Source: Methanobacteriota archaeon (lineage in GTDB: Archaea; Halobacteriota; Methanosarcinia; Methanosarcinales; Methanosarcinaceae). From it: a DNA stretch of 47,720 bases. The DNA lies in the NCBI GenBank assembly GCA_030054735.1, contig JASGVX010000045.1:1-47720 (forward strand). The letters are read 5' to 3'. The notes below the pieces were generated by a model. That model was not told the DNA's origin. It saw only the letters and a program-made list of their open reading frames with translations, and did not search any database. The number at the start of each line of letters is the position of its first letter. Within the stretch, counting starts at the first letter, position 1. A program made the translations under genes and the position numbers. Below, piece after piece: positions 1 through 47,720 of the stretch.

Positions 1-413
1 CAATTCTTTTGGGAGAGAGTACAAAGACAATTTCACGACATATAGCAACGCTGGAAGAGAATGGGGAACTGGTGCCAACAAGAGGAAAATGGAAAGATAT
101 AGGGCCTGGAGTTAGTCACAAGAAAAAGATTCTGGAATTATATCTCAAAGGTTATGAATATACAGAAATCGAGAGAAGGACCAGACATAGCGGCGAAGCC
201 ATAATGCGCTATGTAAAGGACTTTGCAAGAATACTGGTGCTGACTGAAGAGGGATTTGAGAATGAAGAACTCAGGATCATAACAGGTCTTTCGGAAAAAA
301 CGATTCAGGAATACAGGGAACTTATTGAGACTTATTCTACAGAGGAATATCAGGAGCGTTTGGAACAGCTTCATAACATTTTTGGAAAAAAGAGAGCAGC
401 AGAACAAACATAG
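1..413 (+). CDS. DUF1670-type protein, 5' end outside the window
   Basis: The reading frame is open from the first bases of the window, so the gene begins upstream and only about 136 C-terminal residues are seen. The visible part is a chain of helix-turn-helix-like segments: a 'TKTISRHIATLEENG' stretch resembling a wHTH recognition helix, then 'GEAIMRYVKDFARI' and 'LSEKTIQEYRELIETY'. This pattern resembles the DUF1670 family, which is repeated in Methanosarcina genomes and often looks like a transposon-associated or regulatory DNA-binding protein. No catalytic motif is visible. It is followed after 28 bp by a broken copy of what looks like the N-terminus of the same family, so this may be a decayed multi-copy locus. 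The family assignment is from memory of sequence style and is moderate; DNA binding is inferred. Confidence 0.55.
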   Translation, partial: ILLGESTKTISRHIATLEENGELVPTRGKWKDIGPGVSHKKKILELYLKGYEYTEIERRTRHSGEAIMRYVKDFARILVLTEEGFENEELRIITGLSEKTIQEYRELIETYSTEEYQERLEQLHNIFGKKRAAEQT

Positions 414-441
414 AACAAGTTAGAAAAACCAGTTCAAGGAG

Positions 442-720
442 ATGGAACAGATGAAAGTCCCTTCAATGATTGAAACAAAGCTAACAAGTTCCCTGAAATG
501 TTCAGTACTTGACCTGATACAGAAGGATTACCAGTTTATTGCAGGTGACAAAATTCAGGAAATGTTTGCAAATGATCTTGCGGAAGAATACATAAGAATT
601 TTAAATGAAGAGGAATGAATGATGGATGAAACAAACTACGGCAAGTATGGGTACCTACCGGTCAAATGGGAGTTTAGAAATTTGTCGGTAAATAAAAAAC
701 CTTTAAGAAATTATCTGTGA
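442..720 (+). pseudogene. Truncated DUF1670-like N-terminal fragment
   Basis: An ATG at 442 (or 451, about 10 nt behind an AAGGA element) opens a 55-58 codon frame ending at TGA 616-618; the same frame continues immediately from ATG 619 for 33 codons to TGA 718-720. The first part ('SLKCSVLDLIQKDYQFIAGD') looks like the N-terminus of the DUF1670-type proteins that the preceding gene represents by its C-terminus. The two pieces together are far shorter than a full-length family member and are split by a stop, so I read this as a decayed copy. It could alternatively be two tiny translated proteins ahead of the gene at 727. Confidence 0.45.
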
Positions 721-726
721 GGAAAA

Positions 727-1941
727 ATGATTCCTGAAAAAAAGAATGCATCGGACTTTCCCACAAAAAACATAGATATAGAAGTTTTCTCCATGCCAGG
801 ACTGTCTGTAAACCTCCAGCAGAATGAAGGAAAAGCTGTAAAACTTACAGCAAGCGGACCACTTAAACCCGCCTGCAGCCCTATACTGAAAAAGATTGCT
901 TCACGCCTTCAGGAAGAAAAACCGGCTCTTATACAGGAGGACAGCTTTGTTCCTTCAGGATGGCTGCCTCCAATACCCAGTCCTGCTTTCAAGCGCCTTA
1001 TTTTTGCAGAAGTCCAGATAGCTCTGGGGAAATATATTCCTGAAACCGTTTCTATCGAAATCACTCGTCAGAATAGTTCAAAGTACCCTCCAGGCACAGC
1101 CGCCGATGAACTGGATATGGACACAATTAAAAGAGTAATAGATGAAGCCCTTGACCTTGGTACATTAATTATAAGTTTTACCGAAAATGACCCTCTTCTG
1201 CGTGAAGAGATCTTTGAGCTCATCGAGTACGTTGACAAAAAACGCGCTATAGTTAACTGTTCTACCTGGGGCACAGATTTCTCAAAAGAAACCGCTCTCC
1301 GTTTGAAAGAAGCAGGTCTTCATTCCCTCATGGTGGGGGTTTATTCGACCGATCCTCAAAAACACGATGCTGTCAGAAAATCCGAAGGATCTTACGAGCG
1401 GGCGGTCTCAGCCATAAAACTTGCTCTTGAAGAAGGACTCCTGGTTCTAATGACAACTCACGCCTCTCCCTCAAATATTAAGGAACTTCCTGCTCTCTAT
1501 GAACTTGCATCGAAACTAGGGGTACACGAGTTTTCAGTCTGGGAATCAATGCCGAAAAGAAGAGGCGAGCCTGTGATTAATGATGGAGACAGGAGAACAA
1601 TTCTGGAAATGTATCACAGGATAAACTCTTCCCCGGAAGGTCCCAGAATGTTTTCAAACACCTATTTTGAAGGGCAGATGATGGGTGCGATGGCAGGAAG
1701 GCGCTGGATGCATGTGACAGTAGACGGAGACGTAAAACCAAGCCCATATCCTCCTTTCAGGTTCGGGAATGTCAAGGAAGTGCCCTTAAAAGAAATCTGG
1801 CAGAAAATCAGGAGTTATCCGTATTTCCAGCAGCAGAAAAATATAAGCCCCATGCATGACCCTGAATTTATGGAGTTTGTTGATAAAATTCCAGAGGAAG
1901 CAAAACTGCCCTATCCTTTTGAAAAGATTTGCGGGAAATAA
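727..1941 (+). CDS. Radical-SAM/SPASM-fold protein lacking Fe-S cysteines
   Basis: 404 residues with the organisation of a radical SAM protein with a SPASM-like tail. The segment where the CxxxCxxC cluster motif belongs (residues about 112-123) reads ITRQNSSKYPPG with no cysteine, and the usual GGEPL SAM-binding segment reads TENDPLL (about 152-158). Downstream family-like blocks are preserved, for example 'NCSTWGTDFSKETALRLKEAG', 'VGVYSTDPQKHDAVR' and 'TTHASPSNIKELP'. The C-terminal 'DGDVKPSPYPPFRFGNV' has Ser where the family usually has Cys. The whole protein has only three cysteines (50, 178, 402), none in a cluster motif. The frame is intact, so this is probably a catalytically dead or repurposed paralog rather than a random pseudogene. 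Function unknown; it stands alone between DUF1670 remnants and trpS. Confidence 0.75.
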   Translation: MIPEKKNASDFPTKNIDIEVFSMPGLSVNLQQNEGKAVKLTASGPLKPACSPILKKIASRLQEEKPALIQEDSFVPSGWLPPIPSPAFKRLIFAEVQIALGKYIPETVSIEITRQNSSKYPPGTAADELDMDTIKRVIDEALDLGTLIISFTENDPLLREEIFELIEYVDKKRAIVNCSTWGTDFSKETALRLKEAGLHSLMVGVYSTDPQKHDAVRKSEGSYERAVSAIKLALEEGLLVLMTTHASPSNIKELPALYELASKLGVHEFSVWESMPKRRGEPVINDGDRRTILEMYHRINSSPEGPRMFSNTYFEGQMMGAMAGRRWMHVTVDGDVKPSPYPPFRFGNVKEVPLKEIWQKIRSYPYFQQQKNISPMHDPEFMEFVDKIPEEAKLPYPFEKICGK

Positions 1942-2239
1942 CCTGACACTATAATGAAATTTGGATTTTTTGAATTCATGTAAATGTGCACGGAAGTGCT
2001 CCTGGCAGTTTGATGAAGATGATAAACAAATAAAAAAAGTAGGTGAAGATAAAAAAACTATGGATAAAAGATAGGTGACATTATCCAGAGCTGCCAGAAG
2101 ATAAACATTTACATATAAGCAGGTATTTTTAAAAAGCGATTTAACCAGAACAAAGCTTACGCTTTATTTATGCTATCCTTATTAGCAAAAAAGAACTGCC
2201 TGCAGTATTTATCGGAAAAAGCGGCCCATGAGGGACATT

Positions 2240-3715
2240 ATGGATAATAAACTTGATCCGTGGAGTTCAAGCAATATCACTGACTACTCCAAGTTATTCG
2301 AAGAATTCGGGATTTCTCCTTTTGAAAATATACTTCCGGAAATTCCGTCCCCGCATAAGTACATGCGGAGGAGAATCATCTTCGGGCACCGTGATTACGA
2401 ACAGATTGCAGAGGCTATGCGGACAGGTGCCCCATTTTCAGTTATGGACGGCTTTATGCCATCAGGAAAAGTCCATCTGGGGCACAAAATGGTAATGGAC
2501 CAGGTCATCTGGCACCAGGAGAATGGAGCTTCAGCCTTTGTCGGGATTGCGGACAGGGAAGCCTTTTCTGTGCGCGGTTTTTCCTGGAAGAAATGCAGGG
2601 AAATCGGGGTAGAAGAATACATATTGAGCCTCATTGCCCTAGGTTTCAAGCCTGAAGGTCTCATTTACTTCCAGTCTGGCTGCAGAAGTGTTAAAGACCT
2701 TGCATTCGAACTTGGAGCCAGAGTCAATTTCTCGGAATTGAGCGCCATCTACGGTTTTTCAGGTGAAACAAGTCTCTCTCACATGCTCAGCGTAGCAACC
2801 CAGGCTGCAGACATCCTCCAGCCCCAGCTCGAGGAATTCGGAGGACCAAAACCCGTTGTTGTTCCCGTGGGTCCCGACCAGGACCCTCACCTCCGCCTTA
2901 CAAGGGGGCTTGCTGGCAAAATGAATATGTTCAGGATAGAGGAAAGGGAAACATCGGAAGGATGGAAATACCTCAGCATTCGGGGAAAAGGAGCTCCTAA
3001 AGAAGCTTTACAGGAACTTAAAAAACGCATCCCTGGAAAAGTAAAACTCTATGAAGAGCATATCGATATACTCCAGACTCCTGACTATGCATTCCTTGAA
3101 AGGTTTGTTTCACAAATAAGCCAGCCTGAGAAAAGGAACTATTTCATGTCCAGGATTCAGGAAATCGCTAAATTTGCTAATGTTGCTAAGCCGCCTGAAT
3201 TTTCGGAGTATGAAAAATACTTCGTTTTTAGAAGAACCTGGAAAACAGCAGGGAAAATCCTTGAAGAAGTCGTGGCAGAAGTTGCAGCCGAGTTCGATGG
3301 CTACGCTTTTATTCCTCCAGCGTCTACCTATCACCGCTTCATGAGCGGGCTTCAGGGAGGAAAAATGTCTAGCAGTACCCCTGATAGCTATATTGCCCTT
3401 ACGGACGACCCCAAAGAAGGTGCAAAAAAGGTAAAGAAGGCAAAGACAGGGGGATGCATGACCCTTGAAGAGCAGAAAAAGCTTGGTGGAAAACCGGATG
3501 AATGCTCTGTCTTCGAACTGATGCTCTTCCACCTGATAGAGGATGATGAGGAACTTATGGAGGTCAGGCAGGAATGTGTCTGCGGAACCAGAACGTGCGG
3601 CGCATGCAAGCAGCTTGCAGCCGAAAAAATGCAGGAATTCCTTAAAGACCATCAGGAAAAAAGGGAACTTGCAAGAGAAGATCTGGACGAGTACAGGATC
3701 ATCTACAAAAAGTAA
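2240..3715 (+). CDS. trpS: Tryptophan--tRNA ligase (TrpRS)
   Basis: Class I aminoacyl-tRNA synthetase that charges tRNA-Trp with tryptophan in the cytoplasm. The HIGH-type signature is PSGKVHLGH (about residue 78 on) and the KMSKS-type signature is KMSSS (about residue 375). Between them are TrpRS/TyrRS-like blocks, including '[15 protein letters not shown]'. The C-terminal part has a Cys-rich stretch '[14 protein letters not shown]' that could bind metal. About 491 residues, on the long side for the family. An upstream ATG exists at 2228, but GAGGG at 2230-2234 sits 5 nt before ATG 2240 and the family-like N-terminus begins there, so I prefer 2240. It precedes pheS by about 150 bp in the same direction; whether they share a transcript is not clear. 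Confidence 0.93.
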
Positions 3716-3782
3716 AATACATTAATTCACGAATCTTTAGCAAATTCAGAAATCTCAGGAAATTCATCAAACTGTAAGTCAA

Positions 3783-3841
3783 AATTCAGTATAAAGAGTT
3801 TTAATTCAGTATAAGAGTTTTAATTCATTATAAGAGTCTTA
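3783..3841 (+). repeat. Three tandem 19-20 bp units upstream of pheS
   Basis: Three adjacent near-identical units (3783-3802, 3803-3821, 3822-3841) built on AATTCAGTATAAGAGTTTT. Each contains a TATAA(A)GAG core that could pass for an archaeal TATA box. They lie 30-90 bp before the pheS start and probably include its promoter; which copy is used cannot be told from sequence. Confidence 0.8.
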
Positions 3842-3871
3842 AATTTTCAGGGTTCACAGGATATGACAGTT

Positions 3872-5350
3872 ATGAGTATTCAGGATAACCTCACAATCAA
3901 TGAAAAAAAGGTCTTGCTTGCCCTCGATGAACTTGGGTCGGCAGCTCCGGATCAGCTTGAAGAGAAGTCAGGGCTGCAGGTAGATGCGGCAATGCAAGCT
4001 GCTTTTATGCTTCAGGAAAAAGAGCTTGCTTCTGTTTCTGAAAAAGTGCTTGAACGCTACTCTCTTACAAAGGAAGGGCAGGAATATACGAAATTCGGGC
4101 TTCCGGAGCGCCAGGTTATTGATGCCCTGAAAACCCCTGCCTCCCTTGAAGAATTAAGAAGCCGTTTCTCTCCTCAAACAGTGGGAATTGCAACTGGCTG
4201 GCTCGTAAAAAAAGGATGGGCAAAGGTTGAAAACGGACTAATGCTGCCTTCTGGAAAGGCTCCTGCAGGTAAAGACGAAAAAGCCCTTGCATCTTTTGCA
4301 GGAAAAACAAAAACTCTCGAAGAACTTGCAGCCGATGAAGGTACCGTAAAGAACCTGCTCAAGCGTAAACTTGTAGTAAAACATGAAGAGAAGTTCAGGA
4401 CTGTATCAATAAGCGATGCAGGAACTGCACTTGCAGCTAAGGGGCTTGTTCTTGAAGAAGAAATTGCCCAGCTTACTCCCGAAATACTGAAAAGCGGAGC
4501 CTGGAAAGGGAAAAAGTTCAGGCCCTACAGGCTTGATATCACTCCAAAATCTTTTTACGGAGCCAAAATCCACCCTTACAGGCGCCTGATTGAGCAGATG
4601 CGCCAGATCTTCCTGGAAATGGGATTTACAGAGATAAAAGGTGGTATAATTCAGAGTTCTTTCTGGAACTTTGATGCCCTCTTCCAGCCACAGGACCACC
4701 CTGCCAGAGACATGCAGGACACTTTCCACCTCGATAGCACCTGCCAGCTTCCGGAAAAGTTTTCGGACAGGGTAGCAGCAATGCACGAGAGCGGAGGAGA
4801 TATTGCCTCCTGCGGCTGGGGTGGGATCTGGGACAGGGAACTTGCCAGGCGTAATGTGCTCAGGACCCATACTACCTCCGTAACTGTAAAATATCTCGCG
4901 GACAACCCGGAACCGCCTGTAAAAGCTTTCTGCATTGACAGGGCTTACCGCAGGGAAACAATTGACCCAACTCATACTCCCGAGTTCGAGCAGCTTGAAG
5001 GCGTGGTCATGGATAAGGATATGTCTTTTGCAGACCTCCTCGGCCTCCTTGCGGAGTTCTACCACAGGATGGGATTCGAAGAAGTCCGTTTCCGCCCTGG
5101 TTATTTCCCCTATACCGAACCAAGTGTGGAGCCTGAAGTCTACGTGGACGGTCTCGGATGGGTTGAACTCGGAGGTGCAGGTGTTTTCAGGAAAGAAGTT
5201 ACAGAACCTTTAGGGATCAAAGAACCCGTCCTTGCCTGGGGACTCGGGGTAAGCCGGCTTACCATGCTGAAACTTGGGCTTAAAGACCTGAGACTCCTCT
5301 ATCAGTCCGATATCGACTGGCTCAGGAAAAGCGAAGTATGCAAAATCTGA
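3872..5350 (+). CDS. pheS: Phenylalanine--tRNA ligase alpha subunit
   Basis: Catalytic subunit of the alpha2-beta2 class II PheRS, which charges tRNA-Phe. The N-terminal third carries winged-helix-like segments typical of archaeal/eukaryotic PheS ('[17 protein letters not shown]', then a second at about 80-130). The catalytic core holds '[16 protein letters not shown]', motif 2 around '[16 protein letters not shown]', and motif 3 '[14 protein letters not shown]' near the C-terminus. About 492 residues, normal for archaeal PheS. ATG 3863 is in frame, but the AGGA element at 3858-3861 is only 1-2 nt from it and 10 nt from ATG 3872, so I chose 3872. The beta-subunit gene pheT is not in the window. 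A strong terminator follows at once. Confidence 0.94.
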
Positions 5351-5381
5351 AAACTTAAACCGGCTAATGGGCTGTAAAAAC

Positions 5382-5411
5382 CGCCTGCTTCAGCCCACAG
5401 GCGTTTTTTTT
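5382..5411 (+). terminator. Intrinsic terminator after pheS
   Basis: CGCCTG (5382-5387) pairs with CAGGCG (5398-5403) across a 10-nt loop and is followed by eight T residues. An overlapping alternative stem, GGGCTG (5370-5375) with CAGCCC (5391-5396), would exclude it. Confidence 0.85.
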
Positions 5412-5567
5412 CATTTTTGATCTCCGTTGTTATCAGGCGGTTGGCATTTTGCTGTTCAATTTTACCGGCGCGATTGAAGATTTTTCATTACTTGCTTGAA
5501 ATCGGTTGTGTCAGCTGGTTCAGCCGTGTTTGAGCGTAAGAAAAGTCAGGTAAAAATACGCGGTTGA

Positions 5568-5837
5568 TTACACTTTTTCTGCATAACATACCGTCTCAGA
5601 GGCCGGGAGTGTCCTTTTCTGATACCCGGACGACCCATTCCCTACTATTTGAGGCCGCGTCAGCCATACAAAGGCTCTCATGCTGAACGGCAGTATTCGA
5701 TAATACAGGTCATCTTCAATGATGCGTTGGTTCTCACGTAAATATTGCTAAATAGCAACCAGTGTTGTAGGGCTCGCTACTGTTTTAGCTGCTGTTTTGT
5801 CATGTTTCTTCTCTTTTATGCAGTGTAGAATATACGT
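5568..5837 (-). pseudogene. Relic coding frame with an in-frame TAG
   Basis: On the minus strand one frame runs about 90 codons without TAA or TGA and with protein-like composition, ending at TAA 5568-5570. It is interrupted once, by TAG at 5750-5748. After the TAG it reads QYLRENQRIIEDDLYYRILP and continues to a SGYQKRTLPASETVCYAEKV end. No good start codon or Shine-Dalgarno is seen, and a TAA closes the frame just upstream. It lies behind one copy of a 73-bp repeat (5868-5940), so it may be the remains of an insertion-sequence gene. UAG can encode pyrrolysine in Methanosarcina, so the TAG alone would not kill it. I do not recognise the family. Confidence 0.4.
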
Positions 5838-5867
5838 TTAATTTTGTTGTCATGCAAATCTCATGGA

Positions 5868-5940
5868 AAAACGCATATGAAATTCTTCGAATAACATGCA
5901 CAAAAAATGAAAGTACCTAGAAGCACTTTCATGCTAAATA
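5868..5940 (-). repeat. 73-bp repeat, inverted copy of 16260-16333
   Basis: Read on the minus strand this stretch starts TATTTAGCATGAAAGTGCTT and runs to TTCATATGCGTTTT; it matches 16260-16333 with only a few mismatches. It contains an imperfect hairpin, GAAAGTACC against AGCACTTTC. Such a conserved hairpin-bearing end next to a relic frame suggests a mobile-element terminus, but the family is not identified. Confidence 0.8.
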
Positions 5941-6032
5941 AAACATATTTGAAATGCCCAGGTTGCATGAATCAGAGTTGGGATACTCATGATTAAAAAA
6001 CGAACTGAAGAAAACCAAACTGTTTAAGTAAA

Positions 6033-6274
6033 ATGACCTGTATATCGAATGATAAAATAATCAGAATATCCTACATATTTTTAATAGCTGGATTTATCCT
6101 TGTTCTTTCTTTTATCTTCTGGTGTGGACCCTTGCAGACTGTCTGAGAAAAGACACAGATGAAGGAAACTCACGCCTTATCTGGGTTGTAGTTATTGTTT
6201 TTACATATATTATAGGAGCTCTTCTTTATCACTTTATAAGGCGTACTAAAAGAGCCAAAGAACTTGGCAGATAA
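6033..6274 (+). pseudogene. Frameshifted PLDc_N-type small membrane protein
   Basis: ATG 6033 opens a frame with a hydrophobic helix ('FLIAGFILVLSFIFWC') that stops early at TGA. A shift of frame near 6118 restores 'LVWTLADCLRKDTDEGNSRL' followed by 'IWVVVIVFTYIIGALLYHFI' and a basic tail ending at TAA 6272. That order (helix, W-x-LAD-x-L-R, acidic linker, second helix with G-A-x-x-Y) is the pattern of the phospholipase D N-terminal domain family of two-helix membrane proteins. I call it a single-frameshift pseudogene; a sequencing error would give an intact gene of about 80 residues. No strong ribosome site is visible. Confidence 0.6.
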
Positions 6275-6391
6275 GCGAAAAGGATTCAGATTAATTCTGA
6301 AAAAATTCAAATTATTTCCATAAAGGGCTCGGGTGATTTTTAAAGGATGTTTTAAAGCATGGACAGGCTGCGAAACATTCCGAACCTTAAA

Positions 6392-6535
6392 TCACCTCAT
6401 CTTTAAAGTACTTGCATTTATAGCTACGATTATGGTACTCAGGCCCATGAGAACTGCACCCACGGGAGAGCACAATAAATTGCCGTATCCATAGAGTACT
6501 CCTGCTGCAAGCGGAATTGCAAAAAGATTGTACCC
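6392..6535 (-). pseudogene. C-terminal remnant of a CopA-type P1B ATPase
   Basis: The minus-strand frame reads [19 protein letters not shown], then a [20 protein letters not shown] segment and a short basic end. This is the characteristic last pair of membrane helices of copper/heavy-metal P1B-type ATPases. The rest of the ATPase (P-domain, DKTGT, CPC motif) is absent: upstream of residue GYN the frame changes to unrelated sequence, so only about 48 codons survive. It is a dead fragment in a decayed intergenic zone and carries no function by itself. Confidence 0.7.
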
Positions 6536-6716
6536 AGTTGGAGAAGTACTGGACGAGATAGGGATTGAAAAGTTCAAAGAAGGAGTGTGGCTATAAACAA
6601 TCATGTTAAAATATAAGCCAGCTCAGTTAAATTAATTCAGGTGGGCTGGTCTCAAATACAATTTTTTAATTTCCTGATCCAGAGCAATTTAAGAAAACCA
6701 GCAAGTTTAATTTCAG

Positions 6717-6833
6717 TAGGACTTACGCACTTGAAATGTAATATCAGATACATACGGACTCGTCAACATTATTTGAGTTTATACAGTTAACTCACTTCCG
6801 CTCGTGCTTTTCAATTCAACTGCGTAATTCCTA
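6717..6833. mobile_element. 117-bp MITE-like element with 5-bp target duplication
   Basis: The left end TAGGACTTACGCACTTGAA and the right end (reverse complement TAGGAATTACGCAGTTGAA) form about 19 bp of terminal inverted repeat with two mismatches. Both sides are flanked by TTCAG (6712-6716 and 6834-6838), a perfect 5-bp duplication. The interior has no coding capacity. A solo copy of the same end occurs at 13583-13600, so this sequence is a repeated element end in this genome. Confidence 0.75.
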
Positions 6834-7061
6834 TTCAGAAGAACCATGATTTAAAGCATCTTTCAGAAGTTTTATCTAAATATCTCTAGCTTTTCCATTT
6901 TTTTTATTTAGGTTTTTCTGGGCGTGACACTCATTTATAATTTCAATATTATAATTTCGCCACCATATTTTGAGTTTACTTTTATTTTTCCTTTGAAATG
7001 GATTTAATGCTGCCCTATTTTCATGGCTCTTGTGAGCTTTTCGATATATTATGTCTTAAAG

Positions 7062-7222
7062 ATAACGTTTAAATATAATAGATACAAAGACTAACAGACT
7101 AGTCAAACCATATGCATACAGTCGCTACGGTTATCACTCTGTCTTTATTGTCATTTATATTCTGTAACATAAAAATTCTAAAAGCAGTATCAGCTTTCAG
7201 TTTTTGACCTATATATAGGAGG
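7062..7222 (+). promoter_or_regulatory. hdrED promoter region and Shine-Dalgarno
   Basis: A TATA-like TTTAAATATAATA lies at about 7067-7079, and a strong GGAGG ribosome site at 7218-7222. This implies a 5' leader of roughly 120-150 nt if that box is used. The GGAGG is 8 nt from an ATT codon at 7231 and 17 nt from the ATG at 7240, so it does not clearly favour the ATG. Confidence 0.5.
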
Positions 7223-7239
7223 AATAAACTATTAGTGAA

Positions 7240-8019
7240 ATGGTATACTTCTCTGGGCTTTCGGATGCACTCAGAATGACGTTTGTCCAGATAATGATAT
7301 TAAGTGCAATAGCTATCGTTATTTTCTTATACGGTATGATCGGCAACCTCCAGAAATGGGGGACAGGGGTGACAGGCTATGCCCTTGAGCCCAAGGAAGG
7401 ACAGAAGGGAAGCGCGATCAGGTTCTTAAAAACCTGGTGGGCACAGGTCACAGCAGAATCTCATCATAGTGGGAAGCCTATTTTAGAGATCCTCATTCTT
7501 GACATTCTCTTCCAGAGAAGAATCCTTAAAAGAAGTGGTCTTCGCTGGTTTATGCACATATGTATCTTCGCAGGCTGGATGAGTCTTTTTGCTCTTTCAG
7601 GACTGATGTTTTCAGTCGAAATGACTGAAATGATTGGAATCAAACTTCCATTTACTGCTGCTGTTTTTAGAGAATGGCTCGCTATTCCAAACTATATCTT
7701 TGGTTATATCCTGCTTATCGGAGTCATCATTGCAGTAATTAGAAGGCTATTTGTCTCTGAAGTCAGGCAGGCTTCTATTATGTATGACTGGATTCTTCTT
7801 GCAGGAGTTTTCATAATCACAATCTCAGGTTTTATTGCCGACGGGATAAGAACTGGCTTTATCTGGAGCTTTGGGCTTGATCCTTCAGCAGCACCACCAG
7901 CTGCTCTCTTCCACTCTATAATTTCCCTGCTCTTCTGTATCGCGTATATTCCATACAGCAAGTACATACACGTAATCGCCACCCCGCTTGCAATACTTGC
8001 AAACAAGGGAGGAGAATAA
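7240..8019 (+). CDS. hdrE: CoB-CoM heterodisulfide reductase, cytochrome b subunit HdrE
   Basis: Membrane cytochrome b subunit of the HdrDE complex of methylotrophic/acetoclastic methanogens. It takes electrons from reduced methanophenazine and passes them to HdrD. The 259-residue protein has about five hydrophobic helices (near 15-37, 105-130, 150-170, 185-205, 220-250) with histidines suited to haem ligation, for example [19 protein letters not shown] and YIHVIATP. It sits 1 bp upstream of hdrD, and the pair forms the known hdrED arrangement. The start is debatable: ATG 7240 is poorly spaced from GGAGG (17 nt), while in-frame ATT 7231 is ideally spaced (8 nt) and would add three residues. 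Confidence 0.93.
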
Positions 8020-8020
8020 A

Positions 8021-9250
8021 ATGGCAAAAAAAGCACCATCAATTGACACCAAGAACCTTACGGCAGTCCAGCTTATGGAGCTCGACTCCTGTACCCGATG
8101 CGGTGAATGTGTAAAATGGTGTCCAACTTATGCTGCTTCCGGCCAGAATCCCGGGTTAGCGCCCAGGGATAAGATCCTGCGCTGGAGGGAGTTCATGAAC
8201 AAATCCTACGGGATTAAAGCAAAACTCTTCGGCCCGACTGAGATCCCCCAGTCTGAGCTTGAAGAATTCAAAGACGACGTACACAGCTGTACCACCTGTG
8301 GTATCTGTGCAACTGTTTGTGAATCAGGCATTAACACTGTTGAACTCTGGGAAGCCTTGAGGGCAAACCTTGTAAAGAAAGGTATAGGTCCTTATGGGAA
8401 GCAGAATGCGTTCCCGAAAGTTATTGGCCAGTACCATAACCCTTACATGAAGGACCAGAAAGACAGACTTAACTGGGTTCCCGCAGACGTGAAAATTGAA
8501 GACAAAGCAGACATTGTCTATTTCACAGGCTGTACTGCAGGGTATAATCAACTTGCTTTAGCCTTTGCGACCTCACGTGTACTCAACAAGCTGGGTATTA
8601 AATTTGCCATGCTTGGGGAAGAGGAATGGTGCTGCGGCTCAGCCCTTATCAGGACAGGCCAGGCTCACATCAATGATGTGCCCCGTCAACTTGCAAAACA
8701 CAACGTCGAGGCACTCAAGAAAAAAGGTGCCAAAAAGGTCCTCTATGCCTGTGCAGGCTGCTTCCGTGCCTCCAAGGTTGACTGGCCCAGGCTTCTCGGA
8801 GAAGAACTGCCTTTTGAGGTAATACATGTTGCAGAGTTCCTTGCAGGTTTGATAAAGGAAGACAAAGTCAAATGGGTAAAGCCCATTAACAAGACCGTTA
8901 CTTACCATGACCCCTGCCACCTTGGCCGCCATGTAGGTGTCTTTGATGCCCCCAGATATGTACTGTCCCACATCCCTGGTGTCAAGTTCGTAGAAATGGA
9001 AAATTCAAAAGAATTCCAGCGCTGCTGTGGTGCTGGCGGTGGTGTAAAGGCAGGTCTTCCTGATCTTGCCCTGGGAGTTGCGGAATCCAGAGTCAAGGAT
9101 GCCGTTGAAATCAATGCAGATATACTGTCCAGCTGCTGCCCATTCTGTAAGAGGAACCTCTCAGACGGCCGTGACTCACTTAAAGTTGACATTGTTGTCG
9201 AGGACGTCATCGAGATGGTTGCAGAGGCCTTGGGCCTTGAGACCAGCTAA
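8021..9250 (+). CDS. hdrD: CoB-CoM heterodisulfide reductase, catalytic subunit HdrD
   Basis: Catalytic subunit reducing CoM-S-S-CoB to the thiols CoM-SH and CoB-SH, the last energy-conserving step of methanogenesis in Methanosarcina. N-terminal ferredoxin-type motifs [15 protein letters not shown] (about 25-40) and [14 protein letters not shown] (about 90-105) bind [4Fe-4S] clusters. Two CCG domains follow, with CCGSAL and CAGCFRAS, then CCGAGGG and CCPFCKRN, which carry the noncubane clusters of the active site. About 409 residues, typical. Start chosen at ATG 8021 because GGAGGA lies 5-8 nt upstream; an ATG at 7988 is inside hdrE and adds non-family residues. Followed by a hairpin terminator. 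Confidence 0.96.
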
Positions 9251-9265
9251 GCGAAGAACGTAAAG

Positions 9266-9300
9266 GCTGGTATTTTTCCAGCTTTTCTTATTTCTTTTTT
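9266..9300 (+). terminator. Terminator after hdrED
   Basis: GCTGG (9266-9270) pairs with CCAGC (9278-9282), followed by T-rich sequence ending in TTTTTT. It separates the hdrED transcript from the DUF116 genes, which have their own TATA-like AAAATATAAATAC at about 9319-9331. Confidence 0.7.
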
Positions 9301-9352
9301 ACCTTATTGTTTCATAGTAAAATATAAATACAGATGTTACCCTCACCTGACC

Positions 9353-9988
9353 ATGAATATTCCTTACGAATTTCTCGGAAAAGTATTCGTCTACCTTATG
9401 TTTTTTGCTCTTGCAGGTACAGGGATTGCTCTGCTTATAGGAGCTTATTCATTTAGAAACCATAAAATTATTTTTCCGGGATTCGTATTGTTCACACTTT
9501 ATCTTTTCTATTCCCCTGCAAAGTGGCTCTGCAAAGTTTTCAGGATAAGGGAAACTCTTGTTGATGACATCCTTATTGATGTCAGGAATGCTGTAATGCA
9601 TGATGACTTCATGAATATAAAAGGAAGAAAAATTTTACTTCTTCCTCAATGTTTGCGCCATCCAGACTGTAAAGCTAGATGTGATCCTATTCATGGATAT
9701 GAATGCAAACGCTGTGGGCTTTGTGATATCGCAAAAATCTCCGAAGCTGCAGACAGATGTAATTTTAAGGTCTTTGTAGTTCCCGGAGGGAGTTTTGTAA
9801 AAAAGATTTTTAAGGAATACAGGCCAGAAGCCTGTATCGGAGTTGCCTGTTATAATGAGCTTTCTGAGAATATGCAGACTGCCTCGTTTATTCCTGTTCA
9901 GGGCGTTCTTCTCCTCAAAGACGGATGCTTCAAAACCGAGGCAAATGTTGAGGAAATAATTCAAAAAATGGAGATGCGCAATGTATAA
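9353..9988 (+). CDS. DUF116-family membrane-anchored Cys-rich protein (copy 1)
   Basis: 211 residues. Two hydrophobic segments near the N-terminus (about 10-32 and 38-58) anchor it in the membrane. The cytoplasmic part carries a dense cysteine cluster: LLLPQCLRHPDCKARC, then ECKRCGLCD, with a further C-x5-C in 'EACIGVACYNEL' and a late 'LKDGCFKTEANV'. This layout fits the DUF116 family, whose cysteines probably hold an Fe-S cluster; the biochemical role is not established. It overlaps the next DUF116 gene by 8 bp, so the two are translationally coupled, and the TATA-like box about 28 nt upstream suggests a nearly leaderless message. Position between hdrED and prenyl-reductase-type genes hints at membrane redox or isoprenoid work (inference). 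Confidence 0.75.
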   Translation: MNIPYEFLGKVFVYLMFFALAGTGIALLIGAYSFRNHKIIFPGFVLFTLYLFYSPAKWLCKVFRIRETLVDDILIDVRNAVMHDDFMNIKGRKILLLPQCLRHPDCKARCDPIHGYECKRCGLCDIAKISEAADRCNFKVFVVPGGSFVKKIFKEYRPEACIGVACYNELSENMQTASFIPVQGVLLLKDGCFKTEANVEEIIQKMEMRNV

Positions 9989-10601
9989 TCTTATAGGGCA
10001 GGCCCTTTTTATTTTTATTGTAGTCTCCCTTACTCTTTCAAGCATAGCTCTGCTGGTCAGCCGGAGGAGTCTTAAACACAGTGTTTTTCTGGCAGGTTTT
10101 TATGCAGATGTACTCGACTTCTTTTATTTGCCTTTAAGACATCTTTTTCTCAAGTTTTCGGATACCCGTGTCTTAGACAAATGGATGTCGTCTTTGAAAA
10201 ATAGAGCCCATGCTTCTGCCTTTGCAAAAACAAAAAAAAGGATAATCCTTGCTCCTCACTGTATGCGCAGCCTTGACTGTCCTGCTTACTCTACACAGAC
10301 AGGAATTGAGTGCAAATCATGTGGAAAATGTGTTTTTACCCGGTTAAAGAAAGATGCTGAAAAATACGGGTATAAAGTTTTCATCGTGACAGGCTCTTCA
10401 TTTGTAAAAAATATCCTTAAAATGGAAGATTCGGATGGTGTCCTCCTTATCGCCTGTGATTATGAAATCAACAAAGTCATGCGCGCCATCAAAGACAAGA
10501 AAGTGGCTACCTACGGGATTCCTATGGAAAGAGACGGATGTTATGGGACAGAAGTGAATTACCAGAATGTGCTTGCAGTATTTGAAAGGTTTAATACTTA
10601 A
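9981..10601 (+). CDS. DUF116-family membrane-anchored Cys-rich protein (copy 2)
   Basis: 206 residues, a divergent paralog of the preceding gene in the same order of parts: an N-terminal hydrophobic helix (about 8-30), a second hydrophobic stretch (about 38-55), then ILAPHCMRSLDC, ECKSCGKCVFTRL, 'VFIVTGSSFVKNIL' and a closing 'MERDGCYGTEVNY'. The matching blocks show that both copies keep the same cysteine framework (HC/QC, DC, ECKxCGxC, DGC), so the cysteines are under selection in both. The 8-bp overlap with copy 1 points to co-production, perhaps as a heterodimer (inference). Specific function unknown. Confidence 0.75.
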   Translation: MYNLIGQALFIFIVVSLTLSSIALLVSRRSLKHSVFLAGFYADVLDFFYLPLRHLFLKFSDTRVLDKWMSSLKNRAHASAFAKTKKRIILAPHCMRSLDCPAYSTQTGIECKSCGKCVFTRLKKDAEKYGYKVFIVTGSSFVKNILKMEDSDGVLLIACDYEINKVMRAIKDKKVATYGIPMERDGCYGTEVNYQNVLAVFERFNT

Positions 10602-10777
10602 TTTGCTAAGCTACAATTATTTCTTCTCCGGTTTTTCTCTTATTAACTACATCTTTCCTATCTCTTTTTTCCCAAATCAAACGTAACTTTGATTAATATC
10701 AACACTTTAAACTAAGTCCTGGTTATATTTACATAAAACTTAGATCATTTCAGGATCTTTTTGAGGGTGCTACTTTC

Positions 10778-11899
10778 ATGTATGACGTAATCATCATAGG
10801 TGGTGGACCTTCCGGAGCCTCGGCCGGAAGAAGGGCAGGAAAACTTGGGCTTAATACGCTATTGCTTGAAAAAGAAGAATTCCCAAGATACAAACCCTGC
10901 GGAGGAGCTCTTTCGAGACATGCGATTTCTTACCTTGATTTCGAGCTCCCCCAGGATATTATTGAATGGAAAGTTACAGGTGCCCGGATCTCTTTCAGGG
11001 GACAGACAATTGAAGCACACAAAGACCATTGTCTCTCCATAATGGTCTCACGGGATGTTTTTGATAACTTCCTTCTCGAAAAGGCAAAAGAGACAGGAGT
11101 CAAAGTGCACACCGGTGAAAAAGTTCTTCAATGTGTGGAATCTCCTGAATGTGTGGAGGTCACGACAGAAAAAGGGACATATCAGGCAAGGTTTGCAATC
11201 ATTGCTGAAGGGGCACATGGACTTCTCAAGACCTGTGTAAGGCCTGTAGATAGTGATGAAAACAATAGAGTCTGTGTTGTTGCCGAAGTTCCGGCTGAAG
11301 AAAAGGAGATCAAAGAGAGGCTCGGCAGAACTGTATATATATATTTCGGAATTGCTGATGGCGGTTACGGCTGGATTTTCCCTCACAAAACTTATTACTC
11401 AGTTGGAGTCGGAGGGCTCATTAAAGATCTTCCTCACCCCAAAGAAACCATGCTTGAGTTTCTAAAATCTAACGGTTTTACCGGCGATTACAAATTAAAA
11501 GGGCACAAAATCCCAAATGGCGGGGTTAAACGAAAGATAACAGGCCCAAGGGTCCTTCTGAGTGGGGATGCCGCAGGGTTCGTAGACGCTTTTTTAGGTG
11601 AGGGGATTGCTTATGCCATAAGGTCGGGGCAGCTTGCTGCTGAAGTAATTGCCGGAGTTTGTCAGAATGACAAGACAAAAGATCTAAAAAAGTATGAGTC
11701 TCTCTGTCAGGCCGAATTCGGAACTCACCTTAAGTATTCCCTTATATTTTCCAGAATCATGCACCGCTTCCCTGAGAAGACGTTCAAAATCTTCACGTCA
11801 AACAGCAAAATGATTGATAAATACTTTGAGGTTGTAGACTACACAGTCGATTACAAGGATTATTTGCGCTGGTCATTACTGAATTTCAAACTGAGGTAA
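10778..11899 (+). CDS. Geranylgeranyl reductase-family FAD protein (copy 1)
   Basis: Flavoprotein of the geranylgeranyl reductase / digeranylgeranylglycerophospholipid reductase family, which saturates prenyl double bonds. The N-terminal Rossmann motif GGGPSGASAGRRAG (residues 8-21) binds FAD. PRYKPCGGAL (about 37-46) has the conserved Cys region. GGYGWIFPHKTYYSVGVGG (about 200-220) is the family's YxWxFP motif, and GDAAGFVDAFLGEGI (about 262-276) is the second flavin-binding motif. 373 residues, normal length. GAGGGTG is placed 8-12 nt before the ATG and a TATA-like element lies near 10723. Substrate is not readable from sequence: archaeal lipid chains or the methanophenazine side chain are both possible given the hdrED neighbourhood. 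Confidence 0.85.
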   Translation: MYDVIIIGGGPSGASAGRRAGKLGLNTLLLEKEEFPRYKPCGGALSRHAISYLDFELPQDIIEWKVTGARISFRGQTIEAHKDHCLSIMVSRDVFDNFLLEKAKETGVKVHTGEKVLQCVESPECVEVTTEKGTYQARFAIIAEGAHGLLKTCVRPVDSDENNRVCVVAEVPAEEKEIKERLGRTVYIYFGIADGGYGWIFPHKTYYSVGVGGLIKDLPHPKETMLEFLKSNGFTGDYKLKGHKIPNGGVKRKITGPRVLLSGDAAGFVDAFLGEGIAYAIRSGQLAAEVIAGVCQNDKTKDLKKYESLCQAEFGTHLKYSLIFSRIMHRFPEKTFKIFTSNSKMIDKYFEVVDYTVDYKDYLRWSLLNFKLR

Positions 11900-11915
11900 T
11901 TAAAGGTGCCTTGAT

Positions 11916-13064
11916 ATGTACGACCTAATTATAGTTGGAGGAGGGCCTTCCGGAGCTTCTGCCGGGAGAAGGGCAGGCTAGCTTGGCCTTAATACCTTAC
12001 TGCTTGAAAAAAAAGAATTTCCCAGATATAAGCCATGTGCCGGGGGGCTTTCGACTCGTGCTCTTTCTTACCTTGATTTCGAGCTTCCTCAGGATATTAT
12101 TGAACGGAAGGTCACGGGATTAAGGGGGATTTTCAAAAATCAGATGATTGAAGTGCACAAGGATCATAGTATAGCTTTTCTGGTGTCTCGATGGGTTTTT
12201 GATAAGTTTTTATTAGAAAAAGCAAGAGAAACCGGAATAAAAATTCATACTGGAGAAAAAGTTTTAAATTGTGTGGAGAAACCCGAATTCGTAGAAATAA
12301 CTACAAAAGAAGGAACTTATCAGGCGAAATTTGCTATTATTGCCGAAGGGGCACATGGAGTTCTCAAAACCTGTGTCAGGCCTGCAGACAATGAGGACGA
12401 ATATAGGGTCTCTCTGGTCGCCGAAATCCTGGCTGATGAAGAAGAAATCAAAAAATCTTTTGGTAGCGCTGTTGAAATACACTTTGGGATTGCACCCGGA
12501 GGGTATGGCTGGATTTTCCCTCACAGGAATTATTACTCGGTGGGGATTGGGGGGATTGCTAAGGGTTTTCCTCATCCAAAAAAGATAATGCTTAAGTTTC
12601 TAAGAGATAATGGCTTTACAGGGGATTACAAATTAAAAGGGCATAAAATTCCCCTGGGCGGAATTAAGCGAAATGTTTCCGGTTCCAGAGTTCTTCTGTG
12701 TGGGGATGCTGCAGGATTCGTAGATGCTGTTTCAGGCGAGGGGCTTGCTTATGCCATAAGTTCAGGACAGTTTGCTGCTGAAGTGATTGCTGGCCTACAC
12801 GGCGGAAACATAAAGGACCTGAGCGAATATGAATCTCTTTGCCAGAGAGAGTTTGGAACTCACCTTAAGTATTCCCTTGTTTCTTCCAGATTAATTCATA
12901 GATTTCCGGAAATCTCTTTCAATATGGCCATAAACAACAGAGAAATTCTGAGTAAATGCCTTGATGTTGTGGATTCGAGTATTGATTATAAGGCTTATTT
13001 TTTCTGGTCATTAAAGGTGTTCCCTCACGTTTTCCTCAGAAAGTTAAAATCAGGTTATCAATAA
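11916..13064 (+). CDS. Geranylgeranyl reductase-family FAD protein (copy 2) with in-frame TAG
   Basis: Tandem paralog of the preceding gene, starting 16 bp after it behind an AAAGGTG ribosome site. From ATG 11916 one frame runs 382 codons to TAA 13062-13064 with a single interruption, TAG at 11979-11981 (codon 22). Copy 1 has AAA (Lys) at the aligned position: GRRAG-K-LGLNTLLLE versus GRRAG-TAG-LGLNTLLLE. Everything else is intact, including GGGPSG, PRYKPC, GGYGWIFPHRNYYSVGIGG and GDAAGFVDAVSGEGL. Differences from copy 1 near the TAG are largely synonymous, suggesting selection on protein. Methanosarcina inserts pyrrolysine, a lysine derivative, at UAG, so this may be a pyrrolysine-containing reductase; the alternative is a recent nonsense mutation. 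ATG 12144 could only give a fragment without the FAD motif. Confidence 0.75.
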
Positions 13065-13106
13065 ATAGCGGTTTCCGGTTAACGATTGGATAAAAAGAAA
13101 ATTTAA

Positions 13107-13474
13107 GTGCGAGTGAGGCGTGTAAGCTCCCTTCTGTTCCTGCAAAGCTTTCTTACACCCACCAGTTTAAGAAATGGCCCCGAAGGACTCTTGCAGCGAC
13201 GGCATTCGGCTAAGCGTTACCAAAACCAATCGGGTGATTCCGGACTGCTCGTTCTTCCCGATTTCCAACTTGCACCCACGAGGATTCGCCGTTTCATCCA
13301 CTCTCCCTGTGACCTCAGCTTATGGCATCATCGCATTTGCAGGGGATGGTTATCGTTTCTGTGCCAGGGCCCGGGCTCTCGCCCGACATCCTTTACAGAT
13401 GTTCGTGTGTCCGGAGCGGTGGGGAGACTTTCCTCAGACCTGAAGGTCCGGCAGCCGTCCAGCCTCTCTCGCAC
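13107..13474 (-). ncRNA. rnpB: RNase P RNA (archaeal)
   Basis: RNA component of ribonuclease P, which trims 5' leaders of pre-tRNAs. Read on the minus strand, the 5' end GUGCGAGAGAGGC (13474-13462) pairs with the 3' end GCCUCACUCGCAC (13119-13107) as the P1 helix with one mismatch. GAGGAAAGUC at 13435-13426 is the conserved region I signature and ACAGAAACGAU at 13362-13352 is the conserved region IV signature; the two lie at the usual distances. The 368-nt length and the GC-rich block in AT-rich surroundings fit archaeal type A RNase P RNA. Several long open frames on the plus strand here are artefacts of the GC-rich RNA. Confidence 0.93.
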
Positions 13475-13507
13475 GTTACTGATTCCTGGCTCTATCTATT
13501 TTTTGAA

Positions 13508-13520
13508 CCTATATATATTT
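13508..13520 (-). promoter_or_regulatory. TATA box for rnpB
   Basis: On the minus strand AAATATATATAGG lies about 35-45 nt before the first P1 base. If transcription starts the usual 25-27 nt downstream, the primary transcript carries about 10-15 extra 5' nucleotides. Confidence 0.6.
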
Positions 13521-13582
13521 ATGGGAGAATACTTCTACAGCAAGTAAAAGGATGAAATGGCCTCCTGATAGGAATTTTATCC

Positions 13583-13600
13583 TCAACTGCGTAAGTCCTA
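13583..13600. repeat. Solo element end matching the MITE at 6717-6833
   Basis: TCAACTGCGTAAGTCCTA is the reverse complement of the TAGGACTTACGCA-type terminus of the element at 6717. No partner end is visible close by, so this is a remnant or the edge of a deleted copy. The following 13.60-13.70 kb has a short protein-like plus-strand frame that I cannot identify. Confidence 0.6.
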
Positions 13601-13800
13601 TAATTGTCTCAGTTGAAGCTTTGGGAATGGAAATAGAAAGTATTTCAATGAAAGCAAAAGATCGAAAATTTGGAAAATTCCAAAAATACATGTTTGGGTA
13701 ACCCGGGTGTATTTCAGAAAAACGATAGCAGAAGAAATTGTGAAAAATTGAAGGACATCTGCGGAAAGCCGGTTATATAGTGTTAATTTACTTTCTACCA

Positions 13801-13995
13801 TGGATAAGGGGCAGTATAAAATCAAACATCAAAGAATGATTAGAAGTAGGAATTGTTTTAAAGCAGGACCAGAGAACCGGAAAAATTACCCGGGGCGTTG
13901 TAAAAAGAATTTTAAACAACTCTTCGACCCAAGCTCATGGGGTCAAAGTTCAGCTGAGAGATGGGCAGGTCGGAAGGATTAAGGAAATTTATTAA
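13801..13995 (+). pseudogene. YwbE-like (DUF2196) pseudogene
   Basis: The plus-strand frame reads, after an in-frame TGA at 13837-13839, LEVGIVLKQDQRTGKITRGV and continues to a DGQVGRIKEIY end at TAA 13993-13995. This is the YwbE/DUF2196 family, a small protein of about 60-65 residues of unknown function. The in-frame codons upstream (RGSIKSNIKE) match the usual N-terminus except that the expected Pro-Gly became Glu-stop. The only ATG (13800) is out of frame, and the conserved HPHG reads QAHG. I call it a decayed copy; a frame from ATG 13800 gives only a shadow peptide. Confidence 0.75.
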
Positions 13996-15148
13996 AATCC
14001 CGAGTACTGAAGAATAGTCTGTCCTGAAAAGCAGTCCTGCTCATTCATTCTTTATTTTTGAATCATTTTTTGCTTCATCTGCTGCCCATAATCTCGCCAG
14101 CTCTATTTACAGATTCAGGGTATGGAATAATGTGAGCCTCGCTTCTTTTAGAGTTCGTGCAGGAATCTATTTCTTTCTGGATGGCAATAGTTATTTTCTT
14201 CCTGTAAGCTCCATATCACTCTTTTGAAGTTTTCTGTATTCCTCTTAAAATAAGTAATTATCAGCCTTTTTTAGGATTTTAAAGCCTGTACAGTAATGTT
14301 AAAGCCTTTTCATATGCTTAAATCACTTACATCATCCGTAAAGCTTATTTTATATATTTAACAATACATTGAAGGATAATAAATGGCCAGGGTTTGTTTA
14401 TTTATTTCATATGAAACGCACCTGCTAATAAAATGGCTTATATATACTCTATATTAATTATAAATTATGTGGATCTTTTATCAAGTAAAATAAAGTGTTA
14501 TCAAGCTTTAAAAGTATTTATTTTGTCAGGTGACCGGATTATTGTAAAAAGTATACTTATATTTTAATTTTACATTATGAAGTTCTAATCCCAAGTGATT
14601 TTTCAGATAAAACGAAAATAAAAACGTTGAAAAATCCACGGGAATTAAAAGATCTTTAAGAATGTGAAGGAATAAAGGTCTTAAAAACAGGAAAAGGTCT
14701 CAAAAAAGAGAAAAAATAAATCTCCAAAAGTATGTACTCTAAAAACATTGAGAAAAACCTGAATGTTAAGGGCATTTCCATCACGAAACAGTGGTTTCTA
14801 TTGCATCTACATTAATGTCAAGGTCCGATTCCTTCCGGAACTCTGCAACAGAGGCCCTGAGTTATTCCGCAAAGATAATATTTTTGTGACCTGGACAGGT
14901 TGTCACAGGCCCGTTGCGGGACAAAGACCCTGAATTAGACGGAACTGAGGCGGTGTCAAAGTCCGCTTTAATGGGGTTAACCCTTAACAATAAGCATTTT
15001 TCAGGCGACGCCTGTTCGGGCGGATTCAGGAGTTGCCTGAAATATCTTTATTGATTTCCGATGATTTATTGATTTCCGATGATCAATCTACCCCTTTAAT
15101 TTTACTCTTTCGAAACATTATTTATCCTTAACCGTATCTGGTTTTTTT
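13996..15148. other. 1.15-kb gene-free region with short relics
   Basis: No intact gene is recognised. On the minus strand at about 14085-14215 and 14781-14950 there are short protein-like frames broken by stops (the second includes EFRKESDLDINVDAIETTV), probably coding relics of unidentified genes. 14330-14600 is very AT-rich with several TATA-like stretches. At 15048-15083 an 18-bp unit TTATTGATTTCCGATGAT is repeated twice in tandem. A TATA-like ATTATTTATCC at about 15117-15127 sits 25-30 nt before the next start. Confidence 0.5.
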
Positions 15149-15832
15149 ATGCCTGAATCATACTGGGAAAAAGTACCTGGAAAGAATATACCCTCAAGCC
15201 TTGAACTTTACCCTGTAATCTATAACTATCTTCGGGAAGGATATAATATTCTCGATATAGGGTGCGGGTTTGGGAAAATTAGCCTTGAGCTTGCTTCTCA
15301 GGGATATTCTGTAACAGGGATAGATATAAACGCTGAAGCGATCAGGCTTTCAAAAGATGCTGCAAAAAGCCTGGGTCTAAATAAGAAGACCGAAGGAAGG
15401 GCTGAGTTTATTGTCGGGAATGCTTCTTCTCTTCCTTTCCGGGAGTCAAGTTTCGATTTTGAAATCATGCAGGCTTTTTTGACCTCTGTGCAGGACCCAC
15501 AGGAAAAAGCAAGGATAATCCAGGAAGCTTTTAGAGTCCTGAAACCCGGTGCTTACCTTTACCTTGTGGAATTTGGCCAGAACTGGCACCTCCAGCTTTA
15601 TAGAAATAGATATCTTCAGGACTTCCCAATTACAAAGGAAGAAGGGTCTTTCCTTGCCCGTAATCCTGAAACCGGAGAGCTTGAGTTTATTGCACATCAT
15701 TTCACCGAAAAAGAGCTTGTGTTCCTGCTTGTAGATCACGGGTTTGAGATTGACTATTTCAGGGTTGAAGAGATGAAGACAAGAACTGGAAACAAAATTT
15801 TAGGGTTTGTAGTTGTCGTTAAAAAACTTTGA
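15149..15832 (+). CDS. Class I SAM-dependent methyltransferase
   Basis: 227 residues with the Rossmann-type methyltransferase fold. Motif I is ILDIGCGFGKISLELA (about 34-49), the acidic residue after strand 2 is in VTGIDINAEAI (about 55-65), motif II/III region 'FIVGNASSLPFRESSFD', and the post-motif 'EAFRVLKPGAYLYLVE' closes the core. This is the Methyltransf_11/25 type; substrate is not predictable. Residues 140-200 form a lid-like insertion that may set specificity. No Shine-Dalgarno precedes the ATG and a TATA-like box lies 25-30 nt upstream, so the message may be leaderless. It stands alone, convergent with the SMR transporter gene. Confidence 0.85.
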   Translation: MPESYWEKVPGKNIPSSLELYPVIYNYLREGYNILDIGCGFGKISLELASQGYSVTGIDINAEAIRLSKDAAKSLGLNKKTEGRAEFIVGNASSLPFRESSFDFEIMQAFLTSVQDPQEKARIIQEAFRVLKPGAYLYLVEFGQNWHLQLYRNRYLQDFPITKEEGSFLARNPETGELEFIAHHFTEKELVFLLVDHGFEIDYFRVEEMKTRTGNKILGFVVVVKKL

Positions 15833-15895
15833 AGCCCATTGCAGGTCTATTTTATTCAGGTTAGTCCGGCTGAAATTACCTTACTCCACCGTTCG

Positions 15896-16222
15896 TTACG
15901 TTACTCTGTCACTCAGATGAAGCCCGATTACTCCTGCAACTACAAGTACAAGAGAAATCATCTTGAGGGCAGAGGCAGGTTCTTTGAACCAGAATATTCC
16001 TACTGCCGTAATAAGAGCAGTACCCAACCCTGCCCATATCGCGTATGCAATGCTCACATCCAGTCCTTTGAGAGCAAGGGTAAAGAAAAAGAAACTAATT
16101 GCATAAAATACGAAAATCAAAACCGATGGGATTAGTTTTGAAAAACCTTCGGATAACTTCATGCAGGTTGTTCCGCAGACCTCAAACAGTATTGCGAGCA
16201 ACATAAGATAATAATAGTTCAT
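15896..16222 (-). CDS. Small multidrug resistance (SMR/EmrE-type) transporter
   Basis: 108-residue protein with four hydrophobic helices, the size and shape of SMR proteins, which work as dimers exchanging protons for cationic drugs or guanidinium-like compounds. The conserved membrane glutamate is in 'LLAILFEVCGTTCMKLSEGF' (Glu 14). Further family marks are 'YAISFFFFTLALKGLDVSIAYAIWAGLGT' (given here as a run of two family blocks: helix 2 and the AYAIWAG motif) and 'EPASALKMISLVLVVAGVIG' in helix 4. No ribosome site is clear; TATA-like sequence is close to the ATG, so the message may be leaderless. Whether it exports drugs or a metabolite cannot be told. Confidence 0.88.
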   Translation of the reverse strand: MNYYYLMLLAILFEVCGTTCMKLSEGFSKLIPSVLIFVFYAISFFFFTLALKGLDVSIAYAIWAGLGTALITAVGIFWFKEPASALKMISLVLVVAGVIGLHLSDRVT

Positions 16223-16259
16223 TAATGGATTATTTAATTCCTATTATTAATCACTTATC

Positions 16260-16333
16260 TATTTAGCATGAAAGTGCTTTCCAGCACTTTCATTTCTTTG
16301 TGCCTGTTATTCGAAGAATTTCATATGCGTTTT
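16260..16333 (+). repeat. 73-bp repeat with perfect hairpin, inverted copy of 5868-5940
   Basis: Begins TATTTAGCATGAAAGTGCTT and ends TTCATATGCGTTTT, matching the minus strand at 5940-5868. This copy has a perfect 9-bp hairpin, GAAAGTGCT-TTCC-AGCACTTTC (16269-16290). Both copies are followed in the same relative direction by broken coding sequence, consistent with the end of an insertion sequence. Confidence 0.8.
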
Positions 16334-16740
16334 GTCTTTTATTTCAGTCGAATACCCCGCCAACCGTTCTTTTTAGACATAATTAATTCCATTCTTAGAA
16401 ATAATTATATAAACACAGGCCATAAACTGATTCTGCCAAATGACATTGATTTTTACGATATAATGGGGGAGTATGAATGATTGTTGGAATAAAGCAATCT
16501 TGAAACCGGTATCGATCTGGCAAATGTGTGGCTAAAAGATATTATGGATCAGTTGAAGTGGGAAGATCAGCGCATAGAACCCTAATTTGACTGATTCTGT
16601 CAATTTATAGAGCATTCTATTACACAAAAAACATCGCATTAACACATTACATTTATGTAATATGGTAAATGTCAAAAAATTATAAGATTCAAGACAAAAC
16701 ATTGAATTGTATGATGAAAACAGAAGCATGAAGCCCATTT
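16334..16740. other. Gene-free region with coding relics
   Basis: A short plus-strand frame runs to TGA near 16480, then another fragment 'LETGIDLANVWLKDIMDQLK' (about 16500-16585, ending TAA) has protein-like composition but no start. Neither family is recognised. A perfect small palindrome TTACATTTATGTAA occurs at about 16646-16659. I see no functional gene. Confidence 0.45.
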
Positions 16741-16773
16741 AGACACTATAATCTCTATACTTCTATCAAATTT

Positions 16774-16880
16774 GGATTAATATATATAATTTTTTAGAAA
16801 CGAAGAGAATATATTGGATAAATTCTAACTATGTTAAACTCTTTGATGTTACAAATTTAAATAATTGTGTTAAGCACAAT
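16774..16880 (+). promoter_or_regulatory. cfbA promoter and candidate operator
   Basis: TATA-like ATTAATATATATAATT lies at about 16776-16791. Near the start codon a dyad ATTGTG-TTAAG-CACAAT (16864-16880) falls within the likely leader. AAGAGGT at about 16907-16913 is the cfbA ribosome site. The dyad could be a repressor site or a small hairpin; no regulator is identified. Confidence 0.45.
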
Positions 16881-16918
16881 CTGAACAAGTTTGAGCTTAT
16901 ATTATAAGAGGTTTAAAA

Positions 16919-17317
16919 ATGACTGAGATACTCGGAATTCTGGCCATCGGCCACGGGAGCAAACTGCCTTATAACAAGGAAGTAGTAACCCAGATCGCAA
17001 ATTTCATCGCACAGAAGCACACTGATATTGTTGTCAGGGCAGGGTTTATGGAAAATAGCGAACCAACCCTTGAAGAGGCAATTGCAGGTTTTTCAGGCAC
17101 AGGAGTAACAAAGATCGCAGCAGTGCCTGTTTTCCTGGCTTCAGGTGTCCACATTACAAAAGACATCCCTAAAATCCTGAACCTTGACAAAGACGGCTGT
17201 GGAACCCTTAATGTCGATGGAAAAGACGTTCCCATCTGTTATGCAAAGCCTCTTGGGGCTGACGAACTTATAGCTGACCTCGTCTTCAAGAGGGCAAAGG
17301 AGGCCCTGCAGATCTAA
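16919..17317 (+). CDS. cfbA: Sirohydrochlorin nickelochelatase CfbA
   Basis: Small class II chelatase inserting Ni2+ into sirohydrochlorin, the first committed step of coenzyme F430 synthesis (related short CbiX enzymes insert cobalt). 132 residues, the length of a one-domain CbiX-S/CfbA subunit that acts as a homodimer. The N-terminal [15 protein letters not shown] has the metal-binding His (about residue 10) and '[19 protein letters not shown]' has the second catalytic His (about 77). Its position 22 bp before cfbE and at the head of the other cfb genes supports the nickel rather than cobalt role. Confidence 0.93.
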
Positions 17318-17339
17318 AGATTGAGTCAGGTTGTTATTT

Positions 17340-18899
17340 ATGGGCCTGCTGCGGAAAAAGTTCGCCGTGCTTGACCTTACACACGGTGGTATTCCAATCG
17401 CAAAAAAGCTTGCAGCCCTGGGAAATGAAGTGTCCGGGGTAGACGTCTACGGGACCGTTGACCCGGCGCTACTCGGGGAGCTTGAGGAAAAGTACGGGAT
17501 CCGCTGTTCAAAAGCTCCCCTCCCCATTTCCAAATTTGACTTCCTTGTAACACCCGTACACCTTGATCCCGCTTATCCCATGCTAGCCAAAGCCAGGGCA
17601 GAAGGGAAAAACATCGTTTCCCATCACGAAATTGTAGGAGAAATCCTCAAAAAAGATCCATGGCTTTCCGGCACAAAAATAATTGAGGTAACTGGGGTAA
17701 AAGCAAAGACAAGTACTGCATCCCTGCTCGCTGACATGCTCTCCCGCAGGTTTAAAGTCGTACTCCATACCTCGCGCGGACTTGAAGTCTGGGATGATGG
17801 TTATTCTTCTCTTATTCACAGGGGCCTGAGCATTACTCCTGGAAGTATCCTGACAGCCGTTGAAAAAAGCCTTGAGGCAGGGATCAGACCGGAATTCTTT
17901 ATCTTTGAGGTCTCTATCGGAGGCACGGGTAATGCAGACTTCGGGGTCCTGACAACTCTTTCTCCTGATTATGGGATTGCAAATAATACAGCCCTTGCAA
18001 GTGACGCAAAACTTCAGCTTATCCTTAATGCAAAACCCGGAAGCACTCTTCTTCTCAATACCGGGGCAGAAAAAGCCCTTGAGGCTGCAAAAGGAATCAG
18101 AGTAGAGTTTTTCACCTTTAAAGACCCATTTTATGCAGACAGCAGCGTAAAGGTTTATGAGGATCCTGACTTTCTTCTGGAAACTGAATTCGTTAGCTTA
18201 AAGTCTTCTCCAGTTCCGGAACCGGCAACTCTCCCGCAATCCTCACCTATCCAGGCATCAGCTATTCAGACGTCAGCTGTTCAGACGTCAGCTGTTCAGG
18301 CATCATCAACTCCTTTGGAACAATCAAACACTCCCGAAGGTTCAGGCTATGCCCTGCATTTTTTCAACAGAGGGACAGAAATCTTTTCGGCTTCTTTGCG
18401 CCCTGGATACAACAGTTCGGTATACATGACAGCTTTTGTTGCAGCCTCTGCTGCAGCTCTCGAACTTGGAGTTGAGATAAAAGATGTTGTTTCTGTGCTT
18501 GAAGAGTTCAGGGGGCTTTCAGGCAGGATGCAGGAAAAGGAGCTTAATGGAGTTGCTTTGATTGACAACTCAAACTCAGGAATGGACATCCTTTCTGCGG
18601 AAAAAGCCCTTGAGTACGCTCTCCTGAAGAAAAATGACGAGAGAAAAAGGAGTATAGTCCTTGTACTTGGAGAAGAAGCTTCCCAGGTCTGTGAAGGGTT
18701 GCCTCCTGCTCCAGTTCAGGAGTTCTTAGACAAATTCGGTGCAAAGTGCAGGCATATCATACTTGTCGGAGAAAGGATGCAGGCAGTGACTGCAAAAAAC
18801 GCTTCTTATGCAGGCAGCCTTCCGGAAGGGCTTTTGAAAGCTCTGGAACTTGCAGGAACAGAAGATATAATTCTTTCTTCCGTGAAATGTTTCCGTTGA
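17340..18899 (+). CDS. cfbE: Mur ligase-like F430 enzyme CfbE
   Basis: ATP-dependent Mur-ligase-like enzyme, coenzyme F430 synthetase, which converts the seco-intermediate to F430 by forming the last carbocyclic ring. The N-terminal domain (about 8-100) has '[20 protein letters not shown]'. The ATP-binding motif is [15 protein letters not shown] (about 116-130), a GxxxxKTS P-loop with Ala where many Mur ligases have Gly. A second domain follows with [18 protein letters not shown] (about 405-422) and an ADP-contact-like '[12 protein letters not shown]'. Start taken at ATG 17340, 9 nt after CAGG; TTG 17331 is possible. A low-complexity Pro/Ser/Gln insertion (about 285-335) contains pentapeptide repeats and is not expected in the fold. 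Confidence 0.9.
18252..18311 (+). repeat. 15-bp tandem repeat inside cfbE
   Basis: Four adjacent 15-bp units; the middle two (18267-18281, 18282-18296) are identical, CAGACGTCAGCTGTT, and the outer two are degenerate. They encode [20 protein letters not shown] and keep the frame. Confidence 0.9.
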
Positions 18900-19079
18900 G
18901 CACTGTCCCTCAGAGTGATCACAAATGCATGCTTTTCCTTTGAAATTCATCCTCTTTGCATGGAAACATGCAGGTATTCCAGGCCAGGCTGCGGGCTTTT
19001 CGCTGGAATTATTATGATACAATTTTATACAGGGCCTTACAATCTTTATTCATTTCCATCGCTTGTTTAACTCTCATGA

Positions 19080-19167
19080 CTAGTGTTGCGTCAGCGTTAA
19101 GATGTCGTATATAATCAATTACAACGACTCAAAATCGTATAATCCTTGATGACTGACACGACACTAG
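19080..19167. mobile_element. 88-bp MITE-like inverted-repeat element between cfbE and cfbD
   Basis: The ends CTAGTGTTGCGTCAG (left) and CTGACACGACACTAG (right) are inverted repeats with two mismatches, and weaker complementarity continues inward for about 15 bp. There is no coding capacity. The outer CTAG could be part of the terminal repeat or a 4-bp target duplication. It lies in the only long gap (448 bp) of the cfb cluster. Confidence 0.6.
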
Positions 19168-19174
19168 ATTACTC

Positions 19175-19213
19175 CCAGTTATTTACACCAGTTATTTACT
19201 CCAGTTATTTAAC
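19175..19213 (+). repeat. Three 13-bp tandem repeats
   Basis: Three adjacent copies of CCAGTTATTTACA (19175-19187, 19188-19200, 19201-19213) with differences only in the last bases. They lie directly beside the inverted-repeat element and about 135 bp before cfbD; possibly replication slippage or protein-binding iterons. Confidence 0.85.
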
Positions 19214-19347
19214 TATCACTTAACTTCAACTGATCCTGCTTCCGGATATATTCCCCGTTCAGGCCGGGGTAAATTGTCCTGCGGGATTTCGGATTTTTCC
19301 GGGTGAAACCCATATCGATGTTCATATAATCAGAAAGAGGAATTGTT

Positions 19348-20460
19348 ATGGCTCAAAAAGAGATTTCAATCATTCACCCCCGCCCGAGTTCAATCGTTGC
19401 GGCCCTTTATACCCTCAGAGACTTAAACGTAGATGTTGCAATCCTGCATGGACCTCCTGGCTGTTCTTTCAAGCATGCGAGGCTGCTTGAAGAAGACGGC
19501 ATCCATGTAGTTACAACAGGGCTTGACGAGAGCGGTTTTGTTTTCGGTGGGCATGATAAGCTTGTAGAGGTAATCAATAAGTCAATCGAACTTTTCAACC
19601 CGAAAATCCTGGGAGTTGTCGGGACATGTGCCAGCATGATCATAGGAGAGGAAATGCACGAGGCCGTGCTTGAAGCAAACCCGGATATCCCTGTTATTGA
19701 AGTCGAAGTGCATGCAGGCTATCACAACAATACAAAAGGTGTGCTCTTTGCCCTTGAATCCGCACTTGATGCCGGGATAATTGACCATAAAGAGTTTGAG
19801 CGCCAGGAATACCTCCTCACGAAAGCCACAGAGGTTGAAAAGAGGTTCGGGGCTGCAAGCAAAGAATACCTTGCTCCCTCCAGGGGAGACCTCAAATATA
19901 AGGTTGCAAGGCGGGTTATTGAACTTCTAAAAGAAGGGAAAAAAGGGCTCGTCATAATGAACGCAAAAAAAGAAACGGGCTACATGTTTGCAGATATCAC
20001 CCTTGCAGTCAATGAGGTTGCAGAGGCTCTCGGGAAAAAGGAAAACCTGGTTAATATGGCAAATATCGTCCCTGAGCTCGGGCTTCCGCGGGTCAGGCAG
20101 CATGCCGAATATATTATACGTGACTTCAAAGCACACGGGGTTGAGATTCACGAAACTATCGGCGGCATGGACGAGTACCCTGTTGCAGGGGAAAAAGTCA
20201 GCGAGCTGATAAAAGAAAAATACAGCGACTACGATTTCGCAGTTATTACAGGCGTTCCTCATGCAATTCCCATGGACAACATGCAGAACATGGAACTGGT
20301 CTCGATTACTAACGGCCCGAGGCAGGTCCTTCCCTTAAAAGAGATGGGGCACCAGCATGTTATAGTTGAAATCGACCTCCACCCAAAGACCCTTGGAGTC
20401 AGCGAGATAGTGGAATCTGAGTTCGGAGCCACATTAAGGGAAGTTGCAAAGGAAGCCTGA
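19348..20460 (+). CDS. cfbD: Ni-sirohydrochlorin a,c-diamide reductive cyclase, NifD-like subunit CfbD
   Basis: Nitrogenase-component-1-like catalytic subunit which, with CfbC, carries out the six-electron reduction and lactam ring closure of Ni-sirohydrochlorin a,c-diamide to the seco-F430 precursor. 370 residues, shorter than true NifD/BchN-type subunits as expected for CfbD, which forms a homodimer. Cluster-ligand candidates are Cys in [16 protein letters not shown] (about 36-40) and [16 protein letters not shown] (about 93). The Rossmann-like remainder includes '[20 protein letters not shown]'. GAGGAATTGTT provides the ribosome site. 113 bp separate it from cfbC, so cfbD-cfbC-cfbB likely form one transcript. 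Confidence 0.93.
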
Positions 20461-20573
20461 ACAGGAAAAAAGGCCAGAATAAAAATGGGATACTCAGACA
20501 AAGACGGACTAAGAATAAATCATAATTGCCAGTATACGAGCCAGGATAGATTAGATGACGGGAGGTAGACCCT

Positions 20574-21371
20574 TTGAAAAAACAAAAGATCATTGCAATT
20601 TACGGAAAAGGCGGCATAGGTAAGTCAAGCACAGCTTCAAATGTTGCAGCTGCCTGTGCGGAAGCGGGCAAGAAAGTTATGATCATAGGCTGCGACCCAA
20701 AAAGCGATTCCTCGATAACCCTTCTAGGCGGGCGGAGAATTCCAACAATCCTTGACCTCCTCCGCGAAGGTGTGGATGTTAAGGAAAAAGATATTGTCTT
20801 TGAAGGGTATGCAGGCGTGAAATGCGTGGAAGCTGGAGGCCCAGAACCAGGCATAGGTTGTGCAGGGCGCGGGATTATAGTCGCAATCCAGAAATTAAAA
20901 AGCGTCTCAGGAGACCTTTTAAAAGAACAGGACCTCATTATCTACGATGTTCCGGGAGATATCGTCTGCGGCGGGTTTGTTGCTCCTGTCAGGAAGGGTT
21001 TTGTAAATGAGGCATATGTCCTGACCTCAGGAGAGTACATGCCCCTTTATGCGGCAAACAACATATGCAAAGGGCTTTCTAAAATTGGGATGCCGCTTAG
21101 CGGGGTAATCTGCAATTCCAGAAACGTGAGCAGGGAAGAAGAGATTGTCAGGAAGTTTTCCGAGGAAATCGGCAGTCAGTTAATGGCTTTGATCCCAAAG
21201 AAGCAGGCAGTACAGGACTGGGAAAGGGAGGGCTACTCTGTTATGGAGAAAGCTCCTGACTCTGATATTTCTGAGGTCTACCGCCAGCTTGGAAAAGCAA
21301 TCCTTGAAAACGAAAAGAAGGTCATGGCAAAGCACCTGAGTGATGAGCAGTTAAGGGAAATGACAAAGTAA
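20574..21371 (+). CDS. cfbC: Reductive cyclase NifH-like Fe protein CfbC
   Basis: ATP-dependent reductase partner of CfbD, homologous to nitrogenase Fe protein NifH; a homodimer sharing one [4Fe-4S] cluster. The P-loop is [14 protein letters not shown] (about residues 10-23). Cluster cysteines are in [13 protein letters not shown] (about 97) and [12 protein letters not shown] (about 130), the two NifH-type positions. The switch region '[16 protein letters not shown]' is conserved. 265 residues, normal. The start is TTG at 20574: GGAGG at 20561-20565 is 8 nt upstream and the only nearby ATG (20555) is out of frame. It is the F430 enzyme and not NifH, given the flanking cfbD and cfbB. Confidence 0.94.
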
Positions 21372-21469
21372 ACCGGGAAGAACTGGAAAACAAAAAAATT
21401 GTAAAAACCAGCATAAAAGCGCAAAAACCACCTGTACTGCAATAAACAGAGAAACGGGGTATTAAAAGC

Positions 21470-22969
21470 ATGTCCCAAAGCAACCAGCCAGGCGGAAAAG
21501 AGGCAGGGAGCATTCCCAGAGTCCTGATTTCTGCAGACCGCTCTTCCTCAGGCAAGACCACAATTTCCATGGGGCTCATGGCTGCCCTTGTCTCAAGAGG
21601 GTACAAAGTCCAGCCCTTCAAGGTCGCCCTTGACTATATCGACCCCAGCTACCACAGCGAAATCACTGGCAGGTTCTGCAGGAACCTTGACGGATACCTT
21701 ATGAATGAGCAGGAGATTCTTGATGTTTACACCCATGCCTGTGAAAACGGGGACGGGGCTGATATTGCAATTATCGAAGGTGTCCGCGGGCTTTACGAGG
21801 GCTTTGAAAGTTTAAGCGACCTCGGGAGCACAGCCCAGATTGCGAAAATCCTTAAATGCCCAGTAGTCTTCGTGATCAATGCCCGCAGCATCACCAGGTC
21901 TGCTGCTGCCCTTGTAGCCGGTTATAAGAACTTCGACCCTGATGTAGAGATTGCAGGAGTAATCCTCAACAATATTGGAGGCCGCCGCCACGCACAGAAG
22001 GCAAAAGAGGCAATAAAGCACTATACTGGCGTGCCGGTCATAGGGATAATTCCACGGGACCCAGCCATGCAGATTTCCATGCGGCACCTTGGGCTTATGC
22101 CGGCTCTCGAAGGCAGGCGCAGGCTTGGAGACGGAGCTTTTGGGGACAGGCTTTGCGGCATAGAAGATATTATCAATAAAGGAATTGATCTGGACCACTT
22201 TCTGGAAATTGCGGGAAGCGCAAAACCCCTCACAGGCCCGAAAAAGAGTATTTTTTCCGCTGCCGTTGATGATGGCTCTCCAAAGCCAAGGATAGGAATT
22301 GCCCTTGATGAAGCTTTTAATTTCTACTACCGCGATAATATCGACCTGTTGGAACTTGCAGGTGCGGAAATTGTTTACTTTAGCCCTGTAAATGACCCCG
22401 TACTTCCTGATCTTGACGGGCTGTATATCGGAGGCGGCTACCCCGAACTTTTTGCAGCCGAACTCGAAGCCAATGTGCCCATGAGGTCAGCTATCAAAGA
22501 AGCCTCTGCAGCAGGGATGCCCATATATGCCGAGTGCGGTGGGCTCATGTACCTTACGGAAAAAATCAGTACAGGAGTTCCGGAAAAAGGCAGTTACCAC
22601 GATGCTTCCATGCCTGAGTCCACTTACTTAATGGCTGCTGCGCTTCCCGGCCATACGGTTATGGGACAGACAAGGGTTGTCAGTTACAATATAGGGACTT
22701 TTGAGAGAGACTGCCCTATAGGAAAAAAAGGCAACAGCTTCAAAGGACATGAGTTCCATCACTCCGAGATCCTGGATATCCCGGACGATGCGGAATTTGC
22801 AATAACCCTTTCACGCGGCACCGGAATAAAAGGTGATAGGGACGGACTCATTGTTAACAATACCATTGGCTCTTATGCCCACCTGCACGGAGTTGCATAC
22901 AGGGAACTTGCAGGCTCTCTTGTAGAAGCGGCTCGTAAGTTCAGAGACTCCAGGGTTTCAGGGTTATGA
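21470..22969 (+). CDS. cfbB: Ni-sirohydrochlorin a,c-diamide synthase CfbB
   Basis: Glutamine-dependent amidotransferase converting the a- and c-acetate side chains of Ni-sirohydrochlorin to amides; a homolog of cobyrinate a,c-diamide synthase CbiA. The N-terminal synthetase domain has the dethiobiotin-synthetase-like P-loop ISADRSSSGKTTISMGL (about 20-36) and 'FKVALDYIDPSYHSEITGR'. The C-terminal class I glutaminase-like domain has the nucleophile Cys in PIYAECGGLMYLTE (about 350) and the His in 'SYAHLHGVAYRELA' near the end. 499 residues, typical. Neighbours rather than sequence alone distinguish it from CbiA. Confidence 0.92.
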   Translation: MSQSNQPGGKEAGSIPRVLISADRSSSGKTTISMGLMAALVSRGYKVQPFKVALDYIDPSYHSEITGRFCRNLDGYLMNEQEILDVYTHACENGDGADIAIIEGVRGLYEGFESLSDLGSTAQIAKILKCPVVFVINARSITRSAAALVAGYKNFDPDVEIAGVILNNIGGRRHAQKAKEAIKHYTGVPVIGIIPRDPAMQISMRHLGLMPALEGRRRLGDGAFGDRLCGIEDIINKGIDLDHFLEIAGSAKPLTGPKKSIFSAAVDDGSPKPRIGIALDEAFNFYYRDNIDLLELAGAEIVYFSPVNDPVLPDLDGLYIGGGYPELFAAELEANVPMRSAIKEASAAGMPIYAECGGLMYLTEKISTGVPEKGSYHDASMPESTYLMAAALPGHTVMGQTRVVSYNIGTFERDCPIGKKGNSFKGHEFHHSEILDIPDDAEFAITLSRGTGIKGDRDGLIVNNTIGSYAHLHGVAYRELAGSLVEAARKFRDSRVSGL

Positions 22970-23044
22970 AAAAACAGGTTGTTAAAAGTCAGAATCTTTA
23001 AATAAATTCTTATAAAACTTATTTTCATTTTATTTTCTTCTCAG

Positions 23045-24106
23045 GTGAACCTATTGAAAACACAACTTAAAGAGGACCGGGTCCTTGCAGGAAAGGAAGC
23101 GGTGGCCGAACTTTACAAAACAGGTTATTTCGGGCGTCCAAAAGATGACGGGCTTGAGCTCTCACTTGTGGAGGCTGCGTACCTTCAGTCCAGAGGAAAA
23201 CTTGATATCTGGCTTGAAGGAATACTGCTTGACTTCAGGGCCTTTTTCGAACAGGCTTCTTTGAGGCAGCAGAATTTTGAGCTTAAGTATATCGTTTATA
23301 AAGACCTCAAAGAGAGGGGGTATTATGTCCAGCCTTCAGCTGCGGACTTCAGGGTATACCCGAGAGGTAGCCATCCAGGAAAAAGCGCGGCAAAAATCTT
23401 TGTTCATGTGCTGTCCGAAAGGCAGCCCCTTCCAGTGAAGCTTTTGCAGGACTCGGTCGCTTCGGCAGAAAATGTGCACAAGCAATTTATCCTGGCGGTC
23501 GTTGACGAAGAAAGTGACCTTACCTTTTACGAAATTAAATCCACAGCTCCAAAAGGGGAGATGCCTGAGCCATTCCCTGCAGTCAGGACTGATGCAACCT
23601 TCCTCGAGGACAGGGTAATAGCCTGGGATTCTGAGGCTTCAAGGTCTCTTTATACCGGGGGTTTCTACGGTAAAATGCTTGACACGGAAAGGCTGCAGCT
23701 TTCCCTTGTTGAGTCCCTCTACCTTTTTTCCAGAGAGGTCATAGTTGTCAGGGACAGGAAAGGAAAGGTTTTCTCATTCGAAGAGTTCGTTGAGAAAGCC
23801 TCGGAAATCGAAGGTTCTTTCCTGAGGAAATACAGCGCTTATAAAGCCTTGCGGGACTCGGGGCACGTGGTCAAGACTGGCTTTAAGTTCGGGACTCATT
23901 TCAGGGTCTACAGGAAAGTCGAGTCCATAGTAAAAATTCCCCATTCCGAGTATCTTGTGAACGTCATCCCTGCAGATTACGAGTTCAGGCTGCCGGTTAT
24001 GTCCGGAGCTGTCCGGCTTGCAAACAGCGTGCGTAAAAGAATGCTCTTTGCAGTTGAGAAAGGGGAAAAAGTCGAGTACCTGGATATAAGCAGAGTCAAA
24101 ATGTGA
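23045..24106 (+). CDS. endA: tRNA-splicing endonuclease EndA
   Basis: Cuts introns from pre-tRNAs at bulge-helix-bulge motifs. 353 residues form two similar endonuclease repeats in one chain, the fused arrangement of some euryarchaea that works as a dimer. The first half (1-175) has 'GRPKDDGLELSLVEAAYL' and 'YYVQPSAADFRVYPRGSHPG'. The second half (about 195-353) has 'KMLDTERLQLSLVESLYL', 'GFKFGTHFRVYRK' with the catalytic Tyr, 'PHSEYLVNVIP' with the catalytic His, and 'GAVRLANSVRKRMLFAV' with the likely Lys. Start is GTG 23045, with TTG 23054 as alternative. It follows cfbB by 75 bp and may be on its transcript. Confidence 0.93.
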   Translation: MNLLKTQLKEDRVLAGKEAVAELYKTGYFGRPKDDGLELSLVEAAYLQSRGKLDIWLEGILLDFRAFFEQASLRQQNFELKYIVYKDLKERGYYVQPSAADFRVYPRGSHPGKSAAKIFVHVLSERQPLPVKLLQDSVASAENVHKQFILAVVDEESDLTFYEIKSTAPKGEMPEPFPAVRTDATFLEDRVIAWDSEASRSLYTGGFYGKMLDTERLQLSLVESLYLFSREVIVVRDRKGKVFSFEEFVEKASEIEGSFLRKYSAYKALRDSGHVVKTGFKFGTHFRVYRKVESIVKIPHSEYLVNVIPADYEFRLPVMSGAVRLANSVRKRMLFAVEKGEKVEYLDISRVKM

Positions 24107-24158
24107 TCTTATATTGATCTATATTGTTCTTATATTGATCTTATATTGATCTTATATT
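24105..24158 (+). repeat. Five tandem 10-11 bp units overlapping the endA stop
   Basis: Units of GATCTTATATT (24105-24115, 24116-24125, 24126-24136, 24137-24147, 24148-24158), three of them perfect. The first begins inside the endA stop codon. Probably slippage in AT-rich DNA. Confidence 0.85.
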
Positions 24159-24206
24159 GTTTCTTTGGCAGAACCGAATGAATGATTGACTTAATATTTC
24201 CTATTA

Positions 24207-24242
24207 ATGGCTGTAACTGGCTTTATGGCTGTAACTGGCTTT
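24207..24242 (+). repeat. Two perfect 18-bp tandem repeats
   Basis: ATGGCTGTAACTGGCTTT occurs twice back to back at 24207-24224 and 24225-24242 in the endA-downstream gap, with no coding meaning that I can see. Confidence 0.9.
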
Positions 24243-24319
24243 ATTGTTGACCTGAATAAACACATTTACCTTTCTCAAGGGTTCATAAAAACCGGGTTTT
24301 CATCGAAGGTGAAGTATAA

Positions 24320-24715
24320 ATGTGGGATATTATTGCAGTGGACATTTCGGGCAGGCACGGGATAGAAGGAGGCTATTATATGGTATGTGCAGCAGCAGCT
24401 CTCACGGTTTCTGCCGACCATATAGAAAAGGTAAAACAGGTGAAAATTCTTCCCGTCTGGCTTAAAAGGGCACCAGGTCTGCTTGATATTGTCCAGTTAA
24501 TAGAGGATACTACTGACCAGCTTTCCTTTGAGGGCACGATTGTGGCAGAGAAAGGGGATATGTATAACCAGCCCCTCTGGGTTCCCGAAAGCATGTTTTC
24601 CAGGGCATTTAAGTATCAGGAGTCCATAGCTGAGAGAATGGGTATTGAACTTGCTCATCATATCTCTTTGAGCGCTCGAAATTTACTCATTAAAGAACTT
24701 AATATCGAGGCGTAA
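24320..24715 (+). CDS. DUF2209-like conserved protein
   Basis: 131-residue soluble protein, conserved in style with the DUF2209 family of methanogens (moderate recall). It opens MWDIIAVDISGRHGIEGGYY, an RNase-H-like beta hairpin with an early Asp (D8), and continues with AAAALTVSADHIEKV, 'FEGTIVAEKGDMYNQPLW' and an amphipathic C-terminal helix. The DISG...G pattern resembles RNase-H-fold proteins, so a nucleic-acid or nuclease role is possible but unproven. AGGTGA precedes the ATG by 5-8 nt. Its TAA is 2 bp before the apparent start of hflX, so the two are tightly coupled. Confidence 0.65.
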   Translation: MWDIIAVDISGRHGIEGGYYMVCAAAALTVSADHIEKVKQVKILPVWLKRAPGLLDIVQLIEDTTDQLSFEGTIVAEKGDMYNQPLWVPESMFSRAFKYQESIAERMGIELAHHISLSARNLLIKELNIEA

Positions 24716-24717
24716 AA

Positions 24718-26004
24718 ATTTCAACAGAAGATAAAACGGAATCCGAAAACAGGGTAATTCTAGTAAAGAGGACAAACCCTCGGGCTGACCCTGAACGCAG
24801 CAAACATCTTTTTAAGGAACTGAGAGAGCTTGCAAAAGCCGCAGGCTATGTCACTGCAGGAGAGCTTACCCAGACAAGGTTTCCTGATTCAAGGTATCAG
24901 CTTGGGAAGGGAAAGATAGAAGAGCTTGCAGAACTTGTGAGGCAGAAGAAAGCCGGAAAGGTAATTTTCTATAACAGGCTTTCCACAATTCAGCTTTTTA
25001 ATATCTCGGAAATCTGCGGGTGCCAGGTAATAGATAAGTTCCAGCTTATCCTTGAGATTTTTGCAAAAAGGGCTACCACACGCCGCTCCAAATTGCAGGT
25101 TGAACTTGCCAGGCTCAGGTATGAAGTCCCAAGGGCAAGAGCTATTGTTTCCCTCGTGAAAAAAGAGGAAAGGGCAGGTTTTATGGGACTTGGGGACTAT
25201 GAGGACTCCTACGAACAGGACTTAAAGAAAAGGATAATAAGGATTGAAAGTGAACTTGAGTCCGCCGGAAAAGACGATGAGTCTCTGCGGGCTTTCAGGC
25301 ACAGGAAAGGCTTTTCTCTTGTCGCTCTCGCAGGCTATACCAATGCTGGAAAAAGCACACTTTTCAATGCTATTGTTGATGAAAGCGTTAAAGCCCAGAA
25401 TACGCTTTTTACAACCCTTGTTCCAACCACGCGGGCCCTTGATCTGGGCGGAAGAAAGGCCCTTTTGACAGATACCGTGGGGTTCATAGAGGAGCTTCCA
25501 CACTGGCTTGTTGATGCCTTTAAGTCTACCCTCGATGAGATTTATCTCTCTGACCTTATCCTGCTGGTAGCCGATGTAAGCGAAAACCCCGAGATAATCC
25601 TGCAGAAACTTTCCACATCCCACGATACTCTCTGGGACCGCATCCGGGGGGTTCCCGTAATCACAGTGCTAAACAAAACGGATCTTCTTGATGAATCCAA
25701 ACTTGAAGCCGTCATGGAAAAAATAGGCTATATGGCTCCTAATCCCATATTCGTTTCTGCAAAAGGAAAAACCGGCATGCAGGAATTAAAAGATGAAATT
25801 ATCAAACATCTCCCTGCCTGGTCTTTCTATTCTTTTTCTCTTCCTAATTCGAAAAAAGGGATGTCGATTCTCTCCTGGCTTTACGATGAAGGCATTGTAC
25901 ACAGGGTTGAATATGGAGAGCGGATTTTAGTGGATTACGAAGCCAGAACAGATATCATCAACAGGATAAAGTCTCTGGAGCTGTGTCCTGATGAGCAAGG
26001 TTGA
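24718..26004 (+). CDS. hflX: HflX-family ribosome-associated GTPase with apparent AUU start
   Basis: GTPase of the HflX family, which binds the large ribosomal subunit and can split stalled ribosomes. The N-terminal domain includes RFPDSRYQLGKGKIEELAEL (about 57-76) and 'KFQLILEIFAKRATTRRSKL'. The G domain has G1 GYTNAGKST (about 207-215), G3 DTVGF (about 252-256), and G4 NKTD (about 318-321). The N-terminal domain is encoded from about 24718, yet the frame from the stop at 24700 to GTG 24937 contains no ATG, GTG or TTG. GAGG at 24707-24710 is 7 nt before ATT 24718, so I infer an AUU start. A GTG 24937 start would remove over 70 residues of family-conserved sequence. Confidence 0.85.
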   Translation: MSTEDKTESENRVILVKRTNPRADPERSKHLFKELRELAKAAGYVTAGELTQTRFPDSRYQLGKGKIEELAELVRQKKAGKVIFYNRLSTIQLFNISEICGCQVIDKFQLILEIFAKRATTRRSKLQVELARLRYEVPRARAIVSLVKKEERAGFMGLGDYEDSYEQDLKKRIIRIESELESAGKDDESLRAFRHRKGFSLVALAGYTNAGKSTLFNAIVDESVKAQNTLFTTLVPTTRALDLGGRKALLTDTVGFIEELPHWLVDAFKSTLDEIYLSDLILLVADVSENPEIILQKLSTSHDTLWDRIRGVPVITVLNKTDLLDESKLEAVMEKIGYMAPNPIFVSAKGKTGMQELKDEIIKHLPAWSFYSFSLPNSKKGMSILSWLYDEGIVHRVEYGERILVDYEARTDIINRIKSLELCPDEQG

Positions 26005-26176
26005 ATAAGTTTTTTAATGCCTTTTCAGGTAATATGGAATAATGATAAGGGTTTCCAACTCTATAAAAACCATTGGTATATTACCCTTATATTTGCCAGC
26101 ATTTTTCTTCCAGGAAAGTTTTTAGCATGGCTCGAATATCGCTCGTATCTATAAGGAATAATTTGTACTCCAAAGT

Positions 26177-26206
26177 CGTTTGCTTATTTGCAAACGGGTT
26201 TTTTCT
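26177..26206 (+). terminator. Intrinsic-type terminator downstream of hflX
   Basis: CGTTTGC (26177-26183) pairs with GCAAACG (26190-26196), followed by GGTTTTTTCTTT. It lies 170 bp after hflX in an otherwise featureless gap of about 330 bp. Confidence 0.7.
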
Positions 26207-26301
26207 TTCAGAGCTATTGCCTCCATCTTTAGAGTATAAATCTAAGATCCTGAGATCCCACGACCGTCGTTGATTATTTTTTTCTTCTTTTCCGTTTCAA
26301 A

Positions 26302-26311
26302 ATTTATATAA
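26302..26311 (+). promoter_or_regulatory. TATA box, probably for a leaderless PHP gene
   Basis: ATTTATATAA is centred about 30 nt before ATG 26337, and no Shine-Dalgarno lies between, which is the arrangement of a leaderless archaeal message. Confidence 0.65.
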
Positions 26312-26336
26312 CTTCGACTAGCATTTTTATATTATC

Positions 26337-27011
26337 ATGAAATTCGACCTTCACGTACATTCCGAGCATTCAAGGGATAGTAATTCAAGTCACAGGGACA
26401 TCATTGAGACTGCCTGCAAAAGGGGACTTGATGGGTTTGCTATCTGTGATCACGATACCGTGGAAGGCGGGCTTGCCTGTGCGGAAAAAATCATGGAACT
26501 AGGTCTTGAAATTACAGTGATCCCGGGAGTGGAAGTGAGTTCTTCTAAAGGGCATATTCTGGTTCTCGGGGTCAGGGAAAACATTGAACCTTTCTTGAGC
26601 CCGGAAGAAACAATCCTGCAGGCAAGGAAACTTGGTGGCACAGTTATTATCCCTCACCCGTTCAAGCGCAGCTCCCACGGGATAGGAAGTTTCGAAGGGC
26701 TTGATATCGATGCAGTTGAGGTATTTAATTCTCGCTGCCTCTTTAATTCAGCCAACCGGAAAGCTCTGGAAGAGGCAAAAAGGCTCGGAATACCCGGGGT
26801 TGCGGGAAGCGACGCCCATACTCCCGAAATGGTAGGGCAGGCATACACTGATATAAACGCTTCTAAGAATACAGTTGAAGCTGTGCTAAGAGCCATCAGA
26901 GAAGGAAAAGTTGCCCCAGCAGGAAAAAATACGCCCACCTCAACTATCCTTAAACAGATGTCAGAAAGCGCAAAACGGAAAATAAAGAAAAAATTCTTTG
27001 GAATGTTTTAA
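26337..27011 (+). CDS. PHP-domain metal-dependent phosphoesterase
   Basis: 224-residue polymerase-and-histidinol-phosphatase (PHP) domain protein, a metal-dependent phosphoesterase. Metal ligands are visible in order: FDLHVHSEHSRDS (residues 3-15), CDHDTVEGG (about 38-46), Glu in IPGVEVSS (about 63-68), His in IIPHPF (about 108-113) and GSDAHTPE (about 158-165). The basic C-terminus (KRKIKKKFFGMF) could bind nucleic acid or membrane. The family includes YciV-type enzymes that degrade 3',5'-bisphosphonucleotides or short RNAs; the substrate here is unknown. A second, more distant PHP protein is encoded at 29.4 kb. Confidence 0.88.
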   Translation: MKFDLHVHSEHSRDSNSSHRDIIETACKRGLDGFAICDHDTVEGGLACAEKIMELGLEITVIPGVEVSSSKGHILVLGVRENIEPFLSPEETILQARKLGGTVIIPHPFKRSSHGIGSFEGLDIDAVEVFNSRCLFNSANRKALEEAKRLGIPGVAGSDAHTPEMVGQAYTDINASKNTVEAVLRAIREGKVAPAGKNTPTSTILKQMSESAKRKIKKKFFGMF

Positions 27012-27418
27012 AGGACTATCAGGATATATGGTTCACAGCTGAAGTCTTCAATGAATCATTTCTGGACCCATTTTTCAGGATTCGTTTTCATGATCTGAAA
27101 TTTACATGATATTCATATATACATATATATATTCATCTTTGATCGACATGATAATCTTTTATGAGAGAGAATAAATCTACCATTGACTCTGCTTCCTTGT
27201 TTTTGTGTTGAAAGAAAAAGGATACAGGGTCAATCATATTTTACAGAACTTTCGGTACGCTATCATACTTGTGCGTAAGATTAATTCTGATTCCTTTTTT
27301 GTGTAATAAGTATAGTCAGCAATAGTAGAGTGGTAACAGAAATACTTGAAATTATATATTGATTATCCCTTAAGGACACGACCCAATTTTTCTTCATTTG
27401 ATTTTCTTCTTTACCAGG
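27012..27418. other. 407-bp gap between convergent genes
   Basis: AT-rich, with an alternating TATATACATATATATATT stretch around 27115-27131. No gene, clear terminator hairpin or repeat is recognised. Confidence 0.5.
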
Positions 27419-28549
27419 TCAGCCTCCAGGATTTCTCTCAAGAAATTTCCTGACAGCAGCAGGCCCGTCCATCACTTCGGAAAGTTCCATTAACCTTCGG
27501 GTTTTCATACTATAAGTTTTATCTTCCATAACTTCCCGGATACAGGCAAGGATGACTTCAGGTGGGGTCAAATAACTCAACCGCTTTCCATATCCTTTTT
27601 CTTCGAGAATGGCGGCATTATTTTCCTGCTCTCTATGTCTTTCATCCGGAAATGAAAGAACAGGAAGCCCAAATGAAAGGCTCTCCATGATGGTTCCATG
27701 CCCACCGGCAGTAATTACCAGATCTGAGCCTTTGTAGTAAGGAAAAGGATTGTCTGTAAAACCCACAAACTCCACATTGCCTGGAATTTCATGGAACTGA
27801 TCAGGGCATATGCCGGGCCCTGAGATAAAGGTATAATGAATGGCCGGGTCCAGTTTCGCAGCTTCAAGCACGTTCCTGAATATAACTGCTCTGTACCCGA
27901 AAGCTCCAATTGTCGAAAGAACGTTGGGGCGTTTGAAGTCTTTTACTCCGGCTTCCCGGTACCTGCACCGGATAAGAGGACCACTGAAAAAGATATTATT
28001 ATTAATGTCCTTTGAAATGGTGAAATTTTTTTGATTTACGGAGTAAGGGGGTGGATAATCAGGGACTATTATTCCATTAACAGTGCTGAAAATATAATTA
28101 TAAAATCTTTTGACAATCTTTCCTGCTGTTCCTAAAATCAGTCCTTTTTTCTGAAAAAATTCTTCCATATTGAACTGGTGCCCTATATAGTAAACAGGGA
28201 TTTTCTTCATCTGTGCAACAAGGATACCTGAATAGTACCCGTCTGAAAGTACAAAATCTGGACCCAGTTCTTCAATCAGATTAAGCAGCTTTCTAAATCC
28301 TGAGGGTGAAAGGTTATTCAGCGTTTCTTTGATAGATTTTCCAATATCAAAGACCCCGGCCTCTCCAGCCAGCTTTATTTCTGCAGGGATTTCATATGCT
28401 GAATAACCTGTTTTTTGCACAAGTTCCTTTGAGTAACCATAAGCTCCAAACTTAACTTCATGTCCTGCCTCCATAAAATCTTTTCCAAGTGCAAGGCAGC
28501 GACTGGTGTGACCAAGTCCTTCTCCACACATAAACAGCAAGATTTTCAT
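27419..28549 (-). CDS. MJ1255/VC2487-type glycosyltransferase
   Basis: 376 residues with the two-domain GT-B fold of MurG/UDP-glycosyltransferase relatives, most like the MJ1255/VC2487 family. The N-terminus MKILLFMCGEGLGHTSRCLA has the G-x-G-H-xx-R signature of that family. The acceptor domain contains 'DFVLSDGYYSGILVAQ'. The C-terminal donor domain contains 'VEFVGFTDNPFPYYKGSDLV' then ITAGGHGTIMESLSFGLPVL, the nucleotide-sugar-binding GGxGT loop with the Glu. It probably transfers a sugar to a lipid or glycoconjugate on the inner membrane face; donor and acceptor are not readable. Monocistronic on the minus strand. Confidence 0.82.
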   Translation of the reverse strand: MKILLFMCGEGLGHTSRCLALGKDFMEAGHEVKFGAYGYSKELVQKTGYSAYEIPAEIKLAGEAGVFDIGKSIKETLNNLSPSGFRKLLNLIEELGPDFVLSDGYYSGILVAQMKKIPVYYIGHQFNMEEFFQKKGLILGTAGKIVKRFYNYIFSTVNGIIVPDYPPPYSVNQKNFTISKDINNNIFFSGPLIRCRYREAGVKDFKRPNVLSTIGAFGYRAVIFRNVLEAAKLDPAIHYTFISGPGICPDQFHEIPGNVEFVGFTDNPFPYYKGSDLVITAGGHGTIMESLSFGLPVLSFPDERHREQENNAAILEEKGYGKRLSYLTPPEVILACIREVMEDKTYSMKTRRLMELSEVMDGPAAVRKFLERNPGG

Positions 28550-29000
28550 ATCTCTATCCTCTGCCGTTATTTATAGCAATTAATGTGCAATAACTGTTTT
28601 CTTGAGTAGAACATTGCTTGCAGAGTTCTAAAAGCTTCAAAAACGAGCTGAGTAATTCGAAAAATAAAAAGAAGAGATTTGAAGTAAAATCCATCTCGGA
28701 GGAAGTAACATGGAGAGGATTCAGAAAATTCCTTAGCGATGCTATGCTTTTTGCTCTGTTCGTATATTTTGGGTGTTTGTGTTTTTGGTTCCACGCTACT
28801 AATAATTAATACTCACATCTTATATATATACTTTTTCTTTTCCTATATATTCATTTCATCAAATATAGTATTTAGCTTATAGATATATATCCAAATTCCA
28901 CATCTCTTCTTTCGAGTGTTTTTGAAGGATAATCTGCCCAAAAGAGGCGTGTTTATTTCTTCTTTTCAATTATCACTCCTCAAATGCTTCTCAATTTTAT
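28550..29000. other. 450-bp gap with a doubtful small membrane-peptide frame
   Basis: A plus-strand frame from TTG 28618 to 28809 would give 63 residues with one hydrophobic helix (about 42-58), but it has no ribosome site and a poor start. The rest is AT-rich. Nothing else is recognised. Confidence 0.35.
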
Positions 29001-29008
29001 ATTTTTCA

Positions 29009-29204
29009 GTAACTATTCAGCCCATATAAAACAATATCAATAGCCATCTTTATTAATACCCAGGAGACAAATTTCTGTAATTTGATTTTCTTTGACTGCT
29101 GGCGGTTGCCTGCGTTTTCTCATTGTTTATAAGTTAATTCTCAGCTTCCTTGTTTTCGTTAGAATCAATATCAATAGGCATGTTTTGGTAGGCTGAATAG
29201 TTAC
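29009..29204. mobile_element. 196-bp MITE with 14-bp inverted repeats and 8-bp duplication
   Basis: Perfect 14-bp terminal inverted repeats, GTAACTATTCAGCC (29009-29022) and GGCTGAATAGTTAC (29191-29204), with further imperfect symmetry inward (CAATATCAATAG against the matching inner right part). The element is flanked by perfect 8-bp direct repeats ATTTTTCA (29001-29008 and 29205-29212). No coding capacity. An 8-bp target duplication with GTAA-type ends is what IS66-family transposases make, so this is probably a non-autonomous IS66-like derivative (family link is inference). Confidence 0.88.
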
Positions 29205-29384
29205 ATTTTTCATAAGATTCTTTTTTAGCAATCAATTTATTTTTCTCCAAATACATATACTAATTAAAAAAATATATTTTTTAGCGAAACATCTTTATAG
29301 ATCAATCTCTTCCTTTTAATTGTATAAGAATTTATTGAATACTTTGCACAGAAAGAAACACAATAAAATGGTCGTGCATGTTTT

Positions 29385-30383
29385 ATGCAAGGAAAACTTG
29401 AAAACAATCCTAAATCAACGATAAGTTCTGAGATTGCAGAAACCTTACTCAAGGAAGGATGGAAAAAGATGGACCTGCATGTTCACTCATCATGTTCCTA
29501 CGATGTCCCTCCAGCAAAGGCAATGCACCCTGCAGTTCTTTTTGAAAAAGCGAAGGCTAAAGGACTTGATTATGTGACCTTTACCGACCATGATACTGTC
29601 GAAGCATATAACCTGCTAGGCTGGGATAAAGAGGGGCTTATACCAGGTGTTGAGATTTCAATCAAAGATCCAAAAAATGTAGGTCATACCCTTCACATTA
29701 ATGTTTTTGAGTTTGACCAGGAAGAGTTTGGAGAACTTGAGGCTATTGCCAGCCAGGAACGTGATTTCAAAAGTATTATCCGCTATCTCAGAGTTCACGA
29801 CCTTCCACATATATACAACCACCCATTCTGGTTTGCCATAGGAGACCTTCCCAATCTCTGGGCAGTACCTGAACTCGTAAAACAGTTCCCTGTAGTTGAA
29901 TATAACATGCAGGATCTAACGGAAAAAAACCTGATTACTGCTGCTATTGCCCGAAAATATGGAAAGGGACTTGCTGCTACCACAGACAGCCACACAGGTG
30001 GTATGGGTTCAGTATATACTCTTGCAAAAGGAGATTCTTTTAGAGAATATTTTGAAAATATAAAAAATGGCAGGTCGCTTATAGTAGTAGAAGAAGGAGC
30101 GCAGCGCCATCTTACAAAAGAACTGAGTGCCTGGGTCGAACTGGTTTTTTCGATGGATAGAAATGTAAGGAGGGAAAAGAATTTTACTACAAATGTGAAG
30201 GCTTTTGACAGGTTGATAAATTTCTTTGCAAATGAGAGAATTAAAGAGTTTCCAAGAATTAACGATTTTGCGATGAGATTTTTCCAGAACTTTTCCAGGT
30301 CTGGACTGCCTGCTTACTTATATATGAGGGCAGAAAAGCCTCTGGTTTCTAGAATAGAAAAAATAGTTAGTCTTACAGCATAA
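29385..30383 (+). CDS. PHP-domain protein with extra C-terminal helical domain
   Basis: 332 residues. The PHP metal-site motifs appear in order: KMDLHVHSSCSYD (about 28-40), TFTDHDTVEAYN (about 64-75), IPGVEISI (about 86-93), HIYNHPFWFAIG (about 144-155) and TTDSHTGGMG (about 205-214). After the PHP core a C-terminal stretch of about 90 residues is mostly helical and basic ('RLINFFANERIKEFPRINDF') without a recognised family. It is likely a phosphoesterase of unknown substrate. The start is uncertain: ATG codons at 29368 and 29378 lie just upstream, and none has a clear ribosome site. Confidence 0.82.
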   Translation: MQGKLENNPKSTISSEIAETLLKEGWKKMDLHVHSSCSYDVPPAKAMHPAVLFEKAKAKGLDYVTFTDHDTVEAYNLLGWDKEGLIPGVEISIKDPKNVGHTLHINVFEFDQEEFGELEAIASQERDFKSIIRYLRVHDLPHIYNHPFWFAIGDLPNLWAVPELVKQFPVVEYNMQDLTEKNLITAAIARKYGKGLAATTDSHTGGMGSVYTLAKGDSFREYFENIKNGRSLIVVEEGAQRHLTKELSAWVELVFSMDRNVRREKNFTTNVKAFDRLINFFANERIKEFPRINDFAMRFFQNFSRSGLPAYLYMRAEKPLVSRIEKIVSLTA

Positions 30384-30916
30384 AATTCATGATAATGCCC
30401 CAAAAAAGTTCAGAATAAAACACAGGTAAAAAGTAATAGGCAGACTGGAGAACTCAGTTTTAATCCTTTCTGAAAATTAAATAATCGGCAGATTATGGTA
30501 TTTTTAATAAAAACTAAGTCCATTTTTGGTACATTTCTGCAAACAGACTCGATAAATACTTAGATGCCGATTCAAAATATATTCTTTTTCTGCAATCAGG
30601 ATCTTGCTATTGAATACGGTTTTGAAACTGATTTCATCCCATAAATAGGAATATTTTTTATTGCTCGGTGCCAGCGTGCTCAGCCTCGCGCAGGGCTTCT
30701 GGATAGAAATGACAAATAAGTATCATTCAGGATTACGAAATAAGATCACTGATTCATAGATAAGACCGCAAGAAACAAAAAGCAGATTCGTAATTCAGCC
30801 AGTCGATGAGCAGTAAAAAATTTACATTCTACTGGAAACCAGATATATTTAAATAATCGCAAGCACTCTAAAACCCAAGAAATTCTTACACTCATTTCTC
30901 ATCACGGAGTGTCTTT
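30384..30916 (+). promoter_or_regulatory. Gap and valS promoter
   Basis: The 530-bp gap has no gene that I can support. A TATA box ATATATTTAAATA at about 30843-30855 and CGGAG at about 30905-30909 near the start mark the valS promoter with an expected leader of roughly 40 nt. A GC-richer patch at 30665-30705 is unexplained. Confidence 0.6.
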
Positions 30917-33526
30917 ATGCCAGAATCAGAAATTCCAAAAGAATATAACGCAAATGAGGTTGAGAAAAAGTGGATGGAGAAATGGGACCTCTCCATGTAC
31001 CACTTCAACTGGGGAGAAGATACCCGTCCCCAGTATATAATTGATACTCCACCTCCATACCCTACAGGTAATTTTCATATCGGAAACGCGCTCAACTGGT
31101 GTTATATCGACTTTGTCGCCAGGTACAAACGCATGCGTGGGTATAACGTAATGTTTCCCCAGGGCTGGGACTGTCACGGCCTGCCGACAGAAGTTAAAGT
31201 TGAAGAAATCCACGGAATTACAAAAAACCAGGTCCCAAGAGCTGATTTTCGCAGGATGTGCAGAGAACTTACAGCAGAAAACATCGACAAGATGCGTAAA
31301 ACAATGCTGCGCCTGGGCTTCTCTGCGGACTGGAGCAACGAATTCGTTACCATGGAGCCCTCATACTTTGTAAAAACACAGAAGTCTTTTGTAAAGATGT
31401 ACAACAACGGGGACATTTACCACGAAGACCACCCTGTAAACTGGTGCCCCCGCTGTGAAACTGCCATTGCTTTTGCAGAAGTGGAATATGAAGCAGGCCA
31501 AACGAAACTTAATTTTGTCCACTTCGACAAGGTAGATATCGCAACTACAAGGCCGGAACTGATGGCAGCGTGCGTTGCAGTTGCAGTTAACCCCAAAGAT
31601 GAGCGTTACAGCAAATATATCGGTCAAGAAATTACAGTGCCAATCTTCGGGCAGAAAGTAACCCTGATTGCTGACGAATCTGTCGAGCCCGAATTCGGTA
31701 CAGGCGCTGTGATGATCTGTACTTTCGGAGACAAGCAGGATGTGCGCTGGTGGGCAAAGTACGGACTAGCACTTGTAAAAGCAATTGACAAGCAGGGCAA
31801 GATGACAAAAGCTGCAGGCAAGTACGAAGGCATGAGCATTCCCAAATGCAGAGAAGCTGTCATTTCTGACCTTAAAGCTGCAGGCTTCCTCTATGACCAG
31901 AATATCCTTGAACAGAATGTAGGGCTCTGCTGGAGATGTGACACCCCAATAGAAATCCTTTCCGAGCCCCAGTGGTTTGTCAAAATCAACCACGAAGGCA
32001 TCCTGAAAGCTGCAGACGAGATTAAGTGGTACCCTGAATACATGAAAGTCAGGCTCCAGAACTGGACAGGCACTATGGAATGGGACTGGTGCATTTCCAG
32101 GCAGAGGATCTTTGCAACCCCTATTCCTATCTGGTACTGCAAGAAGTGCGGCGAAGTCATGATTGCCGAAGAGAGCTGGCTCCCGATTGACCCGAACGAA
32201 AATGCACCAAAGAAAACCTGTGCCTGCGGGTCAACTGAATTCGAACCCGAAACCGATGTCCTGGATACCTGGATGGACTCTTCGATTACAGCATTAGATG
32301 TTACTGGCTGGGAAAGTGAGCATGAGCTCCGTCTGCCTGCCCAAATCCGTCCTCAGGGGCATGATATCATCAGGACCTGGGCTTTCTATACTATACTGAG
32401 AAGCCTGGCGCTTGAAGGAAAGAGGCCCTGGGACTCTATAGTGATTAATGGAATGGTGCTCGGGTCCGACGGGCACAAGATGAGCAAATCTCTTGGAAAC
32501 GTTATCTCTCCAGAAGAAGTGACCACACAGTACAGTGCAGACGCTTTCAGGCAGTGGGGCGCTGTTGGGGGTTCTACAGGCTCGGACGTAATGTTCCGCT
32601 GGAAAGATGTGATCTCAGCATCTCGCTTCCTGCAGAAGATGTGGAGTATCTACAGATTCTCGATGTCCCACTTAAAGGACTTTGAGCCTGAAGATGCCAA
32701 AAACTTCCCAATGGACTCTCTCTACACAATTGACAGGTGGCTCCTGAGCAAGCTTAACAGGCTTATAGATACAGCCACAAAGGAGTTTGACGAGTACCAG
32801 TTCGATTCTACCTTCAAAGCCATCAGGGGCTTTGCCTGGGAGATTCTTGCAGATAACTACCTGGAACTTGTGAAAGGCAGGCTCTATGGAAAAGATGCAG
32901 AAGGCAGGAAAGCAGCCCAGTATGTGCTATATACAACAACCAGGACCCTTTCCCTTATGCTGGCTCCATTTATACCTTTCTTTGCAGAAGAGATGTACTC
33001 AAGCTTCGATAAAGAAAGCGTGCACACTCAGGCCTGGCCATCGCTTAATGAAAGTCTGATAAGCGCAGAGGCTGAAGCCGAAGGCGACATGATCAAAGAG
33101 ATTACAGGTGAGACCCGCAGATACAAGTCAGACCTGGGAATGGCTCTCAACGCTCCGCTGAAGAAAATAGAGATCTACAACGCAGAGATCGATACTAGGG
33201 ACATTTCAGGGGCTACAAACTCCGAGGTTGAACTTATGAAAGGAGCTCCTGCATTTGAGTACGTGCCTGTTGAAGTTAAACCCAATATGGGCATTCTGGG
33301 GCCGCGCTTTAGAAAAGATGCGGGAGCCGTTGTGAAAGCCCTCGAGGCCGAAGGTCCCGCTTCAGTTGAGGCTCAGGCAGCTTCAGGAAAAATAACCGTT
33401 ACTGTAAACGGAGAAAAAATAGAACTCGGACCCGAAGCAGTTGAGGTCCGGAAAGAAGTAATTTCCGGAGGGCGTGAGGTCGACGTGCTTGATGTAAAAA
33501 GCGCAGTAGTCGTAATTGTAAGGTAA
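30917..33526 (+). CDS. valS: Valine--tRNA ligase (ValRS)
   Basis: Class I synthetase charging tRNA-Val and editing misactivated threonine. The HIGH-type motif is [14 protein letters not shown] (about 47-60) and the KMSKS motif is [10 protein letters not shown] (about 522-531). The CP1 editing domain lies between about 190 and 340 ('[20 protein letters not shown]'). Zinc-type cysteine pairs appear in [10 protein letters not shown] and '[10 protein letters not shown] ... CACGSTE'. The QGxDIxRxW block '[14 protein letters not shown]' is typical of ValRS. 869 residues, normal for archaeal ValRS. Convergent with lysE across a long hairpin. Confidence 0.96.
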
Positions 33527-33529
33527 CTC

Positions 33530-33583
33530 GAGTTGCATCTCCCGAATTGCGTCTCCCGAATTGCGCCTCGGGAGGTGCAACTC
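33530..33583. terminator. Long hairpin between convergent valS and LysE-family genes
   Basis: GAGTTGCATCTCCCGA (33530-33545) pairs with TCGGGAGGTGCAACTC (33568-33583) over 16 bp with one T-G position. The loop contains another partial CTCCCGAATTGCG copy, so the left arm is duplicated. There is no long T tract on the plus side. It probably works as a two-way terminator or RNA-stabilising stem. Confidence 0.7.
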
Positions 33584-33590
33584 AGGCATT

Positions 33591-34217
33591 TCAAATTAAG
33601 TTTAACGATTCCAGACCCACTTTGATAAAAGTCAATCCAAATATAATCTGGGCGATTCCCAGTGCGCGAACGATAGAAAAATAATATTTACTGTTAATAA
33701 AATACTTTGACTTCTCTACAATTAACGCAACAATTACCTTTGAACCTACAAGAAGTAAATAGAAACCTGTAATAAATAAAATTGTAGCCCATATATGAAT
33801 GCTTAAACTCTTAAGAATTATTGGCCCGCCTATGGACAGCCAGAAGACATATGGATGCGGGTTCCCAAAATTGACAATTACTCCTTTTTTAAGGGCGTCT
33901 TTCTTTTCTACATTTAATTCGATGCTGTTCTTTTTTATTTTAAAGGATTCGATTCCTGAATATATCAGATATGAAGCTCCAAAAAAAGCAATAATTCCTA
34001 TAAAAAGATCAGAACTTTTCAGATGCGACATAACAAACAGTACAGCTAAAATTATTGGCAGGTCTGTAATTAGAGGAGATACTGCAACCTTTATTCCTTC
34101 CAGCTTGCCGTGCTGCAGAGTTTCAGATATGGTTATAGCAAGGAGAGGGCCCGGAGATGTACCTGCGGCAAGGCCAAGAAAAGCTCCCAGGGCTAAATAT
34201 TCGATAAGATCTAACAT
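33591..34217 (-). CDS. LysE/RhtB-family amino-acid exporter
   Basis: 208-residue membrane protein with about six hydrophobic helices and the LysE-family N-terminal signature, GAFLGLAAGTSPGPLLAITI (about 11-30; G-x-x-x-G-x-x-PGP). The loop 'LKKGVIVNFGNPHPYVFWLS' (about 108-127) with the NP motif is also typical. It exports amino acids or related small solutes across the cytoplasmic membrane; the substrate is not predictable. It starts 35 bp downstream of the ABC permease gene on the same strand, so the three minus-strand genes here may be one operon. Confidence 0.85.
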   Translation of the reverse strand: MLDLIEYLALGAFLGLAAGTSPGPLLAITISETLQHGKLEGIKVAVSPLITDLPIILAVLFVMSHLKSSDLFIGIIAFFGASYLIYSGIESFKIKKNSIELNVEKKDALKKGVIVNFGNPHPYVFWLSIGGPIILKSLSIHIWATILFITGFYLLLVGSKVIVALIVEKSKYFINSKYYFSIVRALGIAQIIFGLTFIKVGLESLNLI

Positions 34218-34252
34218 CTGTGTCGCCTCATTTTTTGGAAGGAAAGAGGCGT

Positions 34253-35005
34253 TTACGCCTCAATCTTCGAAAACAGAACTGCTCCAACCATACAGATAAG
34301 GGCGGATAGTGAACCTACTATTGCAAGGTCATTATAAATACCAAATACACTTATGCCTGTAAAGGCTCCTCTCATGCCGTCCACACCGTAAGTTAGTGGG
34401 TTGACCCTGCTTAAGAAATAGATTGCAGGAGGCAGATTTTCCAGAGGGAAAAGGGCTCCTGAGAGAAAAAAGATTGGCATTATCAGGAAGTTCATTATAA
34501 GCTGGAAGCCGTGCATATCTTTCATTTTTGAGGCAATTGCAAGGCCAAAGCCGGTAAAGAAAATAGCTATCAGGAACATGAAAATTAATCCCAGCCCAAG
34601 GCTTCTGAGACCGGGCACCCTGAACCCGAGGACATAAGTCAGACAAAACACAATCAGTCCCTGGACCATGGCTATGCTTGCACCTCCAAGGGTTTTACCA
34701 AGCATTATTTCTGCCCTTGAAATCGGAGCCACAAAGGTTTCCTTGAGAAAACCAAACTGCCTGTCCCATATAACCTCCAGACCTGAAAAAATGGCTGTAA
34801 AGAGGATTGACATCGAAACAATTCCGGGTGCGAGGAAGTCCATGTAGTTTTCTCCTCCGCTTGCTTTTGCATACATCGGGCCGAACCCGAATCCGAAAGC
34901 CACCAGAAAAAGCACGGGCTGCCCGAGAGAACCAAGAAGCCTGGCTTTGGAGCGCCAGTAATGTTTTAGCTGCCTGAGCCACAGGATATAGATTACTTCA
35001 ATCAA
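34253..35005 (-). CDS. ABC-2 type transporter permease
   Basis: 250-residue integral membrane protein of the ABC-2 family, with six hydrophobic segments (about 25-45, 55-80, 105-130, 140-165, 172-195, 225-247). The ABC-2 marks are 'QPVLFLVAFGFGFGPMY' after helix 1 and 'NFLIMPIFFLSGALFPLENL' in the C-terminal half, which matches the family signature of daunorubicin/DrrB-type permeases. It works with the ATPase encoded immediately upstream, overlapping by 4 bp (ATGA), to export an unknown compound such as a drug, lipid or polysaccharide. Confidence 0.9.
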   Translation of the reverse strand: MIEVIYILWLRQLKHYWRSKARLLGSLGQPVLFLVAFGFGFGPMYAKASGGENYMDFLAPGIVSMSILFTAIFSGLEVIWDRQFGFLKETFVAPISRAEIMLGKTLGGASIAMVQGLIVFCLTYVLGFRVPGLRSLGLGLIFMFLIAIFFTGFGLAIASKMKDMHGFQLIMNFLIMPIFFLSGALFPLENLPPAIYFLSRVNPLTYGVDGMRGAFTGISVFGIYNDLAIVGSLSALICMVGAVLFSKIEA

Positions 35006-35802
35006 TACCTGCCCCTCCTTCTCATTCCCCTTATCGTTCGCATTTTATTTCCAGGCACGTTATCATCCCTGATGTCCCTGCCTGTCAGCTTCAGAAAAGC
35101 CTCTTCTAAAGACTCGGTTTCTGTCCTTTTCTTTATTTCTTCAACGGTGCCAGATTCTATAATTCTCCCGTGGTCAATAATTGCAATCTGGTCTGCAACC
35201 GCTTCGGCTTCTTCCATGTAATGCGTGGTTAGAAAAATTGTCATTCCTTTTTCTTCATTCAGTCGCTTTATATGGCTCCATATGGAATTTCGGGTCTGGG
35301 GATCAAGCCCTACGGTGGGCTCGTCAAGGAAAAGGATTTTCGGGTAGTGGACAAGAGCCCTTGCAATCTCAAGCCTGCGCTTCATGCCACCAGAATATTT
35401 TTCAACGTAGTCTCCCCGCCTTTCCCATAGCCCTACAATTTCAAGGGCCTGCCGGATCCTGTCCTCCCTCTCTTTTCTGGGGACTTTGTAGATTACTGCG
35501 TGGTATTCCATATTTTCGTAAGCAGTAAGCTCTTCATCAAGGCTCCGGTCCTGAAAAACTATTCCAAATGAAGCCCTCGCTTTATCCTGTTCTTTAAGTG
35601 CATTGAAGCCATTTATCATTATCTCTCCCGATGTGGGTTTCAGGACTGTTGTAAGCATTTTGATGGTTGTTGACTTGCCTGCCCCATTAGGGCCGAGGAA
35701 AGCGAAGATGGAACCTGTTTCAACATCAAAACTGATCCCATTTACTGCTGTAAAATCCTCGAATTTTTTTGTAAGAGATTGAACTGAAAGTATGATTTGC
35801 AT
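35002..35802 (-). CDS. DrrA-type ABC transporter ATPase
   Basis: Nucleotide-binding subunit of the exporter. Walker A is FLGPNGAGKSTTIKML (about 34-49), the Q-loop is in FGIVFQDRSLDEEL, the signature is YSGGMKRRLEIARAL (about 133-147), Walker B is ILFLDEPTVGLDPQTR (about 153-168) and the switch His is in TTHYMEEAE. The C-terminal 50 residues resemble the DUF4162-like tail of DrrA-type ATPases. ATG 35802 is taken as the start because the protein then begins MQIILSVQSLTKKF, the normal N-terminus; TTG 35814 would add four residues. It overlaps the permease gene by 4 bp. Confidence 0.93.
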   Translation of the reverse strand: MQIILSVQSLTKKFEDFTAVNGISFDVETGSIFAFLGPNGAGKSTTIKMLTTVLKPTSGEIMINGFNALKEQDKARASFGIVFQDRSLDEELTAYENMEYHAVIYKVPRKEREDRIRQALEIVGLWERRGDYVEKYSGGMKRRLEIARALVHYPKILFLDEPTVGLDPQTRNSIWSHIKRLNEEKGMTIFLTTHYMEEAEAVADQIAIIDHGRIIESGTVEEIKKRTETESLEEAFLKLTGRDIRDDNVPGNKMRTIRGMRRRGRY

Positions 35803-35814
35803 GAGAGAACCCAA

Positions 35815-36537
35815 AATTCTTTTTTCAATGAGTAAAGAATTAGTTTATGCATTTCAGTGAAAGTATCCCGTTTAAGAAAGAACGCCTTGAGCAGTTAAAC
35901 CGAATATTTATAAAGGGCAAGATTTGTAAGGATATATCTTTCTGCTACTGAAATGAAGACATTGTTTATTATGTTATCTAAATAACCCTTTAATTATAAT
36001 ATATTATTTATAAATAATCTTTCAATATTAAACGGCCTGTTATATCATCTCAATATGTTTCCACTACATTTTACATCTTCAGGTCTCTTCATTCTGAATT
36101 CATTTTTTAAAAGGAAAAGGCTTTAAATCTCTGAGGAAATGTTTTATTGAAGACAAAAGGACTGGCTTTCAGGCTTTAATAAAGACAATGTCCAAAGCCT
36201 TTCTATTGCTATTTCCTTGATATTTGAGTTAGTTTCTTCAAATCTGTTTATTTGATTCAGGATTTGCTTTACATTACTCAAGAATTAATCAGATATTTGT
36301 CATTTAGTTTATGTTCTATAAAATTCATCAGATGCTTGTGATCTATAAAAAAGCAGTTATGACTCTACAAGATGTCCGTTATTTATTTCGTGCTTATCAG
36401 ACCCTATTCGCTAATTCATCAATTCTTCAACTGTCTGTATACAGTTCAACCAGTCAAAAATCGTCTAATATCAAAATCCATCTTAACATAAGCCTGTAAG
36501 CCTATTATATAACAGGAATAGGCGGGAGCAATAAGAT
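35815..36537. other. 720-bp AT-rich divergent intergenic region
   Basis: Lies between the divergently transcribed ABC ATPase and htpX genes and must hold both promoters. Several TATA-like runs occur (around 35995-36015 and 36500-36510). A 62-codon plus-strand frame at 36311-36499 has unconvincing composition. No repeat or RNA is recognised. Confidence 0.45.
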
Positions 36538-37422
36538 ATGAAAAGAAAATGGGAACGGGACTTAGGACTTCAAGGACGAATGCTTTTTACGATGTTTCTT
36601 CTGGCAGTAGTTTATATTTCTTTCCTGGCATTCCTTTCGTATTCTGGAACACCTCAGGTTATCATGATTTCATTCATTGGCCTTTTCATGGCTATCCAGT
36701 ACTTTTATTCGGATAAAATGGTACTCTGGACAACCGGGGCAGAAATTGTTTCTGAAAGTGAGGCTCCTCAGCTGCATGGGATGGTTACCAGGCTCTGTGC
36801 AATAGCCAACCTCCCAAAGCCTCAGGTCGCAATTGTCAGGACACAGGTTCCAAACGCCTTTGCTACAGGCAGAAGCCAGAATAAAGCTGTTGTTGCAGTT
36901 ACGACAGGAATTATGGACAAACTCTCTCCGGCCGAACTTGAAGCAGTACTTGCCCACGAACTGAGCCATATAAAGAATAGAGACATGGCTGTCATGACAA
37001 TTGCCAGTTTTCTCTCAACTGTGGCTTTCTACATTTTCCGCTACAGCCTTTACTTCGGGGATATGGGAGGAGGCAGGAGGAGAGATGGTGGAGGTATTTT
37101 GCTTGTATGGCTTGTTTCCATTGTAGTCTGGGTTGTCAGTTTTATACTGGTCCGTGCTCTTTCCCGCTACAGGGAATTCTCTGCAGATAGGGGAGCTGCA
37201 GTCATCACCGGACAGCCTGCAAACCTTGCCTCTGCCCTTATGAAAATAAGTGGAGTAATGGACCGGGTGCCAAAAGATGATCTCAGAAAAATAGAAGGGA
37301 TGAACGCCTTTTTCATTATACCTTCACTTTCAGGCTCTTCCATAATGGAGATTTTTTCCACCCACCCATCTGTGGAAAAAAGAATATCCATGCTTGAAAA
37401 GATGCAGCAGGAAATGAGTTAA
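36538..37422 (+). CDS. htpX: HtpX-family membrane zinc metalloprotease
   Basis: M48-family membrane protease that degrades misfolded membrane proteins. 294 residues: two N-terminal hydrophobic helices (about 15-35 and 40-56), the zinc motif LAHELSHIKNRD (HExxH, about 138-149), two more helices (about 155-175 and 188-210), and the third ligand Glu in SRYREFSADRGAA (about 215-227). The C-terminal 'STHPSVEKRISMLEKMQQ' is the conserved family end. GGAG lies about 10 nt before the ATG. It is followed after 71 bp by a PspAB-like gene, a pairing I recall from other archaea. Confidence 0.94.
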   Translation: MKRKWERDLGLQGRMLFTMFLLAVVYISFLAFLSYSGTPQVIMISFIGLFMAIQYFYSDKMVLWTTGAEIVSESEAPQLHGMVTRLCAIANLPKPQVAIVRTQVPNAFATGRSQNKAVVAVTTGIMDKLSPAELEAVLAHELSHIKNRDMAVMTIASFLSTVAFYIFRYSLYFGDMGGGRRRDGGGILLVWLVSIVVWVVSFILVRALSRYREFSADRGAAVITGQPANLASALMKISGVMDRVPKDDLRKIEGMNAFFIIPSLSGSSIMEIFSTHPSVEKRISMLEKMQQEMS

Positions 37423-37493
37423 TAAGAAAGGCAGGTTAATAAGAAAGAAAGTTGAAAATAAATTAATAATGGGATAACAAGGGGATAAGCTGA

Positions 37494-38120
37494 ATGGGTT
37501 TCCGGAATTTTATGGATGCGTTTCTCGGAAGGAGCAGTCTTCCGAAAGCAAAAAGTGACAAGCTATTTGCAATCTCTACAGCAAGCATTACTCTCGAGAG
37601 CAATCTTGGCCTGAAACCTTCAGGATCTGCAGGGATTTGTTTTAAGCCATTAGGGGCTAGTTCTTACGAATCCACCCAAAAGGAGATCGAAGAGCTTCTG
37701 GAATTCAGTTCAAAGGAGACCGAGACCGAATTCAGGATGGAAAAAGACGAATTCAATTTTCTCTGGGCTATTTTTAAAGACCCTCAATTTGAAGATCTCG
37801 TTGCCAGTATTCATCTTGTAAGCCAGACCCTTGAAGACAGGGGTTTTGGCGAGCAGATCCTCTGCGCCATTTACAGGTTTGATGAGCCTGAAGCCCTGAC
37901 CTCCGGAAATGATGAAAAAGCTCCTGGAAATGCAGGCCGTGGAAAAGCGGTTTACTGGATCTACAATTTTAAACAGGGAACTTATTATCCTTTCATCCCT
38001 CTTTCTGGAAAGGAGAGGGACAGTCCCTTTGAATTCAGATTAAGAGCAGAAATGGAAAGGGAAATGCCTGTCGAAAAGAATGTGGAAAAATGCTATCCTC
38101 TCTGGGGAATTCCTTTTTGA
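37494..38120 (+). CDS. pspAB: PspAB-like protein paired with htpX
   Basis: 208-residue soluble protein without signal or membrane segments. It opens GFRNFMDAFLGRSSLPKAKS, has 'AGICFKPLGASSYESTQKEI' (about 43-62), 'FLWAIFKDPQFEDLVASIHL' (about 86-105) and a C-terminal 'YWIYNFKQGTYYPFIPLSGK' strand-rich block. These match what I recall of the archaeal PspA-associated protein PspAB, commonly beside htpX, so a membrane-stress function with the protease is likely. No catalytic motif is evident. The gene is 71 bp after htpX and 60 bp before rnhB, all on the same strand. The name rests on context and recall and is moderate. Confidence 0.65.
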   Translation: MGFRNFMDAFLGRSSLPKAKSDKLFAISTASITLESNLGLKPSGSAGICFKPLGASSYESTQKEIEELLEFSSKETETEFRMEKDEFNFLWAIFKDPQFEDLVASIHLVSQTLEDRGFGEQILCAIYRFDEPEALTSGNDEKAPGNAGRGKAVYWIYNFKQGTYYPFIPLSGKERDSPFEFRLRAEMEREMPVEKNVEKCYPLWGIPF

Positions 38121-38180
38121 AATTGTCAAGCCTTTTATAATGTAAAAACTCTCTTCCTTCAACCAGGAGTAAGCCAGGAA

Positions 38181-38843
38181 ATGAAGATCGCAGGAATTGA
38201 TGAAGCCGGGAAAGGTCCGGTAATCGGGCCCATGTGCATAGGAGGCGTAAGTATCGATGAGTCTAAAGCCCATATACTCAAGGTACTTGGGGTTGCAGAT
38301 TCCAAGAAACTGGCGCCTAAAAAAAGGGAGCAGCTTGCAGCCCAGATTAAAAAATACGCAGACGGCTTTTTTGTTCTAGAGGTCAGCCCTTCTCAGATTG
38401 ACGAGCTCAGGAAAATAATGACTATGAATGAGATCATGGCCGTCTGCTTTGCAAAAGTGCTTGAACAGTTGAAGCCGGATATTTTGTATGCCGATGCTGC
38501 TGATGTGAAAGCCGAACGTTTTGCCGAAAATATCCGCAGGCAGTATGCAAAAATCAGCCCTGAACATGCAAAAAAAATAGAAATAATCTCCATGCACCAG
38601 GCAGACGCCACTTATCCTGTAGTATCGGCAGCCTCAATTATTGCAAAAGTGCGCAGGGATGAGCTTATAGGAGAGCTAAAAAAAGAATGGGGCATGGACT
38701 TCGGAAGCGGTTATCCCTCGGACCCGAAGACAAAAGACTTCCTTTTAAAATGGGGAAAAGAGCACTGCGGAGAATTCCCGGGTATTGTCAGGCATTCCTG
38801 GCAGACTGTGGAAAACATAAAGCAAGAACTGGAAAAGTCCTGA
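38181..38843 (+). CDS. rnhB: Ribonuclease HII
   Basis: Type 2 RNase H that cleaves RNA in RNA-DNA hybrids and removes misincorporated ribonucleotides. 220 residues, normal for the archaeal form. The N-terminal signature GIDEAGKGPVIGPMCIGG (about 5-22) has the catalytic Asp-Glu pair in the DEAGxGP motif. The remaining acidic ligands are in 'ILYADAADVKAERFAENI' (about 105-122) and 'QADATYPVVSAASIIAKVRR' (about 139-158). 'GSGYPSDPKTKDFL' is also characteristic. Convergent with rps3ae. Confidence 0.95.
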   Translation: MKIAGIDEAGKGPVIGPMCIGGVSIDESKAHILKVLGVADSKKLAPKKREQLAAQIKKYADGFFVLEVSPSQIDELRKIMTMNEIMAVCFAKVLEQLKPDILYADAADVKAERFAENIRRQYAKISPEHAKKIEIISMHQADATYPVVSAASIIAKVRRDELIGELKKEWGMDFGSGYPSDPKTKDFLLKWGKEHCGEFPGIVRHSWQTVENIKQELEKS

Positions 38844-39100
38844 TAAGAGAAAGCCAGGCTTTCTAAAATCTACCTGGAGATCCATCTGAGCTCTGGTCCA
38901 AAAAAGAATTTTAAAATATTTCTCAAGGAGCTATAACTCTGGTTTTTCCGTCCTTTTAAATTCTCAAAATTCAATCACAGTTTTTCAGAGGGTTTTTCGA
39001 TCTTCATTAAAAAGCCGGGAAAAAATAGGAAAGCTGGAATAATGATAATTACAAAGAGATAAAAATATTCAAAAACAATAAAATTCTAAAAGAGAGATAA

Positions 39101-39120
39101 GAAAATCCTTTCGGATTTTC
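39101..39120 (-). terminator. Terminator hairpin after rps3ae
   Basis: GAAAATCC (39101-39108) pairs with GGATTTTC (39113-39120) over a 4-nt loop. On the minus strand it is followed by T-rich sequence. The 307-bp gap 38844-39150 between convergent rnhB and rps3ae has no gene. Confidence 0.65.
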
Positions 39121-39150
39121 TCCTGCTTCAAATATATTTGTTGAAAAGGA

Positions 39151-39780
39151 TTATACTGCTGCAGGTGCGGCGGGTGCAGCTGCGGCGGGTGCAGCTGCGG
39201 GAATTGCTTCGACCTGGGTTTTCCTGATCTCGACTCTGCGGAGCGGGTAGATGAACTTGGCCTGCCTGTAGATGGCTGCTGAGAGCCTGCCAAGGATTGC
39301 TTCCTGTATGAAGGTCTCGAAATCGGTTTCGGATGCTCTCTTCTTGACGATGTCAACCATCATTTCCCTGATGGCCATCATCTGGCTTGAGCGTGCTCTC
39401 TTGATGGTGAAGCAGGTCGGCTTTACGCGGATAACATAGCCGTCTTTGGTCTGGACTTCGATGTTGGCATCGATCCTGGAGGTCTGCCTCTTTACGATTG
39501 AGCGGATATAGTCGGTTGTGAGTTCGTGGCCTATGAGGTCGGTAGTAGCTACATCTCCGACAACGTTGTTGATCCTGAGGATGACCTTTGTGTTGTTCTT
39601 GGTCATGTCGTTGGTAAGTTCACCAACTGTGGTCTCAACATTGCGGCCTATGAGCAGTGCAGGGTCTCCTGCAAGTGTGCTCCCCACAACAGCCCTTTTT
39701 AAGTAAACAGGGGCTTCAATATTGTACCATTCTTTGGATTTCCATCCGTCAATTTTTCTCTGTACTTTCTTTCTTGCCAA
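39151..39780 (-). CDS. rps3ae: 30S ribosomal protein S3Ae
   Basis: Archaeal/eukaryotic small-subunit protein eS1 (S3Ae). It opens [20 protein letters not shown], continues with '[20 protein letters not shown]' and '[20 protein letters not shown]', and has '[20 protein letters not shown]' in the C-terminal half, all family blocks. 209 residues. The last 25 or so are an Ala/Pro-rich tail ([15 protein letters not shown]) that extends beyond the conserved fold. The start is TTG 39780: GGAGGAATTAC is placed ideally 6 nt upstream on the minus strand. A TATA box lies about 350 nt away, implying a long leader. Confidence 0.95.
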
Positions 39781-40138
39781 GTAATTCCTCCGAAGTAACT
39801 CGTAAATGTAGTTTTGTTTTGCTTTGTCCTGACGCCTTCAGGCAGTCTCAGGTTTTTGTCTTCCTAATGCTCAGGTGAGCATTTCCATAATCAATGAGTG
39901 TGAAATGTTTTCAGGCGTTTCTGCACTGCAGCAGTTTCGCTCTTTTGCAATCTTCTTCATGCAATACAAAAATCTCTGAGCCTCTTAACGTTTCCGGACT
40001 GGGGCCCCATCCCATCTGCCGACAGCCACAGGCTCCTGTTTGTCAAAAAGATGACCGGAAATCGGCCAGATATTCTCAGAAATTAGTGGATAATAACTAG
40101 TTAATGGCTCCACTATACACATCATTTCCATATATAAA
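39781..40138 (-). promoter_or_regulatory. rps3ae promoter and long leader
   Basis: On the minus strand a TATA box TTTATATA lies at 40138-40131, predicting a start near 40105 and a leader of about 325 nt. The leader includes the self-complementary TGGGGCCCCA (about 40011-40002) and GGCCG/CGGTC pairing near 40063-40049, so it may be structured. No protein or tRNA is recognised. 40139-40393 beyond it holds nothing that I can name. Confidence 0.5.
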
Positions 40139-40393
40139 GAAATCGGTCAGAAACACGTTCTGCACTGTTATTCACAGCGCAGGGAGAACGGAATATAGGA
40201 AAAAAGGAACTAAAAGGAGCAGGAAGTAGTTTAGACATGGTGAAAATTGAATAATATCGTTTTTTGGTCTCTAAATACAGCATAATAGCTGCCTTCCCTC
40301 CTGCATTAAATTCCAGTAAATACACGTTTTATTGAAAACCGATAGCAGGAAAAATGTGAATATGAGAAAAATTGCTGCGGAAAGGGGGATAGC

Positions 40394-43300
40394 TTAAACA
40401 CCCCTTGTTATTTCATCTGCAATTAATTCCGCCTGCTTAAGCACTGTTTCTGTAGCAAGTGCTTGCATATCTGGTGGATAACCATATTGCTTTAATGTCC
40501 TTTTTACAATTACTTTTAATTTGGCCCTGACGCTTTCTTTAATTGTCCAGTCAATGGATGCGTTTTGTTTTACCTTTTCAAATAAAACAACGGCTAATTC
40601 CCGTAATTTTTCTTTTTGCATTACTTCCCTGGCACTTTCATTAGCTGCAATTGCTGTGTAAAAAGCATATTCAAATTCAGACAGGCCCATTTCCTGGGGC
40701 TCTTTGTCCATCCGTTTGATTTCTTTACTAAGTTTAATTAATTCTTCAATGACCTCAGCCGCAGTTAATACCTTGTTCTGATATTTCGCGATAGAATTTT
40801 CCAGCATTTCCATCAGTGACCTGCTCTGAATAAGGTTCTTCTTTGTGCGAGCTCTTATTTCATCATTGAGCAACTTTTTCAGGACCTCAAGAGCCAGATT
40901 TTTGTGTTTCATATTCTTGACTTCTAAAAGGAAATCCTCTGATAATATGGAAATATCTGGTTTTTTAATTCCAGCTGCATCAAAGACGTCTATGACCTGT
41001 TCAGTAACAAGTGCCTTATCAATAACCTGCCTGATCGCAGTTTCAATTTCCTCGTCTGTTTTACCGGTGCCGGTACTGTCAAATTTAACAAGCCTGGCTT
41101 TTACTGCCTGATAGAATGATATTTCGTCCTTTACATCCATTGCCTTTTCGTGCGGGATAGCAATGGAAAACGCCTTTGACAAAGCAGTTACTTCATCAAT
41201 GTACCTTTTTTTGCCATTTTCAAGGCCCAGGATATGTTCTTCTGCTTCAAGTATGATTGAAAGCTTTCTGGATGTGTCCACTTCAAAGTAATCATCAAAG
41301 GTAAATCCATAGAACATCTGTGATACGATTTCCAGTTTCTCAAGCATTAGCTGAACCGCTTCTTCCTGAAGTAGAGCAGGATCACCCTTCCCTCCGCTGT
41401 CAGAGTAGAATGATAAAGCTTCTTTTAAGTCGGATGCTATTCCCAGGTAATCAACAATCAGGCTGCCGGGCTTGTCTTTGTATACACGGTTTACCCGTGC
41501 GATCGCCTGCATGAGGTTATGACCTTTCATTGGCTTATCGATGTACATCGTGTGAAGACAGGGGACATCAAAACCTGTAAGCCACATATCCCGGACAATT
41601 ACCAGTTTCAGTTCGTCTTCAGGGTCTTTCATCCGTTCTGCTAAAGCTCTCCTTTGGTCTTTTGTAGTGTGATGTTTCGATATTTTGGGGCCATCTGAGG
41701 ATGCTGAGGTCATGACGACCTTGATTGCACCTTTTCTGAGGTCTTCACTGTGCCAGTCCGGTTTTATCTTAATAATTTCATCATAGAGGTCGGCAGCTAT
41801 CCTTCGTGACATTGTAACGATCATCCCTTTGCCTTCGAACACTTCCTGTCTTTGTTCGAAGTGAGTTACAATATCCTGTGCAATCTGTTTTATCCGGGCC
41901 TCACTGCCTATCAGGGCTTCCAGCTGGGTCCATTTTGCTTTGATTTTCTGGGTTTCTGCAAGGTCTTCTTTGTCCAGCTCTTCATCCAGTTCTTCGACAA
42001 GTTTTTTTCCTTCACTGCTGAGAATGACTTTTGCCAGCCTGCTCTCATAATATATCTTTACTGTGGCGCCGTCCTCAACAGATTGTGATATGTCATATAT
42101 GTCAACATAATTTCCAAAAACAACAGGCGTGTTTACGTCTGTTTTTTCTATCGGCGTTCCGGTAAAACCAAGGAAGGTGGCATTGGGAAGGGCGTCACGT
42201 GTGTATTTCGCAAAACCATAAACGGTTTTTTTGCCGGTTACGTTTCCCTGCTTATCTTTGACGTCGATAATTTTTGCCTTGAAGCCGTATTGTGTCCGGT
42301 GTGCTTCGTCAGCTATGACAATGATGTTTTCCCTGTCTGAGAGTATAGGGTAAACGTTGCCTTCTTCAGGCTGGAATTTCTGTATGGTGGTAAATACGAT
42401 TCCACCGGATGCAACGTTTAATAGTTGTTTCAAATGCTCCCTGTTCTCTGCCTGCACAGGTTCCTGCCTCAGGAGCTGCTTTGAAGCGGCAAAGGTGTCA
42501 AAAAGCTGGTCATCAAGATCGTTTCTGTCAGTGATTACTACCAGGGTGGGATTGTCCATTGCCAGCACGATTTTTCCTGTATAGAATACCATGGTAAGGG
42601 ATTTGCCGCTTCCCTGGGTGTGCCAGATGACACCACCTTTCCGGTCTCCTACTGGCTGTTTTTTCACTCCTGGAAGGCCATAACTTTCGGGACTTTCATG
42701 CTGTATGGGAATTTCACGCTGTATGGGAATTTCATGATGTATACCTGAAGTATTCCAATCCCAGTTTTCCTTTGCAGGGTAGCCCGCTGCTCTGAGTGTT
42801 GATTCTACCGCCCGGTTAACTGCATAGTACTGATGATATGCAGCGAGCTTCTTTACGGTTTGAATCGTAATGATGCCTGTTGCCGAGTCTTCTTTTTTAG
42901 TTTTTTCAAATACGATGAAGTGCCGGAGAATATCCAGGAGAGTGGTTTTTTCAAGCATCCCTTTGATGAGTGTTTCGAGTTGTCCTATGAGTGCTGAGGC
43001 TTCAACCTTTCCATCCGAGCTTTTCCATGCCATAAACCTGGTGAACCCAGCGGAGAGGGAGCCTGACCTGGCTTCGAGACCATCGGAGATGACCATAAAA
43101 GCATTGTATGTAAATAAAGATGGGATGCTTTGTTTATAGGTCTGCAGCTGCATGAATGCAGAATTTACGGTTGCATTCTCATCAGCAGGGTTCTTGAGTT
43201 CGATAACTACAAGAGGAAGACCGTTTACAAAAAGAATGATATCTGGACGTTTGTTCACATTGTCCTCAATAACAGTGAATTGATTGGCAACAAGGAAATC

Positions 43301-43675
43301 ATTATTTTCAGGGTCCTTAAAATCAAGAAGCCAGACCAGATCGCCCCGGTCTGCCCCGTCTTTTCTGTAGCTTACGTTTATGCCTTCAGTAAGCATCCTG
43401 TGAAACGCTTCGTTGTTGGAGATGAGTTCAGGAGAGTTCAGGCGCCGAACCTGCCTGATAGCGTCTTCTCTTGCATCTGCAGGTATGCCGGGATTGATCC
43501 TGCCAACTGCTTTTCGCAGGCGTCCTGACAACAGCAGATCCTCGTAGCTGGCCCTTTCTGGGGTTTTGCCATCTGGGGCAATGTCAGGGGCATAGATGTA
43601 CTGGTAGCCCTGCTGTTCAAGAAGTTCAATGGCGAAATTTTCTATTTCGGACTCTGTGATCTTATTTGCAGCCAT
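40394..43675 (-). CDS. hsdR: Type I restriction enzyme HsdR (motor/nuclease subunit)
   Basis: 1093-residue restriction subunit which translocates and cuts unmethylated DNA in the R-M-S complex. The N-terminal PD-(D/E)xK nuclease is 'NKRPDIILFVNGLPLVVIELKNP' (given as blocks: RPDIILFVNGLPLVVIELKN, about 143-162). The SF2 motor has Walker A WHTQGSGKSLTMVFYTGK (about 350-367), DEAH box ADEAHRTQYG (about 455-464), motif III FLGFTGTPI and motif VI 'HNLMQAIARVNRVYKDKPG'. The C-terminal 250 residues are helical, for HsdM contact. At about 311-327 there is a repeat-encoded HEIPIQREIPIQHESP linker. Start ATG 43675 overlaps the upstream small gene by 14 bp. Confidence 0.96.
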   Translation of the reverse strand: MAANKITESEIENFAIELLEQQGYQYIYAPDIAPDGKTPERASYEDLLLSGRLRKAVGRINPGIPADAREDAIRQVRRLNSPELISNNEAFHRMLTEGINVSYRKDGADRGDLVWLLDFKDPENNDFLVANQFTVIEDNVNKRPDIILFVNGLPLVVIELKNPADENATVNSAFMQLQTYKQSIPSLFTYNAFMVISDGLEARSGSLSAGFTRFMAWKSSDGKVEASALIGQLETLIKGMLEKTTLLDILRHFIVFEKTKKEDSATGIITIQTVKKLAAYHQYYAVNRAVESTLRAAGYPAKENWDWNTSGIHHEIPIQREIPIQHESPESYGLPGVKKQPVGDRKGGVIWHTQGSGKSLTMVFYTGKIVLAMDNPTLVVITDRNDLDDQLFDTFAASKQLLRQEPVQAENREHLKQLLNVASGGIVFTTIQKFQPEEGNVYPILSDRENIIVIADEAHRTQYGFKAKIIDVKDKQGNVTGKKTVYGFAKYTRDALPNATFLGFTGTPIEKTDVNTPVVFGNYVDIYDISQSVEDGATVKIYYESRLAKVILSSEGKKLVEELDEELDKEDLAETQKIKAKWTQLEALIGSEARIKQIAQDIVTHFEQRQEVFEGKGMIVTMSRRIAADLYDEIIKIKPDWHSEDLRKGAIKVVMTSASSDGPKISKHHTTKDQRRALAERMKDPEDELKLVIVRDMWLTGFDVPCLHTMYIDKPMKGHNLMQAIARVNRVYKDKPGSLIVDYLGIASDLKEALSFYSDSGGKGDPALLQEEAVQLMLEKLEIVSQMFYGFTFDDYFEVDTSRKLSIILEAEEHILGLENGKKRYIDEVTALSKAFSIAIPHEKAMDVKDEISFYQAVKARLVKFDSTGTGKTDEEIETAIRQVIDKALVTEQVIDVFDAAGIKKPDISILSEDFLLEVKNMKHKNLALEVLKKLLNDEIRARTKKNLIQSRSLMEMLENSIAKYQNKVLTAAEVIEELIKLSKEIKRMDKEPQEMGLSEFEYAFYTAIAANESAREVMQKEKLRELAVVLFEKVKQNASIDWTIKESVRAKLKVIVKRTLKQYGYPPDMQALATETVLKQAELIADEITRGV
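42695..42742 (-). repeat. 18-bp tandem repeat inside hsdR
   Basis: Two near-identical 18-bp units (42695-42712 and 42713-42730, one difference) and a partial third (42731-42742), encoding EIPIQ-type repeats in the linker between nuclease and motor domains. Frame is kept. Confidence 0.88.
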
Positions 43676-43862
43676 CTCTGCTCTCCCTTATGCGCCGTAT
43701 CTCTCTCGCGGAATATGCAAAGTTCATTTTTTGCACATTGCTTTCTTCGTCCGGTTCCCCACTGCTGAAAATGTTCTGAATATGTCTGGGAATAACACTC
43801 CTGTCTTTAGAAGTGTAGAGGATGAAATCCGACTGCTGCGTTGTAACTTCATCTCTATTCAT
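43662..43862 (-). CDS. Truncated RhuM-like mini-protein
   Basis: 66 residues, overlapping hsdS by 4 bp (ATGA) and hsdR by 14 bp, so it is a true operon member. 'SDFILYTSKD' resembles the start of RhuM-type proteins, and 'SVIPRHIQNIFSSGEPDEES' resembles the later helix-turn-helix block (typically QNISLHIKNIFEEGELxExS). The 20-30 residues that normally join these blocks are missing, and the protein ends soon afterwards, where full-length RhuM proteins are over 300 residues. RhuM genes often sit inside type I restriction operons. This copy is an internally deleted remnant that has kept its coupling overlaps; whether it is functional is unknown. Confidence 0.6.
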   Translation of the reverse strand: MNRDEVTTQQSDFILYTSKDRSVIPRHIQNIFSSGEPDEESNVQKMNFAYSAREIRRIRESRDGCK

Positions 43863-45061
43863 CTGGCTGCTTCCTCCTGAGCTAATTTTACCCTTACTTC
43901 CCCGCTCATCAGTTTAGGCAACAGCGTATCCCGCATTTTTTCGAGGGTGCGGATTTGAGCTTTATTTTTATTGATTTTATCAAATTGAGATTCCGTTACT
44001 TCTTTAAACTTTGCTAATAACTCATCTGGGAACTTAGGAAATTCTAATGTTTTTAAATTTGTTTGATTAATTTTAGGTTGCACTGCACCTGTTACAATTC
44101 TATCAATATTCGTTATTGATAAATAATTCCAAATAAAAAAATTGTTATATGGTTGTTTAGCTTTAATTACATGTGCATGATTATTAACCCAAAACTTTCC
44201 AGTGGCATATTGTAAAACTGGATAACCTTCCTCTGTTCTGACTGTTCCATCCTCGCCTAAAAGAATATATTCTCCATCAAAAATATAATTATTCACGTAA
44301 TCCAAGATAGTTGCAGCTCCATAATATGGGTACAATCTACCTTCTTTCATTTTATTTCGTTCCATCTTCGATAGAGGAATTCTTTTATGATCAAGAATTT
44401 CAATTACATCACCCAGTACCCCTTCCTCCCACTCCTCATCCGCCTCTTCCACAAACCACTGCCTGAACAGCGTTTCCGCCATAGCTTCTAGGGTCTTGTT
44501 CTGGCGGTGGAGCAGGTCAATCTTATCGTCGAGGCTGGAAAGGACGGAGGCGATAGCGCGCTGTTCGGGGAGAGGGGGAAGAAGCAGTGGAATGCTTTCA
44601 ACGACTTTTCTTTCTGCAATATTAATCTGAACAGAACCATGAGAAGCTTGTGTGAGTAATGCAAACCCTTGCCTTGAAGATAAAAAATAATATAGATACA
44701 AGAGTTCTATCTTTTCTGTATTCGGTCTCAAAATGAGCAATGCTTGGCTAATTATTCCTTTAGGATCCTCTTCTTTAATAATTGAGATTTTGCCAACTGT
44801 ACCGGAACAACTAATGATCAAATCATTTGTCCTTACTTGAAATCTTTTAAGTTCGTTGAATTTGTCCTCATCTATAAAGAAACGAAAATCACGACTATTG
44901 TATATTGCGTTTTTCTGTTCGTAAACCGGTATCCCAGAATCTTTCATTTCTCCACGCTTAAGAGAGGAACCAAATGGTCCACGAATATATCCTTTTTCAA
45001 CGAGAATATCACCAATTTCAGTTTCCTTCCACTTCCCCTTCACTTCATCCCCTCCAGCCAT
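43859..45061 (-). CDS. hsdS: Type I restriction specificity subunit HsdS
   Basis: 400-residue DNA-recognition subunit with two target-recognition domains, each followed by a conserved helix. TRD1 (about 10-165) ends in SIPLLLPPLPEQRAIASVLS, then the first coiled spacer 'LDDKIDLLHRQNKTLEAMAE'. TRD2 (about 205-355) ends in TLEFPKFPDELLAKF, then the second spacer ending 'KMRDTLLPKLMSGEVRVK', which is the typical HsdS C-terminus. The two TRDs differ from one another, so the site is bipartite and asymmetric. The start overlaps the ORF6N gene by 22 bp. The recognition sequence cannot be read from the protein. Confidence 0.95.
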   Translation of the reverse strand: MAGGDEVKGKWKETEIGDILVEKGYIRGPFGSSLKRGEMKDSGIPVYEQKNAIYNSRDFRFFIDEDKFNELKRFQVRTNDLIISCSGTVGKISIIKEEDPKGIISQALLILRPNTEKIELLYLYYFLSSRQGFALLTQASHGSVQINIAERKVVESIPLLLPPLPEQRAIASVLSSLDDKIDLLHRQNKTLEAMAETLFRQWFVEEADEEWEEGVLGDVIEILDHKRIPLSKMERNKMKEGRLYPYYGAATILDYVNNYIFDGEYILLGEDGTVRTEEGYPVLQYATGKFWVNNHAHVIKAKQPYNNFFIWNYLSITNIDRIVTGAVQPKINQTNLKTLEFPKFPDELLAKFKEVTESQFDKINKNKAQIRTLEKMRDTLLPKLMSGEVRVKLAQEEAAR

Positions 45062-45432
45062 GTGAGCATTTCAACTGTTCCCACATCCATTTTTGAGAAG
45101 ACAAACCTTTCCGCGCTCTCGCTTCTCAGTACTGCTGAAAGCATTGCAAGTCCCGGCTCAGTAAAAGCATATGGCAAATATTTTCTATCTTGACCGCGTC
45201 TGGGCTCTATGGCCGCATTTTGCGGCCTTAAAAGACCGTATTCTCTTGCAGACAGTTGAAACATGAATTCTTCAGGAAATCGCTCAATATCACGTTTCAC
45301 CTCTTCGTTCAGCCTTTTAACTTCAACTCCGCAGAACCCCGCCAGGTCCTCATCCAGCATAACCTGGACTCCGTGAATAGTATTTATCCTGCTCTGGATC
45401 TCTTCCGGTACTGGCAATTCACTTCCATCCAT
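45040..45432 (-). CDS. ORF6N-domain (KilA-N-type) DNA-binding protein
   Basis: 130 residues beginning with the ORF6N domain: 'PEEIQSRINTIHGVQVMLDE' (about 9-28), 'GVEVKRLNEEVKRDIERFPE' (about 35-54), 'EFMFQLSAREYGLLRPQNA' and 'RKYLPYAFTEPGLAMLSAVL' (about 83-102). ORF6N proteins come from phages and mobile elements and are thought to bind DNA. It is the first gene of the block ORF6N-hsdS-rhuM'-hsdR and lies just behind a cluster of dyad sites, so it is a candidate autoregulator (inference). The C-terminus is short compared with phage antirepressors. Confidence 0.88.
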   Translation of the reverse strand: MDGSELPVPEEIQSRINTIHGVQVMLDEDLAGFCGVEVKRLNEEVKRDIERFPEEFMFQLSAREYGLLRPQNAAIEPRRGQDRKYLPYAFTEPGLAMLSAVLRSESAERFVFSKMDVGTVEMLTWLEGMK

Positions 45433-45462
45433 ATCGCTTCAACCTCTGCTGCCTTAACGATC

Positions 45463-45539
45463 TGCACAACACCTGTGCATTCAAGCAGATATATGCACAA
45501 AATTTTTATATTTTTGTGCATTGATGAGATATATGCACA
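45463..45539 (-). promoter_or_regulatory. Dyad operator array and TATA of the ORF6N-hsdSR block
   Basis: Five TGCACA/TGTGCA half-sites alternate in orientation: 45463-45468, 45474-45479, 45494-45499, 45515-45520 and 45534-45539. The inner ones form two related dyads (TGTGCATT...ATATGCACA) that share a direct-repeat structure with AGATATATGCACA. An AT-rich TATA-like run, AAAATATAAAAATTTT on the minus strand (about 45515-45500), sits between them, 70-80 nt before the ORF6N start. Bound protein would cover the promoter, so repression is likely. Confidence 0.75.
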
Positions 45540-45593
45540 GAAGATTTGCATTCTCTCCAGCAAACGCTCATCTTCTCTTCTACCCGTATTCTG

Positions 45594-46670
45594 TCATTTC
45601 CCAAATATTTCATACAGCCCCTTATTCTTGAAAATAAACTCGTTCCCGACCTTCTCCTTTTCAAGTATACCCAAATCCACCAGCCTGTTCAGGTATTTGC
45701 TTGCAGTGTTTCTCGATGCAACCCCCCTTTCCACAAGGAAGGCATATTTGCAATATACCTGCATAAACAGGATCTCAAGCAGTTCAAAACTGTAAATATC
45801 AGGAACTTCACCCTGCATCTTCTCTTTCGTATCATTGAACAAATCTATAATGGTCAGTACCTTATCAAGGGTGTATTTTGAAGTCTCCTCTATAGCTTTA
45901 AGCATAAAAAGTATCCACCCTTCCCAGTTCTTGCTTTCGGTAACGTCCAGCAAAAGCCTGTAATAATCATTCTTATTCTCATTGATATATTTCGACAGAT
46001 ATAGAACAGGATCGTCCAGCAGACCATATGCAGAGAGGAGCAGCACATTAATCACCCTCCCGGTTCTCCCATTACCGTCCCTGAAAGGGTGTATAGCCTC
46101 AAACTGATAATGCAGAATTGCAATTTTAATAAGCGGGTCGATCTGATCAGAAATTGAGTTGGCGACCGCTACCCAATTATTCAATTTCTCAAAAATTAGA
46201 TCCCTGCAACACGGAGGCGTGTAAATGCTCCTGTACTTATTTCCTATATAAACTGGAAAATCGCGTATGCCGTCACTCTCATCCTTTATATTCCTGTAAA
46301 TAAGCTCTATAAGTTCAACTGAAAACGAATTTCCGGATTTTATAACCCTGAACCCGTCAACCAGTGCCTTCCCGTACCTCAGCACCTCTTTTGTATGCGG
46401 GTCTGCTGTTGAACTGAGGGTGAAAGCTTTGAACAGTTTATCATTGCTTGTGAAAACATTCTCAATGGATGAACTGTCCTTTGCCTCCTGTAAACTCAAA
46501 GTATTAATGAATATGCCAGGATTCGGGATTGCTGAAAGCCTGCCCTTCAATTCCGCCAATGCCCTGTTTGCTCTGTTTGCCTGCTCATAAACACTCAAGA
46601 GACGCCAATACCTCTCATCCGGCAATATATCCGGCAACTCATTATACGGCTCATACGGGTTAGGTCCCAT
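45594..46670 (-). CDS. Fic-family AMP-transferase-like protein
   Basis: 358-residue Fic protein, a family that transfers AMP (or related groups) from nucleotides to protein hydroxyls. An N-terminal helical Fic_N-type region carries the inhibitory motif SSSIEN ([S/T]xxxE[N/G], 66-71), marking a self-inhibited class II Fic. The active loop is [12 protein letters not shown] (about 195-206), the full HPFxxGNGRxxR signature, so it is probably active when released. The C-terminal 90 residues form a winged-helix-like domain ('[20 protein letters not shown]') that may bind DNA. It overlaps hsdM by 11 bp, so it is part of the restriction operon. Confidence 0.94.
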
Positions 46671-47720
46671 TCTCCCTCTCCATTTTGATCTTCAATAAAT
46701 TCTCGGCGATCAGAAGATTCAGCCGCTCTTCCTCTTTCAACTGCTCCTCAAACTCGGCTTTCAGCGCGCTGAACCTCTCATTGAAATCAAAGTCGTCCTC
46801 ATCGTCCGGCAGTCCCACATAGCGCCCCGGAGTCAGCACGTAGTCCAGTTCACGCACCCGCTCAATTGAAGCAGAATTGCAGAACCCCTTCACATCTTCG
46901 TAATTACCGTCAGGATTGCGCCAGTTATGGTAGGTGCCTGCAATCTCCTGTATATCCTCATGTGAAAATTCACGGGTCCTGCGGTTTATCAGGTGCCCCA
47001 TGTTCCGCGCATCGATAAACAGTATCTCATCTGTCCTGTTTCTATATTTGCCATTGGCTTTATTCCTGCTCAGGAACCAGAGGCTGGCCGGGATCTGTGT
47101 ATTCAGAAACAGTTTAGGGGGGAGGTTTACTATGCAGTCCACCAGCCGCGCCTCAATGAGCTCTTTTCTAATCTCACCCTCTCCCGAAGACCTGGACGTA
47201 AGAGAACCCTTAGCCAGGACAAAACCTGCCTGTCCGCTCGGCCCCAGATGATAAAGGAAGTGCTGTATCCAGGCATAATTAGCATTTCCTGCTGGAGGGA
47301 CGCCATACTTCCACCTTCCGTCCTTGCGCAGCAGGTCGCCGCTCCAGTCGCTGTCATTGAACGGCGGATTGGCTATAACATAATCCGCTTTCAGGTCTTT
47401 GTGGGCATCATTGAGAAAAGAACCTTCATTGTTCCATTTTACCTGAGAGCTGTCAATGCTTCTAATGGCAAGGTTCATCTTTGCCAGCCGCCAAGTTGTC
47501 TGGTTGCTCTCCTGCCCGTAGATCGATATATCGTTTATTTTTCCCTGATTGTCAGCAACAAACTTCTCCGACTGCACAAACATGCCGCCGGAACCGCAGC
47601 AAGGGTCAAAGACCCGTCCATTATAGGGTTCCAGCATCTCTACCAGTAACTCAACAACACTTCTCGGAGTGTAGAACTGCCCACCCTTCTTTCCTTCTGC
47701 AAGGGCAAACTCACCAAGGA
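46660..47720 (-). CDS. hsdM: Type I restriction methyltransferase HsdM, N-terminus outside the window
   Basis: N6-adenine methyltransferase subunit of the type I system. The frame is open to the window edge (it still reads [20 protein letters not shown]), so the N-terminal helical domain is missing and about 353 C-terminal residues are seen. The SAM motif I is [13 protein letters not shown] and the catalytic motif IV is [11 protein letters not shown]. '[20 protein letters not shown]' and '[20 protein letters not shown]' are typical of HsdM. It overlaps fic by 11 bp at its 3' end. An ATG at 47637 is internal and not the true start. Confidence 0.95.

Follow-up and report, generated by a model that had tools for sequence, protein, structure and literature searches.

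A private in-frame amber codon in a geranylgeranyl-reductase-family gene of Methanosarcina and its possible tolerance through pyrrolysine decoding

A tandem reductase gene with one internal TAG

The window analysed here, the whole 47,720-nucleotide stretch of contig JASGVX010000045.1, carries two tandem genes of the geranylgeranyl reductase family, GG1 and GG2, the second of which contains an in-frame TAG (Table 1). Translation of positions 11916-13064 yielded no other stop and no frameshift across the whole frame, bearing out the original prediction of a 382-codon gene intact but for a single TAG. Also in agreement with that prediction, the tandem paralogue has Lys where GG2 has the TAG, and the two copies are identical around codon 22 apart from this Lys/TAG difference (GRRAG-K-LGLNTLLLEK). 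Both proteins score above the cut-off of TIGR02032 (NCBIfam) and match the Pfam family FAD_binding_3, and membership of the reductase family is supported by 238.6 bits for TIGR02032 (cut-off 158.8) and 28.3 for GGR_cat, PF22578 (cut-off 27). The solved relatives closest by sequence include an archaeal digeranylgeranylglycerophospholipid reductase, and the family is represented by structures 3oz2 and 3atq. GG2 thus shares with the geranylgeranyl reductase family the FAD-binding Rossmann N-terminus and the GGR_cat domain but differs from it in having UAG at codon 22; the enzymes of the array are assigned by family only, not by substrate. The GG2 protein is 64-82% identical to full-length homologues of the same clade in Methanosarcina. 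Judged from its sequence, GG2 is real coding sequence both before and after the TAG.

Table 1 Features of the reductase locus and of the genes added by the stop scan
Feature	Location	Strand	Remarks
GG1, intact geranylgeranyl-reductase-family paralogue	10778..11899	+	373 aa; codon 22 AAA (Lys)
GGTG, possible Shine-Dalgarno element	11905..11908	+	7 nt 5' of the GG2 ATG; found by eye
GG2, geranylgeranyl-reductase-family gene	11916..13064	+	382 codons; single internal TAG; TAA end
In-frame TAG, codon 22 of GG2	11979..11981	+	C-terminal end of helix 1, FAD-binding Rossmann fold
Earliest ATG-started ORF 3' of the GG2 TAG	12144..13064	+	306 aa; without the FAD GxGxxG motif
nrdG2, anaerobic ribonucleotide reductase activase	C72 (L130):13722-14495		TAG at 13884, codon 55; TIGR02495 (NCBIfam)
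DUF1614 membrane protein gene	C4:29885-30595 (L192)		TAG at C4:30119; private

Start codons (ATG, GTG or TTG) are absent across the 54 codons 3' of the GG2 TAG, and reinitiation at 12144 would give no intact FAD domain because the GxGxxG motif is missing from that ORF. The AlphaFold model of GG2 is poor overall (pLDDT 51) and good over residues 1-30, and was therefore used only to place residue 22, which closes the first Rossmann helix of the model and comes after the GxGxxG motif. A stimulatory RNA structure or PYLIS-like hairpin was sought 3' of the GG2 UAG and was not found (fold z = +1.95). Such a structure is not required for UAG read-through.

Orthologues of GG2 are present in few of the 31 genomes, and copies of the array have decayed in relatives by a frameshift in G017 (L048 5143-6254) and by many stops in G018 (L049 5151-6237), while the copy in G002 is split. 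GG2 is probably an accessory and redundant gene, dispensable beside its close paralogue. Two further features of the window were recorded. An archaeal RNase P RNA (RF00373, 202.9 bits) lies directly 3' of GG2 on the minus strand, at 13111-13470. At 24716-26004 is an ORF resembling HflX by eye, whose frame runs about 73 codons 5' of its first GTG (24937); this extension contains no ATG, GTG or TTG and may reflect ATT or another rare start, or a frameshift.

Decoding of UAG in the host

The host genome is that of a Methanosarcina (2.88 Mb in 149 contigs, 99.4% complete) and is probably metagenome-assembled. The presence of pyl genes in the host, which the original prediction had named as a check, was confirmed: a complete cassette comprising PylS (447 aa), PylB, PylC, PylD and tRNA-Pyl (CUA) is found on contig C139. 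In addition, mttB and mtbB contain one in-frame TAG each. Because an intact pyl cassette accompanies these TAG-containing methyltransferase genes, the host is considered to decode UAG as pyrrolysine. No CUA tRNA besides tRNA-Pyl was found in 1.75 Mb (61%) of the genome. Although this genome has MttB, MtbB and the pyl cassette, MtmB (PF05369) was not found in it, reflecting either a real loss or an assembly gap. A flavoprotein-like gene near the pyl cluster (C139, about position 1113 of L038, minus strand) carries a TAA and a frameshift and is a pseudogene.

Within the same 1.75 Mb, TAG terminates 46 of 1184 confident ORFs (3.9%). UAG is therefore ambiguous in this genome, not reassigned, and a genome-wide pyrrolysine code was rejected. 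Some archaea read all TAG codons as pyrrolysine; they resemble the reading proposed for GG2 in that UAG stands for pyrrolysine outside the methyltransferases, and differ from the present host, in which TAG retains its meaning as a stop.

Codon 22 among homologues and selection on the reductase frame

Codon 22 was compared in 51 full-length homologues taken from 27 other genomes of the genus, and neither TAG nor any other stop occurred at this position (0/51). The codon is mostly Lys (AAA or AAG), and Arg, Ile, Met, Glu and Ser also occur. The nearest orthologue of GG2, from Methanosarcina sp. UBA402 (82% identity), has AAA, and the remaining members of the GG2 clade, from four genomes (G030, G028, G004 and G026), have AAG. 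The TAG is one transversion away from AAG and two changes away from AAA. These codons therefore indicate that the TAG arose late, at a tolerant site and in this lineage only: a UAG confined to a single lineage at a variable residue, as in Thg1. The proposed change from Lys to UAG is thus upheld, the homologues having a sense codon that is usually Lys, while the conservation of UAG for which the original prediction had suggested looking is not seen in any other Methanosarcina homologue read.

Selection was estimated with a branch codon model of our own scripting, similar to GY94. The terminal GG2 branch has a dN/dS of 0.22 compared with 0.147 elsewhere, a difference that is not significant (LRT 1.8), and neutrality is rejected for this branch (LRT 15.7); values up to about 0.4 lie within two log units, and a model with more free branches gives 0.18. 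These values describe the whole branch, the parts before and after the origin of the TAG taken together. Of 131 columns that are otherwise invariant, one bears a private change in GG2, compared with 0-4 in intact copies. GG2 has been under purifying selection over most of its branch. The statements that the differences between the copies are mostly synonymous and that the protein has been kept by selection hold accordingly, the former for the branch as a whole. Two signs had been named in advance as counting against a use of pyrrolysine here, a TAG present in this genome alone and a relaxed dN/dS; the first is what was observed, and the second was not.

The main rival explanation is that GG2 is a nascent pseudogene, in which the TAG is the first inactivating lesion of a redundant gene and read-through is irrelevant to fitness. 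Such a course would fit the privacy of the TAG, the scarcity of orthologues among the 31 genomes and the decayed array copies in G017, G018 and G002, and the codon model leaves room for a neutral last part of the branch (dN/dS to about 0.4). Neither further lesions nor relaxed selection were detected in GG2, however, and its private changes are no commoner than those of intact copies. We consider this explanation possible but doubtful, also in view of a second gene described below.

Other genes interrupted by a single TAG and the reading of the GG2 amber

Since tolerance and decay are not distinguishable from a single gene, 1.75 of 2.88 Mb (61%) of the genome was scanned for genes intact but for one stop. 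The scan recovered mttB and mtbB, which served as positive controls, together with GG2, and added nrdG2 and a DUF1614 gene (Table 1). In the scanned 61%, no clear case emerged of a non-mobile gene left near-intact but for one TAA or TGA. The TAA and TGA matches that were set aside comprised tandem genes, an IS200 transposase with TGA (L113:174; a mobile element), the flavoprotein gene with TAA (L038:1113; a frameshift as second lesion) and a TAA candidate in a repeat protein (L085:4358). With one-step mutational opportunities of 0.386 for TAG, 0.383 for TAA and 0.232 for TGA, three TAG genes against no clear TAA or TGA gene correspond to P of about 0.06. That all three are TAG is weak evidence for tolerance, suggestive only, and the excess would be diluted by counting the TAA in the repeat-rich protein. 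A homology-based repeat of the scan, covering about 23 places, added nothing.

The two added genes differ in what they indicate. In the DUF1614 gene, the TAG occupies a conserved Tyr codon (Tyr in 13 relatives), and the branch is relaxed (dN/dS 0.51 vs 0.15 in the background, LRT 6.0), as in a pseudogene, so this gene may be decaying. In nrdG2, codon 55 is Glu, Asp or Lys in 15 relatives, matches without a stop are present in 30 of 30 other genomes, and the branch dN/dS of 0.21 equals the background. The gene is single-copy, nothing else in the host genome exceeding the NrdG2 cut-off, and is preceded by an intact nrdD (L130:11295-13679), which was identified from its sequence and location rather than through a family search. 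The host genome yielded no ribonucleotide reductase of class I or II, and nrdD is the only ribonucleotide reductase detected; a weak class I/II match on C143 was rejected as low-complexity sequence. Since the TAG interrupts the radical-SAM domain downstream of the CxxxCxxC motif, neither fragment of nrdG2 is expected to work. Because the gene is single-copy, stands beside an intact nrdD and has no other reductase class to back it, its UAG probably must be read, and nrdG2 itself is probably essential. It is a stronger argument for tolerance than the count of three TAG in three genes, and a lesion of the same type in a core single-copy gene is not easily explained by pseudogenisation.

A consensus error or a minor-strain variant in the draft assembly, with AAG or AAA in the living population, is improbable. 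The 149 contigs of a probably metagenome-assembled genome, and the fact that a single base would suffice if the parent codon was AAG, leave some room for it, but three independent errors would each need to have produced TAG. Moreover, the background of assembly errors looks low, since a frameshift scan of the 1.75 Mb gave 11 candidate places, mostly dubious, and ordinary genes near-intact but for one TAA or TGA were not seen. That pyrrolysine at residue 22 is itself selected for a structural or chemical role is highly improbable: the usual residue is Lys, of which pyrrolysine is a derivative, and the frame is conserved, but the UAG is conserved in no orthologue, the site accepts six different residues, and its place is past GxGxxG, where the first Rossmann helix ends.

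We therefore favour, at a probability of about 0.58, a recent and near-neutral change from Lys to amber in GG2, tolerated through partial read-through by Pyl-tRNA in the manner of Thg1. A mutation would have turned Lys codon 22 into UAG at a position that accepts many residues. At this UAG, tRNA-Pyl (CUA), charged by PylS, would compete with the release factor, and part of the UAGs would be read as pyrrolysine, giving some full-length protein. Such partial read-through would weaken selection against the UAG and may let the mutation persist. We infer pyrrolysine decoding at codon 22, as well as its efficiency and the function of the product, from these comparisons. Nothing indicates that pyrrolysine is selected or chemically active in GG2, because the UAG is not conserved. 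Of the original reading, the host machinery, the selection on the frame and the Lys homologues thus stand, while a conserved or selected use of pyrrolysine is not supported.

Amber read-through in pyl-positive methanogens has been described chiefly for methyltransferases and a few odd genes. MttB, MtbB and MtmB resemble GG2 in that a pyl-positive methanogen encodes them in a long open frame with a single in-frame UAG, but their UAG is conserved and places pyrrolysine in the active site, whereas that of GG2 is private and falls at a tolerant site. The closer likeness is Thg1, the tRNA-His guanylyltransferase of M. acetivorans, a precedent that makes UAG in a non-methyltransferase less unexplored than first supposed. 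Like GG2, Thg1 is not a methyltransferase, its UAG is private to one Methanosarcina species, its homologues have sense codons, and its host has pyl genes. Pyrrolysine has been physically observed in Thg1, whereas its presence in GG2 is deduced, and GG2 differs from Thg1 in its close paralogue and probable dispensability. Pyrrolysine in Thg1 is not essential for activity, and its UAG has been described as neutral evolution (PMC2933860, citing Heinemann 2009); the same neutral drift has been proposed for other genes (PMC3639795). An introduced UAG in an M. acetivorans reporter was read through at about 20-30% (PMC2933860).

A wider possibility, which we put forward tentatively and consider rather unlikely, is that several private ambers have drifted into ordinary genes including nrdG2, that DNA precursor synthesis needs tRNA-Pyl, and that growth on every substrate has come to require pyrrolysine. 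If true, this would amount to an 'addiction' to the expanded genetic code and might bring full reassignment of UAG a step nearer. Provided that the TAG of nrdG2 is genuine, this Methanosarcina should be unable to do without the pyl system, and private ambers that include a probably essential gene would allow a direct test of whether pylT is dispensable. Amber-interrupted genes of this kind are likely to be mis-annotated as pseudogenes or as split genes, and a genome in which three or more ordinary genes carry a private amber would show an ambiguous codon moving toward reassignment.
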